Shown here: positions 1 through 64,000 of the stretch, one piece after another
Layout: the number at the start of each line of letters is the position of its first letter
Position numbering within the stretch: the stretch's first letter is position 1
DNA from: Bacteroidales bacterium
GTDB taxonomy: Bacteria; Bacteroidota; Bacteroidia; Bacteroidales; F082
Reading direction: 5' to 3'
Length of the DNA: 64,000 nt
Assembly: GCA_017395365.1 (NCBI GenBank)
Contig: JAFPUN010000017.1
Span: 1 to 64,000, forward strand
Notes under the pieces: generated by a model
Seen by the model: the letters and a program-made list of their open reading frames with translations, nothing else
Told to the model about the DNA's origin: nothing
Database searches by the model: none
Translations under genes and position numbers: made by a program

Positions 1-1
1 G

Positions 2-463
2 ATGCTTATGTATTATGACAGCGGTTTTCCGCATTTCAAGGTGTATCGCGCCCTTTGCGACGGCCAGGACATGGAGTTGATTGCAAGAAAGCTGGAGGTC
101 AATTCCTACCTTGACGGACAATGGGCTGACTTGGATGACGGTCTTTACAAATGGGGTGTCAGCCATGTGATTAACGGCGTGGAATCAGCAATTTCGTGGT
201 CTGAATGCTTGGAGAAGAATACCACGGGGGTTGAAGAGAATCGTTTTGAGGCTGTTGTTTATCCCAATCCTGCCGGCGGGGTTGTGCGCATTGAGGGGGT
301 TGAGGCCGAGGAGGTTGGGATTTATAATGATTTGGGGCAGGTGGTGAAGAGGGTGCGGAACTCTAATGACGTGAGTTTGGAGGGATTGGTGGAAGGGGTT
401 TATTTGGTGAGGATTAGGGATAAGGAAGGGAGAATCTTTTTGGAGAAGGTGATGGTGAGGTAG
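2..463 (+). CDS. C-terminal part of a secreted T9SS-sorted protein
   Basis: This is probably the 3' end of a larger gene cut by the window edge; the ATG at position 2 is unlikely to be the true start. The first ~70 residues contain a DLDDGLYKWGV...GVESAISWS pattern typical of the fibronectin-like or cleaved-adhesin domains of Bacteroidetes exported proteins. The last ~75 residues form a type A T9SS sorting domain: a VVYPNPAGG start, a VGIYNDLGQVV core and a final basic strand ending KVMVR. The family is exported by the type IX system and either attached to the surface or released. The binding or enzymatic function lies upstream of the window. The last 56 coding bases are identical to those of the next gene. 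Confidence 0.75.
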   Translation: MLMYYDSGFPHFKVYRALCDGQDMELIARKLEVNSYLDGQWADLDDGLYKWGVSHVINGVESAISWSECLEKNTTGVEENRFEAVVYPNPAGGVVRIEGVEAEEVGIYNDLGQVVKRVRNSNDVSLEGLVEGVYLVRIRDKEGRIFLEKVMVR

Positions 464-497
464 TGCTTTTTCGTGCTATCGTTATACGTGCTAACGT
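408..497 (+). repeat. 90-bp perfect direct repeat, copy 1
   Basis: Bases 408-497 are identical to 2041-2130. The repeat covers the last 18 or so codons of a T9SS sorting domain, its stop codon and 34 bases of downstream non-coding DNA ending in GTGCTAACGT units. Identity through the stop codon into non-coding DNA points to recent duplication or gene conversion rather than protein-level selection. Confidence 0.9.
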
Positions 498-551
498 GCT
501 AACGAAGTGGGACCTATAGGATTGATAAGACTAATAAAAATCAATAGAACA

Positions 552-2096
552 ATGAAAGCAACAAGACTTTTCACCCTGCTTGCGCTCCTGCTGATGGCGG
601 GAAGGGTGAATTTGAAGGCGCAAAATGATTTCTACTTCACATACGAGACTGCCAATTCCAGGTTTACGGAAGGCGGCCCGTGCTTGGAAGTGAGTTCTGA
701 GAACGTCAAAGAGCATTTCTTCCTCGTTTCGGCATTTGATTTTTCCTATGAATGGATTGCTTACGAGCAAAACCATGCCATGCCTGCCAAAATCCTGAAA
801 CTATCGCCTGAAATGAATCTGCTTGGCGAGATGGTGATAGGCGAAGAAGGACGTCGTTCCACCATTACGGGCATCTATTTTGACCCTGAAAACGATGCGC
901 AATACATTGCGGTGGGAAAAATCCACGACAATGAACTGCATTATGACAGGCCATACATTGTCCGCTTTGATGGCGACCTGAATGTTTTGTGGCAAAAGGA
1001 AGTGGAGTTGCCACAAGAGTACTGCAAGTTTTTCTTCAAGCCGAAATCTTTCATGGACAATCAGAACGACATTGTTTATATGACCGAGGTTTACGATATT
1101 GACACCCAAATGAACCATCCTTATCTGTATTTGCGCTTCTCCTTAGATGGCGTGGTGCAGGCCATAGGCTCCGTCCAGACATCTCTGTTCAATACAGGTG
1201 GAGTCTTTGAATACAAAGACGGATCGGGCGACTATGGCGTGTGCAATTCGCAATGGTGTTATATACAACGCCTGAATCGTGATTTTGAGCCTATTGGGCA
1301 AAGGAATATGGTGTATAATGTACATCTTGACGACCAATGGGAGGTTGTTCTAATGAGTCGCTACGACCAAAGTACCGTGTTATCGATGCCTGACAGCAGT
1401 CTTTTCATCGCCGCCTTTGGCGAAGGATGGTTCTATCCTGAATCTGTTCCTGGTGGAACCGTGTTGATGAAACTTCGTCCCTCCGATACCCTTCCTAATA
1501 TCTATGCCGATGATTTTGATGGATTGTTTTTATCCGATTACTTTGATGAAAACACAGAGGCGATTAATCAAATCAAAGGGTTGGACATTAAGGGCGACTA
1601 CTTGTTCCTTTGTTATGGGGTATTTGGCGATGACGAGATATGGAACTCCCGCTTCTGTGTCACAAAACTAACTTTAGGGCTGGATGTGGTGTGGCAACGA
1701 ATTTACGATCTCGACAACAGAATTACGCCACACTACATAATGGCCACCCAAGACGGTGGTTGCCTCGTGACTGGAGAAATTGCGACAGGAAGCCCTGAAG
1801 AGGAAGGAATGATGATGTTCGCTGCAAAGATTGACTCGGATGGTTGTTTGGATGTTCCTGAAATAGGAAGCGTGAAGCAGACTATAGGTTGTTATCCCAA
1901 TCCTGCCAAAGAAAAGGTGACGATAAATGGCATTGAGGCTGCCGAAGTGCAGGTTTACAACGCCCTCGGGCAGTTGGTGAAGACGGTGCGGAACTCTAAT
2001 GAGGTGAGTTTGGAGGGATTGGTGGATGGGGTGTATATGTTGAGGATTAGGGATAAGGAAGGGAGAATCTTTTTGGAGAAGGTGATGGTGAGGTAG
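552..2096 (+). CDS. Secreted T9SS-sorted protein of unknown function
   Basis: This predicts a 514-residue exported protein. The ATG at 552 is preferred to the upstream in-frame start at 507 because it begins directly with a signal peptide (MKATRLFTLLALLLMAG...LKAQ). The body is rich in beta strands with repeated segments such as YIVRFDGDLNVLWQKEV and CVTKLTLGLDVVWQRI, which resemble beta-propeller blades of Bacteroidetes exported proteins; this is inference. Residues ~440-514 are a type A T9SS sorting domain (GCYPNPAKEKVTINGIEA ... VYNALGQLVKTV ... EKVMVR). No catalytic motif was recognised. Its last 56 coding bases are identical to the preceding gene's. Confidence 0.8.
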   Translation: MKATRLFTLLALLLMAGRVNLKAQNDFYFTYETANSRFTEGGPCLEVSSENVKEHFFLVSAFDFSYEWIAYEQNHAMPAKILKLSPEMNLLGEMVIGEEGRRSTITGIYFDPENDAQYIAVGKIHDNELHYDRPYIVRFDGDLNVLWQKEVELPQEYCKFFFKPKSFMDNQNDIVYMTEVYDIDTQMNHPYLYLRFSLDGVVQAIGSVQTSLFNTGGVFEYKDGSGDYGVCNSQWCYIQRLNRDFEPIGQRNMVYNVHLDDQWEVVLMSRYDQSTVLSMPDSSLFIAAFGEGWFYPESVPGGTVLMKLRPSDTLPNIYADDFDGLFLSDYFDENTEAINQIKGLDIKGDYLFLCYGVFGDDEIWNSRFCVTKLTLGLDVVWQRIYDLDNRITPHYIMATQDGGCLVTGEIATGSPEEEGMMMFAAKIDSDGCLDVPEIGSVKQTIGCYPNPAKEKVTINGIEAAEVQVYNALGQLVKTVRNSNEVSLEGLVDGVYMLRIRDKEGRIFLEKVMVR

Positions 2097-2130
2097 TGCT
2101 TTTTCGTGCTATCGTTATACGTGCTAACGT
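2041..2130 (+). repeat. 90-bp perfect direct repeat, copy 2
   Basis: This is the second copy of the 408-497 repeat. It spans the end of the 552-2096 gene, its stop codon and 34 bases downstream. Beyond it the sequence carries ACTTACGT and GACTAATAG short tandem units, which also appear in a diverged form after copy 1. Confidence 0.9.
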
Positions 2131-2186
2131 ACTTACGTACTTACGAAGGGGACTAATAGGACTAATAAGACTAATAATATGAAACT

Positions 2187-2372
2187 ATGAGAGCGATGAG
2201 GATTTGGGCTTTGGTTTTGATGGCGGCTGGGATGCTGCTGGCGGGATGCCGACGGGAGAAGGCGGCACAGGCGAAGGATGCACCCGCTGAAAGCAGCAGG
2301 ACGGCGACGGTGGATAGCACGAGGATGGAGCTGATAGAGTGGGTTGGTGCGGGAGTGGAGTTGGATAGGTGA
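2187..2372 (+). CDS. Small putative lipoprotein
   Basis: This 61-residue frame begins with a lipoprotein signal peptide: MRAMRIWALVLMAAGMLLAG followed by Cys at the lipobox (LLAGC). The rest (RREKAAQAKDAPAESS...) is low-complexity and charged, with no recognised domain. It lies 90 bases after the preceding T9SS gene and is followed by a hairpin. It could be a real small lipoprotein or the preserved 5' end of a decayed gene. High GC in this stretch also opens spurious frames on the other strand, so confidence is modest. Confidence 0.4.
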   Translation: MRAMRIWALVLMAAGMLLAGCRREKAAQAKDAPAESSRTATVDSTRMELIEWVGAGVELDR

Positions 2373-2390
2373 CCCCACTCATCATCCGCC

Positions 2391-2413
2391 CTTCCGAATG
2401 CGCCATTCGGAAG
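2391..2413. terminator. Perfect 10-bp hairpin between converging genes
   Basis: CTTCCGAATG and its exact complement CATTCGGAAG are separated by a 3-base loop. The hairpin sits between the small lipoprotein gene (plus) and the symporter (minus), where a bidirectional terminator would be expected. There is no clear T tract, so termination is inferred. Confidence 0.5.
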
Positions 2414-2455
2414 CCGTGAACATCAGCATTTGCAATGCGAAAAGAAGACCACATC

Positions 2456-4048
2456 CTACTTCACCAAAAACAACCCTGGTGTGATGTCCAGCCAATGCAG
2501 CACCGTCTCGCCCCAGACGAGGATGAGCACCCATGAGATGGTCATCATGGTGATACCAAACTTGAAAGCGTCAGTTTGGCTGTACATATTGGTGTTGTAC
2601 AACAAAGCAGCGGGTTTGCTGTTGAAGGGCAGCACATAGCAGTGCTCGATGAGCATGGCCACGGGCAGACTGAGGCTCATGACAGGGAAGCCGAAACGGG
2701 CCTCCACACCCAAGGCGATGGGCACGAAGACCATGGTGCGGATGGTCTTGCTTTGGAAGACCAAGCCCGAATACATCATCAAGAAAGTGAGGATGACATA
2801 CAGCACCCAGAAAGGCGTGTTGGCCGTGATGCCGAGGCTATCAAAAGCGGCATTGACCATGGTGTTGGGCAAGTCAGTAGCATTGAGGCCCGAGCCCAAG
2901 GTATAAGCACCAGCCGAGAAGAGCATCAGGTGCCAAGGAATGTCGACATCGTTCCATTTCACCACGCCGATGCCCGGCAACAGGGCTAGGACGGCACCCA
3001 ACAAAGCAACGATAGTCTCGTCAATGTTATGGAAGGTGCCCTTCGTGACCCAAAGGACAAGCACCAACACGAAGATGCCCACGGCCTTGTACTCTTCGGC
3101 CTTCATCTTGCCCATAGCCTTCAGCTCTTCTTTCAGGCGTTCCAAGCCACCTTCGATTTGTGGCACCTGTTCCTCTTTCTTCATCGGGAAGAAGACATAG
3201 GTACCCAGCAACAAGCCTATCACAAGAATCAAGGCACTCATCGGGCCGCAAGAGACGAGCCAGTCGGCATAGCCGAAGTCGCAGCTGCCGACGAAGCCCG
3301 CGATTAATGAAATGGCGAGCAGGTGAGCGCCACTACCTGTGTAGAACGCATTGGCACCAATGTTCACCTGGAAGAGGTTCTGGATAACAAGGTTGCGGCC
3401 AAAGTTGTTGCGGTTGCCGTTGGAGGCACCATAGATGGCACACACCGTCATGAAGATGGGCAACATGATGGTGGCCTTCACTGTGGTGGCCGAGATAAAG
3501 GCAGACAACACCAAATTAATGATCAAGAAACTCCAAAGCACACCTTTGGCACTCTTGCCGAACTTGATGACGAAGGCCAAAGCCAATCGCTTGGCAAATT
3601 GCGTCTTGACCAGCATACTCGCCAAGACGAAGGAAAGGATGTTCAGCCACATCACAGGGTGACCGAGTTGGTTCAAGGCCTCCTTTTGTGTGGTGACATT
3701 ACAGAGCACGATGCCCAGGATGATGAACAGCGAGGTCAGGTAGTTGGGGATGGCCTCCGTCATCCAAAGGATGAGACCCGCAACGAAGATGGCAAGCATG
3801 GCGTAGTTGGTGCGGATGAACTCCTCGAAGCCGATGTCGTTGCAACGCTTCAAGGCTTTTTCGGTCAACATCTCGGTGTTCAGGTTATCGATGAAGCCGA
3901 TGTGGCAGCACCAATAAATCACAACGAAGGCGATGATGGCCAAGGGGCCGCCGAGGCGTGCCATCCATTTCTCAAAGTTGGATTTCTGCATCTTGGGCAG
4001 TTTTTCCACTTTGTAGTTGTTCATGTCCAAGGGATCAAATGTGCTCAT
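2456..4048 (-). CDS. DASS/SLC13-type sodium:anion symporter
   Basis: This 530-residue inner-membrane protein has about 11-13 hydrophobic segments. It matches the divalent anion:sodium symporter family (SLC13/CitT), which imports dicarboxylates, citrate, sulfate or phosphate with sodium. Visible family traits are the cytoplasmic N-terminus, ILWMTEAIPNYLTSLF near residue 95, the Ser/Thr-rich loop FISATTVKATIMLPI near 190, and a second half repeating this layout (FSAGAYTLGSGLNATDLPN). Substrate cannot be read from the sequence. The phosphate-type porin at 6.8-8.2 kb on the same strand makes an anion-uptake role plausible but not proven. The gene is separate from the CYTH pair by an ~88-base palindromic gap. 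Confidence 0.88.
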   Translation of the reverse strand: MSTFDPLDMNNYKVEKLPKMQKSNFEKWMARLGGPLAIIAFVVIYWCCHIGFIDNLNTEMLTEKALKRCNDIGFEEFIRTNYAMLAIFVAGLILWMTEAIPNYLTSLFIILGIVLCNVTTQKEALNQLGHPVMWLNILSFVLASMLVKTQFAKRLALAFVIKFGKSAKGVLWSFLIINLVLSAFISATTVKATIMLPIFMTVCAIYGASNGNRNNFGRNLVIQNLFQVNIGANAFYTGSGAHLLAISLIAGFVGSCDFGYADWLVSCGPMSALILVIGLLLGTYVFFPMKKEEQVPQIEGGLERLKEELKAMGKMKAEEYKAVGIFVLVLVLWVTKGTFHNIDETIVALLGAVLALLPGIGVVKWNDVDIPWHLMLFSAGAYTLGSGLNATDLPNTMVNAAFDSLGITANTPFWVLYVILTFLMMYSGLVFQSKTIRTMVFVPIALGVEARFGFPVMSLSLPVAMLIEHCYVLPFNSKPAALLYNTNMYSQTDAFKFGITMMTISWVLILVWGETVLHWLDITPGLFLVK

Positions 4049-4059
4049 TGGGGTGTATT

Positions 4060-4136
4060 TTTGACTGCGAGACGTCGGGACTGCGAGACCAGAAAACGTC
4101 CCGCAGTCTCGAAGTCCCGTAGTCCCGCGTCGATTA
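4060..4136. repeat. Palindromic GGGACTGCGAGAC-type repeat
   Basis: This gap contains alternating arms such as GGGACTGCGAGACC and GTCCCGCAGTCTCG around AGAAAAC, followed by GTCCCGTAGTCCCGCG. The same element family occurs at 26249-26307 and 46751-46782. It looks like a dispersed non-coding palindrome (REP-like) and may also act as a terminator for the CYTH genes. Confidence 0.7.
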
Positions 4137-4610
4137 TTACCAGTTTTTATACGGATTCTTCATCAACATGGAGTTGAAGTACTTGGGGTCGCCGGTGACC
4201 TCTTCGCCGAGCCAGGCAGGCTTGTCGAAGGGCTCATTCTCATCGGTCAGTTCGACTTCAGCGACGATGAGGCCGTCATTGTCACCGTAGAACTCATCGA
4301 CTTCCCAAGTGTGCTTGCCATCGGTGTTCTTGACGAGATAGCGGGTCTTGTCGATGACACCAGGCTCGCAGATTTCAAGGAGCTGTTGCACCTCCTCGAC
4401 GGGGATCTCCTTCTCCCACTCGAAGCGGGCGGCGCCAGAGGCGTTGCCGATGCCCTTGATGGTGATGAAGCCCTTGTCGCCCTTCACACGCACGCGGACG
4501 GTGCGCTCGGGCACGCTGGAGAGGTAGCCTTGGGTGATGCGCGTGGCCTTGAAAGCCTCGGCCTTGAAGTCACCCTTTACCAAAAACTTTTTTTCAATCT
4601 CTTGTGCCAT
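4137..4610 (-). CDS. CYTH domain protein, probable triphosphatase
   Basis: This 157-residue single-domain protein carries the CYTH signature. The ExExK-type motif is at the N-terminus (QEIEKKFLV), followed by TRVRVKGDKGFITIK-like strands with alternating Arg/Lys, and an acidic strand VAEVELTDE near residue 118. CYTH proteins fold as a triphosphate tunnel and bind ATP or inorganic triphosphate with metal ions; most small bacterial members are triphosphatases rather than adenylate cyclases. It is 6 bases downstream of a second, more divergent CYTH-like gene, so the two are almost certainly co-transcribed. Confidence 0.85.
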   Translation of the reverse strand: MAQEIEKKFLVKGDFKAEAFKATRITQGYLSSVPERTVRVRVKGDKGFITIKGIGNASGAARFEWEKEIPVEEVQQLLEICEPGVIDKTRYLVKNTDGKHTWEVDEFYGDNDGLIVAEVELTDENEPFDKPAWLGEEVTGDPKYFNSMLMKNPYKNW

Positions 4611-4616
4611 AGTCGT

Positions 4617-5261
4617 TTATTCGTTTGCAAGCGGTTTGTCGGACATGCCGATGACGCGCTTGATCGCCTGTAAATAGTTGATGTTTTCGACACCTTCGAG
4701 GCCACAATCCTTGATGGTCTTCTTGATGTCCTCGATCTCGGTCGACTCGGAGTTGATGGTCACCACCTTGGCGCCGTTGATGAGCACCTCACCAAACTCG
4801 CAGATGGTGTCGTTGACCATGTAGCCGAAGCGGCGCTTGTGGACGCGCACGGCAGCCAAGTCGGGGTTGGCCTGCACCATGGCGATGAACTCATCGTATG
4901 TGTAGGTTTCCTTCGTCAGCTTGGGCATTTCGACCATGAAAGCGGGAAACACTTCCTTCTCGAGCACCTCGCGGCTGATGGGAAATTCGCCCTTCATAAG
5001 GGGATTCCATTGCTCGAGGCCGTCGACGCTCTGCACGAAGGTCTTGATATCCATCTTGCCGTCGCGTATCTTGGTGTTATTGATGTCGTTTTTGCGGGAG
5101 ATAATATAAATCTCATCGCTGAGGCGCTCCCAAACCTTCTCGGGGACGGGCATCGACAGGCGGGCCATGCGTTTGTGGGCCTCGCAGAAGCACTGTCCGA
5201 AGGAGCGGAACTCAAATCTCGGCTTCGACACTTCGCCGATTTTCATTTCTTCTTTTGCCAT
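4617..5261 (-). CDS. Divergent CYTH-like protein
   Basis: This 214-residue cytoplasmic protein is not confidently assigned. Several stretches fit the triphosphate-tunnel fold: an N-terminal EFRSFGQ strand, SRKNDINNTKIRDGKMDIK (paired basic residues on strands), VRVHKRRFGY, ICEFGEVLING, and the ending EIEDIKKTIKDCGLEGVENINYLQAIK, which resembles the C-terminal helix of CYTH enzymes. Its position 6 bases upstream of a clear CYTH gene supports that reading. The pair may act on related phosphorylated substrates or form a heteromer; both are inference. Confidence 0.6.
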   Translation of the reverse strand: MAKEEMKIGEVSKPRFEFRSFGQCFCEAHKRMARLSMPVPEKVWERLSDEIYIISRKNDINNTKIRDGKMDIKTFVQSVDGLEQWNPLMKGEFPISREVLEKEVFPAFMVEMPKLTKETYTYDEFIAMVQANPDLAAVRVHKRRFGYMVNDTICEFGEVLINGAKVVTINSESTEIEDIKKTIKDCGLEGVENINYLQAIKRVIGMSDKPLANE

Positions 5262-5321
5262 AGGGTTATTTATGATTCAATATTTAAAGATTCAAAATTC
5301 AAAAATTTAAAAATTTAAGTT

Positions 5322-5458
5322 TGAGATTCCCCTTCGGGGAATGGAGAATGATTGACTTGTATAAAAGGCGGCGGCAGGTCAGGTTTTCTGTCGTATTAGC
5401 TTTACAAGCCGCCGCTTAATAACTCATGAATAGAACTCCATTCCCGAAGGGAATCTCA
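5322..5458. repeat. Long inverted repeat with GC-rich inner stem
   Basis: Arms 5322-5346 and 5436-5458 (TGAGATTCCC...GGAATGGAG) pair over 23 positions with two extra bases in the left arm. Inside, GGCGGCGG at ~5367-5374 can pair with CCGCCGC at ~5409-5415. The element fills almost the entire gap between the CYTH operon and the lamin-tail lipoprotein. It could be a structured RNA, a terminator or a miniature mobile element; no coding sequence is seen. Confidence 0.65.
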
Positions 5459-5468
5459 TATTCTCACC

Positions 5469-6788
5469 TTATTCCTGCGGAATGTCTTCGCCAGTGGCGG
5501 GGTTGGCTGCGCCGGGCGTGGCCTCGGCCAGCTTCCAGTCGCCGCCGTCGGGGGTGCGGGCGTAGGAACCGTCGACGGATGAGATGGTCTGACCCCATTC
5601 GCCGGTGGTGCCTCTGGTGAATTCGTCTCTCACCGAGCCATCGGGCATGAAGAGGGTGATGCGGACGGTCTTCTTGGCCGACAAGCCGCTGTTGAAGAAC
5701 AGGTTCTCGGGTTGCTCAGGATGGTCGATGGCGACATCGGCGCTGTAGAGCAACACATAGCCGTGGGCGGGAACGACGACGGTGGCGTCGGCAGTCCAAG
5801 TGGCGCCAGCCACATAGTCGTCCTTCATGATGGTCATGCCTTCGAGCGAGAGGTCGAGGTTGCCCTTGTTGTAGATCTCAATGAACTTGTCGTTGCCGTT
5901 CAACTCGTTGAGGACGATGTTGGTGTAGTCGGGCTGCTCGGGAGTGGGCGGCACGTCGCCACCTTCGAGGCCGAGGACGATATTGGCACCGTCAACATTC
6001 ACAGCACCTGGAGTAGCGTCGGCATAGTACCAATTGCCATCGGCGTTGCGGCTGTAGGAAGCGGGAGCTTGGTTGCTGGCATAGCCGTAGGCTTCGCCGT
6101 TCAGCTCGATGGCCGTCAGGTTGAAGTCGTCGATGGAAGCGCCAGCGGGCGTGAAGAGCTGGATGCGTACGTTCTTCTTGGCGGAGAGGCCGCTGTGGAA
6201 GATGAGGGATTCGGGGACATCGGGATGGTCGGCGACGACATCTTCGCTATAGAGCACGAGATAGGCACCAGCATCGATCTTCACCGTGTTGTCGCCAATC
6301 CAGTTCTGGGCACCGTCTTTCTCGATATAGACACCATTCAGGTTGATGGCATCGGCACCGGCGTTGTAGATTTCGATGAACTTGTCGTTGCCGTTGAGCT
6401 CGTTGAGGCGGAGCACGCTGTAGTCGATGGCGACAGCGCCCACTTCATATTCCATGACGGGAGAGGCTGCGTTGACCTCGCCGTTCATGGCTTGCACGCA
6501 GAAACTCACCTTGGTTCCGTCGGGTTGGGCAGGGATGACGGCGGTGTAGACATCTTCTGCTGCCGTCATGGCCAATTCCGTGTTTTCGTCGCCGATGGTA
6601 TACACCAACTTGGCCGTGAAGTCCTTGAAGCTGGTGATGGTTGCCGTCACGGTAACGTCATCGGTAGCCTGGACAGCCGTTGGAGCATAAGAAACATTGG
6701 AGATATTGATGCCGGGATATTGCTTATCCTTGACGCAAGAGGCAAGACCCATCAAAAGAGCCAAAGCCACAAACATTATTTTCTTCAT
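5469..6788 (-). CDS. Lipoprotein with two lamin-tail domains
   Basis: This is a 439-residue lipoprotein with a signal peptide ending LASC, so Cys-18 is the likely lipidated residue. After an N-terminal Ig-like segment come two copies of a lamin-tail-type (LTD) domain, each starting LNELNGNDKFIEIYN (about residues 147 and 292) and sharing the VLYS.DV..DHP..PE.L.F.SGLSAKK block. LTDs are small Ig-fold domains found in Bacteroidetes extracellular enzymes and surface proteins; no catalytic domain is present. It lies 38 bases downstream of the porin gene and is probably co-transcribed, suggesting a surface partner of that porin; the role is inferred only. Confidence 0.82.
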   Translation of the reverse strand: MKKIMFVALALLMGLASCVKDKQYPGINISNVSYAPTAVQATDDVTVTATITSFKDFTAKLVYTIGDENTELAMTAAEDVYTAVIPAQPDGTKVSFCVQAMNGEVNAASPVMEYEVGAVAIDYSVLRLNELNGNDKFIEIYNAGADAINLNGVYIEKDGAQNWIGDNTVKIDAGAYLVLYSEDVVADHPDVPESLIFHSGLSAKKNVRIQLFTPAGASIDDFNLTAIELNGEAYGYASNQAPASYSRNADGNWYYADATPGAVNVDGANIVLGLEGGDVPPTPEQPDYTNIVLNELNGNDKFIEIYNKGNLDLSLEGMTIMKDDYVAGATWTADATVVVPAHGYVLLYSADVAIDHPEQPENLFFNSGLSAKKTVRITLFMPDGSVRDEFTRGTTGEWGQTISSVDGSYARTPDGGDWKLAEATPGAANPATGEDIPQE

Positions 6789-6826
6789 ATTATTCTCAGT
6801 TTTATAAGGTTAGACAATTTGATGGA

Positions 6827-8215
6827 TTAGAAAGCGACTTGGAAACGGGCCAGTAGCATGTGGTAGTTGACGCCAGCCAGACCGTCGGCAGCGGTGACCT
6901 TGGTGAAGTCCTTGGTCGGGTTGCCATCGGCATCGAGGCCGACATAGAGCTTGCCCTTGCCGTTGGCGTAGCGGTCGTTGTTGACATACTGGTAGTTCAA
7001 TGCGATCTTCACGTTCTTGGCGAAGTAGAAGTTGAGCGCAGCGCCATAGAGTTCGGCGGAACCGCCGTAGATGGCTTGGTCGCCGCGGCCTTCGTAGTCG
7101 TTCATGTCGATGAACTCATACTTGAGGGCCAGTTCGATGTCGCCCCAGCTGCGACCGGTGCGCACGCGGTTGAACTTGGCGCCGTCAGAGTCGTAGCTCT
7201 GCTTGCCGCCGAGGAGGAGGCAACCGCCTTCCACGTACCAGCCTTGGAAGTGATAAGGCTCGGTGATGTTGGTCTCAGGCTTCATGTAGGTCCAGTCCGA
7301 CAGCCAAGCGCCTTCGATACGCAGGCCGTTGTAGTGGCCGGCGAGTTCGGCGGTGGCGATGAGGTTGTGGTCGGTGTTCTTGATGTCGTCGGTGTCGACA
7401 TATTTCTTGCGGCTGATGTTGGTGGCGTTGCGGCAGCTGAAACGCGTCCCGCTGTAGATGCCCAATTCGTCAGAAGTCTTGGGCGAGTCGTACATCACAG
7501 CGCCGCCCACATGGATACCCAGGTCGGGTTCGTTGATGGGGCGAACGACGGCTTTGGCGATGTAGGAAAGGCCTTCGTCCATGCCGTAGTCCTTGTTGTT
7601 GGATTCCACATAGTCGCGGGTCTCTTGGCCTTCGATCTCCTGGAAGAGCACACTGGCACTGCCGAAGAAATACTTGTTGGTGTATTTGGCGAAGATGCCG
7701 AGGTGGCGGCTGGGAGCCAAGGCGCTGACGATCATCGGGCGTTCCATGAACTCGAGGTAACGCGACGACGTGTTGCGCGAGAGCGAGAAGTCGGGTTTCT
7801 GGCTACCGACGCTGAACTGGAAGTTCTTCAGTCCGTTGTAGCGCACGATAGCGTCTTTCAGCTCGAAGGAGCCGTTGGCCAGTTCCATATCCACCTCACC
7901 GTACCAGTCGGGGGTGATTTGTGTCTTGACGGCGAAGCGGGCGCGGCGGATGCTGGCGCCGTTGCCGATGGGGTCGGCCCACTCCTGTTGCCCGATGTAG
8001 GCGCCGAAGTCGACTTGCACTCGGGAGTCGAACCAGAATTTGTAGTCTTTGTCTTTTGACTCGAACACCAAGATGCCGTCGCGACTCGAAGTCTGCAGCG
8101 ACTTGACGTTCACCTTGTTGCCATACTGGTCGACGGCTTGTGCCTTGTCTTCAGTCTGTGCGAAGGCCATTGAGCCCAACAAAAGGGCGGCCATCATTAA
8201 TACAGTCTTTTTCAT
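6827..8215 (-). CDS. Phosphate-selective porin O/P family protein
   Basis: This is a 462-residue outer-membrane beta-barrel with a cleavable signal peptide (MKKTVLMMAALLLGSMAFA-Q). It matches the OprO/OprP family: a KFWFDSRVQVDFG first strand, IRRARFAVKTQITPDWYGEVDMELANG, repeated amphipathic strands, and the terminal Phe (ARFQVAF) needed for barrel assembly. Such porins form anion-conducting channels, classically for phosphate or polyphosphate. It leads a short minus-strand unit with the lamin-tail lipoprotein. Specificity for phosphate is a family-level expectation, not visible here. Confidence 0.87.
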   Translation of the reverse strand: MKKTVLMMAALLLGSMAFAQTEDKAQAVDQYGNKVNVKSLQTSSRDGILVFESKDKDYKFWFDSRVQVDFGAYIGQQEWADPIGNGASIRRARFAVKTQITPDWYGEVDMELANGSFELKDAIVRYNGLKNFQFSVGSQKPDFSLSRNTSSRYLEFMERPMIVSALAPSRHLGIFAKYTNKYFFGSASVLFQEIEGQETRDYVESNNKDYGMDEGLSYIAKAVVRPINEPDLGIHVGGAVMYDSPKTSDELGIYSGTRFSCRNATNISRKKYVDTDDIKNTDHNLIATAELAGHYNGLRIEGAWLSDWTYMKPETNITEPYHFQGWYVEGGCLLLGGKQSYDSDGAKFNRVRTGRSWGDIELALKYEFIDMNDYEGRGDQAIYGGSAELYGAALNFYFAKNVKIALNYQYVNNDRYANGKGKLYVGLDADGNPTKDFTKVTAADGLAGVNYHMLLARFQVAF

Positions 8216-8372
8216 TGTGAAAAGTTTTAGTTATTAAATAGGTGAATTTGCATTTTACGAAAGGCAAAGGTAGAAAAAATGTAAAATACAAGGGAAAAAA
8301 TGTATTTTTTTGCCACTTTGGGGAGCATCATAGAATAATGATATGACTTACCGACACATGAAAGAAAATCTC

Positions 8373-8380
8373 TATTTTTG
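8373..8380 (+). promoter_or_regulatory. Bacteroidetes -7 element for asd
   Basis: TATTTTTG fits the TAnnTTTG -7 consensus. It is followed 13 bases later by a CTGGAGGA ribosome-binding stretch and the asd start at 8405. No good -33 TTTG was found at the usual distance. Confidence 0.55.
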
Positions 8381-8404
8381 CAGCAAAATTCTGGAGGAAC
8401 AAAA

Positions 8405-9469
8405 ATGAAAATCGCAGTGGTAGGAGCCACCGGCTTGGTCGGCTCGAAGATGCTTCAAGTGCTTGACGAACAGAAAGTTCAGATAGACGAATTAATTGTG
8501 GCCGCCTCGGAACGCTCCGTGGGCAAGGAAATCGTTTTCCAAGGCAAGACCCATAAAGTGGTCAGCGTGGACGATGCCATCGCTGCCCGTCCCGACATCG
8601 CCATCTTCTCAGCAGGAGCATCGGCATCGAAACAATATGCGCCGCGTTTCGCTGCTCAGGGCACCTTCGTCGTCGACAACAGCTCGGCCTGGCGCATGGA
8701 GAAAAATGTACCTTTGGTTGTCCCCGAAATCAATGCCGACACCATCACCAAGGACACGCATATCATCGCCAACCCCAACTGCTCCACCATCCAGATGGTG
8801 ATGGCTTTAGCTCCCATCCACAAAGCCTATGGCATCAAACGCTTGGTAATCAGCACCTACCAAAGCGTGACTGGCAGCGGCATTAAGGGTGCCTATCAAC
8901 TCAGTCGGGAAGAAGATGCTCGACAATCTGCCTATAGCAGTATGCCAGGTGCAGGTGCAGGAGCAGGTGCATTTCCTGCTGGTGTCTATCAATTCCCCCC
9001 TGCCTATCCGCATCAAATCTACTATAATGTCATCCCGCAGGCCGGTGACTTCGTCGACAACGGATACACCACCGAGGAGGAGAAACTGGTGAACGAAACA
9101 CGCAAAATCTTGCGTGACGACCAAATCGCCATCACTGCCACAGCTACTCGCGTACCCGTCACGGGAGGCCATAGCGAGGCTGTCAATGTGGAAACGGAAA
9201 GGCCATTTGAAATCGACGAAGTACGCAAACTGCTGGAGGCCATGCCTGGCGTCATTGTGAAGGACGACCCTTCCAACAGCATTTACCCCATGCCCCTTTA
9301 TGCCTTCGACAAGGACGAAGTCTTCGTGGGCCGCATCCGCCGCGACTATAGCATCGCCAACGGTTTGAACCTTTGGGTTGTCAGCGACAACATCCGCAAA
9401 GGCGCTGCAACGAACGCGGTACAGATAGCAAAATACTTAATTGAATCAAAACTTGTTAATGCGGAATGA
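8405..9469 (+). CDS. asd: Aspartate-semialdehyde dehydrogenase
   Basis: This 354-residue cytoplasmic enzyme reduces aspartyl-4-phosphate to aspartate semialdehyde with NADPH, the branch point to lysine/diaminopimelate, threonine and methionine. Diagnostic features are the N-terminal Rossmann motif VVGATGLVGSKML, the catalytic cysteine in NPNCSTIQMV, the SGSGIKGA turn, and a GGHSEAVNVE segment. A Gly/Ala-rich insert follows the SGSGIKGA turn. The ATG at 8405 is chosen over the in-frame upstream start at 8378 because GGAGGA lies just before it and the promoter -7 box overlaps the longer start. ribF follows after a 69-base palindromic gap. Confidence 0.95.
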   Translation: MKIAVVGATGLVGSKMLQVLDEQKVQIDELIVAASERSVGKEIVFQGKTHKVVSVDDAIAARPDIAIFSAGASASKQYAPRFAAQGTFVVDNSSAWRMEKNVPLVVPEINADTITKDTHIIANPNCSTIQMVMALAPIHKAYGIKRLVISTYQSVTGSGIKGAYQLSREEDARQSAYSSMPGAGAGAGAFPAGVYQFPPAYPHQIYYNVIPQAGDFVDNGYTTEEEKLVNETRKILRDDQIAITATATRVPVTGGHSEAVNVETERPFEIDEVRKLLEAMPGVIVKDDPSNSIYPMPLYAFDKDEVFVGRIRRDYSIANGLNLWVVSDNIRKGAATNAVQIAKYLIESKLVNAE

Positions 9470-9519
9470 GGAATGCTGAATGCGGAATGTAGTTCAAGCT
9501 CCATTCAACATTCATCATT
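9465..9519. repeat. Inverted repeat overlapping the asd stop
   Basis: Arms 9465-9482 (AATGAGGAATGCTGAATG) and 9502-9519 pair at 16 of 18 positions. The left arm contains the asd stop codon, and the right arm continues as a TTCATCATTCATCATTCATC short tandem run up to ribF. It is probably a REP-type element or weak terminator. Confidence 0.75.
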
Positions 9520-9538
9520 CATCATTCATCATTTATCG

Positions 9539-10486
9539 ATGAAGGTTTATAGAAACATAATAGAAGCTAGAAATATCCCCCACGCCGTGGTCACCATCGG
9601 CACCTTCGATGGCGTTCACCTCGGCCATCAGGCCATCTTCAACAAGATGAAAACCTTGGCACAAGGCATTGGCGGCGAGACGGTTGTCGTTACTTTTAGC
9701 CCCCATCCGAGGCAAGTGCTCAACATCGACAGCTCCAACCTGCGTTTCCTTTGTACGCCCGAGGAAAAACTCAAGAAATTCGAGGAGTTCGGTATCGACA
9801 ACGTGGTCATCATCAACTTCACCAAAGAGTTTTCGCGCACGCCCTCCGAGGTGTTCATCAAGGACTATATCATCGACAATATCAAGCCCGCTTATATTGT
9901 GGTGGGCTATGACCATCACTTCGGCAAGAACCGCATGGGCGACTTCGACCTTCTCACCGACTTGATGAAGAAATACAATTTCAAGGTGGAACGCGTTGCT
10001 GCCCAAGATGTTGAAAACATTGCCGTCAGCTCAACGAAGATCCGCAACGCCTTGGCCGTGGGCAATGTGAAAGGCGCCAATCGCCTCCTGGGTTACACTT
10101 ACGCCATTACCGCCGAGGTGGTGGTGGGCAACAAGATTGGGAGGACTTTGGGATTTCCCACTGCCAACCTTGAGTTAGCCAGAGAATACATGCTCATCAA
10201 CAACCGTGGCGTGTATGCCTGTCTCGTCGACTACGAAGGCAAGACCTACAAGGCCATGGCCAACATCGGACACCGACCCACCATCGGAGACCGCAGCGAG
10301 GACAACCCCATCATCGAGGTCAACCTGTTCGACTTCGACGGCGACCTCTACGGCAAACAGATCCATGTGCGTTTCATCGACCGCATCCGTGACGAGGAGA
10401 AGTTCAAGGGTTTGAACGAACTGAAAGCCCAGCTAGAATTAGATAAAACGGAGGTTTTAAAACGATTAATGGACCCTGACCAATGA
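9539..10486 (+). CDS. ribF: Bifunctional riboflavin kinase/FAD synthetase
   Basis: This 315-residue enzyme makes FMN from riboflavin and ATP and then adenylates it to FAD. The N-terminal adenylyltransferase half has the nucleotidyl-transfer motif GTFDGVHLGHQ (residues ~21-31) and the SSTKIRNAL motif near 165. The C-terminal kinase half has GRTLGFPTANL and the VNLFDFDGDLYG segment. The start at 9539 (MKVYRN) is preferred to the upstream 9473 because the intervening codons come from the CATTCATC repeat. The stop codon lies within the left arm of the next palindrome. Confidence 0.95.
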   Translation: MKVYRNIIEARNIPHAVVTIGTFDGVHLGHQAIFNKMKTLAQGIGGETVVVTFSPHPRQVLNIDSSNLRFLCTPEEKLKKFEEFGIDNVVIINFTKEFSRTPSEVFIKDYIIDNIKPAYIVVGYDHHFGKNRMGDFDLLTDLMKKYNFKVERVAAQDVENIAVSSTKIRNALAVGNVKGANRLLGYTYAITAEVVVGNKIGRTLGFPTANLELAREYMLINNRGVYACLVDYEGKTYKAMANIGHRPTIGDRSEDNPIIEVNLFDFDGDLYGKQIHVRFIDRIRDEEKFKGLNELKAQLELDKTEVLKRLMDPDQ

Positions 10487-10538
10487 CCCAGACCCAGACC
10501 AGCATTAGCCCAGGTTGAGGCTGGTCAGGGTCAGGGTT
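10485..10538. repeat. Palindrome between ribF and rlmH
   Basis: GACCCAGACCCAGACCAGC (10485-10503) pairs with 10520-10538 at 16 of 19 positions around a 16-base loop. It begins within the ribF stop codon. A further GGTCATGGT sequence follows before rlmH. It has the look of a dispersed palindrome that may also attenuate read-through. Confidence 0.75.
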
Positions 10539-10557
10539 CATGGTCATGGTATAAAAA

Positions 10558-11031
10558 ATGAAAATTCTGCTTTTGGTCATAGGAAAAACGGACGAAGACT
10601 ACCTCATCACCGGCATCAAGAAATATGTGGGCCGCATAGGGCATTATGTCTCGTTTGAGATGAAGGAGATTCCTGATCCGCGCAACCGTAAGACCCTCTC
10701 CGAAGACCAGCAGAAGAAAGCCGAAAGTTTCCTGTTGCTGCAGCAACTGCAACCTGGCGACCAAGTCGTGTTGTTAGATGAAAACGGCAAGCAGTTCACC
10801 TCGGTAGAATTCTCCGAAAGCCTCGAAAAACAGATGGCATCAGGCGCAAAAAGACTCGTTTTTATCATCGGAGGCCCTTATGGCTTCGCTCAAGAAGTTT
10901 ACGACCGTGCCAACGCCAAGATGTCGCTCTCACCCATGACCTTCAGCCACCAGATGGTGCGGCTTATTTTCGTCGAGCAGCTTTATCGGGCTTTCACAAT
11001 TTTGAAAGGCGAGCCCTATCACCACCAATAA
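10558..11031 (+). CDS. rlmH: 23S rRNA pseudouridine-1915 N3-methyltransferase
   Basis: At 157 residues it has the full length of the SPOUT methyltransferase RlmH, which methylates the pseudouridine in helix 69 of 23S rRNA using S-adenosylmethionine. Conserved elements are the KxDExY-like start (GKTDEDYLITGIKKYVGRI), FIIGGPYGF at the knot, and the terminal SPMTFSHQMVRLIFVEQLYR followed by the Gly-x-Pro-Tyr-His-His tail. It is a housekeeping gene; the palindrome ahead of it separates it from ribF. Confidence 0.95.
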   Translation: MKILLLVIGKTDEDYLITGIKKYVGRIGHYVSFEMKEIPDPRNRKTLSEDQQKKAESFLLLQQLQPGDQVVLLDENGKQFTSVEFSESLEKQMASGAKRLVFIIGGPYGFAQEVYDRANAKMSLSPMTFSHQMVRLIFVEQLYRAFTILKGEPYHHQ

Positions 11032-11060
11032 TAAACGACCCCTTATTTCGTTAATACAAC

Positions 11061-11900
11061 ATGAAAACAATCAAAACCATACTCATCCTTTGCGTGGCAC
11101 TCTGCTTCGCATCTTCCTGCAAAAAAGAGGTCGACATGACCTTGATGCAAAAGACCGTTCTCGAAAATGCCGACATTAGAGCGGTCGAAGTTGGCGATGC
11201 ATGGCAAGTCACCGTGGTGGCCGACAGCAGCACCTATGTGGAACTTGAATTCTCCGCCTATCTGGAGCCCTATCTGAAGACCAAGATGAATGGTAACCAG
11301 CTCGAGATAGGGTTTGCGGGCAATGTGCGTCCCGTCATCAACTCCGAATTCCGCGCCACCGTACACACAAACAAAATCGAAAAAATCGAAGCAGAAGACG
11401 CCTCAAAATTGAGTTTTACCGGACAATTCTCCGCTACGAGCGACACCCTGATCCTTCATTTGGAAGACGCCTCGGTATGCACTGGCTTGAACTATTCGGG
11501 ACACGAATGCAAAGTCGTCATTGAAGATGCCTCGCAGTTCTTGGGCTTCAACCTCGCTAGCACGAATGGCGAGGTGAAGATGAGCGACGCCTCTACCTGC
11601 AAAGGCACTTTCGACATGCGATTCCATCTCGTTGCCAGCTTGAGCGGTGCCTCCCGTCTCATCACTTTTGGCGGTGCTGCTCCTTATGGCATGATCCAGT
11701 TACAGGATGCCAGCCTGGTGAACATGGTGCAAACCGAAGTCGGCGACATGCATGTCGACCTCTCGGGCGCTTCCGAAGCCACGGTTAATGTCAGTGACCA
11801 CATGGAAGGCACACTAACAGAAGCCTCCACCCTATATTACAAAGGCCATCCGCAACTCAACATCGAATGTTCGGAGGACTCGCAACTCATTCCGTTTTGA
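11061..11900 (+). CDS. Lipoprotein with head GIN-type (DUF2807) domain
   Basis: This is a 279-residue lipoprotein with signal peptide and lipobox ASSC (Cys-20). The mature region resembles the putative auto-transporter adhesin head GIN domain (DUF2807): a beta-helical chain in which each rung carries a D-A-S motif (EAEDASKLSF, HLEDASVCTG, VIEDASQFLG, KMSDASTCKG, QLQDASLVNM), here about every 25 residues. The family is common and abundant in Bacteroidetes, and its function is unknown. It starts 30 bases after rlmH but has its own export signal, so co-transcription does not imply a shared role. Confidence 0.8.
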   Translation: MKTIKTILILCVALCFASSCKKEVDMTLMQKTVLENADIRAVEVGDAWQVTVVADSSTYVELEFSAYLEPYLKTKMNGNQLEIGFAGNVRPVINSEFRATVHTNKIEKIEAEDASKLSFTGQFSATSDTLILHLEDASVCTGLNYSGHECKVVIEDASQFLGFNLASTNGEVKMSDASTCKGTFDMRFHLVASLSGASRLITFGGAAPYGMIQLQDASLVNMVQTEVGDMHVDLSGASEATVNVSDHMEGTLTEASTLYYKGHPQLNIECSEDSQLIPF

Positions 11901-11983
11901 TTTTGGCCTGAAATTTGCATGAAATGCCGATCGTATGCAAAATCAAACCGAATTATTATTAATTTTGTCAAAAATTTGAACCA

Positions 11984-12508
11984 ATGAAAAAAGTAGCCTT
12001 GACCATCGTCGCCCTTGTGTTTGCGACCATCGCCTTTGCCCAAACCAATCTCCCCATCGACCCCAAGACCGAACAGATCACCTTCCGCAAGGTCATCCCA
12101 ACACAAGGTTCTGAAGACGAAGTGTTTAACCGCATCTTCAGCACTTTCATGAACGCTTATTACAAGAGTCCCGCCAACATCCTCAACCAAAACGACGGAC
12201 GCACCCTGAAGGGCAAGCACCAGTTCCAACTCGACAACGGCGACGCCGTGAAGTCGAAATGGCCTTGGATTACCTATCGTTTCACCATCGAGGTCCGTGA
12301 AGGCCGTGTGCGTTACACCCTTACCGACTTCTTGCAGAAGACCCAATCGAACCACCCCTGCGAGGAATGGATGAACAAGGAAGATCCTCTTTATCAGCCT
12401 ATCTGGGACAAATATCTTGAACAGATTGCCGCCTTCGCCGAAGACTGGGGCAAACAATTTGAGGAAAGCCTCGAACCCGAGAAGGTCATCGAAGAGGAAG
12501 AATGGTAA
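11984..12508 (+). CDS. Exported DUF4468-type protein
   Basis: This predicts a 174-residue exported protein with a signal peptide (MKKVALTIVALVFATIAFA-Q). The mature part fits the DUF4468 layout, with a beta-strand/helix pattern and the segment WPWITYRFTIEVREGRVRYTL. DUF4468 proteins are Bacteroidetes-specific periplasmic or lipoproteins of unknown function. The C-terminus is acidic (EKVIEEEEW). It ends 8 bases before HMG-CoA reductase, so the two genes probably share a transcript, but nothing suggests a role in the mevalonate pathway. Confidence 0.75.
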   Translation: MKKVALTIVALVFATIAFAQTNLPIDPKTEQITFRKVIPTQGSEDEVFNRIFSTFMNAYYKSPANILNQNDGRTLKGKHQFQLDNGDAVKSKWPWITYRFTIEVREGRVRYTLTDFLQKTQSNHPCEEWMNKEDPLYQPIWDKYLEQIAAFAEDWGKQFEESLEPEKVIEEEEW

Positions 12509-12516
12509 ACTAGGCT

Positions 12517-13842
12517 ATGGCCACTCGCGAACGCATAAAGAAAGGTTTTTCGAAACTTCTCAAGGAAGAGAAGCTGAAGCTGATTGCCAATTATTTTGAG
12601 AATCCTGGCGAAGTCATCAGCCTGTTGAAGAGCTATTGGCATTCCGACTCGAGGCAGCAACAGCTTTTTGACGAGTTCAGCGAGAACACCATCACCAATT
12701 TCTTCATCCCCTACGGCATCTCGCCTAACGTCAGCATCAACGGGAAGGACTACATCGTCCCGATGGTCATCGAAGAAAGCTCGGTCGTCGCCGCAGCCTC
12801 GGCGGCGGCCAAGTTTTGGGGCGAGCGCGGTGGCTTCCATGCCGAAGTCATCGACGTGCGCAAGGTCGGGCAGGTGCATTTCGGCTGGAGCGGGCCCAAG
12901 GAACAGCTGTTTGCGCTGTTTCCTGAAATCGAGAGACGCCTCCTGGCCGACACCGACGCCATGACCGAAAAGATGCGCAAGCGCGGCGGCGGCATCCTCG
13001 CAATGCAGCTCATTGACTACAGTGACCAAATCACTGACTATTACCAGATTAGAGTTGAGTTCGGCACTGGCGATGCCATGGGTGCCAACTTCATCAACTC
13101 CGTGTTGGAGCAATTCGGGCACAGTTTGCAGGACTATTTCGCTGAGCGGAAAGACCTTCCCGAAGCGTTGCGCAAGGTGGAGATCATCATGACCATTTTG
13201 TCGAACAACACGCCCGACTGCCGCGTGCGGGTTTGGGTGGAATGTCCTGTGGAACAGCTTGATGGCATCGACGAGCACCTCAGCGGAGCCGAATACGCGA
13301 AGAAATTCAAGAAGGCCGTCGACATCGCCCATATCGACGTGGACCGCGCCACGACGCACAACAAAGGCATCTACAACGGCATCGATGCGGTGGTTTTAGC
13401 CACGGGCAACGACTTCCGCGCCGTGGAAGCGGCGGGTCATACCTTCGCCTCACGCAACGGACATTATGAGAGCCTTTCGACCGTGACAATTGAAAATGGC
13501 ATCTTCCATTTTGAGTTGGAAGTGCCAATGGCCTTGGGCACCGTGGGCGGCCTGACCAGCCTGCACCCCTTGGCCAAGAAGACCTTGGAGCTTTTGGGCA
13601 ACCCCACCGCCCCCGAGCTGATGATGGTGGCCGCCACGATGGGCTTGGCCAACAACTTCAGTGCCGTGCGCTCGCTGACCACCAAAGGCATCCAGGCCGG
13701 CCACATGAAGATGCATCTGAACAATATCCTCAACCAACTGAATGCCAGCGAGGAAGAGAAGAAAAAGGCGAGGGAGTATTTTAAGGACAAGACGGTGTCG
13801 TATGCCGAAGTCGAGAAGTTCTTGGAATCATTGAGGAAATGA
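12517..13842 (+). CDS. Hydroxymethylglutaryl-CoA reductase, class II
   Basis: This 441-residue protein matches bacterial (class II) HMG-CoA reductase, which interconverts HMG-CoA and mevalonate. Visible motifs include EESSVVAAAS near residue 86 with the catalytic Glu, the GTGDAMGANFIN dinucleotide-fold segment, THNKGI containing the catalytic Lys, and QAGHMKMHL near residue 395 with the catalytic His close to the C-terminus. Although class II enzymes were first called degradative, the neighbouring GHMP kinases and diphosphomevalonate decarboxylase argue for biosynthetic use here. HMG-CoA synthase and IPP isomerase are not in the window. Confidence 0.93.
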   Translation: MATRERIKKGFSKLLKEEKLKLIANYFENPGEVISLLKSYWHSDSRQQQLFDEFSENTITNFFIPYGISPNVSINGKDYIVPMVIEESSVVAAASAAAKFWGERGGFHAEVIDVRKVGQVHFGWSGPKEQLFALFPEIERRLLADTDAMTEKMRKRGGGILAMQLIDYSDQITDYYQIRVEFGTGDAMGANFINSVLEQFGHSLQDYFAERKDLPEALRKVEIIMTILSNNTPDCRVRVWVECPVEQLDGIDEHLSGAEYAKKFKKAVDIAHIDVDRATTHNKGIYNGIDAVVLATGNDFRAVEAAGHTFASRNGHYESLSTVTIENGIFHFELEVPMALGTVGGLTSLHPLAKKTLELLGNPTAPELMMVAATMGLANNFSAVRSLTTKGIQAGHMKMHLNNILNQLNASEEEKKKAREYFKDKTVSYAEVEKFLESLRK

Positions 13843-13863
13843 TTTTTATAGGATAATTGTCGG

Positions 13864-13897
13864 TTTGATAAAAACCACATAGTATTTTATAAATTTG
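13864..13897 (+). promoter_or_regulatory. Bacteroidetes promoter before the 63-aa gene
   Basis: TTTG (13864-13867) and TAAATTTG (13890-13897) fit the TTTG / TAnnTTTG consensus with a 22-base spacer. The downstream gene starts 48 bases later, so the GYDIA kinase could be transcribed independently of HMG-CoA reductase. Confidence 0.6.
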
Positions 13898-13944
13898 CTG
13901 CACCAAAACATAAAAAGCAATTAAACAAAAGTAAAACATTTATA

Positions 13945-14136
13945 ATGGAACAGAAATTATTTGTTGTTAAGTATCATAGTGATTGTAAGGGCGAAGTGGA
14001 ATTCCCCGAAGAATTGCAGAATTTATTGGCAGAAGGATGGAAAATCACCCAAATATCCGCGTACGGCTATGCCACCAATGTTCATCAAAACAAATGCGTT
14101 TTGTTGCTCCAACGAGAATGTCCTCCATTACAATAG
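13945..14136 (+). CDS. Small conserved-looking protein, unknown function
   Basis: This 63-residue cytoplasmic protein reads MEQKLFVVKYHSDCKGEVEF and continues with LLAEGWKITQISAYG and KCVLLLQ. The strand-helix-strand layout and the 'L..GW.I' pattern resemble small DUF4177-like proteins, though that assignment is uncertain. It has its own promoter and ends 26 bases before the GYDIA kinase start, so it probably heads that transcript. It contains two Cys residues but no signal peptide. Confidence 0.6.
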   Translation: MEQKLFVVKYHSDCKGEVEFPEELQNLLAEGWKITQISAYGYATNVHQNKCVLLLQRECPPLQ

Positions 14137-14162
14137 ACAGGGGCTCAATTGCAGCAAATAGC

Positions 14163-15140
14163 ATGAAAAACAACAACTATCATTCTCGCGGAAAATTCCT
14201 GTTGACAGGCGAATACCTCGTCCTTAAAGGTGCCTTGGCCTTGGCGGTGCCGTTGAAATTGGGACAGACATTGTCCGTAGAGACGTTTCCTGAAACGTCT
14301 CTACAATGGGATGCCTACCAACCCGACGGCCTCTGGTTTTCGGTTACCTTGAATTCCCAAACCCTCGACATCATCGATGGCACCGACCCTTCCAAGGCCG
14401 AAAAACTGGCACACATCCTGAAGGCTGTCGAACAATTGAATCCCACTGCAATTAAGGACGGTCTACATTTTGAGACCCGTTTGGACTTCGACCCCAACTG
14501 GGGTCTCGGCAGCAGTTCCACCTTGATTTCCAACCTGGCGCAATGGGCAAATATTGACCCATACGAATTGCTGAAACTGACCTTCGGCGGCTCAGGTTAC
14601 GACATCGCTTGTGCCACGGCGGAAAGACCGATCTATTATCAACTTATTGATGTCGGGGCGGTCCTTCGACTGGCTCAGGGGCCTAAGGTCGTTGAGCCCG
14701 TCGAAACGCCGACACCCATGGTTGAACCTATAGATTTCAACCCACCTTTTGCCGACCACCTATTCTTCGTCTACCAAGGCCAAAAGCAAAGCTCGTCAAA
14801 GGAAGTCAAGGCGTTTTTGGAAAAGACGAATCCCGTTGATTTACAGAAAGATATAGAAGCTGTTTCGGAAATCAGTCGCGTCGTGCCGAAATGCCAGAAT
14901 CTGGACGAGTTCGGCATGCTTATGCAATGCCACGAGCGCATCATCGCCCGCTGCATCGGGCAGGAACCCGTGCAAAAACGTTTTCCCGATTTTGAAGGCA
15001 CACTGAAATCGTTGGGCGCTTGGGGTGGCGATTTTGTTTTGGCTGCAACGGAATGGAGCGAAAGCCAAGTGAAAGCCTATTTCAAGAAAAAAGGCTTGGA
15101 GGTGATTTTCGGGTACAAGGATATCGTACTCAACGAATAA
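14163..15140 (+). CDS. GYDIA family GHMP kinase
   Basis: This 325-residue kinase belongs to the GHMP superfamily. The ribose/phosphate loop is LGSSSTLISNLAQ (about residue 116), the early motif is GKFLLTGEYLVLKGALALAVP, and the family-defining GYDIA sequence occurs in FGGSGYDIACATA. Bacteroidetes with a mevalonate route often carry this kinase beside the other pathway genes, so it is a candidate for the phosphomevalonate kinase step; this is inference. The start at 14163 is preferred to an upstream in-frame ATG at 14037 that overlaps the previous gene. Two dispersed palindromes lie inside the frame (14277-14304, 14661-14708) and encode extra residues (VETFPETSLQ and VVEPVETP). Confidence 0.88.
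   Translation: MKNNNYHSRGKFLLTGEYLVLKGALALAVPLKLGQTLSVETFPETSLQWDAYQPDGLWFSVTLNSQTLDIIDGTDPSKAEKLAHILKAVEQLNPTAIKDGLHFETRLDFDPNWGLGSSSTLISNLAQWANIDPYELLKLTFGGSGYDIACATAERPIYYQLIDVGAVLRLAQGPKVVEPVETPTPMVEPIDFNPPFADHLFFVYQGQKQSSSKEVKAFLEKTNPVDLQKDIEAVSEISRVVPKCQNLDEFGMLMQCHERIIARCIGQEPVQKRFPDFEGTLKSLGAWGGDFVLAATEWSESQVKAYFKKKGLEVIFGYKDIVLNE
14277..14304. repeat. 28-bp GTAGAGACG palindrome inside a kinase gene
   Basis: GTAGAGACGTTTC and its exact complement GAAACGTCTCTAC are separated by CT. The flanks match the palindrome at 51357-51384, which is also 28 bp. It sits in frame within the GYDIA kinase and encodes part of SVETFPETSLQ. Confidence 0.9.
14661..14708. repeat. CCTTCGACTGGCTCAGG-type palindrome in coding DNA
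   Basis: CCTTCGACTGGCTCAGG is followed by CCTAAGG and GTCGTTGAGCCCGTCGAA, a complete inverted-repeat element of the CCTGAGC/GTCGAAGGG family. Single arms occur at 19273-19296 and 46783-46806. Here it adds residues LRLAQGPKVVEPVET to the kinase. Confidence 0.85.
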
Positions 15141-15144
15141 TTTG

Positions 15145-15152
15145 TACTTTTG
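15145..15152 (+). promoter_or_regulatory. -7 element adjacent to the regulator start codon
   Basis: TACTTTTG ends only 5 bases before the ATG at 15158, so transcription should begin at or next to the start codon. This predicts a leaderless or near-leaderless mRNA for the TPR regulator. Confidence 0.6.
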
Positions 15153-15157
15153 TCGCA

Positions 15158-16753
15158 ATGAAACTCCGTCTTTTCATAGTGTCGTTTGCCTTTTGCGCGT
15201 TGCTTTGGGGTTGCCACAAGCCGGAAACGCCTCGCTCGTTGGACATGATTCCACTTGCCGACAATTTGGTCAACATTGATAGCCTAATGTGGAGCCATCC
15301 CGACAGCGCATTAATATACCTTGTCTCCCATTTCGAAACATTTACGGCAACAGAACCCAACCGTCACTATGCCAACCTCTTGCTGGCAGAATTGCTATAC
15401 AAGAACTATCTCGCCCAAGAAAACCGCACGGATTTGTTGCAGGCGGTGACTTATTTCGATTCATTGTTGGCAGCCAAAGATACAGACACACAAGGTGTGC
15501 CCTTGCCCTTCTTGTCCGCTCGCGCCCATTACATAAACGGCACAGATTTGGTTGAACACGATAGTGCTGTTTCTGGCTGCAAAGAGTATATTCGCGCCCT
15601 TGAAATTATCGAAACGCATTTCCCGTCATCAGAAACGCCCAATGGCACGTCTATATGGCCCGACCATCTCCCCCGTTTCATAGCCTTGACTTACAACCGA
15701 CTTGGGGAGTTGTTTTCCTTTCGGTTCATGCAAAAACCCACCATCAATTGCTACAAAAAAGCACTTGTCTATTTTGATTTGGAGCCTACTTCACCATACG
15801 ATAAAACCAACTCTCTCAGGCAATTAGGACTACAATACAATGAACTTGCCCAATTCGACAGCGCGGATTACTATTACAGTGAAGCATTGAGGCTTATGCC
15901 CGATACAAACAACGTATATTACAGAGATATTGCCAGCCATAAAGCCATGCTTTCCTACAATATGGGCAAAGGTGCCAAGCCTGCCATTAACGACCTGAGA
16001 CGCATAATGGCAGTATCAGAACCCGGCAGGGAGCAACTAAGACGCATGACGACCATTGGTTCTATTTATTTCTTTGAAAACCAATACGATTCGGCGTTAG
16101 TTTATATCACACCTGCATACGAGGCCGCAGAAGTTCCCTTGGAAATCAAGATCAGCGCCAGTTATCTCTTGCACGACATTTACAAAAGCCAAGGTGACAC
16201 TTTAAAGGCTGCCCAATATGCCCTGTATCAGGCAGAAAATCTTGATAATGAAGGAATGGGCAAGACGGAGAACTCGATACTCAACGACCTGTTTCAAAAC
16301 CATTTGCAATGGGAACAGGAAAAAGACCTTGCCGAAAAACAGCAAACCGCCCGCCAACAAAAAAACAAAACGCTCATCGCCCTTGTCCTCCTCGTCGCCG
16401 TGGCAGCCGTGGTGGCCTGGCTGCTGCACAGGCGCAAGATGCAAGCCGAACGGGAAGCGCATCGTATGGAAAAAGCATCGATGTCGGGGCGACTGAAGCG
16501 GAGCAACGAGGAGTTGCGGGAGCTGAAAGACCAAATCCCCCAACAGAACCATGCCGTACCGAAACCCGAAACACAGGCCGCAAGTTTCACCGAGGAGCCG
16601 ATTTGCCGCTTGATCATGGAGCGGGTAAACGAAGGGCAGTTCAAGTCGAAGGTGAATTATCTTGATTATAAAGTATGCGTTGAGCAAGGAGCAAATCACG
16701 GCGTTGCGCGAGGCTGTCGACCGCCACTTCGGCCAGTTTACCATCCGTCTTAG
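15158..16753 (+). CDS. TPR sensor-regulator, N-terminal part (frameshifted)
   Basis: This reading frame encodes 531 residues of a Bacteroidetes TPR-type regulator. It begins with a lipoprotein-like signal sequence (FCALLWGC), followed by tetratricopeptide-like helices (residues ~60-400; ALVYFDLEPTSPYDK, SADYYYSEALRLMPD), then a transmembrane helix IALVLLVAVAAVVAWLL (~408-424) and a coiled coil. The natural continuation, a C-terminal DNA-binding HTH, is in another frame (16662-16961). The frame change falls at GATTATAAAGTATGCG, where removing one A restores DYKYALSKEQ. The last ~27 residues of this frame (VCVEQGANHGVARG...) are therefore an artefact of the shift. The gene is either recently inactivated, or carries a sequencing indel. 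Confidence 0.75.
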   Translation: MKLRLFIVSFAFCALLWGCHKPETPRSLDMIPLADNLVNIDSLMWSHPDSALIYLVSHFETFTATEPNRHYANLLLAELLYKNYLAQENRTDLLQAVTYFDSLLAAKDTDTQGVPLPFLSARAHYINGTDLVEHDSAVSGCKEYIRALEIIETHFPSSETPNGTSIWPDHLPRFIALTYNRLGELFSFRFMQKPTINCYKKALVYFDLEPTSPYDKTNSLRQLGLQYNELAQFDSADYYYSEALRLMPDTNNVYYRDIASHKAMLSYNMGKGAKPAINDLRRIMAVSEPGREQLRRMTTIGSIYFFENQYDSALVYITPAYEAAEVPLEIKISASYLLHDIYKSQGDTLKAAQYALYQAENLDNEGMGKTENSILNDLFQNHLQWEQEKDLAEKQQTARQQKNKTLIALVLLVAVAAVVAWLLHRRKMQAEREAHRMEKASMSGRLKRSNEELRELKDQIPQQNHAVPKPETQAASFTEEPICRLIMERVNEGQFKSKVNYLDYKVCVEQGANHGVARGCRPPLRPVYHPS

Positions 16754-16961
16754 CAAAGCCTACCCCGACCTCACAAAATCCGACCTCAGCTATTGCTGCC
16801 TCTACCTGCTCGACCTGAACGACGCCGACATTGCCGCCCTGATGCAGCGCGCCTACAGCACCGTGAGCGAACGTAGCCGCAAGCTGAAAGTCCTTTTCGG
16901 AAGCGAAGAGCCACTTTCGACCATCCTTCGTGGCTTGGCAGCTGAAGAACAATTTCTCTGA
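16662..16961 (+). CDS. C-terminal HTH part of the TPR regulator
   Basis: This is the out-of-frame continuation of the 15158 gene. It contains LSKEQITALREAVDRHFGQF, then LTKSDLSYCCLYLLDLNDADIAALMQ and YSTVSERSRKLKVLFG, a LuxR-like helix-turn-helix as found at the end of Bacteroidales TPR-transmembrane regulators. In that family the domain couples an exported TPR sensor to DNA binding. It has no plausible separate promoter or ribosome-binding site, so it is unlikely to be an independent gene. Treat it with the 15158-16753 frame as one broken gene. Confidence 0.7.
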   Translation: MIIKYALSKEQITALREAVDRHFGQFTIRLSKAYPDLTKSDLSYCCLYLLDLNDADIAALMQRAYSTVSERSRKLKVLFGSEEPLSTILRGLAAEEQFL

Positions 16962-17010
16962 TTTTCAGTATATTGCTTAAAAACCCGTACCAAACCGCAC
17001 CCCTTTTTCC

Positions 17011-17041
17011 TTGACAGGTTTTTATAGTGAGTCTACTTTTG
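17011..17041 (+). promoter_or_regulatory. Promoter of the BspA-like gene
   Basis: TTG at 17011-17013 and TACTTTTG at 17034-17041 are spaced by 20 bases, matching the Bacteroidetes housekeeping consensus. The gene starts 47 bases downstream. Confidence 0.65.
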
Positions 17042-17087
17042 CATCAAAATTCAAACACAAAAGTATTCACATTAAAAAACCAAAGCA

Positions 17088-18251
17088 ATGAAAAAATTAT
17101 TCGTAACCTTAATGATTGTGGCCGGCTTCGCGATGCAAGCCTTGGCCCAAGTAGATTTCACGGCGGTTTGCGAAACCGGGCAAACCTTGGATTACACCAT
17201 CCTCAGCGAAAACCCGCCAGAGGTGGAGATCTATCACACGGAGGATTATTCCGGAAGCCTTATTATCCCCGTTTCGGTTTCCTACAACGGAACGGAATAT
17301 TCCGTCGTATCCATTGGCAGAGGCGCTTTTATGGGAGGCCCATGCACCAATTTCACTGGAACTTTAACCATCCCCAACACGGTGAGAAGCATTGGCCAAC
17401 AAGCTTTCCACGGCTGTACCTTCACTGGTCCGCTCGTCATTCCCAATTCGGTTACCGAAATTGGCAGCCATGCCTTTATGGATTGTGTCAATTTCACCAG
17501 TTTGACCTTGTCAGAATCGCTGTCCATCATTGAAGAGTTCACCTTTGGCATTTGCACTGGCTTCAGGGGCGACCTTTTCATCCCCGAATCCGTTTACGAC
17601 GTCAAATACAACGCCTTCTACCAATGCGGCTTCGACGGCACTTTGACGCTCTCGCCAATGATGTGGTATCTTCAGGAAGGTTCTTTTGAATTGTGCTCCA
17701 ACTTCAAAGCCGTCGTCATCCCCGAAGGTGTCGGTTACCTTGACTGGAACGCAATGGACTTTTTAGTGAAACCGACAGCGTTGGAGATTCCATCGACAAT
17801 GGAATGTATGATGGACTACGCTTTCTGCCATCTGAACCGCTTGACGACGATGTCTGTGAAAGCGACCGTTCCGCCCTATATTGAGGAAAACACCTTCCAA
17901 CAAGTCAATCGAAACATCCCGGTTTATATCCCCCAAGGAACGATGGAGGATTACAGGAATGCGGAGTATTGGTGCGAGTTCACCCATTTCATAGAAACAG
18001 AATTTGTCAGCCTTAACGAGCATGAACCCTCCGCAAATATAGCGGTTTATCCCAATCCTGCCGTGAACTTTGTCAGAATCGAAGGCACAACCGTCGCTGG
18101 TCTTCAGGTTTTCAATGCCGCCGGCCAGTTGGTGAAAATCGTTCAAAACACGAATGAAATCAACATCAGCGACTTGGAGCGCGGCGTTTACTTCGTTTCT
18201 ATCGTCACGGAAAACAGGAACCGTTTCGTCAGAAAAATCGTAAAGAACTAA
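17088..18251 (+). CDS. BspA-like LRR_5 protein with T9SS sorting domain
   Basis: This is a 387-residue exported protein. After a signal peptide (MKKLFVTLMIVAGFAMQALA-Q) come irregular BspA-type leucine-rich repeats of ~23 residues (LTIPNTVRSIGQQAFHGC, LVIPNSVTEIGSHAFMDC). They end in the capping segment typical of this family (IPVYIPQGTMEDYRNAEYW) and a type A T9SS sorting domain (VYPNPAVNFVRIEG ... VRKIVKN). BspA-type repeats mediate adhesion to host or bacterial proteins in characterised members. It is a small relative of the giant protein at 31250 and has its own promoter. Confidence 0.9.
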   Translation: MKKLFVTLMIVAGFAMQALAQVDFTAVCETGQTLDYTILSENPPEVEIYHTEDYSGSLIIPVSVSYNGTEYSVVSIGRGAFMGGPCTNFTGTLTIPNTVRSIGQQAFHGCTFTGPLVIPNSVTEIGSHAFMDCVNFTSLTLSESLSIIEEFTFGICTGFRGDLFIPESVYDVKYNAFYQCGFDGTLTLSPMMWYLQEGSFELCSNFKAVVIPEGVGYLDWNAMDFLVKPTALEIPSTMECMMDYAFCHLNRLTTMSVKATVPPYIEENTFQQVNRNIPVYIPQGTMEDYRNAEYWCEFTHFIETEFVSLNEHEPSANIAVYPNPAVNFVRIEGTTVAGLQVFNAAGQLVKIVQNTNEINISDLERGVYFVSIVTENRNRFVRKIVKN

Positions 18252-18284
18252 AATACATTAAATAACAATCAAAAACAACACATT

Positions 18285-18767
18285 ATGAACAAGTTAAGCA
18301 AAACCATCGTCGCCTTAATGGCACTTTTCGTCATTGGATTCCTCGCCATGGAAGGATGTGACAAGCAAAATCCACAACCCAAAGTCTCCGACTTCTTCAT
18401 TTCTGGCTGCAACGACGTTGTCTTATATGACATGCGTGATAATGACTATCCGTATATCGACACGATATACGTGACCACTATTGACAACACGAAGTTGAAA
18501 ATCAGCACCACAAACACACAATTCCCTTGCGATGCGTACACCATCCGTCCTGAAATCCAAGCGCAAGAACAAAACATCTCCATAGAACTGCTCTATGAGG
18601 ATTCGTGGGCCGATTGCATATGCGGTCGCCATTTGGACATCATCCTCGAAAACCTGAAGTTGGGGCAAACCTATTTTTTCAGCATCAAGAAGGACGAACG
18701 CGATTATTTCCAGTTTGAGGTCACTTTCGGGCCCGACACGAATTTGATGTTTGTCCGCGAAGAATGA
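18285..18767 (+). CDS. Putative lipoprotein, unknown function
   Basis: This predicts a 160-residue exported protein with a hydrophobic leader and Cys-25 in the sequence FLAMEGC, an atypical but possible lipobox. The mature region is acidic with Cys residues in FISGCNDVVLYD, FPCDAYTIRPE and DCICGRHLD. No domain was recognised. It follows the BspA-like gene by 33 bases and shares its transcript, so it may be a small surface partner; that is inference. Confidence 0.65.
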   Translation: MNKLSKTIVALMALFVIGFLAMEGCDKQNPQPKVSDFFISGCNDVVLYDMRDNDYPYIDTIYVTTIDNTKLKISTTNTQFPCDAYTIRPEIQAQEQNISIELLYEDSWADCICGRHLDIILENLKLGQTYFFSIKKDERDYFQFEVTFGPDTNLMFVREE

Positions 18768-18857
18768 CGGTTAGATGCCAGATTACCATAAAACCATGTG
18801 GTTTGGATGTCGGTAAGGAAGAAATCCTTATTTTCGCAGCGCAAAACACTTCGGGAA

Positions 18858-19943
18858 ATGGAAAACATCTGGTTGAACGAAGCCTTCAGAGGCGAAGTGC
18901 CCGACTTTCACGGTCACGTGGGCTGGGCATGCCCGTCGAACATCGCCTTGGTGAAATATTGGGGCAAAAAAGGAAAGCAACTCCCTCAAAATCCTTCGAT
19001 TAGCTTCACCTTGTCGGAATGTCGCTCCGAGACTTTCGTTACATTTGAAAAAGCCGACCGATTCGGATTCAGCTTCTCTTTTGAAGGCAAGGAGAACCCC
19101 GCATTTGGAGCGAAAATCGAGAAATTTCTGCTTGAGAATCAAGCGTTTTTCCCATTCATCAACCAATTGAACCTGAAAGTAGAGAGCCGTAATACTTTCC
19201 CACATTCGTCGGGCATTGCTTCCTCGGCTTCTTCAATGAGTGCTTTCGTGATGTGTTTGCTTGATTTGGAGAGGTCCCTGAGCTTGTCGAAGGGCCAGCC
19301 ATTAGACATTAATTCGCAAAAAGCCTCCTATTTCTCCCGATTGGCCTCGGGCAGTGCGGCACGCTCGGTGTTCCCCGCAATGGCACTTTGGGGCAAGACG
19401 GAGGTCTACGAAGGCAGTTCCGACGAATATGCAGTTTCGCTCGAAAACGACATCCATCCCGTTTTCAAAACCTATCACGACAGCATTTTGATTGTCAGCG
19501 GTGAAACCAAATCTGTTTCGAGCCGTGCGGGTCATGCCTTGATGGAGGGAAATCCTTACGCACCAGCCCGTTATGCGCAGGCCAACGAAAACATAGTGAA
19601 CCTTCTTTCCGCTCTGAAATCGGGTGATTTGGACACCTTTATTAATATTACCGAAAGCGAAGCCCTACAACTCCACGCCCTGATGATGTGCTCCAATCCG
19701 TCATTTATCTTAATGAAACCCAATACATTGCGCATCATTGAGGAAGTTAGGAATTTCAGGAACGAGACCCATATTCCGCTTTGTTTCACTTTGGATGCCG
19801 GTCCGAATGTACATTTGCTTTATCCCGAAAGCGAAGCCGAAAAAGTGGAACATTTCATAAAAGACAACCTGGCTGCCTATTGCGTTGACAACAAATGGAT
19901 TGCCGACCATGTCGGTGACGGACCGAAAAAATTGCTGCAATGA
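18858..19943 (+). CDS. Diphosphomevalonate decarboxylase
   Basis: This 361-residue GHMP-family enzyme converts mevalonate 5-diphosphate and ATP to isopentenyl diphosphate, CO2, ADP and phosphate. Signature segments are GWACPSNIALVKYWGKKG near the N-terminus, the phosphate loop FPHSSGIASSASSMSAF, the SGSAARSVFPAMALW segment with catalytic Ser/Arg, and LDAGPNVHLLYP near the C-terminus. The start at 18858 (MENIWLNEAF) is chosen because the in-frame region upstream overlaps a probable promoter (TATTTTCG at 18829-18836). It overlaps the mevalonate kinase gene by 4 bases (ATGA). A GGTCCCTGAGC repeat lies inside the frame and encodes RSLSLSKGQ. Confidence 0.93.
   Translation: MENIWLNEAFRGEVPDFHGHVGWACPSNIALVKYWGKKGKQLPQNPSISFTLSECRSETFVTFEKADRFGFSFSFEGKENPAFGAKIEKFLLENQAFFPFINQLNLKVESRNTFPHSSGIASSASSMSAFVMCLLDLERSLSLSKGQPLDINSQKASYFSRLASGSAARSVFPAMALWGKTEVYEGSSDEYAVSLENDIHPVFKTYHDSILIVSGETKSVSSRAGHALMEGNPYAPARYAQANENIVNLLSALKSGDLDTFINITESEALQLHALMMCSNPSFILMKPNTLRIIEEVRNFRNETHIPLCFTLDAGPNVHLLYPESEAEKVEHFIKDNLAAYCVDNKWIADHVGDGPKKLLQ
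19273..19296. repeat. GGTCCCTGAGC...GTCGAAGGGCC repeat in coding DNA
   Basis: GGTCCCTGAGC is followed by TTGTCGAAGGGCC. It is nearly identical to 46783-46806 and related to one arm of the element at 14661-14708. It adds SLSLSKGQP to diphosphomevalonate decarboxylase at a loop between conserved blocks. Confidence 0.85.
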
Positions 19944-20824
19944 GAGACCGATACTATAGCAAAGTCATCCTTTTCGGTGAGTATTCGATGATTTTCGATG
20001 CCACTGCGCTAATGATTCCACTCAAGCGGTTCTCGGCGCAATGGCAGTTTCCACAAAGCCGGAATAGGACTGCTTCGTTGACCTCCAACCAAAGTCTGAA
20101 ACGGTTCTGCCAATATCTCTCCGAAAACGAAGAACTATCGAACCTCTTGGATTTACAGGCTTTAAGAAAGGATTTGAATGAGGGTCTTTTCCTTGCTTCC
20201 AATGTGCCTTCGGGCTATGGCTTGGGCAGCTCTGGTACTTTGGTGGCAGCCGTTTATGATCGCTATGCCATTCGGAAAACCGAAGATTATCTTCAATTGA
20301 AAACCCTCTTTGGCCAAATGGAGAGCCACTTCCACGGCAGTAGTTCGGGCATCGATCCCTTGCAATGCTATTTGGGGCAACCGTTCAAGATCACACCCGA
20401 GGGTGTGCAACTGCTTTCGGATGATTTCCTGAAAAAAGACATTCACATCTGTTTGATTGACACGAAGATAAAGAGCAACACCAAGCCTTTGGTCAACCAT
20501 TTCAAGGCACAGCGCGAAAATCCCGAGTTTTTGAGCCGATTCCAAGCAGAGTATGTGCCTTGTGTGACTTCATGCATCGATTCGATGATTGAAGGCAATA
20601 AAGAGCTGTTTTTCAGTTCGTTGAAACAACTCACCAAAGGCCAATTGGAGTTCCTTCGCCCGATGGTCACTGACAATACTTTGGATTTGTTTCCCGCTGA
20701 TTACGACTTCAACTTTGGCGTAAAGATCTCAGGTTCAGGCGGTGGTGGCTATGTGCTAGGCTTCACTGACAATGTGGATAATGCGTCCGATTTGCTCAAG
20801 GATTTTGAAGTGATTTGGCTGTAA
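19940..20824 (+). CDS. Mevalonate kinase
   Basis: This 294-residue GHMP kinase phosphorylates mevalonate. Motif 1 is YSKVILFGEYSMIFDATALMIP, motif 2 (ATP loop) is VPSGYGLGSSGTLVAAVYD, the SHFHGSSSGIDPL segment carries the catalytic Asp, and motif 3 is KISGSGGGGYVLGF. The start overlaps the stop of diphosphomevalonate decarboxylase (ATGA), implying translational coupling. Together with HMG-CoA reductase and the GYDIA kinase it supplies the core of a mevalonate route to isoprenoids. Confidence 0.92.
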   Translation: MRDRYYSKVILFGEYSMIFDATALMIPLKRFSAQWQFPQSRNRTASLTSNQSLKRFCQYLSENEELSNLLDLQALRKDLNEGLFLASNVPSGYGLGSSGTLVAAVYDRYAIRKTEDYLQLKTLFGQMESHFHGSSSGIDPLQCYLGQPFKITPEGVQLLSDDFLKKDIHICLIDTKIKSNTKPLVNHFKAQRENPEFLSRFQAEYVPCVTSCIDSMIEGNKELFFSSLKQLTKGQLEFLRPMVTDNTLDLFPADYDFNFGVKISGSGGGGYVLGFTDNVDNASDLLKDFEVIWL

Positions 20825-20829
20825 ATGTT

Positions 20830-20837
20830 TATTTTTG
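20830..20837 (+). promoter_or_regulatory. -7 element within the mevalonate kinase/gtrA junction
   Basis: TATTTTTG matches TAnnTTTG and ends 8 bases before ATG 20846. It supports a separate, short-leader transcript for gtrA and argues against the upstream start at 20825. Confidence 0.5.
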
Positions 20838-20845
20838 CGCCCCAA

Positions 20846-21349
20846 ATGTCAGCTTTGAAAAACATAGAATCCTGGATAGAACGCACCTTGACCACGGTCA
20901 TCGACTTTTTCTATCCGCCATTCAGCAAGGTGATGAGCCTCGAGCTATTCCGTTACGCGGCTTGCGGTGGCTTGAACCTTGTTTTGGAATGGGTGCTGTA
21001 CTATGTTTTCTACCATTTCATCTTCAAAGGTCAGGTTTTCGACCTTGGCTTCATTGCCTTTACACCCCATATCGCGGCCTTTGTGTTCAAGTTCCCCATC
21101 ACCTTCCTGACGGGTTTCTGGATGGCGCGCCACATCAGTTTCTCGGGCTCCACACTGAAAGGTAGGACGCAGATTGTCAGATATTTCCTAGTGACGGTTG
21201 TCAACATCCTCATTAACTACTTTGGCCTAAAACTCTTCGTCGAGGTGCTGCACATCTGGCCGACCGTCTCCTACATCATCATCTCCATCCTCTGCGTGAC
21301 ATTCAGCTATTTGACGAATAAATTCTATTCGTTTCGGAAAGCAAAATGA
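20846..21349 (+). CDS. GtrA family membrane protein
   Basis: This 167-residue protein has four transmembrane helices with the GtrA layout: FRYAACGGLNLVLEWVLYYV, a second helix near FTPHIAAFVFKFPITFLTGFW, the RHISFSG loop, and the paired C-terminal helices VRYFLVTVVNILINYFGLK and SYIIISILCVTFSYLTNKFYSF. GtrA proteins are thought to flip lipid-linked sugars such as undecaprenyl-phosphate glucose. Its position next to isoprenoid genes is suggestive only. Start 20846 is chosen because a promoter -7 box overlaps the alternative start at 20825. Confidence 0.85.
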   Translation: MSALKNIESWIERTLTTVIDFFYPPFSKVMSLELFRYAACGGLNLVLEWVLYYVFYHFIFKGQVFDLGFIAFTPHIAAFVFKFPITFLTGFWMARHISFSGSTLKGRTQIVRYFLVTVVNILINYFGLKLFVEVLHIWPTVSYIIISILCVTFSYLTNKFYSFRKAK

Positions 21350-21356
21350 TTCTTTG

Positions 21357-21444
21357 CACGCAGAATGCGCAGAACTATATGAATCGCAAAGCGACGCCAA
21401 GTTTGCGTCCGGTAGGCTTCTGCGTTTTCTGCGGATTCTGCGTG
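21357..21444. repeat. Inverted repeat between gtrA and recG
   Basis: CACGCAGAATGCGCAGAA (21357-21374) pairs with 21427-21444 with one mismatch, and an inner CGCAAA/TTTGCG pair lies between. It fills the gap between two converging genes and could serve both as terminator. The CGCAGAAT-type arm resembles dispersed palindromes common in Bacteroidetes genomes. Confidence 0.75.
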
Positions 21445-21449
21445 AGGTT

Positions 21450-23555
21450 TTAACCTATCTGGCTCCAATCAAAAGTCTGCGCGAACAATTCCTTGTAATG
21501 TTCTCTTAACATCCTATTTTCGGGCTTGATGAGCTTCGGATCGTCGGCCAAAAGCTTGATGGCAGCCTCGCGGACTTGTGGAATTAATGGACCGTCTTTC
21601 TGCAAGTCACCGATGAGCATCTCGATTTGCCCTGACTGCCGTGTGCCGCCCGTCTCGCCAGGACCGCGTAGTTCGAGGTCGACTTCGGCGATTTCAAAGC
21701 CGTCATTGGTGCTGCACATGGTTTTCATACGAGTTTTGCCGTCGGTAGTCAGTTTATGGTCGGTGACGAGGATACAGTACGACTGGTCGGCACCGCGCCC
21801 CACGCGACCGCGCAATTGATGCAACTGCGACAAGCCGAAGCGGTTGGCGTTCTCAATGATCATCACCGTGGCATTGGGGATGTTCACGCCCACCTCGATG
21901 ACCGTCGTGGCCACCATGATTTGTGCGTTTTTAGTAATAAAGCGTTGCATCTCGAAATCCTTGTCCTCGGCAGTCAACCGGCCATGGCAGACGCAGAGTT
22001 TATATTGTGGCTCGGGAAAGTCATGCAACAAGGCCTCATAACCCTCCTGAAGCGCAATCATATCGGTGTTCTCCGACTCCTTGATGCAGGGATAGACCAC
22101 ATAAATCTGTCGCCCGAGCGCGATTTGCTGCTTCATGAACATCATGATGCGGTAGCGGTCGTCGCTGTACACGTGATAGGTCTGCACAGGTTTGCGGCCA
22201 GGAGGCAACTCATCGATTTTAGAGACATCAAGGTCTCCGTATTGCGTCATTGCCAAGGTACGCGGGATGGGTGTGGCGGTCATCACCAAAGTGTGGGGTG
22301 GAATCTCGGTTTTCTCGTAAAATTTTGACCTTTGCTCCACACCAAAGCGGTGTTGCTCATCAATGATGGCCAAGCCCAAGTTCTTGAACACCACCTTGCT
22401 TTCAATCAGCGCGTGGGTTCCCACCACAATTTGCATCGTGCCATCGGCCAAGCCTGCATAAATCTTCTTTCGTTCCGCGATTTTGGTGGAACCCGTCAGC
22501 AAGGCAAAGTTGATGTCCATGTCTTTCAACTGCTCCTGCAAGGTGGCAAAATGCTGCGTGGCCAAAATCTCAGTAGGTGCCATCAGACAGGCTTGGAAGC
22601 CGTTGTCCAAGGCCAAGAGCATCACCATGAGGGCGACGATGGTCTTGCCGCTGCCCACATCGCCTTGCAACAAGCGGTTCATCTGATGGCCCGACCCCAG
22701 GTCCTTTCGTATCTCCTTGATGACTCGCTTTTGGGCGTTGGTCAGCGGGAAAGGCAGATGGTTTTTGTAGAAATCGTTGAAATAGTCGCCCACCACACCA
22801 AAAACATGACCTTTGATGGCCTGCTCGCGGTGCATCTTGTTGCGCAAAAGCTTGAGTTGGAAGAAGAAATGCTCCTCGTATTTCAGTCGGCGCGTTGCTT
22901 GTTGGATCTCGATGTTGTTGGAGGGCAGGTGGATCTCGTAATAGGCGTAACGACGCGGAATCAGTTGCTCTTGTTCAATGAGGGATTTCGGGAGTGTCTC
23001 GGGAATGTATTCGTAGACCTGTTGTAGAATCAGTTTCTGCAGCTTGGCGATGGTGCGCGTGCCGAGGCCATGGTCCTTCATCTTCTCGGTAGTGTTGTAG
23101 ACGCCTTGCAAACCTTCGCCAATGAGCGGATCCTTGGGGTCGTACTCCTCGATTTCGGGGTGGACGAAGTTGTAGTTGTGGTTAAACTCGCTCGCTTTGC
23201 CGAAAAGCACATATTTCACGCCTGGTTTGAAGCGGTTCTTGATCCATTTTAGTCCTCGGAACCACACCACTTCAATGCTGCCGGTCTCGTCGCTGAAAAG
23301 CCCCGTGGCGCGCGTTGCCCTTGGGGCCCCAATCATCTTGATGTTGGAGATGGTGCCGACCAACTGATAATACACGGAATCATCGTTGATGTAGGCCACC
23401 TTTTGGATCTGGCTGCGGTCGATATAGCGGAACGGAAACTGGTTGAGCATATCCTGATAGGTGGACACGCCCAACTCCTTCTTCAGGACTTCGGCTTTCT
23501 TTGGCCCGACACCCTTCAAATAGGCGATGTTCGTTTGCAGCAGGTTTGTTTCCAT
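21450..23555 (-). CDS. recG: ATP-dependent DNA helicase RecG
   Basis: This 701-residue branch-migration helicase reverses stalled replication forks and processes recombination intermediates. Its N-terminal wedge/OB domain (YQLVGTISNIKMIG...TGLFSDETGSIEVVWF) is followed by a superfamily 2 motor: Walker A GDVGSGKTIVALM, DEQH box IIDEQHRFGVEQ, motif III MTATPIPRTLA, and motif VI QLRGRVGRG. The C-terminal TRG-type region (RMKTMCSTNDGFEIAEVDLELRGPGE) is present. It has the expected length for RecG. Confidence 0.96.
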   Translation of the reverse strand: METNLLQTNIAYLKGVGPKKAEVLKKELGVSTYQDMLNQFPFRYIDRSQIQKVAYINDDSVYYQLVGTISNIKMIGAPRATRATGLFSDETGSIEVVWFRGLKWIKNRFKPGVKYVLFGKASEFNHNYNFVHPEIEEYDPKDPLIGEGLQGVYNTTEKMKDHGLGTRTIAKLQKLILQQVYEYIPETLPKSLIEQEQLIPRRYAYYEIHLPSNNIEIQQATRRLKYEEHFFFQLKLLRNKMHREQAIKGHVFGVVGDYFNDFYKNHLPFPLTNAQKRVIKEIRKDLGSGHQMNRLLQGDVGSGKTIVALMVMLLALDNGFQACLMAPTEILATQHFATLQEQLKDMDINFALLTGSTKIAERKKIYAGLADGTMQIVVGTHALIESKVVFKNLGLAIIDEQHRFGVEQRSKFYEKTEIPPHTLVMTATPIPRTLAMTQYGDLDVSKIDELPPGRKPVQTYHVYSDDRYRIMMFMKQQIALGRQIYVVYPCIKESENTDMIALQEGYEALLHDFPEPQYKLCVCHGRLTAEDKDFEMQRFITKNAQIMVATTVIEVGVNIPNATVMIIENANRFGLSQLHQLRGRVGRGADQSYCILVTDHKLTTDGKTRMKTMCSTNDGFEIAEVDLELRGPGETGGTRQSGQIEMLIGDLQKDGPLIPQVREAAIKLLADDPKLIKPENRMLREHYKELFAQTFDWSQIG

Positions 23556-23565
23556 GCCACGTCAA

Positions 23566-23802
23566 CTAAACATTTATCGAATCCAAATACAAAGTATCGG
23601 GGCAAAGGTCAGCACCATTGGGCCATTGAATGCTGCCCAAGAAAACTGTTACCCTGCGGAAAAACGATTCATCGGCAAGAGGAGCAAAAATTCCCTTCCC
23701 AATATATGGGGAAACATCAAAGCGTTTCTTTTCGCCATTAGAAAATTCCAACAGCAAAACATAGTTGCTTTCTGCTTTTACCGATTTGACGCGAGGGTTC
23801 AT
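23566..23802 (-). CDS. DUF2442-type protein
   Basis: This 78-residue protein fits DUF2442: an N-terminal VKSVKAESNYVLLLEFSNGEKKRFDV segment, a middle PLADESFFRRVTVF, and a C-terminal IQWPNGADLCPDTLYLDS. DUF2442 proteins often pair with DUF4160 proteins in toxin-antitoxin-like modules, but no partner frame was found upstream or downstream. It ends 10 bases upstream of the recG start and may share its transcript. The upstream 114 bases (23803-23916) hold no further gene. Confidence 0.8.
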   Translation of the reverse strand: MNPRVKSVKAESNYVLLLEFSNGEKKRFDVSPYIGKGIFAPLADESFFRRVTVFLGSIQWPNGADLCPDTLYLDSINV

Positions 23803-23916
23803 TACTGTTCATTTTAAAGGTTCAATTTGGAAGACATTGGTGCCAGTGGAAGCCATAGTTGGATTTAATTTCTGCAAAGATAGCAAAATTTCAGAAAATG
23901 AGAGGATTTTGCCAAA

Positions 23917-24834
23917 TTATTGTTTCTGCGGTGCCGCCGCCCTACTCTGGTTGACGATCCAAACGCCCGTGAAAACAAGTATCATCGCTATCCCCTTCTT
24001 CCATGTGAAGTGGTCCAAACCTATGATGATGCTGATGATGGTGGCGATGATAGGCTGTACATAATTGTACATGCTGACCAAGGTGGGTCGCAAGCGCTTC
24101 TGCCCGATGGGGATGAGGAAATACGCGACGAAGGTGGCGAAAAACACCACGAAAGCCACTTGCCACGCCACACGACTCTCAATCTGTCCGAAAGGAATGT
24201 GTATCAAGTTTTTGACATTGAAGGGCACGGTCACCAGCATGGTGAACAGAAACATCCACTTCATGAAGGTGACCACATTGTATCTCGAGATGAGCGGGCG
24301 GAAAATGCCGAGATAAAGGGCGAAGGTCAGGCCGTTGACGACCACGAGGACGATGCCCAAGGGCTTGGTTTCGGAAGCACCGCCGCCCAGTCCCACCGAG
24401 TTGAAAACCAAGATCAACACACCTGCCAGACTCACCAAAATGCCGCCCACTTTCTTGAAGGTGATGGGCTCCTTCAAAACGATGGCCGCCACAATCATGG
24501 TCAGGATGGGGGTGCAGGTGTTGGTGATGCTCGTGTCGATGGAGGTCGTCATGGTGATGGCCTTCAGGAAACTCCATTGGGTGAGGAACAGACCCAGCAT
24601 AGAGGCTATGAAGATCTTCCACTGGTCGTTCAGCGGTACTTTTTCCTTGGGCATGAACAGTGAGAGAATCCAAAACAACAGCGTGGCGCCCGCCGCACGG
24701 AAACATAGCAAGTCCATGGGGGTCATCACATGCGCGTTGGAGATGTTCTTGCAGCAAACGATGTTGAACCCGAAGATGCAGTAGGCACCAAAACAAGCGA
24801 GGTGCCCCGTAAGCGTTGTCTTATTCAATCCCAT
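23917..24834 (-). CDS. EamA/DMT family transporter
   Basis: This 305-residue inner-membrane protein has ten predicted helices arranged as two EamA repeats of the drug/metabolite transporter superfamily. The first repeat includes CFRAAGATLLFWILSLF, TQWSFLKAITMTTSIDTSITNTCTPIL and IVLKEPITFKKVGGILVSLAGVLIL. The second includes LVVVNGLTFALYLGIFRPL, YFLIPIGQKRLRPTLVSMYNYVQPIIATIISIIIG and IAMILVFTGVWIVNQSR. Substrates of such carriers range widely, often amino acids or nucleosides. No neighbour fixes the substrate. Confidence 0.88.
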   Translation of the reverse strand: MGLNKTTLTGHLACFGAYCIFGFNIVCCKNISNAHVMTPMDLLCFRAAGATLLFWILSLFMPKEKVPLNDQWKIFIASMLGLFLTQWSFLKAITMTTSIDTSITNTCTPILTMIVAAIVLKEPITFKKVGGILVSLAGVLILVFNSVGLGGGASETKPLGIVLVVVNGLTFALYLGIFRPLISRYNVVTFMKWMFLFTMLVTVPFNVKNLIHIPFGQIESRVAWQVAFVVFFATFVAYFLIPIGQKRLRPTLVSMYNYVQPIIATIISIIIGLDHFTWKKGIAMILVFTGVWIVNQSRAAAPQKQ

Positions 24835-24938
24835 AGACCGGTTTCACAAACAAGCCGCAAAAATAATAAATCTTTCCACTTGCCGTTTACAATTCAAGAA
24901 AAGCATCTGAATTTGACTATAAAACAAAGCCTTAAACC

Positions 24939-25577
24939 ATGTCAAAAAAAGCAATAGCATTATTCGTTTCTTTATTGGTGACTTGTTGTTCGTTCGCACA
25001 AAATGCGGCAAAGATTAGTTTCAACACATCGACGCTTCGAGAGGGGGTTATTGTCGGCTATTCGAGGACCATTCATCAAAACCATGAAATCGAGGTCGGA
25101 CTTCGCATCCATATCAACAGGCTAGCTATGCCTGACGACCAAGAGAGCATATATTTTAGACGAATGTATGCCTCAAATTTTGCCCAACATTTCGGAGCGC
25201 AACTGGGCTACAATTGGTATTTCCTTCCTTGTCTCAACCATTTGAAACCTTTTGTGTTTTATGAGCTTCAAGCCGCTTATTCAACCACAAGAAACCATGG
25301 CTACGGATGGACTTATAATGCCAACGATGGGAGTTACATTCCTATTGAAGAATATACTGAATCTTTTGGGCCTTTTCTTTGGTTACAAAACACCATAGGA
25401 GTAGGCTTCAAGGTTGATATTTGGAAATCGTTTTATCTTTTTGAGAAGATTGGATTTAACGCGACCCAAATCATTGGAAACGATGACAAACTAATGCCGG
25501 ATCCTTTTCAAAAGTTTCCTTGGTTAGTCAATGAATTTGGCTATATGATTATGGCTGGTGTTGGATATAGATTTTGA
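24939..25577 (+). CDS. Exported outer-membrane beta-barrel-like protein
   Basis: This predicts a 212-residue exported protein with a signal peptide (MSKKAIALFVSLLVTCCSFA-Q). The mature sequence alternates hydrophobic and polar residues in aromatic-rich strands (AQLGYNWYFLPCL, FVFYELQAAYSTT, NTIGVGFKVDIWKSFYLFEKIGFNA) and ends in a terminal Phe (IMAGVGYRF), the pattern of a small outer-membrane beta-barrel. The family was not identified. It is followed within 20 bases by the TatD-type gene, possibly on the same transcript. Confidence 0.7.
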   Translation: MSKKAIALFVSLLVTCCSFAQNAAKISFNTSTLREGVIVGYSRTIHQNHEIEVGLRIHINRLAMPDDQESIYFRRMYASNFAQHFGAQLGYNWYFLPCLNHLKPFVFYELQAAYSTTRNHGYGWTYNANDGSYIPIEEYTESFGPFLWLQNTIGVGFKVDIWKSFYLFEKIGFNATQIIGNDDKLMPDPFQKFPWLVNEFGYMIMAGVGYRF

Positions 25578-25593
25578 GATATAAGTGCCGCTT

Positions 25594-26283
25594 ATGGAAT
25601 TGAAATTCATTGATATTCATACGCACACGGAAGAATCCAGCGAAAGCCTTCTTCAAATCATCAATTTGAATTTGGAATCACCTTGCCCCAAGCAGGGTTT
25701 TTACAGTTACGGCATCCATCCTTGGGCATTGGATGATGCTGATTTTCAAGCAGAAAAAGCATTGCAAACCCTTGAAGAGAAACTGAAGTTGCCACAAGTT
25801 CTTGCCCTTGGCGAAGCAGGTTTGGACAAGATGCACAAGGCTAGTTTTGAAAGACAAATCGAACTTTTTGAGCGACAAATCGAGCTCTCGGATGTCTTGC
25901 AAAAACCGATGATTCTTCATGATGTACGCAGCCATAACGAAATCATCACCTTGCGGAAGAAGCGCAAAGCCCAACAGCCTTGGATTGTCCACGGCTTCAG
26001 CGGTACGGAGCAAGACATAAAGCAACTCATCGGGCAGGGGATTTATCTTTCCGTAGGCGAAAGCCTGTTGCATCCTGAAAGAAAGATCCATAAATCCTTC
26101 AAATTCATTGATTTGGATTATCTATTCCTTGAAACCGACATGGCGGAAATCGGAGTCGAAAAGGTCTATGAGACTGCGGCAAAACTATTAGAAACAGACA
26201 TTGTTACGTTACAAAAACAAATCTTTACTAACTTTGCGCGGTTATTCGGACGCGAGTCTAGAAGCGAGAGGATAGTCCCGTAG
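25594..26283 (+). CDS. TatD family metal-dependent hydrolase
   Basis: This 229-residue TIM-barrel hydrolase carries TatD metal ligands: FIDIHTHT at the N-terminus, LALGEAGLDKMH with the metal-bridging Glu, MILHDVRSH, IVHGFSG and LETDM. TatD proteins are exo-/endonucleases or related phosphoesterases. It is shorter than the usual ~260 residues because loops are trimmed. The ATG at 25594 is preferred to GTG 25585. The last nine residues (ESRSERIVP) and the stop are encoded by a palindromic repeat beginning at 26249, so the original C-terminus has probably been replaced. Confidence 0.82.
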   Translation: MELKFIDIHTHTEESSESLLQIINLNLESPCPKQGFYSYGIHPWALDDADFQAEKALQTLEEKLKLPQVLALGEAGLDKMHKASFERQIELFERQIELSDVLQKPMILHDVRSHNEIITLRKKRKAQQPWIVHGFSGTEQDIKQLIGQGIYLSVGESLLHPERKIHKSFKFIDLDYLFLETDMAEIGVEKVYETAAKLLETDIVTLQKQIFTNFARLFGRESRSERIVP

Positions 26284-26307
26284 TCTCGTGTCCCGAAGTC
26301 TCGCGTC
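26249..26307. repeat. GACGCGAG...CTCGCGTC palindrome at the end of the tatD-like gene
   Basis: Outer arms GACGCGAG (26249-26256) and CTCGCGTC (26300-26307) enclose GTCCCGTAGTCTCGTGTCCC units. It belongs to the same family as 4060-4136 and 46751-46782. The element supplies the last codons and the stop of the upstream gene. Confidence 0.75.
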
Positions 26308-26321
26308 AACAATATTTCAAC

Positions 26322-26783
26322 ATGACAAAAATCCTCTTCATCTGCCACGGCAACATCTGCCGAAGTCCCATGGCCGAGTTTGTGATGAAACACCTCGTCG
26401 CAGAGGCGGGTTTGAGTGACCAATATGAGATACAATCTGCGGCGACCTCAACCGAGGAAATCGGCAATCCCGTCTATCCGCCAGCGCGGCGCAAGTTGGC
26501 CGAACACGGCATTGGCTGCGAGGGCAAGACCGCCCGCCAAATGACGCGGCAGGACTATGCCTATTATGACTACATCATCGCCATGGACCGCAACAACCTC
26601 CGCAACCTGAAGCGGATGTTTGGCGATGATACCGACCACAAAATCAGCCTATTAATGGACTATACTCACAGACCTAGTGATGTCGCCGACCCTTGGTACA
26701 CAGGTGATTTTGAGGCCACTTGGATAGATGTCTTTGAAGGTTGCAAAGGACTATTGGCCTATTTGGAGGAGACTCGACAATAA
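26322..26783 (+). CDS. Low-molecular-weight protein-tyrosine phosphatase
   Basis: This is a 153-residue cytoplasmic phosphatase. The phosphate-binding loop CHGNICRS (C-x5-R-S) is at residues ~8-15 and the general-acid Asp lies in VADPWYTGDFE. The family acts on bacterial tyrosine kinases controlling capsule or exopolysaccharide, or on small phosphorylated compounds; no kinase or polysaccharide locus is nearby. It is five bases upstream of the M15 peptidase lipoprotein and probably shares its transcript. Confidence 0.93.
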   Translation: MTKILFICHGNICRSPMAEFVMKHLVAEAGLSDQYEIQSAATSTEEIGNPVYPPARRKLAEHGIGCEGKTARQMTRQDYAYYDYIIAMDRNNLRNLKRMFGDDTDHKISLLMDYTHRPSDVADPWYTGDFEATWIDVFEGCKGLLAYLEETRQ

Positions 26784-26787
26784 ACCT

Positions 26788-27537
26788 ATGAAAAACTTTT
26801 GCCATACAGTTTTTCTCTTGTTGTGTTTTGGCCTCATGGTCTCTTGCGGTAGCAATACCCAAAGCCAGACCGGAGAACCAGCGACCACCGAGGTGCAAGA
26901 CACCATTTCCGTAGAGGAAGCGGTCGCCCCGGTCGCCTTCCAAGCCGAAGACACCCTATGTTATCATGGCTATGTATTCGCCTCCCAACCCATTCCCGAG
27001 GAAGTGAGAGCCCGGATGCAAGGCAAGTCAATGAAGGACAAGGCCAACATAGGCTATGACGACCTCCGTTATCTCACCCTCTATTATTACGACTTCGACA
27101 ATCACATCCAACAAGGCGAGATGGTGTGCAACAAGGCCATCGCCCATGACCTGTTGTGTATCTTCAAGACATTGTTTATGGAGGCCTATCCCATCTACAG
27201 CATCCGGCTGGTGGACGACTTCGACGCTTCCGACGAGGCTTCCATGCAAGCCAACAACAGCTCCTGTTTCAACTACCGCACCATCGCTGGTTCCTGGAGA
27301 CTATCCCGTCATGCCTTTGGGATGGCCGTCGACATCAATCCCTTGCAGAACCCTTGCGTAAGAGGCTCACGCATCCGCCCTTCCACGGCCACCGACTTTG
27401 CGGACCGAAGCAAGGACTTCCCACATAAAATCGATGATAACGATTTCTGCAAAAAGACTTTTGAATCGCATGGTTTCCGTTGGGGCGGCCGCTGGCGCAG
27501 CTTGAAGGACTACCAGCATTTCGAGAGGAGGAAATGA
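26788..27537 (+). CDS. M15-type D,D-peptidase lipoprotein
   Basis: This 249-residue lipoprotein (lipobox MVSC) has a C-terminal peptidase M15 domain of the VanY/D-alanyl-D-alanine carboxypeptidase type. Zinc ligands are visible in SRHAFGMAVDINP (HxxxxxxD) and in the terminal DYQHFE. Such enzymes trim peptide stems of peptidoglycan. The start at 26788 gives a proper lipoprotein signal; the longer frame from 26728 overlaps the phosphatase. Two decayed copies of its 3' end occur at 39385-39543 and 41394-41448 and flank the second AAA ATPase. Confidence 0.88.
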   Translation: MKNFCHTVFLLLCFGLMVSCGSNTQSQTGEPATTEVQDTISVEEAVAPVAFQAEDTLCYHGYVFASQPIPEEVRARMQGKSMKDKANIGYDDLRYLTLYYYDFDNHIQQGEMVCNKAIAHDLLCIFKTLFMEAYPIYSIRLVDDFDASDEASMQANNSSCFNYRTIAGSWRLSRHAFGMAVDINPLQNPCVRGSRIRPSTATDFADRSKDFPHKIDDNDFCKKTFESHGFRWGGRWRSLKDYQHFERRK

Positions 27538-27578
27538 GAATAAATGATGGTTATCCATTGATTATTTGCTTTTTATTG

Positions 27579-27586
27579 TATCTTTG
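27579..27586 (+). promoter_or_regulatory. -7 element for the 27615 gene
   Basis: TATCTTTG fits TAnnTTTG. It lies downstream of the TTG at 27566 that opens the longest frame, so that TTG cannot be the start codon; the ATG at 27615 is 28 bases downstream. Confidence 0.6.
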
Positions 27587-27614
27587 CAGCAACAACCAAT
27601 AAAATCAAACAGAT

Positions 27615-28156
27615 ATGGGACTCATCAACTTTCCAAATGTCAACCAAACGCAAAAAAAACGCAAAAAACGCCAACAAATAACAGCGGATGCCTCAGAAGG
27701 ATTATCGTTATTTTAGTTGTTGCATTCGTCGCCTACTACCTATTGAAAACCTGTGGAGGAGGACTGTTGAATCACGGAGGTGGTGGAACTTCCAACACCA
27801 CGCCCTCTTCGAACGACAACACCATAACCATGCCCGACATGACCCCCAAAAACACCAACACCACTTCCAATACCACAACCACTTCCAACTATGGGGATTA
27901 CAGCTGGATTGTCGGCACCTGGGATTGTGACATGGGTGCCTATGGCAAGGTGGTGATGAACTTTGAAGGCGATGGCACCTCAGGAAGATGCTCCGAACTT
28001 AAGCCTGATGGAACCTATAAATACGGGACCTACCAAGTCAATGGCAATGTATTGTCCTATAAGTTGACGGGCGAAAGTTTCTCTTCGACGATTAATATCG
28101 AGTCCGGCCACAGGCTGTCGGATGGCGATGGACAATACTATAGAAAAAGGAATTGA
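27615..28156 (+). CDS. Membrane-anchored protein with a probable frameshift
   Basis: The C-terminal ~165 residues read clearly: a transmembrane helix (IIVILVVAFVAYYLL), a Gly-rich hinge (CGGGLLNHGGGG), a long Thr/Asn/Ser linker, and a ~70-residue beta domain (YSWIVGTWDCDMGAYGKVVMNFEGDG ... GTYQVNGNVLSYKLTG) resembling small lipocalin-like or copper-resistance-type beta domains. That frame has no usable ATG and its only start (TTG 27566) is upstream of the promoter. ATG 27615 is in another frame (MGLINFPNVNQTQKKRKK) and joins the main frame if one base is added in runs of eight and six A (27652-27668). The gene is either broken there, uses slippage, or holds a sequencing error. Confidence 0.6.
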
Positions 28157-28245
28157 TCGTCATTATTGCCCATCCTTTCTTTCAACGCCGCCACCACTTC
28201 CTCCGAATAATACTGGAGGAAATTGAAGTGCAGTCTACTTTTTGC
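28138..28245 (-). pseudogene. Fragment of an HTH gene related to 43826-44140
   Basis: On the minus strand this stretch encodes LHFNFLQYYSEEVVAALKERMG, which matches the C-terminal part of the 104-residue HTH protein at 43826 (MHFNFFQYYSHAFLEDMKARIG). The DNA-binding N-terminus is missing; upstream in this frame the sequence runs into the 33-bp repeats, which cannot be its native N-terminus. It is a remnant adjoining the first ATPase unit. Confidence 0.65.
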
Positions 28246-28272
28246 AGATAGTACAAAGCAGTACAAGAACGT

Positions 28273-28371
28273 CTTGAAAAGGTGTAAATTTTGATAGAAA
28301 ACCTCCTTGAAAAGGTGCAAAAAGTATAGAAAAAATTGCTTGAAAAGGTGCAAAAGTTATATCTTTGCAGC
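28273..28371 (+). repeat. Three 33-bp-period direct repeats before ATPase A
   Basis: The core CTTGAAAAGGTGYAAA begins at 28273, 28306 and 28339, an exact 33-bp period. Between cores the sequence is AT-rich and only weakly conserved (TAGAAAA). The third unit contains the promoter: TTG at 28340-28342 and TATCTTTG at 28360-28367. Placement over the promoter suggests an operator array for the downstream ATPase gene. Confidence 0.85.
28340..28367 (+). promoter_or_regulatory. Promoter of ATPase A inside the repeat array
   Basis: TTG (28340-28342) and TATCTTTG (28360-28367) have a 17-base spacer. The ATG at 28376 follows 8 bases later, giving a very short leader. The -33 TTG is itself part of the third repeat core. 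Confidence 0.65.
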
Positions 28372-28375
28372 CGTT

Positions 28376-29722
28376 ATGAGACGAAAAGTTTACGATAAGT
28401 TATTGAAATGGAAGGCGGAAGACCAAGGCCGTGTGGCCATTCTGCTTGACGGTGCACGGCGTGTTGGAAAGAGTTATATCGCCCGTGAGTTTGCCAAAGA
28501 GTATAAATCGGCCATTTTTGTGGATTTCAGCGACATGTCGCAGCCATTGCGCCACATCTTCGACAACTATCTGCATGACCGCGAAGAGTTGTTTCTTCAG
28601 CTCCAGTTGCACTTTCATGTGACCTTGCATGAGCGCAACTCCTTGATTGTGTTCGACGAGGTTCAAGAGTATCCGCAAGCGCGGGCGGCCATCAAGCATT
28701 TGGTGGCCGACGGGCGTTATGATTACATCGAGACTGGCTCGTTGGTTTCCATCAACAAGAATGTCAAGGACATACTGATTCCATCGGAAGAGAGGCGCAT
28801 CAAGATGTATCCTATGGATTTCGAGGAATTTCTTTGGGCTTTGGGCGACGAGATGATGATGCCTTTCGTCAAAAACTGCTTTGAAAAGAAACGGCCACTT
28901 GGCCCCGTCCATGCCAAGGCGATGGATTATTTCCGCAAATACTTGCTGATTGGCGGAATGCCTCAAGTGGTGAAGAACTTTGTCGAACATCGCGATTTCC
29001 GCAAGGTCGACAGGGAAAAACGCATGATCCTCGACCTGTATCGTCAGGACATCGAAAAACATGCTGACCGCCTTGAAAAGAAGGTGAAAAGCATTTTCGA
29101 CACCATCCCTGCTGAACTTCAGCGCCATGAAAAGAAATTCCGTTTGGCGGATATAGATAAAAATGCCAAGTTCCGCAGCTACGAGTCAAGTTTCGTATGG
29201 CTAGACGAGGCTCGTGTGGTAAATCTTTGCTTTGCCGCCACCGAGCCGAATGTGGGTATGGGGCTGAAATTGGACAATATGCGAGTAAAGTGCTATTTTG
29301 CCGACACGGGGCTGTTGGTTTCCCATGCTTTTGACGAAAACGAGTTGATGGACAACAACTTATACCAAAAACTCTTGTTGGACAAATTAGAGATTAATAA
29401 AGGTATGCTGGTGGAAAACATCGTGGCGCAGATGTTGGCGGCAGCTGGACACAAACTATATTTTTACAGCAACGCTTCTCGTGATGATGCCGAGGAAAGA
29501 ATGGAAATTGATTTCTTGGTCAGGAAGCCGCAAATCACCTCACGGCACAACATCTCTCCCATCGAAGTGAAGTCGGGAGCAGGCTACAGCCTTTCCTCGC
29601 TGACGAAGTGCATCAACAAGTACAGTCCTTACCTCTCAACGCCGTACGTCTTACATTCAGCCGATTACAAGGAGGAAGGCAAAATCACCTACCTGCCACT
29701 GTATATGACGTCGTTGTTATAG
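28376..29722 (+). CDS. AAA_14/DUF4143-type ATPase A
   Basis: This is a 448-residue ATPase. The N-terminal AAA domain has Walker A LLDGARRVGKSYIA (residues ~23-36) and Walker B SLIVFDEVQEYP, then YIETGSLVSINKNV as sensor-like segment. The C-terminal half resembles DUF4143 and holds an EIDFLV...ISPIEVKSG pattern (E-x-D ... E-x-K) like PD-(D/E)XK nucleases. Such proteins are widespread in Bacteroidetes and archaea and their role is unknown. The start at 28376 follows the promoter; the longer frame from 28307 begins inside the repeats. It is a paralogue of the gene at 39616-40950, and both are preceded by 33-bp repeats. Confidence 0.87.
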   Translation: MRRKVYDKLLKWKAEDQGRVAILLDGARRVGKSYIAREFAKEYKSAIFVDFSDMSQPLRHIFDNYLHDREELFLQLQLHFHVTLHERNSLIVFDEVQEYPQARAAIKHLVADGRYDYIETGSLVSINKNVKDILIPSEERRIKMYPMDFEEFLWALGDEMMMPFVKNCFEKKRPLGPVHAKAMDYFRKYLLIGGMPQVVKNFVEHRDFRKVDREKRMILDLYRQDIEKHADRLEKKVKSIFDTIPAELQRHEKKFRLADIDKNAKFRSYESSFVWLDEARVVNLCFAATEPNVGMGLKLDNMRVKCYFADTGLLVSHAFDENELMDNNLYQKLLLDKLEINKGMLVENIVAQMLAAAGHKLYFYSNASRDDAEERMEIDFLVRKPQITSRHNISPIEVKSGAGYSLSSLTKCINKYSPYLSTPYVLHSADYKEEGKITYLPLYMTSLL

Positions 29723-29779
29723 TTTCTTGCCGTTTTTTTTCAGGATTTCCCCATCCACTTCATCCATTTTTATCTCGAA

Positions 29780-29820
29780 TTATCCATTTTGGATACAGTT
29801 TCTGTATTCAATTTGGATAA
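29780..29820. promoter_or_regulatory. 19-bp-arm palindrome upstream of the HEPN-like operon
   Basis: TTATCCATTTTGGATACAG (29780-29798) pairs with 29802-29820 with three mismatches and a 3-base loop. Each arm also contains a TATCCA/TGGATA half-palindrome. It lies ~28 bases before the promoter -33 box and could bind a dimeric repressor, or terminate the ATPase transcript. Confidence 0.55.
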
Positions 29821-29847
29821 TTAAAGTGTTGATAATCAAATAATTAA

Positions 29848-29878
29848 TTTGTTTGTATGGATTTTTTTTGTAATTTTG
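29848..29878 (+). promoter_or_regulatory. Promoter of the HEPN-like operon
   Basis: TTTG at 29848-29851 and TAATTTTG at 29871-29878, with a 19-base spacer, give a consensus Bacteroidetes promoter. The first gene starts at 29921. Confidence 0.7.
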
Positions 29879-29920
29879 CAGCGTGGCATGCAATAGTTGT
29901 CAATAGAATATTTTGAGAAT

Positions 29921-30487
29921 ATGGAAAGTAACAAAAGAGACCAACTTGTAATAGATGCTATGCGAGAAAACATTGAATTGGCAGAACACGCCATTAAGAC
30001 TTCGAGAAAAGAAGGTGGTGATAGCTGCTATGGCAACTCCGCTGTCATTCTTCTCGCTTCGGTATTGGATGCCATAGGTGCATATTATTGCCATAAGGAT
30101 AATAAAGGCTCTTTTACCTCTTATGACCAAAAACATATTCATAAAGAACGAGGCAAGGTAAATGATCATTTCAGACAAGTGTTCAATCTTTTCATCAAAG
30201 ATTTGGAGAACAATTGTGGATATACGGATGAACAATGCTTTGTGGATGATTTCTATCAAAACTTCAGGTGTGGATTAACGCATAATGCAGAATTTGAGGA
30301 AGGTTGCTTGGTACTTCATGAAGACTCAGATAGTTCAATCAAGCGATTGAATGTCGAAGAATTGCTGAATATGGTAAAAGAGGTATATGATACTTTTATA
30401 GAGAAAAATTCATTAGTGTCCGAAAATGAGAGCCCCACACCTATTACAGCATATACTGCTACGAACAAATTAAGTACTAACAAGTAA
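29921..30487 (+). CDS. HEPN-like protein in an AT-rich island
   Basis: This 188-residue cytoplasmic protein is mostly helical. Residues ~110-125 read YQNFRCGLTHNAEFEEG, which contains R-x4-H, the catalytic motif of HEPN ribonucleases found in toxins and abortive-infection proteins. The flanking 'FRCGL.H' context is like that of HEPN-type proteins annotated in defence loci; this is a motif-level call, not a confirmed family match. ATG 29921 is preferred to the TTG at 29897. It heads a three-gene unit with 13-base gaps whose base composition is clearly more AT-rich than the flanking genes, suggesting acquisition. Confidence 0.6.
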   Translation: MESNKRDQLVIDAMRENIELAEHAIKTSRKEGGDSCYGNSAVILLASVLDAIGAYYCHKDNKGSFTSYDQKHIHKERGKVNDHFRQVFNLFIKDLENNCGYTDEQCFVDDFYQNFRCGLTHNAEFEEGCLVLHEDSDSSIKRLNVEELLNMVKEVYDTFIEKNSLVSENESPTPITAYTATNKLSTNK

Positions 30488-30499
30488 ATCAATAAAAAC

Positions 30500-30895
30500 A
30501 TGGAAAGCGTAAATGAAAAGCAAGAACTAAGCCAATTTGATGATTTAGCCTGCAACTATCTCGCTTCTTTTTTCAAAGAAAAAAACAATGAGAGGATGGA
30601 ACCAGTAAGGATGGCGATAGTGGTTTTGGAACAAATCAAGGTTGCTTCAACTTCGATAATGACGGATGAAGAAGATCGTTTGTTGGAACTCACTCAAATG
30701 TTTTTGCAAATCAAAATTGATATTTTGAAACATTTTGACATAGATAAAGTTAAAGGAAACACATTTGATGATTGCATTCAGTATTTAGAAAAAACCGCAA
30801 AAGATGCTTTGAAAATGCGAGATAAAGAAGCCGGGAAACGAATAAACAACAGATTAAATCTCTTTATCAATGAGTTAAAGAAAAGGTACGTCTAA
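30500..30895 (+). CDS. Unknown helical protein, second gene of the AT-rich island
   Basis: This 131-residue, charged and predominantly helical cytoplasmic protein has no recognised domain. It begins MESVNEKQELSQFDDLAC and has regular heptad-like stretches (LLELTQMFLQIKIDILKHF). It starts 13 bases after the HEPN-like gene and ends 13 bases before the next, so the three are one operon. In a toxin-type reading it could be a partner or neutralising protein, but nothing in the sequence proves that. Confidence 0.6.
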   Translation: MESVNEKQELSQFDDLACNYLASFFKEKNNERMEPVRMAIVVLEQIKVASTSIMTDEEDRLLELTQMFLQIKIDILKHFDIDKVKGNTFDDCIQYLEKTAKDALKMRDKEAGKRINNRLNLFINELKKRYV

Positions 30896-30908
30896 AATCT
30901 AGAAACAA

Positions 30909-31226
30909 ATGGAAACAAAACAATTAAGCACCGTTGAAAGAAATGAAATCAAGAAAAGTGCACTCAGCAAACTCGATTTATTAATTGAGGCTGAATTGAA
31001 TAGGCTATATGTCATTTCACCAAATAAGATTAATCTGAATGGATTTGAAATTAATGTAGGAGACAAGTATTTCACTGATGAGGAATTGAACGAAATCCAA
31101 AGAAGCATTGATCAATTGAATATGGTTTCATCAAATGATGAAGAAATAATTACCATAGCGCGCAATTACTTAAAAGTAGCCTTACAGTTTAGGCCTATTG
31201 AATGGCCATGGGAACAATGCTTATAA
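30909..31226 (+). CDS. Unknown small protein, third gene of the AT-rich island
   Basis: This 105-residue protein begins METKQLSTVERNEIKKSALS and continues with a helix-rich N-terminal half (LDLLIEAELNRL) and a middle segment INLNGFEINVGDKYFTDEELNEIQ. No family was recognised. It is short enough to be an immunity or antitoxin-like component of the preceding genes, but could equally be an unrelated cargo gene. The next gene, the giant BspA-like protein, begins 24 bases later. Confidence 0.6.
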   Translation: METKQLSTVERNEIKKSALSKLDLLIEAELNRLYVISPNKINLNGFEINVGDKYFTDEELNEIQRSIDQLNMVSSNDEEIITIARNYLKVALQFRPIEWPWEQCL

Positions 31227-31249
31227 TGATCAATTAAAAATAAAATGTG

Positions 31250-34200
31250 ATGAAAATAAATAACCTACAAAACAAAGGATTGTTTCGGACTATCCTCTTC
31301 CTCCTGCTCTGCATGGCTGGAATTACTAGGACTTTTGCTTATGACTTTTCTGCTGTTGCACCTAGCGGACAAACGCTCTATTTTACAATAACTGACAATA
31401 GTGCTAGAGAAGTATCTTTAACCTATCCTAATTATAGGGAAATGGCTTCTGGTAGCAATAGCAGTTATCATTACTATACAATTTATTATTGGTACAATTA
31501 TGCTAAACCAAGTGGCGAAGTCGTAATACCAGAAAATGTGGAGTATAATGGTGTTTGTTATACGGTGACCTCTATCTCTGCACATGCTTTTGGAGGTGGC
31601 GCATCTTTTACAATCACTAGTGGTTATAGTTGGGACTACTATTATAGCTATGCTAGTGAGTGTACAGGAATCACTTCTATCACCATCCCGAACTCCGTTA
31701 GAACAATCGGCGGCAATGCCTTTTATGGTTGTACTGGCCTGAGTGGTTTGTTGACCATCCCAAATTCTGTGACGTCAATTGGCAGTTCTGCTTTCGGCAA
31801 CTGCAGTAACTTAACCTCTGTGGATATACCGAATTCCTTGACTTCGATAAGCAACTCTGTTTTTCAAAATTGCGGAGGACTGACCTCTGTAAACATTCCG
31901 AACTCCGTGACTTCAATTGGAGATTCTGCTTTCAGCGGTTGTAGCAGTTTGACCTCGGTGATTATCCCGAACTCCGTGACATCATTAGGTGGCTCAGCCT
32001 TCCAGAATTGTAGCGTACTGACCTCGGTGACTATTGGAAGTTCTGTGACTTCGATAGGTGATGATGCTTTCAATGGTTGCAGCGGCTTGACATTGGCGAC
32101 TATTGGAAACTCTGTGACTTCAATAGGTAATAGGGCTTTCCGTGATTGCAGCGGCTTGACAGAAATTGTTTCATTGCGTCTAACGCCTCCAACGGTCTAT
32201 TATAGTTATACATATCCAAGCTATAGCACATTTTATAACGTAAACAAAAGCATTCCCGTCTATGTTCCTGCCGAGAGTTTGAGTGCCTACCAAAATGCTT
32301 CTGGTTGGCATGAGTTCACCAATTACATCGAAGTCAATGATGCTAATTTCACCAGCAATTCAACTGGCCAGACATTGTATTACGAACTGCTGGATATGGT
32401 GACGCACGAGGTGACAGTTGCCTACCCTGGTAGTTCGGCGTTGGCACCTTGGGAAGGCTTTGAGCAGCCCACTGGGCATGTCATAATTCCCGAAACGGTA
32501 GATTATCAGGGAATCACCTATACCGTCAGACAAATAAAAGACCATGCTTTCTATGGCTGTTCGGGAATCACCCAAGTCACCATCGGAGAAAATATCACAT
32601 ATGTTGGCCCACAAGCCTTTTGGAACTGCCCCAACTTGGAAACGGTGAATTACAATGCCATCAATTGCGACGTGATGTATACTCGTACCGGTTCGGGCAC
32701 CACGTCCTCACCTTATGTGTATTATTCCGTGTTTTCGAGCGATGCATCGGGCGGTGCACCAGCATTGGCGCGTGTCACCATTGGGAGCAGCGTGCAACAC
32801 ATTCCCAATTATGCCTTCAAGGATGCTGAGAACATCTATCAGCGCTTGGTCATCCCTGTTTCGGTCAACGAGATTGGCAACTATGCTTTCTACAATTGCA
32901 ACAGCATGGTGCAGATGATTATACAAGGCGAAGGCCTTCAGACCATAGGAGATTATGCCTTTTATGGCTGCTCGGCACTTCAGACGACAATAAACTTGCC
33001 TAATTCGGTATTAACGGTGGGCAATTATGCTTTCACAGGGTGTACACACGTCCCATCGCTCACCATAGGCGAAGGGACAACCAGCATCGGGCAACAAGCC
33101 TTCTGGAACTGCCCATTGATGGTCACGGTCAATTTCAATGCAGTGAATTGTACAACGATGTACACAAAAACTGGCTCAGGGACTTCCTCCTCGCCGTATG
33201 TTTACAGCTCGGTTTTCAACAGTGACACAACAGCTGGCAATGCAACTCCCATCACAACGCTGAATATTGGAGCTAATGTGACCAAAATTCCAGATTACGC
33301 TTTCAAAAATAGTCCCAATGCTGTGCATAATCTTGTTCTTCCCGAAGGCTTGTTGAATATAGGCCAATATGCTTTCCATAGTGGTGGCTTCACAGGGGAC
33401 TTGCCCATTCCGAACACAACACAAACCATCGGACAATATGCATTTTATGGATGTGAAGACATCACCGCCTTGACGATTGGGGAAAGTGTTGCTTCAGTTG
33501 GAGACTATTCTTTCTGGAGCTGCCCAGCGTTAGCCACGGTCAACTTTAATGCGGTGAACTGCACAACGATGAATACGGCTGGTTCCTATTCCGTCTTCAA
33601 CAGTGGGACGAGCAATGGAGGGACAACACCCATCACGGCACTGACAATTGGCAATAATGTGACCAACATCCCTGACTTTGCATTCTGCAACAGCCCTAGT
33701 ATCGACAACGAATTACCATTACCCAACGGTTTGACCAACATCGGGCAATACGCTTTCTACAACTGTAGCAGTCTGACAGGTTCGTTGCTGATACCCAACA
33801 CTGTGAACACCATCGGACAATACGCTTTCTATGACTGCAGTGGTTTTGACGGCATGCTGACCTTGAGCAATTCGTTGAGCCAGATTGAGCAATACACTTT
33901 CCACGGTTGCAGTGGTCTGAACGGCACTTTGGTCATCCCCAATTCTGTCTTGACCATCGCCAACAACGCTTTTGAAGATTGCAGCGGTTTCAGCGGTCAT
34001 TTGAACCTACACAACGCCCTCTCTTCTCTCGGAGGATCTGCCTTCTATGGTTGTAGCAACTTGGCAGAACTGACTATTGGCGAAGGCATGACTACTATCG
34101 GAGGCAGCGCTTTTTGGAATTGTCCAGCAATTCAGACGGTACATTTCAATGCAACGAATTGCACTTCGATGAACACCAATTCACAGTATTCCGTGTTCAA

Positions 34201-37200
34201 TAGTGGCACAACCGATGGCGGCCAAACGCCCATCATCACTTTAAGCATTGGCGAAAATGTGACGAGGATTCCCGACTATGCCTTCCGCAACAGTGTCAAT
34301 GCCACAAGCGACATCATCATCCCTAACGCCACCACTTATATCGGCACATACGCCTTCTTCGGTTTCAGGAGTCCGCTTTTGACTATCGGTGAAGGCGTTA
34401 CGGTCATCGGGGAATATGCATTTTGGTATTGTCCTTTGTTGCAAACCGTCAACTACAATGCCGTGAACTGCACTCAAATGTACACCCGCACCGGCGCTGG
34501 AACGACGGCCTCGCCCTATGTATACTATTCAGTTTTCAGCTCCAACATCAATGCTTCGGGAGTACCGTCGATACTTTCTTTACATATCGGTAAACATGTG
34601 CAAACCATCCCCGACTATGCCTTCAAAGGTAGCTCCAACATCAGCAACAAGCTATTGTTTCCAAATGTCCTAACAAGCATTGGTGTACAGTCATTCTATG
34701 AATGCAGCAGCATCGTCGGTGACTTGGTGTTGCCCAATGCTGTGACTTCGGTGGGCGAATATGCCTTCTACGATTGCCACGGTTTCGATGGCTCGTTGGT
34801 CATCGGCAGTGGCATCTCCACCATCAACCAGTACACCTTTGCCGATTGCACAGGATTTACGGGTGCCTTGATTATAGGTCGTTCGGTGTCGTCAATAGGC
34901 GCATACGCATTCAGAAACTGCAGTGCCTTCTCGAACCTGATTTCCGAGTTCCCGACACCTCCAACGGCAGAGAGCACCTCATTCAACAACATGACCTACA
35001 CCATCCCAGTGCATGTGCCCTATGCGATGATTCCTGCCTACCAAGCCGCCACGGGGTGGAGTTCGTTTACCAATTATAAGGAGCAGTTTGTGTTCGACCA
35101 ACTTAGCAACGACTCATGGTCCGACACCCAGAACTGGTATGCATTCGAATTGCCCACCGCCAATGACGTGGTGTGCGTCAATAGCAACTGCCATATGGAT
35201 ATGCTCGCCGAAGTGCTTCACCTATATGTCTTAAACCTGAATGATGCCTTGACAATCAACAGTGGCCAGACCTTGACCACCACCTATGGTATAGGCACCT
35301 TGCAACCTTCGCAATTGGTCATCACTGATGGTGCTCAGCTCGTGAATCCCATCAGCAATGCATACGGAACCGTGCAGCGCAATATCAATGGCTACAGTGC
35401 CGAGACCGATAATTGGTTTGTTTTGGGTACGCCCATTTATGAAGGCACAGAAACCAGCACAATCGCCACTGGGACCTATGACCTATTTTATTATGACGAG
35501 CCCTCTCATCATTGGATGAACGAGAAGATAAGCGACAACGGGTTCTCGCTGCTTGAGCCAACCCAAGGCTATCTGTATGCCAACCAGGCGCAACAAACGG
35601 TAGCCTTTGCAGGCCAAATCAACGCTTCCAATGCCGATTTCAGTGTGCCTGTGACCTACGAAGGCAGCCCATTGGCAGGCTATACCCTTGTTGGCAACCC
35701 ATACACGAGCAATCTCATTATTGGCGATGTGAAGCTCAACGGCACCCCGTTGACGACCTATTACAGGATCAATGATGGTGGTGGTTTAGTGGCATATACG
35801 ACTGCCGATCCCATTCATCCTGGCGAAGGCTTCTTGGTGATGGCTTCAGCGGGTGGTACGCTCACTTTTGAGCCAGTGCATGGCCGAAATCACATGGTCA
35901 ACATGCGCGAAACGATGGACGACGAAGGGCCGACAAGAGGCTTCAGAGTACCCAATCACGGAGACTTGACCAATATCAATGCTTATTCTTCAGAAACCAC
36001 CTACACCATTGCTGCCACAGTTAACCCTGCCGAGAGTGGCACGGTGCAGGGCGCAGGCACATATGGTGATGGCACCACTTGTACGCTTATCGCCATGGCC
36101 ATCGAAGGATTCACCTTTGTGAATTGGACAGAGAACGGCAATCAGGTATCGACAGAAACCCATTATTCCTTTACTGTGAATAGTGACAGGAGTTTGCAGG
36201 CGAACTTCGTTTCCAATCAGGCAAACACCTATATCATTACGGCAACGGCCAATCCTACTAATGGCGGTACGGTGACAGGTGCAGGTAGTTATGAAGAAGG
36301 TTCTTCGTGCACATTGACAGCTGCAGCAAATGAAGGCTACACATTCGTTAATTGGATGAAGAACGATGCTGTGGTTAGCTCCAACGCTACCTATACTTTT
36401 ACGGTTATGGAGGCTGCCACCTACATTGCTAACTTTGAGATACAGGGAACCATCACCAATCACTGGACTCCAGTACCCGAAGGATTATATTCACAATCCA
36501 CCACCATCAAAGGCGTTATCCTTTTCAATGGTGTCGAACAATTTTCCAATCAATTGGAATTAGGTATCTTCTGTGGTGACGAATGCCGTGGCTCGGCCAT
36601 TGCTGCGGAATTTTTCATCACACATCGATTTATTGCCGACGTGAATGTGTATGGTGAGAACGGCCATCAGTTAAGTTTTAGATTGTACGACCACAGCCTG
36701 GGCACAGAACTTAATTATACTCCTCCTGCAAGTGTTATCTTTACTGAAGATGGCTACGGCGAGTGGATGGATCCTCTTGCTTTGAACTTCACTTCTTTGG
36801 TTGAAATAAGTGCAACTGTCGACCCTGAAGACGCTGGCGTTGTTACTGGTGAAGGAAATTACGCGATTGGAGCCCCTTGCACTTTAACTGCAACAGCCAA
36901 TGAGGGGTATCAATTTGCTTATTGGACACTGAACGATGTTGAGGTTTCCACCAATCCAACATTCAGTTTCACAGTGGCAGAAGCAGCCTCTTATGTGGCT
37001 CATTTCCAATATGTGCATAGCCGTTCACTCGTTGAAGGCTGGAATTGGTGGAGTACTTTCATCGAACAAGAAGGCATCAACGGTCTGGAAATGCTTGAAA
37101 ACAGCCTAGGTGCCTCTGGCATACGCATCCAAGGCAAGAATGCAAGCGTCGACCGAATTGAGTATGAAGGCAACGTGTATTGGTATGGGTCGCTCAATAG

Positions 37201-38149
37201 CATCAACAACGAACAAATGTACAAGATTCGCACCAATTCAGCTTGTAGTGCCACAGTTGTCGGTGATGCTGCTGATTTGGGCGATCATCCTATCACCATC
37301 AATAGCGGATGGAACTGGATTGGATTCCCCAGTAGCCAAAGCCTGAGTGTTGAGACGGCCATGAGCGGCTTCACGCCTGAAGCTAACGACGTCATCAAAG
37401 GACGCGGTGGCTCAACTACTTACCTTTCGACTGGCGAATACAACTTGTGGTACGGTACATTGACCACCTTAGAGCCCGGCCAGGGTTATATGTACAAGTC
37501 AAACAGTAGTTCTTCTAAGACACTTACATTCCAAAGTGGTCGCAACGGGGAGGCCAAAGCAGTTGCGGAGAGCAGTCTGTTTGAGCCTATGGTTGACAAT
37601 TACGCCAACAATATGCTTATTACCGCCGTTGTTGAAATAAACGACGAAGAATTGCGCTCCGATGATTTCGAGTTAGCTGCATTTGTTGGAAACGAATGCC
37701 GTGGCAGTGTCAGGCTGATGTATGTGGAAGCTTTGGACCGCTATGTGGCTTTCCTTCTTGTTTTTGGAGATACCGAGGAGCCGATTGGTTTTGTGTTGTC
37801 CGATGGGCAAACAGAGAGTTATTCCCAAGAGAGCATAACTTACACCAGCGACGGTTTGGTTGGTTCATTAACCAATCCCACCACGCTTCATTTTGGCACA
37901 TTTGGGACAAGCGACCAACAACTCCAACACGTTTCTGTTTATCCCAATCCTTCAAACGATGTCTTCAATATTGAAGGCTCGGACATTCGCAAGATAGAGG
38001 TCGCTGATGTTTACGGACAGGTGGTTATTGCAAAGGAGATGAAAGGTGACAGAATGCAGATTGATTTGAATGATTGTGCCAACGGAACCTATCTGCTTCG
38101 TATAGTAACCAATAACGAAATCGTTACAAACAAACTGATTAAATATTAA
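31250..38149 (+). CDS. Giant BspA-like LRR surface protein with T9SS domain
   Basis: This encodes 2299 residues. A signal peptide (LFLLLCMAGITRTFA) is followed by ~1150 residues of BspA/LRR_5 repeats in ~23-residue units (SVTSIGDSAFSGCSSLTSV). Five longer blocks containing NAVNCT.M and IPDYAF interrupt these. Next come a strand-rich segment (~1285-1570), InlB-like B repeats (near residues 1584, 1660 and 1852; YTIAATVNPAESGTVQGAG), one 111-residue NHWTP module (36458-36790), a GWNWW/GWNWIGF pair, and a type A T9SS sorting domain (VYPNPSNDVFNIEG...NKLIKY). The BspA and InlB-like parts suggest adhesion. ATG 31250 is chosen over GTG 31247. It is followed after 6 bases by a gene with two more NHWTP modules. 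Confidence 0.92.
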   Translation: MKINNLQNKGLFRTILFLLLCMAGITRTFAYDFSAVAPSGQTLYFTITDNSAREVSLTYPNYREMASGSNSSYHYYTIYYWYNYAKPSGEVVIPENVEYNGVCYTVTSISAHAFGGGASFTITSGYSWDYYYSYASECTGITSITIPNSVRTIGGNAFYGCTGLSGLLTIPNSVTSIGSSAFGNCSNLTSVDIPNSLTSISNSVFQNCGGLTSVNIPNSVTSIGDSAFSGCSSLTSVIIPNSVTSLGGSAFQNCSVLTSVTIGSSVTSIGDDAFNGCSGLTLATIGNSVTSIGNRAFRDCSGLTEIVSLRLTPPTVYYSYTYPSYSTFYNVNKSIPVYVPAESLSAYQNASGWHEFTNYIEVNDANFTSNSTGQTLYYELLDMVTHEVTVAYPGSSALAPWEGFEQPTGHVIIPETVDYQGITYTVRQIKDHAFYGCSGITQVTIGENITYVGPQAFWNCPNLETVNYNAINCDVMYTRTGSGTTSSPYVYYSVFSSDASGGAPALARVTIGSSVQHIPNYAFKDAENIYQRLVIPVSVNEIGNYAFYNCNSMVQMIIQGEGLQTIGDYAFYGCSALQTTINLPNSVLTVGNYAFTGCTHVPSLTIGEGTTSIGQQAFWNCPLMVTVNFNAVNCTTMYTKTGSGTSSSPYVYSSVFNSDTTAGNATPITTLNIGANVTKIPDYAFKNSPNAVHNLVLPEGLLNIGQYAFHSGGFTGDLPIPNTTQTIGQYAFYGCEDITALTIGESVASVGDYSFWSCPALATVNFNAVNCTTMNTAGSYSVFNSGTSNGGTTPITALTIGNNVTNIPDFAFCNSPSIDNELPLPNGLTNIGQYAFYNCSSLTGSLLIPNTVNTIGQYAFYDCSGFDGMLTLSNSLSQIEQYTFHGCSGLNGTLVIPNSVLTIANNAFEDCSGFSGHLNLHNALSSLGGSAFYGCSNLAELTIGEGMTTIGGSAFWNCPAIQTVHFNATNCTSMNTNSQYSVFNSGTTDGGQTPIITLSIGENVTRIPDYAFRNSVNATSDIIIPNATTYIGTYAFFGFRSPLLTIGEGVTVIGEYAFWYCPLLQTVNYNAVNCTQMYTRTGAGTTASPYVYYSVFSSNINASGVPSILSLHIGKHVQTIPDYAFKGSSNISNKLLFPNVLTSIGVQSFYECSSIVGDLVLPNAVTSVGEYAFYDCHGFDGSLVIGSGISTINQYTFADCTGFTGALIIGRSVSSIGAYAFRNCSAFSNLISEFPTPPTAESTSFNNMTYTIPVHVPYAMIPAYQAATGWSSFTNYKEQFVFDQLSNDSWSDTQNWYAFELPTANDVVCVNSNCHMDMLAEVLHLYVLNLNDALTINSGQTLTTTYGIGTLQPSQLVITDGAQLVNPISNAYGTVQRNINGYSAETDNWFVLGTPIYEGTETSTIATGTYDLFYYDEPSHHWMNEKISDNGFSLLEPTQGYLYANQAQQTVAFAGQINASNADFSVPVTYEGSPLAGYTLVGNPYTSNLIIGDVKLNGTPLTTYYRINDGGGLVAYTTADPIHPGEGFLVMASAGGTLTFEPVHGRNHMVNMRETMDDEGPTRGFRVPNHGDLTNINAYSSETTYTIAATVNPAESGTVQGAGTYGDGTTCTLIAMAIEGFTFVNWTENGNQVSTETHYSFTVNSDRSLQANFVSNQANTYIITATANPTNGGTVTGAGSYEEGSSCTLTAAANEGYTFVNWMKNDAVVSSNATYTFTVMEAATYIANFEIQGTITNHWTPVPEGLYSQSTTIKGVILFNGVEQFSNQLELGIFCGDECRGSAIAAEFFITHRFIADVNVYGENGHQLSFRLYDHSLGTELNYTPPASVIFTEDGYGEWMDPLALNFTSLVEISATVDPEDAGVVTGEGNYAIGAPCTLTATANEGYQFAYWTLNDVEVSTNPTFSFTVAEAASYVAHFQYVHSRSLVEGWNWWSTFIEQEGINGLEMLENSLGASGIRIQGKNASVDRIEYEGNVYWYGSLNSINNEQMYKIRTNSACSATVVGDAADLGDHPITINSGWNWIGFPSSQSLSVETAMSGFTPEANDVIKGRGGSTTYLSTGEYNLWYGTLTTLEPGQGYMYKSNSSSSKTLTFQSGRNGEAKAVAESSLFEPMVDNYANNMLITAVVEINDEELRSDDFELAAFVGNECRGSVRLMYVEALDRYVAFLLVFGDTEEPIGFVLSDGQTESYSQESITYTSDGLVGSLTNPTTLHFGTFGTSDQQLQHVSVYPNPSNDVFNIEGSDIRKIEVADVYGQVVIAKEMKGDRMQIDLNDCANGTYLLRIVTNNEIVTNKLIKY
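36458..36790 (+). repeat. NHWTP module copy 1 (111 residues)
   Basis: This 333-base segment encodes a domain beginning NHWTPVPEGLYSQSTTIKGV and ending ...LNF. It is closely similar, at the DNA level too, to 38213-38545 and 38570-38902. All three copies are exactly 333 bases. Confidence 0.88.
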
Positions 38150-38155
38150 GGAGAA

Positions 38156-39373
38156 ATGAAAAGAATCATCATATTATTGGTTGCCTGCCTGACCAGTGGT
38201 ATGTTACTAGCCAACCATTGGACACCGATACCTGAAGGATGGTATTCGCAGTCCACAACGATTCGGGGAGTCGTCCTAATTAATGGCATCGAACAGTATT
38301 CTGATCAGTTGGAACTAGGCATTTTCTGCGGTGACGAATGTCGTGGCTCGGCCATTGCTGCGGAATTTTTCATCACACACCGTTTTATTGCCGACGTAAA
38401 CGTATATGGAGAAAACGGCCATCAGTTGAGCTTCAGGCTCTATGATCATAGCCAAGAGAAGGAGCTTCAGCTTACGCCTCCAGAAGGCGTAGTCTTTACC
38501 GAAGATGGTTATGGTCAATGGCTCGACCCTTGCGTGTTTAATTTTACTTCATCTTCTGCCGAAATTACCAACCATTGGACACCCATTCCTGAAGGATGGT
38601 ATTCGCAATCCACAACGATTCGAGGTGTCATCTTAATCGACGATGTCGAGCAATACTCTGACCAGTTGGAGTTGGGCATTTTCTGCGGCGACGAATGTCG
38701 TGGATCGGCCATTGCAGCCGACTTCTTCATCACGCATCGTTACATTGCCGACGTGAATGTGTATGGTGAAAATGGCCATCAGTTGAGTTTCAGGCTCTAT
38801 GACCATAGCCAAGGGAAGGAGCTCGAGCTAACGCCACCGGAAAGCGTAGTCTTCACCGAGGATGGTTATGGCGAATGGCTTGAGCCTTGTGAGTTCAATT
38901 TCGTAAGTGTAGCGACAACACAGACCTCTCTTCTTGCCCAAGGATGGAACTGGTGGGCTCCAACCGTGTCCACCAGCATAGAGGCTGTTGAGGACGCTAT
39001 TGGAAACGCGTTCGTGTCTATTCAATCTAAGCAGGGGCCAGTCAGTGGCGAGGCTACAGCTGGCGCCATGTATAGGATCCTAACCAACGCAGCATGCACA
39101 TTTAGCCTGAGCGGCATGCCAATGAGCTCTGTCACGGTCGACATAGAGCCTGGGGTCAACTGGTTCGGCTTCATGGGAGCACAACCCACAGTCATCAGCG
39201 ATGCCATTAGCATTACTGCTAGCGTGGGCGACAAAATCATATCACAAAATGAAGGCTTCGCCATATTTACCTCCGATGGGTGGCAAGGTACTCTAAGCCA
39301 GCTAAAGCCTGGCTACGGATACCTTTACACATCAAGCGAAAACAAAACACTCATAATTGAGACTGGGGACTGA
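38156..39373 (+). CDS. Exported protein with two NHWTP modules
   Basis: This is a 405-residue exported protein with signal peptide MKRIIILLVACLTSGMLLA. Residues 20-130 and 139-249 are two copies of a 111-residue module (NHWTPIPEGWYSQSTTIRGV ... LELGIFCGDECRGSAIAA ... FTEDGYG). The C-terminal part has the GWNWWAPTVS / VNWFGFMGA / PGYGYLYTS pattern shared with the end of the giant protein. Unlike its neighbour it lacks a T9SS sorting domain. It starts 6 bases after the giant gene, so they are co-expressed; a partner or accessory role on the surface is likely. The module's family was not recognised. Confidence 0.82.
   Translation: MKRIIILLVACLTSGMLLANHWTPIPEGWYSQSTTIRGVVLINGIEQYSDQLELGIFCGDECRGSAIAAEFFITHRFIADVNVYGENGHQLSFRLYDHSQEKELQLTPPEGVVFTEDGYGQWLDPCVFNFTSSSAEITNHWTPIPEGWYSQSTTIRGVILIDDVEQYSDQLELGIFCGDECRGSAIAADFFITHRYIADVNVYGENGHQLSFRLYDHSQGKELELTPPESVVFTEDGYGEWLEPCEFNFVSVATTQTSLLAQGWNWWAPTVSTSIEAVEDAIGNAFVSIQSKQGPVSGEATAGAMYRILTNAACTFSLSGMPMSSVTVDIEPGVNWFGFMGAQPTVISDAISITASVGDKIISQNEGFAIFTSDGWQGTLSQLKPGYGYLYTSSENKTLIIETGD
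38213..38545 (+). repeat. NHWTP module copy 2
   Basis: This is the first module of the 38156 gene. Its core YSQSTTI, QLELGIFCGDECRGSAIAA, ADVNVYGENGHQLSFRLYD is shared almost unchanged with copies 1 and 3. Confidence 0.88.
38570..38902 (+). repeat. NHWTP module copy 3
   Basis: This is the second module of the 38156 gene, 24 bases after copy 2. The short linker and close DNA identity indicate tandem duplication. Confidence 0.88.
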
Positions 39374-39384
39374 CAACAACCGCC

Positions 39385-39543
39385 ATCCAGCCATCAACAG
39401 CAGGAGATTATGTGGATAGAAGCAAGGATTTCTCTCACAAAATCGATGAGGATGACTTCTGCAAGGAGGTCTTTACCTCGTTTGGCTTTCGCTGGGGCGG
39501 CCACTGGCGCAGCGTGAAGGACTACCAGCATTTCGAGAAGTGA
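39385..39543 (+). pseudogene. Decayed 3' end of an M15 peptidase gene
   Basis: In one frame this reads IQPSTAGDYVDRSKDFSHK...FRWGGHWRSVKDYQHFEK and stop, matching the last ~50 residues of the intact M15 peptidase at 26788-27537 (PSTATDFADRSKDFPHK ... WGGRWRSLKDYQHFE). No upstream part of the gene remains. It precedes ATPase B on the opposite strand and is followed by the GGGCGAAA hairpin. Confidence 0.8.
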
Positions 39544-39551
39544 ACCCACGT

Positions 39552-39592
39552 GGGCGAAACCAACCTGTTTTGGGAAGATTTCGCCCGTTTTT
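39552..39592 (+). terminator. GGGCGAAA...TTTCGCCC terminator
   Basis: GGGCGAAA (39552-39559) pairs with TTTCGCCC (39579-39586) and is followed by GTTTTT. The same hairpin follows the second M15 remnant (41456-41493), so peptidase tail and terminator were copied together. Confidence 0.7.
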
Positions 39593-39615
39593 ACCCCAAA
39601 TAAGCCATCATGGCG

Positions 39616-40950
39616 TCACAACAATCCTGCCATGTAAGCTGGTACAAGCAAGGTGTTGTCATCCTTGCGAAGCTCTTTGGTGTAGATGAGGTAGCGCTCT
39701 CCGATCCGTGATGGGAACTTTTGGCAGAAAGCGTCCAACGAAGCATGGGAGCTATAGCTTCCCGATTTCACTTCCAATGGGCATAGCTTTGCTTCTCGCG
39801 AAAGCAGGAAATCCACCTCGTAGTTATGCCTGTCGTCTTTGGGCCATGTGTAGTAGTAAAGTTCGTTACCTGCGCTGCGAAGCATCTGTGCCACAAGGTT
39901 CTCATACACATAGCCAAGATTGGCGGGCAGGCGGTCGGCAAGCAGTTTGTCGTATAGGATGTTTTCGGTGAAACTTTTGTCCCAAAAAGCCAATGTAACC
40001 ATCAGTCCCGTGTCGCCCACATACAACTTGAATCGGCTTCTGTCTTCGCTCAAAGGCAAGCCTACTTGAGGATCGGTGACGTGGAATGCGAAATTGACCG
40101 TCTTGCTTTCCTCCAAGGCAATCAGATATTCCTCCATCTTCTCCGTTTTCACACCTTTGACAATGGATGTCGGATAGAACCGCGATACCCCACGCGAAAG
40201 CATCGATGGTATGGAACTGAAGAGTCTCCCTATTTTCCCCGTCTTGTCAATCTTGCGGAAATCGTCAATGTAGAGCTTTATGATTTTGCGTTTCATGGAA
40301 TCAACCGCCCGCAGGTTTTTCGTGCCCAAATATTCGCTCACCGCTTGCGGCATACCACCTACAAGCATATACAGCCTGAGGCTGCGCATGTGCTGGCGGT
40401 TCATGTCGGCACCGAGCGAGGCTTTTTTGTCCAATAGCTGCCTCAAAAGTGGGACGGTAGCCGTGTCGCCCATGGCCCAACAGAATTCCTCGTAATCCAT
40501 CGGAAACATCTCTATCCTGTCTTCCTCGCTGGGAATGGTGATGCCGTCGGTGTTTTGGCGTATGCTGATGAGCGAACCTGTTTCAATGTAATCATACCTG
40601 CCGTCTTGCACCAAGTATTTGATGGCTTGTCGTGCCTTCGGGCATTGTTGCACTTCGTCAAAGATGATAACGGACTCGCGCTGGCGCAACGTGGTGCGAT
40701 AGGCATTTTGTAGGTATAGGAAAATATAGTCCAAATCCACCAGGTCGTCGAACAGGCTCTTTATTTTCTCCGATACCTTGTTGAAATCGACAAGGATATA
40801 CGACTTGTATTCTTGCTTGGCGAATTGTTCCACAACCGTCGACTTGCCGATGCGTCGAGCACCTTCCACCAAGAGGGCGGTCCTTCCGTGGTTCTGCTCT
40901 TTCCAATCAAGCATCTGCTGGTAAATTTTCCGTTGAAAAATGTAGTCCAT
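39616..40950 (-). CDS. AAA_14/DUF4143-type ATPase B
   Basis: This 444-residue ATPase is paralogous to ATPase A (28376-29722). Walker A is LLVEGARRIGKSTVV (~26-40), Walker B is SVIIFDEVQQCP, and the next segment YIETGSLISIRQNTDG is nearly the same in both proteins. The C-terminal DUF4143-like half carries YEVDFLL ... LCPLEVKSG, again an E-x-D/E-x-K nuclease-like pattern. It stands alone on the minus strand, is preceded by three 33-bp direct repeats, and is bracketed by two direct copies of the M15 peptidase 3' end. Function is unknown for the family. Confidence 0.87.
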   Translation of the reverse strand: MDYIFQRKIYQQMLDWKEQNHGRTALLVEGARRIGKSTVVEQFAKQEYKSYILVDFNKVSEKIKSLFDDLVDLDYIFLYLQNAYRTTLRQRESVIIFDEVQQCPKARQAIKYLVQDGRYDYIETGSLISIRQNTDGITIPSEEDRIEMFPMDYEEFCWAMGDTATVPLLRQLLDKKASLGADMNRQHMRSLRLYMLVGGMPQAVSEYLGTKNLRAVDSMKRKIIKLYIDDFRKIDKTGKIGRLFSSIPSMLSRGVSRFYPTSIVKGVKTEKMEEYLIALEESKTVNFAFHVTDPQVGLPLSEDRSRFKLYVGDTGLMVTLAFWDKSFTENILYDKLLADRLPANLGYVYENLVAQMLRSAGNELYYYTWPKDDRHNYEVDFLLSREAKLCPLEVKSGSYSSHASLDAFCQKFPSRIGERYLIYTKELRKDDNTLLVPAYMAGLL

Positions 40951-40975
40951 TGGATTCTTTATTTGAAATACGCTG

Positions 40976-41006
40976 CAAAATTACTAATAATCTTTGTATT
41001 ACACAA
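40976..41006 (-). promoter_or_regulatory. Promoter of ATPase B
   Basis: On the minus strand TAATTTTG (40983-40976) is preceded by TTTG near 41007-41004. The start codon at 40950 follows 25 bases later. The 33-bp repeats begin just upstream of the -33 box. Confidence 0.6.
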
Positions 41007-41020
41007 ATTATTGGAAAATA

Positions 41021-41103
41021 AATACTATCAATCCCCGAAGTTTTTTATCGAAAAATACTATCAATCCCCAAAGATTTTTCGATAATAATACTTTCAATCC
41101 CGT
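41021..41103 (-). repeat. Three 33-bp-period direct repeats before ATPase B
   Basis: The core AATACTATCAATCCCC (plus-strand reading) begins at 41021, 41054 and 41087, an exact 33-bp period; the third copy has CTTTCAATCC. The linkers contain TTTTTATCGA/TTTTTCGATA. The sequence is unrelated to the ATPase A repeats, but number and period are the same. Confidence 0.85.
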
Positions 41104-41215
41104 TTTTCATCATAACCAACAGAAATTCGTCATAATTCGCACAAACGATAAAAAATGTTACTTTGCGTGAAAGATAAGGCTGTCTTACCGTTGAGGGAAT
41201 CATAACATCTCATGA

Positions 41216-41273
41216 TTTAGACTATGCAAAGTCTTTTTTCAATCATTTTTTAGACTATGGAAAGTCTTTTTTC
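41216..41273 (+). repeat. Orphan pair of 33-bp-period repeats
   Basis: TTTAGACTATGCAAAGTC and TTTAGACTATGGAAAGTC, each followed by TTTTTTC, begin at 41216 and 41249, again 33 bp apart, with 24 of 25 bases identical. Each core has a GACT...AGTC inverted pair. No intact ATPase gene follows; a short coding fragment does. Confidence 0.8.
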
Positions 41274-41279
41274 GTCAAT

Positions 41280-41366
41280 CGCAGGCATTTGTTTGAAGTG
41301 GACGGAAAGAACAAGACTTTCGACCAAATCAAGGATGTTCCAGACAGTTATCTTGCCTGCCTAAGA
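41280..41366 (+). pseudogene. Possible ATPase C-terminal remnant
   Basis: One frame reads RRHLFEVDGKNKTFDQIKDV then PDSYLAC. This resembles, from memory, the C-terminal tail of certain Bacteroidales ATP-binding proteins, but neither ATPase A nor B ends this way, so the link is tentative. It directly follows the orphan 33-bp repeats and runs into the second M15 peptidase remnant. Confidence 0.4.
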
Positions 41367-41393
41367 CATGGAAGTGCCTGTAGAGTTGGAGAT

Positions 41394-41448
41394 CGTTGGG
41401 GGCGGCCACTGCCGCACCGCAAAAGCCTACCAGCATTTCGAGAAGTGA
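41394..41448 (+). pseudogene. Second decayed M15 peptidase 3' end
   Basis: These ~53 bases match 39491-39543 at most positions (GGCGGCCACTG, CTACCAGCATTTCGAGAAG, stop) but carry an extra G that breaks the frame. In the restored frame it ends GGHCRTAKAYQHFEK. It is the right-hand copy of the direct repeat that flanks ATPase B. Confidence 0.7.
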
Positions 41449-41455
41449 ACCCTAT

Positions 41456-41493
41456 CGGGCGAAACCGACCTGTATTCGATTGGATTTCGCCCG
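41456..41493. terminator. CGGGCGAAA...TTTCGCCCG hairpin
   Basis: CGGGCGAAA (41456-41464) pairs with TTTCGCCCG (41485-41493). It matches the terminator after the first M15 remnant, and it also lies 4 bases after the end of the minus-strand kinase gene, so it may now terminate that operon. Confidence 0.65.
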
Positions 41494-41497
41494 AATC

Positions 41498-43132
41498 TTA
41501 TTTATCCCTCACCAACCTCACACTACGACCGCTGCATTTGTCGGTGGTGATGGAATGATAGAAGAAGCTGTTGCTGAAGTAGATGCCCAAGGCTTCTTTG
41601 GGGTTGAGGCAGGAAGACGACCAATACAGACCGTATTTGCCCACCAACCCCACGTAACCGAAGTCGCGGATGCCTGCCGCCGGCAGAAACACCGCCCCTT
41701 GGGCCTCTGCCTTCTCTGTCCAGAAAGGCTCGGTGAGATTGTTGGGGGTGTAGTCGACATCGTCGTCGTTATATTTCCGTAGTGAACAATAGGTGCTGTC
41801 CCAATCGTCAGGCAACAACAACAATCCCCAAACGCCATCAACAGCTGCCTTCGCAAAACGGATACCCGTGGCGGTAGTCCGCTTCTCAAGGATGTAATCC
41901 CATTCCTCGATGGTCAAAGTACGCCATACGTTTTCTTCGTTGCCGCCATTGCTGATGGCATTGCAGCCCCAGTCGGCCTGGCCATCGCCATCAAATAGGT
42001 TCAGCGTGTCAACGCCATAGGCGTTATATTGCCAAGCCTCGTCTTCAAAAACGTTGCGACTGCACCACGGCTGATAACATATCGCTCCATGATCACGCCC
42101 ACTGGTACCCCAGGCAAACAAATCCAACCAATTTACGCACTTCTCAGCAGAACCGTGGTTGGCATTGTCGCCGCCAATATAGTCAAACTGGTTTTCGGCA
42201 AATCGCCATGTGTTGATCGAGGGCTTGTATTGCAGGTTGCCCTTCGAGAAATACACCTGGTCGCCCGCCTCGTTGATGGTGAACAGCCCGTTGATGGCTC
42301 CTTCGGGCGCTGGTGGTCGGGGCGGCAAGGGCTCTTCCCTGAAACCTACCAGCCAAACGATGGCTCCTATCAGCAGCACAGCAGCCAAACCCAGCCCCAC
42401 TCTCGAGGAAATTCTTATCGTTTCGCTACGTTGCATGGCTTTTCGCAAAGCTTCTACGCTTTGGTAACGCGCTCTTGGATCTTCCTTCAGACAACGTTGC
42501 GTTATAGAATTCTTGGCCAAACCGAAACGCTGCAAAATCTTGCCCAAGGCATAGATGTCGGTGGCGGGACCAAACGACTCGGTCTTGGCGAACTGCTGTT
42601 CTGGCGCACAATACTCACGAGTGAAACCTACATCATGAAGATAACTCTCGCTCCAACCGAAACCTAAATCAATAAGCTTTACATGATGGCCTTTGTTGGT
42701 GATGAGTATGTTACTGGGCTTAAGGTCGAGATGTAGCATCTTCTTGTCGTGAAGATAGGACAAAGCCGAAAACAACTCGTCGCAGAATTGTTTCCTGTGC
42801 CCTTTCTCTTTGAAATAGTCAGGATGCTGGGCCACAAAAGCCTCAAGGCTGTCGCCATCAATGTAATCCATACGGATGAAAGGACCTTGTTCGTCCTCAT
42901 CGTAGGCAAAATAACGCACAATGTTGGGATGCTCCAACTCTATGCCAAGTTCAAACTCCTTGCGGAACAAACTCATGTAAGCCTCAGAAGAGCGCATGTC
43001 CTTCTTGGGCCGTTTGACGCAATAGACGCGGTTGTCCTTGACGAGACGGTAGCAATCACAGGTGCCACCACTATCAAACAACACTTCATCTTGATTGTGT
43101 TGTACAGGATTGATGAAATCGGAATCGCTCAT
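41498..43132 (-). CDS. Transmembrane Ser/Thr protein kinase with exported C-terminal domain
   Basis: This is a 544-residue Hanks-type kinase. The kinase domain (~15-235) has Lys-40 in VYCVKRPKK, catalytic loop HLDLKPSN (His-134 to Asn-141), a DLG variant of DFG (155-157), and a YCAPEQQ activation-segment end. A transmembrane helix (GLGLAAVLLIGAIVWLV, ~247-263) leads to a proline-rich linker. The ~260-residue outer domain (FSKGNLQYKPSINTWRFAENQ ... GLYWSSSCLN ... GRSVRLVRD) is of the FISUMP/C-type-lectin-like kind common in Bacteroidetes. The protein probably senses an extracytoplasmic ligand. It overlaps the upstream regulator gene by 1 base (TAATG), so they are coupled. Confidence 0.85.
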   Translation of the reverse strand: MSDSDFINPVQHNQDEVLFDSGGTCDCYRLVKDNRVYCVKRPKKDMRSSEAYMSLFRKEFELGIELEHPNIVRYFAYDEDEQGPFIRMDYIDGDSLEAFVAQHPDYFKEKGHRKQFCDELFSALSYLHDKKMLHLDLKPSNILITNKGHHVKLIDLGFGWSESYLHDVGFTREYCAPEQQFAKTESFGPATDIYALGKILQRFGLAKNSITQRCLKEDPRARYQSVEALRKAMQRSETIRISSRVGLGLAAVLLIGAIVWLVGFREEPLPPRPPAPEGAINGLFTINEAGDQVYFSKGNLQYKPSINTWRFAENQFDYIGGDNANHGSAEKCVNWLDLFAWGTSGRDHGAICYQPWCSRNVFEDEAWQYNAYGVDTLNLFDGDGQADWGCNAISNGGNEENVWRTLTIEEWDYILEKRTTATGIRFAKAAVDGVWGLLLLPDDWDSTYCSLRKYNDDDVDYTPNNLTEPFWTEKAEAQGAVFLPAAGIRDFGYVGLVGKYGLYWSSSCLNPKEALGIYFSNSFFYHSITTDKCSGRSVRLVRDK

Positions 43133-43695
43133 TAGGCAGCCTCCTTGATGAATAGTTCAGTCAATCCGTTTTGGCGTCCAGCCACATAACCCAACTCATT
43201 GCCCGCAGCATCGCGTACAATCTCGCCATTGCGGATGACTTGGTACACCTGCAAAGGATACTCCAAACGAAAACTAAGGATGGTCACTTCATCGTTGACA
43301 AGCAATTTGCCGTTCAAGCTCTCTGTCACGCGGAATTTGTTTTCACCGATACACAGCAAAGCGATATGCCGGTTGGGTAGCCATGATGCCTCCACCGTTG
43401 TGCCTTCGCGAATCTCGTCGGCAAAGAAAGCCTTCTCCATCCAGTCACTCTCAACAGGTTGGGCACCTGTCAGCGCCTCCCATGAAGACGAACCGAGATA
43501 ATGCGCCAAAGCGTCAAGGGTGGCTTTGCGTGGCGCGATGGGCGACTTGGCATAGCCCATCAGCCGTTTCAGTGTATTGACTCCCAAACGGTCGCTGGCT
43601 GGAAACGACCCTGACAACACCTCGAAATCCTTGGCATTGCTGAAGTCGAGCCCCGACTTCTTCTTGATCATTGCTATGATGGGAAGGGATAACAT
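43132..43695 (-). CDS. Putative regulator coupled to the kinase
   Basis: This 187-residue cytoplasmic protein begins MLSLPIIAMIKKKSGLDFSN. Residues ~40-75 (LGVNTLKRLMGYAKSPIAPRKATLDALAHYLG) look like a helix-turn-helix of the kind found next to Bacteroidales Hanks kinases. The rest is a beta-rich domain (HIALLCIGENKFRVTESLNG, VTILSFRLEYPLQVYQV). The ATG at 43695 is chosen because a -7 element (TACTTTTG, 43721-43714) overlaps the longer TTG start at 43716. Its stop overlaps the kinase start by one base. It may be the kinase's target or co-regulator; this is inferred from coupling. Confidence 0.7.
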   Translation of the reverse strand: MLSLPIIAMIKKKSGLDFSNAKDFEVLSGSFPASDRLGVNTLKRLMGYAKSPIAPRKATLDALAHYLGSSSWEALTGAQPVESDWMEKAFFADEIREGTTVEASWLPNRHIALLCIGENKFRVTESLNGKLLVNDEVTILSFRLEYPLQVYQVIRNGEIVRDAAGNELGYVAGRQNGLTELFIKEAA

Positions 43696-43713
43696 GGTTT
43701 CGTTTATTTTGGG

Positions 43714-43721
43714 CAAAAGTA
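43714..43721 (-). promoter_or_regulatory. -7 element of the regulator-kinase operon
   Basis: The minus strand reads TACTTTTG, matching TAnnTTTG, 18 bases before the ATG at 43695. It rules out the TTG start at 43716. Confidence 0.6.
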
Positions 43722-43795
43722 AGCATTTTCATGTTAAGAATCGAAAGAAAATGCAAATGGATGAAATGGATGAAAAATGAAGGTCTGTTAAGGGC

Positions 43796-43803
43796 TACTT
43801 TTG
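43796..43803 (+). promoter_or_regulatory. -7 element of the HTH gene
   Basis: TACTTTTG lies 22 bases before the ATG at 43826. It is divergent from the kinase-operon promoter 75 bases away, so the two transcripts may be co-regulated from this gap. Confidence 0.6.
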
Positions 43804-43825
43804 CGCTATTCGATTACGTGAGCAG

Positions 43826-44140
43826 ATGGAAAACGCAACAAGCAACATTCACATCGGACATATCATCCAAGCGCGACTCAAGGCCGACAAGCGCAGCGTG
43901 GGCTGGCTCTCGCATGAGATAGGCTGCACCCGCAACCATGTCTACAAGATCTTCAACAAGCCTTCACTTGACGGCGACTTGTTGCTTCGTATCTCACTCT
44001 CCATGCATTTCAATTTCTTCCAATACTATTCGCACGCTTTCCTTGAAGATATGAAGGCACGTATTGGAGAAGAGACAGAAAATAAAAGCACTTATTTACA
44101 AAACGGTTCCATCACCCGCGCAAAAATCCCATTCATATAG
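43826..44140 (+). CDS. HTH (XRE-like) DNA-binding protein
   Basis: This 104-residue protein has an N-terminal helix-turn-helix: IGHIIQARLKADKRSVGWLS then HEIGCTRNHVYKIFNKPSL and LLLRISLSMHF. The sequence is of the small Bacteroidales XRE-like type that often starts a gene pair or sits near kinases. It is divergent from the kinase operon and converges on hydF, overlapping the 3' end of hydF by 49 bases on the opposite strand. A fragment of a paralogue lies at 28138-28245 next to ATPase A. Confidence 0.75.
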   Translation: MENATSNIHIGHIIQARLKADKRSVGWLSHEIGCTRNHVYKIFNKPSLDGDLLLRISLSMHFNFFQYYSHAFLEDMKARIGEETENKSTYLQNGSITRAKIPFI

Positions 44141-45282
44141 GCCAATGCCATGCCGTAGTTACTGATCGGGATGCCTTGGTTGACAAAGAGATTAGTGCGG
44201 TTGAGGAGTTGCTTGCGCGTACTCATACAACCGCCGCATTGGATGGCCATGGCATATTTTTCGGGATTGGCGATGGGCGACAGACCCGCCACATACTCGA
44301 AATGGATGTCTTTTCCTGTGTATTTCAGAATCATGCGGGGCAACTTCACCCTACCGATGTCTTCACAAGTGCTGTGATGGGTGCAGGATTCAAGCAACAA
44401 GACCGTGTCGCCGTCCTTCAGTTGTGAGAGATATGGCGTGCCTTTCACATAATTATCGAAGTCGCCGCGCAGGCGTGCCATGACGATGCTGAAGCTGGTT
44501 AGGGGAATGTCTTGAGGGACGATTTTGCTCACCTGACCGAACACCTGACTGTCAGTGACCACCAAGGCAGGCTTGGGCATCGTTTCAAGGTATTGTTGTA
44601 GGTGGGTCTCCTTCAGCACAACGCAGATGCATTCGTTGTCCAACACATCACGAATGGCCATCACCTGGGGCAAAATCAAACGACCTTCGGGGGCTTCGGA
44701 GTCGACGGGGCAGACCAACACAACCACCTCGTTAGGTTGGATGATACCGCCCAGCAACGATGCTTTCTGATAGGCACTCTCGGGGATGGTCTGTTTAAGG
44801 AGTTCAATGAGCGGAGCAATATCCACATCCTTTACCACACTATAGTTCAACACTTTAGTATCATAGTTCTGCTCAATCATCGCCTTCACTACGGCCAGGA
44901 GCGACTCTTGGTCAGACTTGTTGTGGACGACGAAAAACGGTACCGCCAGCTCCTTCATACGGGCGATGAGACGCTTTTCGGGGTCGCCGAAATTGTTCTC
45001 CGTGATGACCAAAACGGCGCAGTCTATCTCCTCCAACACCTTCATCGTCTTCTCCACGCGCTGCTGTCCCAAGGTTCCCACGTCGTCGATGCCAGCAGTG
45101 TCGATAAGCACGCAAGGCCCAACGCCAAATATCTCGATACTTTTCTTGACGGGGTCAGTAGTGGTACCCGCCGTGTCGCTCACGATAGCGATGTCTTGTC
45201 CCGTGAGCAAATTGATCAAACTACTCTTGCCGCAATTCCTGCGACCAAAGATGCCGATATGGGGTTTCAAGTCTTTTGCCAT
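44092..45282 (-). CDS. hydF: [FeFe]-hydrogenase maturation GTPase HydF
   Basis: This 396-residue GTPase is the scaffold on which the di-iron subcluster of [FeFe]-hydrogenase is assembled before transfer. The N-terminal Ras-like domain has GRRNCGKSSLIN (P loop), DTAGTTTDPV, DTAGIDD and NKSD. The C-terminal iron-sulfur site is seen in SCTHHSTCEDIGR and CGGCMSTRKQ. Radical-SAM partners HydE and HydG and the hydrogenase are not in the window. The presence of HydF supports an anaerobic, hydrogen-metabolising host. Its 3' end overlaps the convergent HTH gene. Confidence 0.94.
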   Translation of the reverse strand: MAKDLKPHIGIFGRRNCGKSSLINLLTGQDIAIVSDTAGTTTDPVKKSIEIFGVGPCVLIDTAGIDDVGTLGQQRVEKTMKVLEEIDCAVLVITENNFGDPEKRLIARMKELAVPFFVVHNKSDQESLLAVVKAMIEQNYDTKVLNYSVVKDVDIAPLIELLKQTIPESAYQKASLLGGIIQPNEVVVLVCPVDSEAPEGRLILPQVMAIRDVLDNECICVVLKETHLQQYLETMPKPALVVTDSQVFGQVSKIVPQDIPLTSFSIVMARLRGDFDNYVKGTPYLSQLKDGDTVLLLESCTHHSTCEDIGRVKLPRMILKYTGKDIHFEYVAGLSPIANPEKYAMAIQCGGCMSTRKQLLNRTNLFVNQGIPISNYGMALAYMNGIFARVMEPFCK

Positions 45283-45301
45283 TGGTATGGGTTTTTATCA
45301 G

Positions 45302-46111
45302 TTACATAAGTGCCGCAAGTTGGTCGTAATAGTTCTTGCTCACAGGCACACGACTTGCGTTGGCCACATCGAGCATGGCGTAAGTGAATTCCTTGTCCTT
45401 CTGCAACGACTGCACCCTCGCACTGTTGACGAAATAGGAACGATGACAACGGATGAGGCCACCTTTCACGCATGTCTCCTCCACCCGTTTCATCGTATTG
45501 CGGATGCTGCAGAACTTGATCTCACCATCTTCCAAATAACACACCTTCACATAGTTTTCGTCAGACTGCACATAGAGCACCGACTCGGCGGCCACCACGA
45601 GTTTGAGGTTGTCGCGCTCGTCCATAAAGCGTATCTTCTCTTTGGCGGCATCCCGCGATTTATTAGAAATCAAGTCATCCTTGGCCAACAACATGAAATA
45701 CAAATCAATAACTACATATGGAACAAGCATCAGCACAAAGAAACAGACGAGCGACAAGCCAAAGAACCAAAAATAGGCCTCGGCCTTGCCTGACATCAGC
45801 CAAAAATAGAGTGCACTGAAACCCGATACCAAAACCACCTCCAAAGCACAAAGCATCAAACTCTTACCCCAGGGTATAGACGTCCGTTTTCGATTGAATA
45901 TCAAGAACATCGAGCGCGATATCGCCATCAGGACGAGGACAATGCACAAAACCATCGTCACATGGAACGAATAGCGCGAAAACGGAATGGAAAAACGGTC
46001 GAAACTGGTGGGGGAAAACAACAACAGCATCCCGAAAACAAAGAGCGGGACGCCGAAGACATGATAAAAAAGCCCTTTTCGGGTGGCATATTCCTTGGGT
46101 AATGCTGTCAT
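45302..46111 (-). CDS. Membrane-bound LytTR transcriptional regulator
   Basis: This 269-residue protein combines four transmembrane helices (VFGVPLFVFGMLLLF, VTMVLCIVLVLMAIS, LMLCALEVVLVSGFSALYFWL, FGLSLVCFFVLMLVPYVVI) with a C-terminal LytTR DNA-binding domain (~residues 165-269; LYVQSDENYVKVCYLEDGE, RNTMKRVEETC, RCHRSYFVNSARV). LytTR proteins bind paired 9-bp sites. The start at 46111 is chosen because the promoter -7 box (46140-46133) lies downstream of the longer start at 46216. It ends 19 bases before the hydF start, so hydF may be co-transcribed. Confidence 0.83.
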   Translation of the reverse strand: MTALPKEYATRKGLFYHVFGVPLFVFGMLLLFSPTSFDRFSIPFSRYSFHVTMVLCIVLVLMAISRSMFLIFNRKRTSIPWGKSLMLCALEVVLVSGFSALYFWLMSGKAEAYFWFFGLSLVCFFVLMLVPYVVIDLYFMLLAKDDLISNKSRDAAKEKIRFMDERDNLKLVVAAESVLYVQSDENYVKVCYLEDGEIKFCSIRNTMKRVEETCVKGGLIRCHRSYFVNSARVQSLQKDKEFTYAMLDVANASRVPVSKNYYDQLAALM

Positions 46112-46132
46112 TTCATTCTTGATTAAGGGGTG

Positions 46133-46140
46133 CAAAGATA
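46133..46140 (-). promoter_or_regulatory. -7 element of the LytTR gene
   Basis: The minus strand reads TATCTTTG, a TAnnTTTG match, 21 bases before the start at 46111. Confidence 0.6.
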
Positions 46141-46240
46141 GTAAAACTCCGCAAATCGTCAAAAAAAGTGAAAAAAGTTGAATTGGAAAGCAAAAACATA
46201 TCTTATTGTAATTCAACTATATATCCGACAGCAAACGACA

Positions 46241-46271
46241 ACAAACGTTTACAGTCGACTACAAACGTTTA
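46241..46271. promoter_or_regulatory. Paired ACAAACGTTTA sites, probable LytTR operator
   Basis: ACAAACGTTTA occurs at 46241-46251 and 46261-46271, exactly 20 bp apart. The AACGTTTAN part matches the LytTR half-site consensus [TA][AC][CA]GTTN[AG][TG] at eight of nine positions, and two such direct repeats about two helical turns apart are what LytTR dimers bind. They lie between the LytTR gene and the ssb pair. Confidence 0.6.
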
Positions 46272-46383
46272 ATCAACGGCTTAGTCTTGACAAGTGTTGT
46301 TACTTTGCATCGTCAAACCGATGGTATGACAAACTCGACAACCGGTTAACGACACAACTTAAAACAACTTATTCATTAATTAC

Positions 46384-46456
46384 TAAACACACACAATCAT
46401 GAGTACAATGAGAAATTCGGTCATGCTGATTGGCCGCCCGGGTGCAGAACCTGAAA
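46384..46456 (+). repeat. 73-bp identical start region of ssb copy 1
   Basis: The bases are identical to 46865-46937 and cover a 15-base leader (TAAACACACACAATC) plus the first 19 codons of ssb. Confidence 0.9.
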
Positions 46457-46749
46457 CGAGAACCTTCAATGGCAACCGCATCGTCACACGCTTCAACCTC
46501 GCCGTGAACGAAACGCGCCGCAATGCAAAGAACGAACCAGTGAAAGTCACACAGTGGTTCTCTGTAGTGGCTTGGGACAAGACCGCCGAACGCGTCGCAC
46601 GAGTAATAAAGAAAGGAAAGCAGATTGCCATCGACGGCGCCTTGCGCAACAACGAATGGACCGACAAGAGCGGCCAACGCCATCTGTCGACAGAGATCCA
46701 TCTCAATAATTTCATCCTCCTGGATTGGGATAAAGAACAAACCGCATAA
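46399..46749 (+). CDS. ssb: Single-stranded DNA-binding protein, copy 1
   Basis: This is a 116-residue OB-fold protein. It begins MSTMRNSVMLIGRPGAEPET, with NRIVTRFNLAVNE, VTQWFSVVAWDKTAERVARV and KKGKQIAIDGALRNNEWTD typical of SSB. It lacks the acidic tail (DDDIPF-type) used by canonical housekeeping SSBs to recruit partners, which suggests an accessory SSB. A second copy follows 130 bases downstream. It coats single-stranded DNA in replication, repair or competence. Confidence 0.9.
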   Translation: MSTMRNSVMLIGRPGAEPETRTFNGNRIVTRFNLAVNETRRNAKNEPVKVTQWFSVVAWDKTAERVARVIKKGKQIAIDGALRNNEWTDKSGQRHLSTEIHLNNFILLDWDKEQTA

Positions 46750-46750
46750 T

Positions 46751-46806
46751 GTCGGACACGAGACTGCGGGACTACGGGACAAGGTCCCTGAGCCTGTCGA
46801 AGGGCC
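46751..46806. repeat. Two dispersed repeats between the ssb genes
   Basis: CACGAGACTGCGGGACTACGG belongs to the GGGACTGCGAGAC family. It is joined to GGTCCCTGAGCCTGTCGAAG (46783-), nearly identical to the repeat inside diphosphomevalonate decarboxylase. The two families abut here. Confidence 0.75.
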
Positions 46807-46864
46807 GTCTCGCCGAAGTTCCACATCAAAAACAAAACAACTATTCACCTAATTAAATAACCAT

Positions 46865-46937
46865 TAAACACACACAATCATGAGTACAATGAGAAATTCG
46901 GTCATGCTGATTGGCCGCCCGGGTGCAGAACCTGAAA
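46865..46937 (+). repeat. 73-bp identical start region of ssb copy 2
   Basis: This is the second copy of 46384-46456, 481 bp downstream. Beyond it the two ssb genes diverge to moderate protein similarity. Confidence 0.9.
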
Positions 46938-47218
46938 TGAAAACCTTCAACAACAGCAAAATCGCCCGTTTCCGCATCGCGGTAAACGAGAGCCGCAAAA
47001 ACGCTAACGGAGAGTGGGTCACCGACACGCAATGGTTCCCCATCGTGGCATGGGGCCCTGTGGCCGACCGCGTCGAGAAGAATGTGAAGAAAGGCAAGCG
47101 CATCGCCATCGATGGCAGCCTCCACAACAATGAGTGGACCGACGACAAAGGCCAGCGGCATTCCACCACGGAGATCTGGGTCAACGACCTGTTCCTGATC
47201 GATTGGGAAAAGGATTGA
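46880..47218 (+). CDS. ssb: Single-stranded DNA-binding protein, copy 2
   Basis: This 112-residue SSB-type OB-fold protein shares its first ~19 residues with the upstream copy (MSTMRNSVMLIGRPGAEPE) and then diverges (MKTFNNSKIARFRIAVNE, TQWFPIVAWGPVADRVEKN, KKGKRIAIDGSLHNNEWTDD). It too lacks the acidic C-terminal tail. Divergence beyond the identical 73 bp implies an old duplication followed by recent homogenisation of the 5' end. A strong terminator follows at 47319-47353. Confidence 0.9.
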   Translation: MSTMRNSVMLIGRPGAEPEMKTFNNSKIARFRIAVNESRKNANGEWVTDTQWFPIVAWGPVADRVEKNVKKGKRIAIDGSLHNNEWTDDKGQRHSTTEIWVNDLFLIDWEKD

Positions 47219-47318
47219 TTCAATAACTACGAAAAGAGGGTGACTAAAAAGGTCTGGAACCCTGTCTGAGAATCGAATATTTGACAACAGACTCGTATCC
47301 CCCTCCGAATAAAAAGAA

Positions 47319-47353
47319 GAGGATGACCACTTTTTGGTCACCCTCTTTCTTTT
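47319..47353. terminator. Bidirectional terminator between ssb and 47352 genes
   Basis: GAGGATGACCA (47319-47329) and TGGTCACCCTC (47335-47345) pair with one mismatch around CTTTT, followed by TTTCTTTT. On the other strand the preceding AAAAAG gives a T tract, so it can stop both converging transcripts. Confidence 0.8.
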
Positions 47354-48092
47354 ATCCTGTTACCATAAACACGCGTGCGTCTTTCCACTTGGAATGGCGC
47401 AGCATTTCGTTGGTGAAGTGCGTACGACTGCCCACCTGCTCGAGCAACTCCTTCGCCTTGTCGAACTGCCTCAACTCCCTATAGATCTCGGGAAGCTCAA
47501 GGTCAATCTGCTCGTCGGGGTGCTTCTCCAACAAGGCCAAAAGCCTCTTCAAGTTTTCAGTGAAGTCTTTGTAGTTCCTGATGAACAACTTTTCGCCCTC
47601 AATAATCATCCGACGGTTGCAACGCCACACCCCATAACTCATGAAACCGTTGAGGAAATATTTCAGACGCACATGCTGGTGGTTACGGTGCAAGTCGTTA
47701 TAGGCCCACCACAGGAAGCGGCGCAAATAAATCTCCTTCTTGGGGTCGTAGTGGCTCTTCTTCAAGAAGGTCTTGTAGTGGTTGACCAAAGCCATCTTTC
47801 CCCTGTTGTCGGAGAAATTGATGCCAAAGAAACGCCATGTGTTCCATGAATAGATCTCGGCCTCGGGTTTCTCGTAGGTGATGAAAGGCTCCTCGGGATG
47901 CTCCACCCAAAAGCTATGTCCACACGAAGGGCACATAATCATCTTTTGCGGCGTGGTAATCAGATTGTCGTTGAGCACCTTGCCGTCGGAATACAAGATA
48001 GCCTCATTCACCAGCTCGGCCTTCAGGTTGCGACCTTCGAGCCAGGCTTGGCAATGCGGACATTGGAAATAAAACGAGTCGTATTTCAGCAT
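47352..48092 (-). CDS. Zinc-ribbon CpXC-like protein
   Basis: This 246-residue cytoplasmic protein carries two CxxC pairs, FYFQCPHCQAWLEG (residues ~9-19) and IMCPSCGHSFWVE (~52-64), that should bind one zinc, as in CpXC domains. The rest is helical with TPR-like features (LKRLLALLEKHPDEQ, LPEIYRELRQFDKAKELLEQ). No specific function was recognised. It is separate from the RNase H gene by a ~100-base gap that contains a hairpin, and faces the ssb genes tail to tail. Confidence 0.7.
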   Translation of the reverse strand: MLKYDSFYFQCPHCQAWLEGRNLKAELVNEAILYSDGKVLNDNLITTPQKMIMCPSCGHSFWVEHPEEPFITYEKPEAEIYSWNTWRFFGINFSDNRGKMALVNHYKTFLKKSHYDPKKEIYLRRFLWWAYNDLHRNHQHVRLKYFLNGFMSYGVWRCNRRMIIEGEKLFIRNYKDFTENLKRLLALLEKHPDEQIDLELPEIYRELRQFDKAKELLEQVGSRTHFTNEMLRHSKWKDARVFMVTG

Positions 48093-48173
48093 CTTGTATC
48101 GTGTATTTAACTCCGTTGAACGCTTCGCGTTTCAGGCGGTAAAAGTACTATTTATTTCATTTCCTACCAAAGT

Positions 48174-48204
48174 CGGCAGGAAATATTTAGTTTATTTCCT
48201 GCCG
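48174..48204. terminator. 12-bp hairpin at the RNase H 3' end
   Basis: CGGCAGGAAATA (48174-48185) is exactly complementary to TATTTCCTGCCG (48193-48204). The right arm overlaps the RNase H stop codon on the minus strand. It probably ends that transcript. Confidence 0.6.
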
Positions 48205-48833
48205 AAATCGGCGGGAATTTCACCCCAAATTTCAGTCTTCCACTTCAGCACAGGCACCTCGATGGCGTTTTCATTGAGCCATTTTTCAGCACGGACGACA
48301 AGTTCGAAGAGATAGGCATTCTTGGCGTTAGGCTGCAACTTGGTCTTGCATTTCTTCTGCTTGACCCAAAGTTGCGCATTGTAGGAGTCGCTATAAATGG
48401 GATAATTCCATCCGTTTTTCTTCTGCAAGGCGAGGGCATGGACAATGGCCAAAAACTCTCCGATGTTATTGGTGCCATTCTCGAAGACCGGGCTCTTGAA
48501 CAGGTTGTAAGCGTTGGCTGGCTGCACGCCGAAGTCAACGAAAACACCTTGATACTCCATCTTGCCCGGGTTGCCGGCACAGGCAGCATCCACCGCTATG
48601 GCAGGGCTGACGGGCTGTTCCTTGGCCTTCGAAAGGTCGACGGTGGGTGCCACATCCTTGCCCCAGTAGTTGTCGGGGCCCTCACGGAAAGCGGTCTCGG
48701 CACTCGTGCGGTCAGGGAACCCCTTGTATTTGGCCCCCTTGACCCCCTCGATCTCCTTCCGACAGGCATCCCATCGGTCATAAACACCAGGGTTATGACC
48801 TACCCACACTACATAAAACTTGTTCTTCGCCAT
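48192..48833 (-). CDS. Ribonuclease H with viroplasmin-type N-terminus
   Basis: This 213-residue protein has an N-terminal caulimovirus viroplasmin-like hybrid-binding domain (FYVVWVGHNPGVYDRWDACRKEIEG ... GFPDRTSAETAF) and a C-terminal RNase HI domain. The four catalytic acids are visible in AIAVDAACAGNPG, NIGEFLAIVHAL, PIYSDSYNA and the final ADFGRK. It degrades the RNA strand of RNA-DNA hybrids. This domain order is standard for Bacteroidetes RNase H1. Confidence 0.92.
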   Translation of the reverse strand: MAKNKFYVVWVGHNPGVYDRWDACRKEIEGVKGAKYKGFPDRTSAETAFREGPDNYWGKDVAPTVDLSKAKEQPVSPAIAVDAACAGNPGKMEYQGVFVDFGVQPANAYNLFKSPVFENGTNNIGEFLAIVHALALQKKNGWNYPIYSDSYNAQLWVKQKKCKTKLQPNAKNAYLFELVVRAEKWLNENAIEVPVLKWKTEIWGEIPADFGRK

Positions 48834-48852
48834 GGATGCGTTCTCACTATGA

Positions 48853-49947
48853 TCAGATACCCAACGAGATATTCAACCCTCTCGCCGTGTTCACCAAGTC
48901 GCTGTCGATGGTGACGAGGTTGGGCTTGGAGATGGCTTCCTTGAGCGACACCGCCACCAGGTCGGGATGATGGTATGCCACCATCTGACCGAACTGTCCG
49001 TTGAGCACCATCTCGAAGGCCTTCACGCCAAACTCGGCTGACAAGACACGGTCGTAGGCAATCGGCACACCACCACGCTGCAGGTGACCCAAGGTGGTTT
49101 CACGCATGTCGTGGGTGAAGCCTGCCGCCTTCATCTCCTCGATGAACCGGCGACCGATGCCGCCCAGTTTCTTGTTCTCGTAACCCACCTCCGTGCTGAT
49201 CTCATACACCTGCTGTCCGTCTTTGGGACGCGCGCCTTCCGAAGCCACCACCACGGCGAAGCCACGGTCATGGTCGAAGCGCTGCTCCAGGCGTTCTTTC
49301 ACCACTTGGATGTCGTAGGGGAACTCGGGCAAGAGGCACACCTCTGCCCCACCCGCAATGGCGCTGTGCAAGGCAATCCAACCCGCATCGCGACCCATCA
49401 CTTCGAGTACGAACACGCGGTTGTGCGAAGCGGCCGTGGTGACGAGTTTGTCGACAGCCTCGGTGGCAATCTGCACGGCGGTCTGGAAGCCGAAGGTGCA
49501 TTCCGTCGACGAGAGGTCGTTGTCGATGGTCTTGGGCACGCCGATGATGTTTAAGCCTTTCTCGTAGAGTTTCTGCGAGATGCGCTGCGAGCCGTCGCCG
49601 CCGATGCTGATGACCGCGTCGATGCCCATATATTGCAGCTTGCGAAGCATCTCATCAGAGCGGTCGACCGAAGTCCAGGTGCCGTCGGCATTTTTAACGG
49701 GCCAGTTGAACGGGCCGCCCTTGTTGGTGGTCTCAATGATGGTGCCGCCACGGAAGTGGATGCCGCGCACCACCTCTGGCGTCAGCCTAACGACCTCGGT
49801 GGGTTCCCACAAGATGCCGTTGTAGGCTTGTATGCTACCGAGCACTTCCCAATCTTTCTCTTGGGCGGCTCTCTTGACGATGGCGCGAATCACGGCATTC
49901 AAGCCTGGGCAATCGCCGCCACCGGTTAGAACTAGTAGTCTTTTCAT
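48853..49947 (-). CDS. pfkA: 6-phosphofructokinase
   Basis: This 364-residue glycolytic enzyme phosphorylates fructose 6-phosphate. It has LTGGGDCPGLNAVIRAIVKR at the N-terminus, ISIGGDGSQRISQKL and IGVPKTIDNDLSSTE at the donor/substrate site, and MGRDAGWIALHSA. A Gly in GGDGS with a Lys in PKTIDND is the combination seen in ATP-using group III enzymes of actinobacteria, whereas diphosphate users carry Asp at the first site. ATP use is therefore likely but unproven. It lies 19 bases upstream of RNase H on the same strand. Confidence 0.93.
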   Translation of the reverse strand: MKRLLVLTGGGDCPGLNAVIRAIVKRAAQEKDWEVLGSIQAYNGILWEPTEVVRLTPEVVRGIHFRGGTIIETTNKGGPFNWPVKNADGTWTSVDRSDEMLRKLQYMGIDAVISIGGDGSQRISQKLYEKGLNIIGVPKTIDNDLSSTECTFGFQTAVQIATEAVDKLVTTAASHNRVFVLEVMGRDAGWIALHSAIAGGAEVCLLPEFPYDIQVVKERLEQRFDHDRGFAVVVASEGARPKDGQQVYEISTEVGYENKKLGGIGRRFIEEMKAAGFTHDMRETTLGHLQRGGVPIAYDRVLSAEFGVKAFEMVLNGQFGQMVAYHHPDLVAVSLKEAISKPNLVTIDSDLVNTARGLNISLGI

Positions 49948-50028
49948 ATTTAGTTGTTTAAGATTATCTACGATGAATAAACTTCGTGTTTCGAAAAACG
50001 ATGTTTTAAACTCACTTGGCAGATGTCG

Positions 50029-50481
50029 TCATTTCCAAATTGACGTGATGCGGCTACGCAGTTTCTTGATGGCTCTGTCCACATCTCTTTGGCGTGTGAG
50101 CGCAAAACGGTTGGAAGCGCGGCACGAGGCCACCACCTTACCCGTCATATAATCCTCGAAACTAATGCTGATGACGGACTCATCTGGGGTGGAGGTAGCC
50201 GTGTATTTCACCAATATCAGCTTCTCTTTCTGTTCTTCAGTAAGGTCTTGGATACGTCGTTCGCCAACCATCTGGAGGCGTGTGGACTCCACGGCATCAT
50301 AGATGCCCGGCTCGATTTCAATGTCGTTCACCGTGCCAAAAGAATTCCTGGCTTGAACGATGGAGGCATATTCGTATTTGTCGAGTTTCGAGCCTTTCGA
50401 AACCAAGGTTTTGTCGGTCGAACAAGAACCGAATAAAAGTGTTGTCAGAAGGACAATAAGGAAGGCTTTCGTTTTTCTCAT
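50029..50481 (-). CDS. Putative lipoprotein, unknown function
   Basis: This predicts a 150-residue lipoprotein (MRKTKAFLIVLLTTLLFGSC, Cys-20 lipobox). The mature part contains YEYASIVQARNSFGTVNDI and YTATSTPDESVISISFEDYM, with a C-terminal basic helix RQRDVDRAIKKLRSRI, and is compatible with a small alpha/beta periplasmic domain. No family was recognised. The next gene on the strand is another lipoprotein 82 bases upstream; they may be co-transcribed. Confidence 0.7.
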   Translation of the reverse strand: MRKTKAFLIVLLTTLLFGSCSTDKTLVSKGSKLDKYEYASIVQARNSFGTVNDIEIEPGIYDAVESTRLQMVGERRIQDLTEEQKEKLILVKYTATSTPDESVISISFEDYMTGKVVASCRASNRFALTRQRDVDRAIKKLRSRITSIWK

Positions 50482-50563
50482 TGTATTGTATTAAGGTTTA
50501 TCAATTTCTATTCAATTATTCGTTGAGTTGCTGTAACACCATATATTTCATCAGATTGTAATG

Positions 50564-51322
50564 TCAATAGCCAAACATCTTGTCCAGTGCTTGCATGCTA
50601 ACAGTAATATTGAAATACATGGATTCCAACCCATATTCATTCTCCTCCAATTCCATTACATCATAAGACTGTCCGTGGTCACCATGAACCAACGACTGCA
50701 TCTTGGGCGACAAACCCAAAACATCCATAATTCCATACTCGTCAGCGACGCAGATCACATGAAACGCCGTTTCTTTCGAGCGACCGTCGCCCGTGGAGGT
50801 CACCGCCGAAAGAAGCATTACTACCTGTTTATATGCACCAAAGGTCTTTTCTGACTCCGGACCATACAAATTATCGTAGACAATGTGTTTGTACAAGTGA
50901 AACCTAATATTCGTCGGGTCGGTCTTCAACTGTTCGTCAATGACCTGTGCGGCTTCTTTCCAGTCTTTCTCCTCAGGGTTTTCCTTTTCTAACGCCTTGT
51001 GTAAAGCATCGTAGTTAGAGGTCTTGTATGGGCTATAATCAGATCGAGTGGCCGTTCCATAATAAAAATAGTGCAACTGCTCGACGGTCAATGTGGTATC
51101 CGCTGCTTCAAAGCGTCTCAACAATTCAGGATAATAAAACTCGCTTCCTTTTGTGTTGATTTCTTTCTTTATTCTTTTATAATCGGGGGCATTTGTGGCA
51201 ACGCTTGCATCACCTTTTCGGGTGGTTGTCTTTTTGCTTGTCGAGCAAGAATCAAAGACCAACAAGACTGCCATTGACAGAAATGCTACCATCACAATGG
51301 ACTTCAAATATCTCATTTTCAT
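50564..51322 (-). CDS. DUF4919-type lipoprotein
   Basis: This 252-residue lipoprotein has a signal peptide and FDSC lipobox (Cys-26). The mature protein matches DUF4919: DYKRIKKEINTKGSEFYYPEL, RFEAADTTLTVEQLHYFYYG and a C-terminal DVMELEENEYGLESMYFNI. The family is restricted largely to Bacteroidetes and has no assigned activity. A 28-bp palindrome lies 35 bases upstream of the start. Confidence 0.8.
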   Translation of the reverse strand: MKMRYLKSIVMVAFLSMAVLLVFDSCSTSKKTTTRKGDASVATNAPDYKRIKKEINTKGSEFYYPELLRRFEAADTTLTVEQLHYFYYGTATRSDYSPYKTSNYDALHKALEKENPEEKDWKEAAQVIDEQLKTDPTNIRFHLYKHIVYDNLYGPESEKTFGAYKQVVMLLSAVTSTGDGRSKETAFHVICVADEYGIMDVLGLSPKMQSLVHGDHGQSYDVMELEENEYGLESMYFNITVSMQALDKMFGY

Positions 51323-51356
51323 ATTATTAATTGTTTTGTATCCTGTCCTGGATTAT

Positions 51357-51384
51357 GTAGAGACGGTGCATGCACCGTCTCTAC
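51357..51384. repeat. 28-bp GTAGAGACG palindrome, intergenic
   Basis: GTAGAGACGGTGCA followed by its perfect complement TGCACCGTCTCTAC. It shares its outer arms and its length with 14277-14304, but the centre differs. It lies between aspS and the DUF4919 gene. Confidence 0.9.
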
Positions 51385-51397
51385 AATTAAATTCTAA

Positions 51398-53152
51398 TCA
51401 TTTCAAATTCAAAGCAATCTGCAGCTCATCCAGCTGCTCTTGGGCAATCGGGGCAGGCGATCCACTCATCACATCGCGGCCAGCGTTGTTCTTCGGGAAG
51501 GCGATGAAGTCGCGGATGCTGTCGGCACCACCGAACAAAGAGCAGAGACGGTCGAAGCCGAAGGCCAGACCAGCGTGAGGCGGAGCGCCATACTCGAAGG
51601 CACCCATCAGGAAGCCAAACTGCTCCTGTGCCTTCTCGTCTGTGAAGCCAAGGGTGTGGAACATCTTGTTCTGCAAGGTGCGGTCGTGGATACGGATGGA
51701 GCCACCACCGACCTCCACACCATTCATCACGATGTCGTAGGCGTTAGCACGGATGTCGCCCCACTTCGTCGGGTCGTCGAGCAAAGCCTCGTCCTCGGGC
51801 TTCGGTGCAGTGAAAGGATGGTGCATGGCATAATAGCGTTGCGTCTCCTCGTCCCATTCCAAGAGCGGGAAGTCGATGACCCACAGCGGAGCGTATTCAT
51901 TGGGCTTGCGGAGACCGAGTTGGTTACCCATTTCGAGACGCAAAGCGTTCAACTGCACGCGAGTCTTCATGGCCTCGCCACAAAGGATGAGCATCAGGTC
52001 GCCGGGCTTGGCACCGAACTTGTCGGCGATGACTTTCAGGTCTTCAGGCGTGTAGAACTTATCGACAGACGACTTGAACGAGCCATCGGTGTTGTATTTG
52101 ATGTAGACCATGCCGCCAGCACCCACCTGCGGACGCTTCACGAACTCGGTGAGGGCATCGAGTTGTTTGCGGGTATATTCCGAGCAGCCCTCGGCGCAGA
52201 TACCTACCACGAGATCGGCGTTGTCGAAGAGGCCAAAGCCCTTGCCCTTGGCAACATCGTTGAGTTCCACGAACTTCATCCCGAAGCGGATGTCAGGCTT
52301 GTCGGAGCCGTAATATTTCATGGCATCGTGCCAAGTCATGCGCGGGAATTGGCCAAATTCGAGGCCTTTCATCTCCTTGAAGAGGTGCTTGGCCAGACCT
52401 TCGAAGGTGTTCAGCACATCCTCTTGTTCCACAAACGACATCTCGCAGTCGATTTGCGTGAACTCGGGCTGACGGTCGGCGCGGAGGTCCTCATCACGGA
52501 AGCAACGCACGATTTGGAAGTAGCGGTCCATGCCAGCCACCATCAGCAGCTGCTTGTATTGCTGCGGACTTTGCGGCAGAGCGTAGAACTCACCAGGGTT
52601 CATACGGCTCGGCACCACGAAGTCGCGGGCACCCTCGGGCGTGCTCTTGATGAGCATCGGGGTCTCAATTTCGAGGAAGTTGAGGTTACTCAAATAGTTG
52701 CGCACGAGCATCGCCATGCGGTGGCGCAGCTCAAGGTTCTGACGAACGGGGTTACGGCGGATGTCCAAATAGCGGTATTTCATGCGAAGGTCATCGCCGC
52801 CGTCGCTGACATCTTCGATGGTGAAGGGCGGCGTCTTGCTACTGTTGAGCAGTTTGAACTCGCTGACTTTCAGCTCAATTTCGCCCGTAGGCATGTTCGG
52901 GTTTTTCGATTCACGTTCAATGACGATACCTTTGGCCTGAATCACGAATTCACGGCCGAAGGTACGGGCCTGTTCGATGAGTTTCGGGTCGCTGCTGCCA
53001 TCCAAGAAGAGTTGGGTGATGCCATAACGGTCACGGAGGTCAATCCAAACGAGGGAGCCTTTGTCGCGGGTGCGCTGCACCCAACCTGCCAATGTCACTT
53101 CCTTGCCAGCGTCGGCAAGACGAAGTTCGCCACAAGTATGTGTTCTGTACAT
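51398..53152 (-). CDS. aspS: Aspartyl-tRNA synthetase
   Basis: This 584-residue class IIb synthetase charges tRNA-Asp. It has an N-terminal OB-fold anticodon-binding domain ([24 protein letters not shown]), motif 2 [19 protein letters not shown], the bacterial GAD insertion domain (~residues 300-420), and motif 3 [15 protein letters not shown]. It is the full length expected for the bacterial type. It is divergent from the Ig-like lipoprotein gene, with promoters for both in the 100-base gap. Confidence 0.96.
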
Positions 53153-53192
53153 AATATTTCTGTTTTTATGATTTCTTTAAAGAATTAACTTG

Positions 53193-53200
53193 CAAAAATA
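53193..53200 (-). promoter_or_regulatory. -7 element of aspS
   Basis: The minus strand reads TATTTTTG, fitting TAnnTTTG, 40 bases before the aspS start at 53152. Confidence 0.6.
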
Positions 53201-53242
53201 GCAAAACCATTTGGAATGGTATGCAAGAAAGCAACAAAATTG

Positions 53243-53250
53243 TATCTTTG
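53243..53250 (+). promoter_or_regulatory. -7 element immediately before a GTG start
   Basis: TATCTTTG ends 4 bases before GTG 53255. It predicts a leaderless mRNA and excludes the ATG at 53216 as start. Confidence 0.6.
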
Positions 53251-53254
53251 CCCC

Positions 53255-55036
53255 GTGATTCGAAGACTGAAACATATTCTCATTACGGCTTGTTTATTGC
53301 TCATGGCCTTCTTTGCCCAGCAGTGTGCCAATGCGGTGGCGCCCACAGGTGGACCGAAAGACAACACACCGCCTAGGGTGGTTGAGGCAGTGCCCGTCAA
53401 CCAAAGCATCAACTTCAGTGGAAAGAAAATCGAAATCACCTTCGACGAATACATCACCCTTGAGAATGCCAACCAGAATGTGCTCATCTCTCCCCCTTTG
53501 AGCGAGAAACCCGACATCAAGCTGAAGAACAAGACCGTGGTCGTCAAATTCAAGGAAAACTTGGCGCCCAACACCACCTATACCATCAATTTCGGCTCGG
53601 CCATCAAGGACTTGCACGAGGGCAACCTGTTCAAGGATTATGTCTATAGTTTCTCGACAGGCGACCATATCGACACACTCGCCATTGCGGGAAAGGTCTT
53701 GGATGCAGCAGACAAGAAACCCGTCGAGAACGCTTATGTCGGACTCTATGCCGGCGACCGCGACAACCTCGACTCACTACCGATGACCGTTGCGCCCAAC
53801 TACATCACCAAAACCGATAAAGAAGGAAATTTCCGCCTTGCGGGTCTCGCCGACAAGAAGTATCTGGTCTTCGCCATTAAGGATGTCAACTCTAATCTCT
53901 ACTTCGACCAACCCAACGAAGAAGTGGCTTTTTTGGATACATTGGTGCAGGCATCGTGTTTGCAAAAACCCGTCCCACCCGCGATAGATACCATGGCAAA
54001 TGACAGTCTGACGATGCAGGTGGATACGCTTGCGAGAGTCAAGGATTCTATCGTTTTCGAGACGGAAACGACAACACTGTATGACCAAAACGCCTTGAAC
54101 CTCACCCTTTACATGTTCACCGAGGTGGACTCCACGCAAATGCTTCTTGAAAAGAAACTCATCGAAGAAGGCTTACTGCGCTTCGTGTTCCGCCATCCCG
54201 CCCAGGATGCCGCCATCATGACGCCCGAGATGCTACCCGACTCTTTCAACCTCGTCACAAGGCATTCCGCTGCCTATGACACGGTTTGGTGGTACTTCAC
54301 ACCCAATGTCAAGGACAGCCTATGGGTGCAGGTGAAATACGACACCTTGATCAACGACTCGACACGCTACAGTCTGAAATTCAAGGACAAAAAGATTCGA
54401 AACAAGAAACCAGAGACCTTGAAAGTCCGCAATAACCTGAAAGGCAGAGACGGCCTCATCCCAGGTGAGGACCTGATTTTGACCTTCTCCGAGCCCATCG
54501 TCCGATACGCGATGCGCGACTCTTCCGTCTTCCAGTGCGACACCTTAATCTATTACGACACCCTCGCCTTCGAGCAAGCCGACGAACAAGGCCTGAAATA
54601 CCGACTCACCAACCCCATCTCCACCGATTATAGATATGGTTTTGAGGTCCCTGACTCGGTGTTTTTCGGCATTCGAGGTCGCACCAACGAACGCATCAAG
54701 GCGGATTTCCATGTGCTTAACGATGACGAATACGGCAACATCTACATCACCATCGTGCCGCCCAAGGACATGAAACAAGTCGTGGTGCAACTTACCGATG
54801 AAAGCGGCAATGTGCTTAAAGATCAACTGGTGAACCAAAAAGAAGAGGTGATGTTCGATTTCCTGATGCCAGCCAAATACAAGCTCCGCGCCATCCTCGA
54901 CACCGACGGCAACGGCAAGTGGAGCACGGGCAACTACCATCGCCACACCCTTCCCGAAACCGTCATCGAATACAAAGATGCCCTCGACCTCAAGGCAGGC
55001 TGGGACATCGATCTTGCCGATCCTTGGGAACTCTAA
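53255..55036 (+). CDS. Ig-like domain lipoprotein
   Basis: This is a 593-residue lipoprotein. With the GTG start at 53255 it begins with a signal peptide (IRRLKHILITACLLLMAFFAQQC), Cys at the lipobox. A Big_5-like Ig domain follows at residues ~35-130 (PPRVVEAVPVNQSINFSGKKIEITF ... NTTYTINFG), with TPPR and PNTTYTI being typical. Then comes a carboxypeptidase-regulatory-like or Cna-B segment (IAGKVLDAADKKPVENAYVG) and further beta domains. Such proteins are anchored to the outer membrane in gut Bacteroidetes. It is 11 bases upstream of the GT39-type gene and divergent from aspS. Confidence 0.82.
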   Translation: MIRRLKHILITACLLLMAFFAQQCANAVAPTGGPKDNTPPRVVEAVPVNQSINFSGKKIEITFDEYITLENANQNVLISPPLSEKPDIKLKNKTVVVKFKENLAPNTTYTINFGSAIKDLHEGNLFKDYVYSFSTGDHIDTLAIAGKVLDAADKKPVENAYVGLYAGDRDNLDSLPMTVAPNYITKTDKEGNFRLAGLADKKYLVFAIKDVNSNLYFDQPNEEVAFLDTLVQASCLQKPVPPAIDTMANDSLTMQVDTLARVKDSIVFETETTTLYDQNALNLTLYMFTEVDSTQMLLEKKLIEEGLLRFVFRHPAQDAAIMTPEMLPDSFNLVTRHSAAYDTVWWYFTPNVKDSLWVQVKYDTLINDSTRYSLKFKDKKIRNKKPETLKVRNNLKGRDGLIPGEDLILTFSEPIVRYAMRDSSVFQCDTLIYYDTLAFEQADEQGLKYRLTNPISTDYRYGFEVPDSVFFGIRGRTNERIKADFHVLNDDEYGNIYITIVPPKDMKQVVVQLTDESGNVLKDQLVNQKEEVMFDFLMPAKYKLRAILDTDGNGKWSTGNYHRHTLPETVIEYKDALDLKAGWDIDLADPWEL

Positions 55037-55047
55037 ACCTCGCCACC

Positions 55048-56649
55048 ATGAAACGCTCACGGATTCTACTTCCCATTCCACTGCTTGTCATCGGGTTGGC
55101 TATGTTTTTCCTTCAGCACAACTACATGGATGAATACCCCACGCACATCCATGCCTGGGCCGAACAAGACCATTATGCCCTTGCCTTGGGCTTCATCAAC
55201 AACGGCTTCGACCTGTTCCATCCCGAGACGATGATCTACAACAAACAGTTTCCCGGATGGTGGCAAGAACCCTCCGCCACCACCATCACCTCGGCCGACT
55301 TCCCCATTCACGAGTACATCGTTGCCCTCTTGATGAAATTGTTCGGCACCACCTCGCCTTGGGTGTTCCGGCTTTGGACGCTCCTTTGGGCTGTCATCGG
55401 CTTGTTGTTTGTTTACAGAATCGCGTTTCTGGTGACAAAGAAATTCACCAAGTCGCTGTTTGTCACCTTCGTGGCCTTGTGTTCACCCGTCTTCGTCTAC
55501 TACAGCAACGGATTTCTCCCCAGCATCCCCGCCCTCTCGATGGGTATCATCGGACTCTGGTTTTATTTGAGATATTACGAAGACCAAAAACGACGGCATT
55601 TCCATCTTGGCATCGCCTTCCTCACAATAGCCATGCTGATGCGCACCACTTTCGCCATCGAACTCATCGCCGTCCTCTGTTTTGAGTTGTTGCGTGTCAT
55701 CCGCAAAGAGAGCACGCTGCCCGACAAAATACCTAGCATCTTGATCTCGGCAGCCTTGTTTTTGGCCTATTTCCTTTGGAACCGACACCTGCGCAACCTC
55801 CACGGTACGATTTTCCTCAACCAACTGGTACCGCCCGACGATTGGCAAGACTTCAAGGAACTCGTTGCCGACACCTATCACAAATGGACTTTCCATTATT
55901 TCCAACGGCTTCAATACCTTGCCCTCGCTGCCTTGGCTATAGCCGCCGTGGTGATCGCCTTCATTCGGAAGAGAGCCTTCAAGCACTCGCAACCTTCTTC
56001 AAGCAACAGCCACGCTCCACTATCCCTTTGGTGGTTGCCGCTCATCGAAGTCTTCGGCTGCCTGCTGTTTTCCGTAGCCATGATGCAACAAATGCCCTTC
56101 CATGACTATTATCTCTTGGACACCTTCTTCCTGCCTTTCGTTTTTGCCGTGGCATTGCTGTTGAGGCAATTCCATTTCAGGCTGCTATCGACAAAGGCAT
56201 TTGCTGCCTTGACAGCCGCTGTCTTATGCGTCTTCTGGGTTCGCGGCGCCATGAACATGCAGGAAAAACGGCGTACCATGGAGTATGACGGGTTCTATTC
56301 ATACGAGCGTTTCCAAGACGCCGACAAGATCCTTGACTCGCTCGGCATCTCACGCGATGCCAAGATTCTCTGCCTCTACGGCTATGCACAAAACGGTCCC
56401 TTCATCCAGATGGGACGCAAAGGCTATACGATGATGTGGGACGAAGAAGGCTGGCTTGAGAACGCCCTCGGCTGGGACTATGACTATATCGTCATCGAAA
56501 ACGGTAAGTTCTCGGTGCATCTCGACAAAAACCGGGAGTTACTCTCACGCTTGAAAAAGATAGGAGGCAACAAGCAATTCAGCGTCTGCACTCCCACCAA
56601 CAACTGGACCTATCTCGAAGACTGGCAGTTCTTCTGCCCTGTTGAATAA
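55048..56649 (+). CDS. GT39-type membrane glycosyltransferase
   Basis: This 533-residue membrane protein has about 11 transmembrane helices and an N-terminal periplasmic loop with DEYPTHIHAWAEQDHYALALG, containing the acidic motif seen in the ArnT/PMT (GT39/GT83) family. Such enzymes transfer sugars from polyprenyl-phosphate carriers to exported proteins or lipids. The ~120-residue soluble C-terminal tail is typical for the Bacteroidetes version. The start at 55048 is 11 bases after the Ig-like lipoprotein, a natural target if glycosylation occurs; that is inference. Confidence 0.75.
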   Translation: MKRSRILLPIPLLVIGLAMFFLQHNYMDEYPTHIHAWAEQDHYALALGFINNGFDLFHPETMIYNKQFPGWWQEPSATTITSADFPIHEYIVALLMKLFGTTSPWVFRLWTLLWAVIGLLFVYRIAFLVTKKFTKSLFVTFVALCSPVFVYYSNGFLPSIPALSMGIIGLWFYLRYYEDQKRRHFHLGIAFLTIAMLMRTTFAIELIAVLCFELLRVIRKESTLPDKIPSILISAALFLAYFLWNRHLRNLHGTIFLNQLVPPDDWQDFKELVADTYHKWTFHYFQRLQYLALAALAIAAVVIAFIRKRAFKHSQPSSSNSHAPLSLWWLPLIEVFGCLLFSVAMMQQMPFHDYYLLDTFFLPFVFAVALLLRQFHFRLLSTKAFAALTAAVLCVFWVRGAMNMQEKRRTMEYDGFYSYERFQDADKILDSLGISRDAKILCLYGYAQNGPFIQMGRKGYTMMWDEEGWLENALGWDYDYIVIENGKFSVHLDKNRELLSRLKKIGGNKQFSVCTPTNNWTYLEDWQFFCPVE

Positions 56650-56653
56650 GTCG

Positions 56654-57280
56654 TCATTCCTCATCGGGCAGGATGACCACCCGCATCCCGACGAAGGCAT
56701 AGTTTTCTTTCAATTGAATCAAGTCGTCATCACGCAAACGGATGCATCCCTCGCTGCCGCGGCCTGGCACAGAGCTTTCATTATTGGTGCTGCCATGGAT
56801 GCCTATGCCCGAATGACCAGGCGTCTTCAGGCGCATGAACCAATTGCCGTAGGATAGGATGCTGCCACGGCCGTCGCCGAAATCGTGTGTCCACTTGGAA
56901 GCATCGACAATCTCCGTGATACTAAACGGCTTCTCGAATGTACATTCCGGCGTCTTCATGTCGCCCTTCTTCTGCTTCTGGCCCTTGGCCTTACCAACAC
57001 AGACGGGATAATGCACGCGTTTGATGGTGTCGCCGTCCACCACCTCGCACACATAGAGGCGGTATTCGGGCTTCGAGATGAGGATGAAACAATTATTCTT
57101 ATTCACCACTTCGGAATAGATTGTTGCCGTGTCGGGACGAATGACATCAAGCGTGTCGCCTTCGCTCACGATAACGATATTATCCTCTTTTTTCACTTCT
57201 GTTGCCGGTTCGGAGGAATTGCACGACGGCATGGCAAACCAAGCTGCCAATAGACATAGTATTATGCTCATTCTTTTCAT
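56654..57280 (-). CDS. L,D-transpeptidase family lipoprotein
   Basis: This 208-residue lipoprotein (AMPSC, Cys-20) has a YkuD-type L,D-transpeptidase domain. The catalytic motif is IGIHGSTNNESSVPGRGSEG followed by CIRL, with His and the Cys-Ile-Arg sequence, where Cys is the nucleophile. A preceding VHYPVCVGKAKGQKQKKGDMKT segment is the usual substrate-groove region. These enzymes cross-link peptidoglycan stems or attach lipoproteins. It faces the GT39 gene end to end with a 4-base gap. Confidence 0.88.
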   Translation of the reverse strand: MKRMSIILCLLAAWFAMPSCNSSEPATEVKKEDNIVIVSEGDTLDVIRPDTATIYSEVVNKNNCFILISKPEYRLYVCEVVDGDTIKRVHYPVCVGKAKGQKQKKGDMKTPECTFEKPFSITEIVDASKWTHDFGDGRGSILSYGNWFMRLKTPGHSGIGIHGSTNNESSVPGRGSEGCIRLRDDDLIQLKENYAFVGMRVVILPDEE

Positions 57281-57311
57281 TCTTGAAGATTCAATTTTCC
57301 AGGTATTACTA

Positions 57312-59603
57312 TTACAGGGCTCTCAACGACACGGCAAAGCCACCGCAAGGTGCCATGCGCAGCTTCAATGTCGACTTGGAAGTCACAGTTTTCTTGGAGA
57401 TGGTATAGGCCTTGGCGTTGTAATGATCATCGGGGATGCCACTAGCGTCCTTGGCATCGGCGTAGATGGTAGCCTCGTATTTCACTCCAGGGTTCAGGAA
57501 GTCGAGCTTCACCTCCACCTCACGGGCATTTTCATCGGTGATGCCGCCTACGTACCATACATCGTGCGGCGTGGCATGCCATAGGTCTTCTATCGTAGCG
57601 TCATCGGGCAAGGCATAGACGAATTTGGTAGCGTTCGATACCACGCCCTTTTTGCCGTCGGCAAGTTTTCCTACGCCTTCGGCGGCCTTGTTCAGACTCG
57701 ACAATTTGGGGTGACGAGCTGTAACAATAAAATCGCCTGGCTCGGCCATAAGATACAGACTCTTGTCCCAGTCAACAGCCACATCCTTGATGAACTGGAA
57801 AGCGTCCATGTGGGGCTGGTAATGCTCGGGGAAGTCGGCGGCCATCTGCAAGGGCGAGTAGAAGGTCACATACAAGCCCAACTGGTTACAGATGGTGGTG
57901 CGCATCTTTCCGCCCCAAGGCACGATCTTGCCCATGTCGGTCTCAAAGATGCCGGGGGTGTAGTCCATCGGGCCACCTTGCAAGCGAGTGAACGGCAAAA
58001 TGGTGGTATGCCCAGGGTTGATGCGCTCGCGGAACTCGGTACCCATAGCGCTCTCGTTGCCAATCATATTGGGCCAAGTGCGGCAGAGACCCGTAGGCCT
58101 GACCGCCTCATGCGAATTCACCATGATATGGTGCTTGGCCGCCTCGGTGATGCAATAATGGTAGTGGTTGTTGGTGGGTTGGCTATAGTGGCCTTCGCCA
58201 AAGGGGATGATGGTGCCCACATAGCCGCCTTTCACGGCATCGTAGCCATATTGGTTCATCAGGGTGTAGGCCTTCTCCAGCCAACGCTCGTAGTTCAATG
58301 TCGAAGCGGAGCTTTCGTGGTGCATGATGAGGCGGATACCCTTCTCGTGGGCATATTTGTTTAACGCTGGCAGGTCAAAGTCAGGATAAGGGGTGAGGAA
58401 ATCGAAGACAAAGTCTTTCTGTTTGGCATACCAGTCTTCCCAGCCAATGTTCCAGCCTTCGATAAGGAGGCCATCGAAGCCGTTAGCGGCGGCGAAGTCG
58501 ATGTATCGACGCACATTGGCGTTGTTGGCACCATGCGTGCCGTTGGGGGTGGCATGTTCATAGTCAGTTTCACCCAGCTTCACAGAGGGGAAGTCGTTGG
58601 TGTAGGCCCAAGTGCTCTTGCCCGAGATCATCTCCCACCACACGCCCATGTACTTGACGGGGTGAATCCAAGAGACATCCTCCAAAACGCAAGGATCGTT
58701 AAGGTTGAGAATCAGGCGCGAGGCAAGGACATCCGTCGCCGAGGTGCAAACCATCACCGTACGCCAAGGCGTGACACACGGGGCCTGGATGCGGCCTTTG
58801 TAACCCGTGGCGTCAGGACAAAGGAAGGCGCGAAACACCATATTCTGGTCATCGAGGTCGAGATGCATGGTGGGGAAGTCAAGCGTGGCCGCCTCATGGA
58901 TGTTGAGGTATAGGCCATCGTCGGTCTTCATCTGCAAAGCGGTCTGCACACCGGTGGGCGAAAATGCCGTCCACGGCCACCCACCGTCTTTGTGGCTCCC
59001 ATCCCATAAAGCACGGATCTGCGACAACCTCGACTCGGTATAGTTGTATTCCTGCGTATCCAAGTCGCCAGGAATCCACCAAGCGGTGTGGTCGCCCGCC
59101 ATGGCAAACTCGGTCAGTTCTTCCTTGATCCAGAAATAGACCAAGGCATTCTCCATCGGAAACTCGTAGCGGAAGCCGAGTCCGTCGTCATAGAGACGGA
59201 AACGGATGTTCATGACCGTGGCCTTTTTCTCGGTCGAGTGGTCCATGCTCTCCACGCTGCCTATGGGTTGCTCCAAAGTGACGAGCATCTCATTGTAGTG
59301 GTTGCGGATCTGCGCCTCTTCGCCCCACACGGGTTCCCAAGTCTCGTCAAAAGTGCTGTATTTCGTGTCTTTCAGTACAAAAGCATGGGCGAGGTCGTCG
59401 CGCCATTCGAGGGTGAAGCCCATCTTCGAAGGTAACACGATAGGTTTTCCCGCGCGATCAAGGGAATACTGCGGGATGCCACCGATGACTTCGAATTTCA
59501 GTTCCAGTTGTCCGTCGGGGCTTTTTACGGTGACTGGGTTGGCAAAGGAGGTAAAGACCACTCCAAGAGCCAGACAAAAGAGAATCAATACTGCTTTTTT
59601 CAT
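57312..59603 (-). CDS. Glycoside hydrolase family 97 enzyme
   Basis: This 763-residue periplasmic enzyme has a signal peptide (MKKAVLILFCLALGVVFTSFA). The domain layout is that of GH97: an N-terminal beta-sandwich (VKSPDGQLELKFEVIGG), a TIM barrel with YMGVWWEMISGKSTWAY, GFDGLLIEGWNIGWEDW, RLIMHHESS, VNSHEAVRPTGL and IGNESAMGTEF, and a C-terminal beta domain. The Glu in HHES and the Glu residues in NSHEAVRP and GNESAMG resemble the acid and base residues of inverting alpha-glucosidases of the SusB type; retaining members replace the first with Asp elsewhere. No SusC/D genes are nearby. Confidence 0.92.
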   Translation of the reverse strand: MKKAVLILFCLALGVVFTSFANPVTVKSPDGQLELKFEVIGGIPQYSLDRAGKPIVLPSKMGFTLEWRDDLAHAFVLKDTKYSTFDETWEPVWGEEAQIRNHYNEMLVTLEQPIGSVESMDHSTEKKATVMNIRFRLYDDGLGFRYEFPMENALVYFWIKEELTEFAMAGDHTAWWIPGDLDTQEYNYTESRLSQIRALWDGSHKDGGWPWTAFSPTGVQTALQMKTDDGLYLNIHEAATLDFPTMHLDLDDQNMVFRAFLCPDATGYKGRIQAPCVTPWRTVMVCTSATDVLASRLILNLNDPCVLEDVSWIHPVKYMGVWWEMISGKSTWAYTNDFPSVKLGETDYEHATPNGTHGANNANVRRYIDFAAANGFDGLLIEGWNIGWEDWYAKQKDFVFDFLTPYPDFDLPALNKYAHEKGIRLIMHHESSASTLNYERWLEKAYTLMNQYGYDAVKGGYVGTIIPFGEGHYSQPTNNHYHYCITEAAKHHIMVNSHEAVRPTGLCRTWPNMIGNESAMGTEFRERINPGHTTILPFTRLQGGPMDYTPGIFETDMGKIVPWGGKMRTTICNQLGLYVTFYSPLQMAADFPEHYQPHMDAFQFIKDVAVDWDKSLYLMAEPGDFIVTARHPKLSSLNKAAEGVGKLADGKKGVVSNATKFVYALPDDATIEDLWHATPHDVWYVGGITDENAREVEVKLDFLNPGVKYEATIYADAKDASGIPDDHYNAKAYTISKKTVTSKSTLKLRMAPCGGFAVSLRAL

Positions 59604-59626
59604 AGGTAGGGTTTTGCAAAGGTTAA

Positions 59627-61234
59627 TTACATCCTAAACACGCCAAACTGTTGCGGCGGGAAGGGTTGGTTCAAGGAAGCGGCGATGCCTAAAGCAAGGA
59701 TCTTGCGCGTGTCGACGGGGTCGATGATGCCATCGTCCCAGAGGCGGGCGGTGCTATAGAACGCCGAACCTTCATAGTCGTATTTGGCAAGGATTTCTTT
59801 CTTCAATTTTGCGATTTCATCGGTGGGGACTTCCAAACCCTTGTACTTGTACTGGTCTTCCTTCACCGTGGCGAGGACGCTCGCCGCCTGCTCGCCGCCC
59901 ATGACGGAGATCTTGGCGTTAGGCCACATGAAGAGCAACCTCGGACTATAGGCACGACCTGCCATGCCATAGTTGCCAGCGCCAAATGAGCCGCCGAAGA
60001 TGATGGTGAACTTGGGCACATTGGCATTCGAGACGGCATGGACCATCTTCGCGCCGTCCTTGGCGATGCCACCCTGCTCGTACTGCTTGCCCACCATGAA
60101 GCCAGTGATGTTCTGCAGGAACACCAACGGGATGTTTCTTTGGCAACAAAGTTCAATAAAATGCGTGGCTTTTAACGCTGATTCCGAGAACAACACACCA
60201 TAGTTGGCGATAATGCCTACGGGGAAGCCCATCAAGTGGGCAAAGCCACAGACAAGGGTGGTGGCATAGCGCGACTTGAACTCTTGGAAACGGCTGCCGT
60301 CAACGATTCTTGCGATAATCTCACGGGGGTCAACCAGCTTATGGAAGTCGATGGGGGCAAGACCATAGAGGTCATGCGGGTCATATAAAGGAGCCTCCAC
60401 GGGCAGCATGTCTAACTTCTGTCGGTGCGACTTCTCCAGGGTCTTAAAGATGTTGCGGCAGATCTGCAAGGCATGTTGATCGTTCTCAGCCAGATGGTCG
60501 GCCACGCCCGAGATACTGGTGTGCATCTCGCCGCCGCCCAACTCTTCCGCGGTGACCACCTCACCCGTGGCAGCCTTCACCAATGGCGGACCGCCTAAAT
60601 AGATGGTGCCTTGGTTGCGAACGATGATGGTCTCGTCGCTCATGGCCGGGACATAGGCGCCACCAGCCGTACACATACCCATCACAATGGCAATCTGTGG
60701 GATGCCCATTGCCGACATACGCGCTTGGTTATAGAAGAAACGCCCGAAGTGGTCGCGGTCGGGAAAAACCGTGTCCTGTTCGGGCAAGAAGGCGCCGCCG
60801 CTGTCGACCATATAGACGCAGGGGAGGTGGTTTTCCATGGCAATCTCTTGTGCGCGAAGGTGTTTCTTCACCGTATACTGCATATAAGTGCCGCCTTTCA
60901 CGGTGGCGTCGTTGGCCACGATGACGGCTTCACGACCTTGGATGACACCGATACCCGTGATGATGCCCGCCGAAGGAAAGTCGTTGTTATAGGTGCCATA
61001 GGCCGCCATCGGCGAGAGCTCGAGGAAGGGGGTGTTGGGGTCGATGAGCAGGTCTATGCGCTCGCGGGCAAGGAGTTTGTTGCGTTTCTTGTGCTTGGCC
61101 ACCGCCGCCTCGCCGCCGCCCTGCATGGCTTCGCCCATTGCAGTGCGGTATTGCGCCATTAACGCGAGGAAATTCTTCTCGTTCTGCTTGAACTCCTCGG
61201 AATCAGTGCGTATGTTGGATTTCAGGACTTGCAT
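59627..61234 (-). CDS. Acyl-CoA carboxylase beta subunit, methylcrotonyl-CoA type
   Basis: This 535-residue carboxyltransferase is of the methylcrotonyl-CoA carboxylase beta type. It has [58 protein letters not shown] and [13 protein letters not shown], covering both acyl-CoA and carboxybiotin sites. It would need a biotin-carrying alpha subunit, absent from the window. Start 61234 ([10 protein letters not shown]) is preferred to the ORF start at 61378, which overlaps rlmN's promoter. It is divergent from rlmN over a 55-base shared promoter gap. The exact acyl-CoA substrate is not proven. Confidence 0.87.
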
Positions 61235-61256
61235 GGTTGGATTCGATATGAAAGCA

Positions 61257-61264
61257 CAAAAATA
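61257..61264 (-). promoter_or_regulatory. -7 element of the carboxylase gene
   Basis: The minus strand reads TATTTTTG, 22 bases upstream of the ATG at 61234. It is 13 bases from the divergent rlmN -7 box, so the promoters overlap. Confidence 0.6.
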
Positions 61265-61277
61265 GAAAAAAATATCG

Positions 61278-61285
61278 TATTTTTG
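61278..61285 (+). promoter_or_regulatory. -7 element of rlmN, predicted leaderless
   Basis: TATTTTTG ends 4 bases before ATG 61290, so transcription should begin at the start codon. Confidence 0.6.
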
Positions 61286-61289
61286 CCGC

Positions 61290-62309
61290 ATGGAAGAAAA
61301 ACATGTACTTTTAGGCAAGACACCTGCCGAAATCCAAGAGCTCGTCGAGCAACTGCAGCTGCCCAAATTTACGGGCAAGCAGCTCGTGGACTGGATTTAT
61401 AACAAACGCTGCGCCTCAATTGACGATATGACCAACCTCAGCAAGGCTTCACGCGCGCTGTTGGCTGAACATTATGACACTGGTTTGAAAGCTCCCGTCA
61501 AGGAGCAGGTCTCGACCGACGGCACAAAGAAATACCTCTTCCCCGCTGGCGAGCATTTCGTCGAAGCCGCTTACATCCCCGATCGTGAACGGGCCACGCT
61601 CTGCGTCTCCACCCAGGTGGGCTGCCAGATGGACTGCCTCTTTTGCGCCACAGGCAAGCAAGGCTTCCAAAAGAACCTCTCCGTAGCCGAGATCATGAAC
61701 CAGATCCTCAGCCTCCCTGAGTTTGACACGCTGACCAATATCGTCTTTATGGGTATGGGAGAGCCTTTGGCCAACTACGACAATCTGATGCGCTCCCTTG
61801 ACATCCTCACGCAGGAATGGGCTATGGGCTGGAGTCCGACGCGTATCACCGTGTCGACCTGTGGCCTCATCCCTAACCTAAAGCGTTTTTTGGAAGAGTC
61901 GAAATGTAACCTCGCCATCTCGATGCATAGTCCTTTCCACGACGAGCGCCTCAAACTGATGCCCGTCGAGAAGAGCTATCCTATTAAGGAAGTCATCCAT
62001 GCCGTAAGACAGCATGACTGGCACGGACAGCGCCGCCTTTCATTCGAGTACATCATCTTCAAGGACCTCAACCACAGCAAGGACCACATCAAGGAGATTG
62101 CCCGACTGTTGGGAAGCACCCGTTGCCGCTTCAATCTCATTCGATACCATGCGGTGCCGAACATCCCGCTGAAGAGTCCCGATGTCGCCACAATGACCTG
62201 GTTCCGCGACGCCTTGAACGAGAAAGGCATCATCGCCACCATCCGCGCCTCACGCGGACAAGACATCGACGCCGCCTGCGGTTTGCTGTCAACGAAAAAC
62301 CTGCTTTAA
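61290..62309 (+). CDS. rlmN: 23S rRNA (adenine-2503-C2)-methyltransferase
   Basis: This 339-residue radical-SAM enzyme methylates A2503 of 23S rRNA and A37 of some tRNAs. The N-terminal RNA-binding helical domain ([21 protein letters not shown]) is followed by the iron-sulfur motif [16 protein letters not shown] (C-x3-C-x2-C). The dual cysteine mechanism is supported by Cys residues in the SAM-binding barrel and the C-terminal [12 protein letters not shown]. The stop lies in the loop of a terminator hairpin. Confidence 0.95.
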
Positions 62310-62321
62310 TCCAGGTTTTTT
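62297..62321 (+). terminator. Rho-independent terminator overlapping the rlmN stop
   Basis: AAACCTG (62297-62303) pairs with CAGGTTT (62312-62318) with the TAA stop codon in the loop, followed by a T tract to 62321. Confidence 0.7.
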
Positions 62322-62353
62322 GGCAAAAAACGCTTATCGGCTTTATTTTTCAC

Positions 62354-62361
62354 TACCTTTG
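62354..62361 (+). promoter_or_regulatory. -7 element of the acyl ligase gene
   Basis: TACCTTTG fits TAnnTTTG and lies 45 bases before the ATG at 62407. No clear -33 TTTG at standard spacing. Confidence 0.5.
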
Positions 62362-62406
62362 TGCCTTATTTGAAATTGAAAACAATAAACCTCATATTCT
62401 ATTTCT

Positions 62407-63903
62407 ATGAAAGATAACACCTATTTTCCCAGTATGCTTGCTGCCGAAGAACTCGCGCAGTTGAAGTTCATCCCCACACTTCCTGAATTTGTGACCTGGA
62501 TTGAGCAACAATGGGGTGACCTCCCCTGCCTCTCCGACACGGTAGCCCAACTGAATTACAAACAAGTATGCGATATTATTGCCCGCAAGCGTGCCCTGCT
62601 CAACGACATGGGCCTGCAAAAAGGCGACAAGGTGGCCATCTTGGACAACACCACCGTTGAAGCCGTCGAGATGTTCCTCGCCGTCACATCGGGTGGCTTT
62701 GTGGCCATCAACCTGCCTGCACAACTGCCCCCGCAAGCCATCGTGGGCTGCTGCATGAAGTTTGGCGTGAAAGCGTTGGCCTATGGTAAAGACTTCGCCG
62801 AAGCTGTCGCAGGTGTGCCCTGCCCCACCATCGCCATCACCGACTGCGCCGACCACACCGCTCCAACAGTAGCGGTCGACAGAAACGATCCCGCCGCCAT
62901 CTTCTTCACCGGCGGTACGACAGGTGCCCCCAAGGGTGCTGTGCTGCCCCACAGAGCACTCATGCGTGGTGCCCTCAACGGCTGCTATGCCCCTGGCAAG
63001 CAATTCGGATGCCATCGTTATGCCACCGTGCTGCCGCTCAGCCATGTCTTCGGCCTGATAGCCAGCACCCTGTCGGCCCTTTACAAAGGCGCTGAATGGG
63101 TGTCGGCAGGCAATGTGAAGGAAACGGTGTCAAAGTTCCCGATGATCAAGCCTACATACTTGGTGGCGGTGCCCGGCATCTGCGAGATCCTGATGGGCCT
63201 TATCAAGATGTATGGTGTCGGTTACCTCGGTGGCCAGCTCAAATACATCATCTCCGGTGCAGCCAACGTACCTCCGAAACTCATCGCCGAGTTCGATGCC
63301 ATCGGTATCCAACTCTTCGAAGGCTACGGCATGACGGAAGGTGCCAACCTCACCACGGGCAACATCGACGTGAAAGAAAAACCCACTTCGGTCGGCAAAC
63401 TCTATCCTGAACAGGAAGCCAAAGTGGTCGACGGTGAGTTGTGGTTCCGCGGCGACAATGTGTTCCTTGGCTATTACGGCGACCCCGAGAAGACGGCCGA
63501 GACCCTCACCGAGGACGGCTGGATCAAGACGGGCGACCTCGTTCGCTTCGACGAAGAAGGCTATATGTATATCGTAGGCCGCATCAAGAATCTCATCATC
63601 CTCGGCAACGGCGAGAATGTCAGCCCCGAGAGCATCGAAGAGCCGTTCTACAAGGACAGCAAACTGCGCGACTGCCTGGTCAAAGAAGACGAGGTGGACG
63701 GCCGTCAGGTGATTGCCATCGAGATCTATCCCAGGATGGACGAGTTTGCCAACACGCCTTGGGAAGAGGTGGAAGCCTACTTCAAGGAACTCGTCGGCCA
63801 GGTCAACGCCACGCTGCCCACGACACACCAGATCGGCAAAGTCACCGTGCGCAAGGAAGACTTCAAGCGCACTGGTGCCATGAAAGTCTCACGTAACCAA
63901 TAA
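62407..63903 (+). CDS. AMP-dependent acyl-CoA/acyl-ACP synthetase
   Basis: This 498-residue adenylate-forming ligase activates a carboxylic acid with ATP and transfers it to CoA or an acyl carrier protein. It has A3 FFTGGTTGAPKGAVLPH, A5 FEGYGMTEG, A7 DGWIKTGDL, A8 YIVGRIKNLIILGNGENVSPE, and the A10 Lys in RTGAMKVSR. The next gene, 6 bases downstream, begins an acyl carrier protein, so loading of that carrier is a likely role. Substrate is not readable from sequence. Confidence 0.87.
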   Translation: MKDNTYFPSMLAAEELAQLKFIPTLPEFVTWIEQQWGDLPCLSDTVAQLNYKQVCDIIARKRALLNDMGLQKGDKVAILDNTTVEAVEMFLAVTSGGFVAINLPAQLPPQAIVGCCMKFGVKALAYGKDFAEAVAGVPCPTIAITDCADHTAPTVAVDRNDPAAIFFTGGTTGAPKGAVLPHRALMRGALNGCYAPGKQFGCHRYATVLPLSHVFGLIASTLSALYKGAEWVSAGNVKETVSKFPMIKPTYLVAVPGICEILMGLIKMYGVGYLGGQLKYIISGAANVPPKLIAEFDAIGIQLFEGYGMTEGANLTTGNIDVKEKPTSVGKLYPEQEAKVVDGELWFRGDNVFLGYYGDPEKTAETLTEDGWIKTGDLVRFDEEGYMYIVGRIKNLIILGNGENVSPESIEEPFYKDSKLRDCLVKEDEVDGRQVIAIEIYPRMDEFANTPWEEVEAYFKELVGQVNATLPTTHQIGKVTVRKEDFKRTGAMKVSRNQ

Positions 63904-63909
63904 AGCAAC

Positions 63910-64000
63910 ATGCAAAGAGAAGACATATTCGAAGGATTGAAAGATATCCTGAAGCAGATCAAGCCCTCCATGGATCTGTCGGCCGTCAACGAAGACTCGC
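63910..64000 (+). CDS. Acyl carrier protein, N-terminal part (cut by window end)
   Basis: Only the first 30 codons are present: MQREDIFEGLKDILKQIKPS followed by MDLSAVNEDS. The helix, KP and acidic residues before a missing DSL serine motif fit an acyl carrier protein. Its start lies 6 bases after the adenylating ligase, implying the pair forms an acyl-activating unit extending beyond the window. The phosphopantetheine-attachment Ser is not in the window. Confidence 0.7.
   Translation, partial: MQREDIFEGLKDILKQIKPSMDLSAVNEDS

What the first reader, a model, noticed from the sequence alone, without database searches (positions are those of the whole stretch)
39616..41103. Second ATPase with the same repeat number and period but a different repeat sequence
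Cores AATACTATCAATCCCC start at 41021, 41054 and 41087, again three units exactly 33 bp apart, upstream of the paralogous ATPase. Conserved architecture with unrelated sequence suggests each ATPase co-evolves with its own cognate repeats, like a restriction or toxin-type specificity pair. The repeats sit just upstream of the -33 box here, but over the promoter in ATPase A.
Basis: partly seen in the sequence, partly recalled or inferred. Interest (0 to 1): 0.8.

Follow-up and report, generated by a model that had tools for sequence, protein, structure and literature searches.

The report
Mobile ATPase genes with private repeats
A very common bacterial gene, listed as a candidate anti-virus gene, appears to travel as a small one-gene cassette that usually carries its own private set of evenly spaced DNA repeats in front of it, which suggests a self-regulated mobile element of an unfamiliar sort.

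Summary
In detail: three 33-bp-spaced cores stand upstream of ATPase B (third copy 14/16) and, within two mismatches, nowhere else in the 2.1-Mb genome. The pattern is family-wide: 166 of 186 relatives examined, from several phyla, carry such an array, against 0 of 46 other window genes. Cores differ between sub-clades, change slowly between near-identical ATPases while spacers drift, and co-vary most with two ATPase segments (residues ~41-95 and ~251-285). Arrays are registered to the promoter in 33-bp steps. So ATPase and repeats look like a cognate pair, most likely protein plus operator. Further, array+promoter+ORF behaves as a mobile unit: 40 of 111 close pairs share exactly that unit and no flanks, three sites have 'empty' counterparts, and 16 of 86 loci show long direct flanking duplications against 7 of 991 shifted controls. 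No terminal inverted repeats or known recombinase were found. A second subfamily has 23-bp arrays. Both window ATPases match PADLOC's PDC-S01, an untested 'defence' candidate. That the ATPase moves itself is inferred. Restriction/toxin-type pairing is not supported.

The parts
39616..40950 (-). ATPase B ORF (444 aa): AAA_14 ATPase (24-157) + DUF4143 (230-397), with D380, E393, K395 invariant in 56 aligned relatives (PD-(D/E)XK-like nuclease); PADLOC PDC-S01
   Evidence: nuclease reading from the recalled motif and from the statement on PDC-S01 in PMC12988326 (passage)
41020..41110 (-). cognate array: three ~20-bp recognition cores (about 41021-41043, 41054-41076, 41087-41109) at 33-bp period, read GGGGATTGATAGTATT on the minus strand
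40976..40983 (-). -7 element TAATTTTG of the Bacteroidales-type promoter (motif recalled), about 60 nt from the start of the nearest core (27+33)
   Evidence: sequence; register statistics
41004..41007 (-). -33 element TTTG (motif recalled), lying in the array slot that has no recognisable core
   Evidence: sequence
39616..41110 (-). inferred mobile cassette: first repeat to stop codon
   Evidence: unit boundaries; empty sites of relatives (no empty site was found for this locus itself)
39482..39597 (.). flanking direct duplication, copy 18 nt beyond the ATPase stop codon (M15-peptidase tail + terminator)
   Evidence: score 63; 99% of mismatched pairs at most 24
41386..41508 (.). flanking direct duplication, other copy; 283 bp from the array, so not abutting as in the clearest cases
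28273..28356 (+). array of ATPase A: CTTGAAAAGGTG cores at 28273, 28306, 28339, third over the promoter
28376..29722 (+). ATPase A (AAA_14 + DUF4143, PDC-S01), ATG 28376; no flanking duplication detected

Best explanation
ATPase B is one member of a family of single-gene mobile cassettes. Each cassette consists of about three recognition sites at a 33-bp period (about three helical turns; 23 bp in another subfamily), a promoter placed in register with them, and one gene for an AAA+ ATPase with a DNA-binding middle part and a PD-(D/E)XK-type nuclease domain. SHOWN by sequence: the array of ATPase B is private to its gene; arrays of the family are constrained in their cores, and the cores change with the protein, most of all with two segments; in three cases the unit from (or just before) the array to the stop codon is present in one genome and absent in another, with 29 to about 105 bp of target duplicated. 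INFERRED: the ATPase binds its own array cooperatively on one face of the helix, contacting DNA through the segment after Walker A and a winged-helix-like segment, and so controls its own promoter, with a specificity that limits cross-talk between the ~20 sister genes of one cell; its nuclease makes offset nicks or a staggered break at the target, which gives the long duplications when the cassette is copied in. 'Defence' could be a further role, or a label earned because mobile cassettes gather in islands.
For: Array in 103 of 109 genus loci and 72 of 77 loci from other genomes incl. Treponema, Atopobiaceae, Curtanaerobium, Victivallales, Clostridiales, and on an Agathobacter plasmid; 166 of 186 vs 0 of 46 other genes. 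Core/spacer anatomy on 156 loci (copy-to-copy identity is partly by construction, because arrays were located by it). Core vs spacer divergence between loci at >=90% protein identity 0.09 vs 0.33. Co-variation: partial r in 25-aa windows peaks at 51-85 (0.35-0.42) and 251-295 (0.18-0.21), at most 0.19 elsewhere; 0 of 300 permutations for regions 1-110 and 230-305, 174 and 298 of 300 for the other two. Promoter distances 26-27 nt in 59, 59-60 in 37, 92-93 in 2 of 134 loci. Private core of B: 3 hits in its genome. Mobile unit: 40 of 111 close pairs are homologous from the array to the stop codon only; the 23-bp subfamily, 30 of 30 loci with arrays, shows similar boundaries. Empty sites: L132 vs L191, 29-bp duplication; L131 vs L197, 59 bp, 101-105 with sister cassettes L108 and L110; L142 vs L322, 60 bp. 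Flanking direct duplications 20/108 vs 6/1283 mismatched, 12/76 vs 3/1124, 16/86 vs 7/991 shifted pseudo-cassettes.
Against: About four of five loci show no detectable flanking duplication, ATPase A among them; in ATPase B the left copy is 283 bp from the array; the loci counted are not all independent (L110/L112/L114 and L074/L086 share a site). Of 111 close pairs, 37 share both flanks (same site) and 34 fit neither simple class, e.g. homology running 43-187 bp past the stop. At the L142 site the absent segment includes ~100 bp before the array. The right end has no DNA-level constraint, no cognate core and no inverted repeat with the left end (0 of 79), which is odd for a self-recognised end. 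Recent copies within one genome were not seen: 20 own paralogs are at most 59% identical, 74 same-genome pairs at most 74%. Co-variation is partly shared ancestry, which label permutation does not remove; a circular-shift test of residues 230-305 is only at 0.034, and R306 and K371, outside both segments, are also among the top MI residues. No structure could be predicted, so 'winged helix' is recalled. In the 23-bp subfamily flanking duplication (score >=22) was seen in 1 of 28 loci and did not abut the unit.
Confidence: 0.6

Rival explanations
1. The ATPases are ordinary horizontally acquired genes (perhaps defence genes) with autoregulatory operator arrays; they spread passively by DNA uptake and illegitimate recombination, and selection keeps only the minimal working unit, operators to stop codon.
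For: PADLOC PDC-S01 match; promoter-registered arrays; no recent intragenomic copies seen; no specific right end.
Against: Shared homology ends sharply at array and stop codon in 40 of 111 close pairs; long direct duplications abut the unit within 0-17 nt in several loci, e.g. L112, L114, L119, L262, L263, L229, L038, which passive insertion does not predict.
Confidence: 0.25
2. Restriction- or toxin-like pair: the repeats mark self, or are the antidote, for a nuclease that attacks DNA lacking or carrying them.
For: Invariant nuclease-type residues; private repeats.
Against: No room for a second gene in the unit; the repeats of B are three, promoter-registered and confined to the locus, so they cannot mark the rest of the genome.
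Confidence: 0.05
3. The array is an iteron-like origin: the ATPase is an initiator-like AAA+ protein (as archaeal Orc1/Cdc6, recalled) that replicates the cassette locally; the flanking duplications come from local over-replication and re-insertion, and one copy per specificity reflects iteron-type incompatibility.
For: Period of 22-23 or 33 bp, own promoter within or next to the array, co-variation in an AAA segment plus a winged-helix-like segment; no same-genome pair above 74% identity among those examined.
Against: No unwinding region or extrachromosomal form was looked for; same-genome cores are not consistently more different than cross-genome ones.
Confidence: 0.08

Closest known systems
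PDC-S01 (PADLOC phage defence candidate), AAA_14-DUF4143 / COG1373 ATPases
   Same: Best PDC-S01 model matches 1.7e-99 (ATPase B) and 6e-108 (ATPase A) over nearly the full length; the ATPase + PD-(D/E)XK architecture is stated for PDC-S01 in PMC12988326 (passages read)
   Different: The passages read mention no repeats, cassette structure or duplications; they say validation is pending for most such candidates
Insertion sequences / Tn7-type transposons (AAA+ helper plus nuclease; recalled)
   Same: Discrete unit, direct target duplication, AAA+ ATPase and a PD-(D/E)XK-type domain
   Different: One protein, Pfam finds only AAA_14 and DUF4143, no terminal inverted repeats, duplications of 29-105 bp instead of a few bp
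Homing endonuclease genes and Rpn-type recombination-promoting nucleases (recalled)
   Same: Single selfish gene with a nuclease
   Different: Homing leaves no target duplication and has no cognate operator array
Iteron plasmids and archaeal Orc1/Cdc6 with origin recognition boxes (recalled)
   Same: Phased direct repeats over the initiator's own promoter, AAA+ initiator with a winged helix
   Different: Chromosomal cassette, usually three sites at 33 bp, nuclease domain fused, no origin shown

Membership tests
PDC-S01 / AAA_14-DUF4143 ATPases | Profile match over the full protein | tested here: met
PDC-S01 / AAA_14-DUF4143 ATPases | Anti-phage activity | not testable with these tools
   validation pending for most such candidates also according to PMC12988326 (passage)
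Insertion sequence / DDE transposon | Terminal inverted repeats | tested here: not met
   0 of 79 loci at the score of 13, own mean 7.19 vs 7.23 for mismatched ends
Insertion sequence / DDE transposon | Direct target duplication at empty/filled sites | tested here: met
   3 sites, 29 to ~105 bp; longer than usual for IS (recalled)
Insertion sequence / DDE transposon | DDE, Tyr, Ser or HUH recombinase in the unit | tested here: not met
   Pfam on the two window ATPases: AAA_14 and DUF4143 only; in L132 the ATPase ORF fills all but ~165 nt of the absent segment; the ATPases of L132, L131, L142 were not scanned themselves
Restriction-modification | Cognate methyltransferase or self-marking sites across the genome | tested here: not met
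   core of B only at its own locus; no room for a second gene in the unit
Toxin-antitoxin | Two-component operon with antitoxin | tested here: not met
   the absent segments have room for one ORF; an RNA antitoxin is not excluded beyond the lack of an Rfam match at the window locus
Iteron-controlled replicon | Phased direct repeats overlapping or abutting the initiator's own promoter | tested here: met
   distances 26-27 (59), 59-60 (37), 92-93 (2) of 134 loci
Iteron-controlled replicon | Autonomous replication from the array | not testable with these tools
   needs an experiment

The most novel reading that the evidence does not exclude
PDC-S01 / DUF4143 ATPases, counted among the commonest 'defence systems' of prokaryotes, are a new class of autonomous mobile element: one gene for an AAA+ ATPase-nuclease that recognises a private, helically phased repeat array forming its left end and operator, moves array-to-stop-codon by a mechanism giving target duplications of 29 to over 100 bp, and holds one copy per specificity in a genome.
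Probability: 0.4. Interest if true: 0.95.

Novelty: categorically new. Interest (0 to 1): 0.85.

Why it matters
PDC-S01 is reported as the fourth most common defence system in prokaryotes (PMC12988326) and as the most frequent single locus in one rumen survey (10,358; PMC13356809), with validation pending. If its members are self-regulated mobile cassettes, defence counts based on them need rereading, and a very large natural library of protein-operator pairs, with a possibly readable specificity code in two protein segments, becomes available for testing. It also makes an open question testable: why such ATPases are so numerous and so diverse within single genomes.

Tried and rejected
Right-end signal: tested synonymous codon constraint near the stop codon, cognate core in the last 100 nt or after the stop, inverted or direct repeats between the ends: all negative. 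Cognate core upstream of arrays as a target signal: none. Selection for core orthogonality within a genome: not shown (87 loci, pairs of at least 55% identity; two of four filled bins lean one way, two the other or level). Flanking duplication of ATPase A: none. Structured RNA at 39300-41600: no Rfam match at gathering threshold. Solved structures: none at E<=0.01. NCBIfam: none. PHROGs: only a weak clamp-loader match for B. Empty sites on Bacteroides plasmids with a distant relative: from the feature names the locus looks like replacement within a hipB-like gene, not a clean insertion; left aside. Structure prediction with alignment A1 was asked many times (first, last) and was always answered busy; no structure was obtained.

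Rows dropped and limits of the samples: the match lists are capped; I used 30 loci given by the tool plus 80 stretches chosen from the list. L024 (partial) dropped; L221 (partial), L253 and L258 (short upstream); L009 and L020 were not read (wrong or no ORF picked), L009's gene was read later as L130. One search used 156 of 186 loci (array score >=33, period 31-35, identity >=50%). promoter register uses 134 of 156 loci with a TAnnTTTG motif. partial correlations use 3406 pairs of protein distance 0.02-0.38. One search printed the best 90 of 115 pairs; one search recounts 111 pairs.

Full report
Observation. The three repeats are real: two identical 16-bp cores and a third with two mismatches, 33 bp apart, on the promoter side of a 444-aa AAA_14-DUF4143 ATPase. 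Within two mismatches the core occurs only at these three places in the 2.11-Mb genome (a 72.6% complete assembly), and the reversed control pattern never.

It is a family trait. The same genome holds 20 DUF4143 matches. Of the 18 whose upstream region was read, by eye and from lag scores: 33 bp (or 32) repeats in ten (L019 weak, two copies), 22-23 bp in three, about 52 bp in one, palindromic sites in two, none evident in L001 and L003. For relatives of ATPase B in 99 genomes of the genus (110 loci taken from a capped list), 103 of 109 usable loci exceed all 20 shuffles; of 80 loci from other sequenced genomes, 72 of 77 usable ones do, including isolates of Treponema, Segatella copri and Curtanaerobium and MAGs labelled Atopobiaceae, Victivallales and Clostridiales; an Agathobacter rectalis plasmid has one too. 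Together 166 of 186 reach an array score of 33, against 0 of 46 other window genes and 0 of 1413 random window stretches. A second subfamily, built on L006, has 23-bp arrays in 30 of 30 loci.

Anatomy. Aligned in register over 156 loci, the repeat is a ~20-bp core (AAATTTnGnG followed by variable positions) and a ~13-bp spacer: copy-to-copy identity is up to 0.97 in the core centre and 0.28-0.47 in the spacer; since arrays were located by copy identity, the core value is partly by construction. Two G positions are common to most loci; others are kept within a locus and differ between loci, as in a specificity code. The distance from the third copy to the -7 box is 26-27 nt in 59, 59-60 nt in 37 and 92-93 nt in 2 of 134 loci, most of the rest lying within one or two nt of these: the array is registered to the promoter in steps of one period. 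ATPase B is of the 60-nt class, with its -33 box in the slot that lacks a core; the last core of ATPase A covers its promoter.

Cognate pair. Core difference rises with protein distance: 0.10 at >=90% identity (180 pairs, 78 identical), 0.19, 0.39, 0.62 and 0.65 in the further bins of ten per cent. Cores are under constraint: at >=90% identity core positions differ by 0.09 and spacer positions by 0.33; at 80-90%, 0.17 and 0.55; at 60-70% the two are close (0.52, 0.60). After removing the effect of the rest of the protein, repeat difference correlates best with 25-residue windows starting at 51-71 (partial r 0.31-0.42) and at 251-271 (0.18-0.21); other windows range from -0.16 to 0.19, the 0.19 being the neighbouring one at 41. 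Region permutations: 0 of 300 reach the observed value for residues 1-110 and 230-305, 174 and 298 of 300 for 111-225 and 306-444. Mutual information ranks S262, A278, G241, N82, R306, K371 and R232 highest by residue; R306 and K371 lie outside the two segments. Of the top 40 pairs, 18 fall in 230-305 where 6.8 are expected, though a circular-shift test of that region is only at 0.034. By recalled knowledge of the family the second segment is a winged helix; no structure could be computed. Same-genome paralogs are not consistently more different than cross-genome pairs of the same identity, so I claim cognate recognition, not selected orthogonality.

A mobile unit. Of 111 close pairs of loci (>=80% DNA identity over >=1100 bp), 40 are homologous from the array to within -20 to +10 nt of the stop codon and no further; 37 share both flanks and so sit at the same site; 34 are mixed, 14 of them starting at the array but running past the stop (first seen). 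The 23-bp subfamily shows similar boundaries. Three filled/empty pairs were found. L132 against L191: left flank up to 2 nt before the array, right flank from the base after the stop codon, 29 bp shared and single in the empty site (one clean case among 14 candidates, most of which share only the left flank). L131 against L197: flanks at 93% over 2.4 kb and 94% over 1.5 kb, 59 bp shared, and 101-105 bp when sister cassettes L108 and L110 at the site are used. L142 against L322: 60 bp; here the absent segment includes ~100 bp before the array. The same target gene carries the 23-bp-type cassette in three other genomes, so sites are reused. Flanking direct duplications stand out in general: 20 of 108 loci against 6 of 1283 mismatched pairs and 2 of 108 in inverted orientation; 13 of 47 against 2 of 691; 12 of 76 against 3 of 1124; and 16 of 86 against 7 of 991 pseudo-cassettes of equal length shifted within the same loci, and 3 of 478 in the window. 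These sets overlap and some loci share one ancestral insertion. ATPase B itself is flanked by a ~120-bp duplication of an M15-peptidase tail with its terminator, the left copy 283 bp from the array; ATPase A has none.

What speaks against a classical transposon. There are no inverted ends (0 of 79), no cognate core at the right end, no codon constraint there, and no recent copies inside a genome among those examined. The ATPase carries Walker-type motifs and invariant D380, E393, K395, so offset nicking by its own nuclease is a natural but unproven source of the long duplications. Passive spread of a minimal functional unit is the main rival.

Known labels. Both ATPases match PADLOC PDC-S01. 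The passages I read call PDC-S01 the fourth most common defence across prokaryotes, an ATPase fused to a PD-(D/E)XK member, with validation pending for most such candidates (PMC12988326), and the most frequent individual locus in a survey of rumen genomes (PMC13356809). Searches of the paper library for DUF4143, PDC-S01, PF13635, PF13173 and COG1373 list 12 papers; in their titles and abstract starts I saw nothing on repeats or on the gene as a mobile unit; passages of three were read, the others seen only as listings. The library lacks most subscription papers.

Verdict. The cognate array is well supported (my estimate 0.85); that array-plus-gene is a mobile unit is well supported (0.8); that the ATPase moves itself is open (about 0.4). 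The rating 'categorically new' rests on the unit failing the tests for insertion sequence, restriction and toxin-antitoxin systems, and falls if passive spread is shown.

Noticed in passing
window 41210-41273: A second 33-bp-spaced pair (TTTAGACTATGSAAAGTCTTTTTTC, core with inverted symmetry) without an ATPase. In the genus only two other genomes of the 99 searched have it within 2 mismatches; in L343 about three such copies sit over the promoter of a DUF1846-like gene (name recalled), so promoter-registered 33-bp arrays may not be exclusive to the ATPases.
   Followed up: partly
window 26728-27537, 39411-39538, 41394-41443: One full M15 peptidase gene and two detached copies of its 3' end; short tails of this gene also turn up as short matches in several genomes of the genus.
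   Followed up: partly
G014 (L142), G000 (L291), G053 (L292), G057 (L293): The same target gene end carries cassettes of two different subfamilies in different genomes, which hints at a preferred site.
   Followed up: partly
L041: A cassette flanked by a duplicated ~240-bp piece that by eye reads as part of another ATPase-nuclease gene (not scanned).
   Followed up: no
L024 / L221 (99.7-100% identical copy of ATPase B): Surroundings resemble those in the window, but array, promoter and the first ~92-94 codons are missing.
   Followed up: no
L358 (Phocaeicola vulgatus plasmid): A distant relative lies next to or inside a hipB-like gene; by feature names related plasmids have HipA or an IS613 copy there.
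   Followed up: partly
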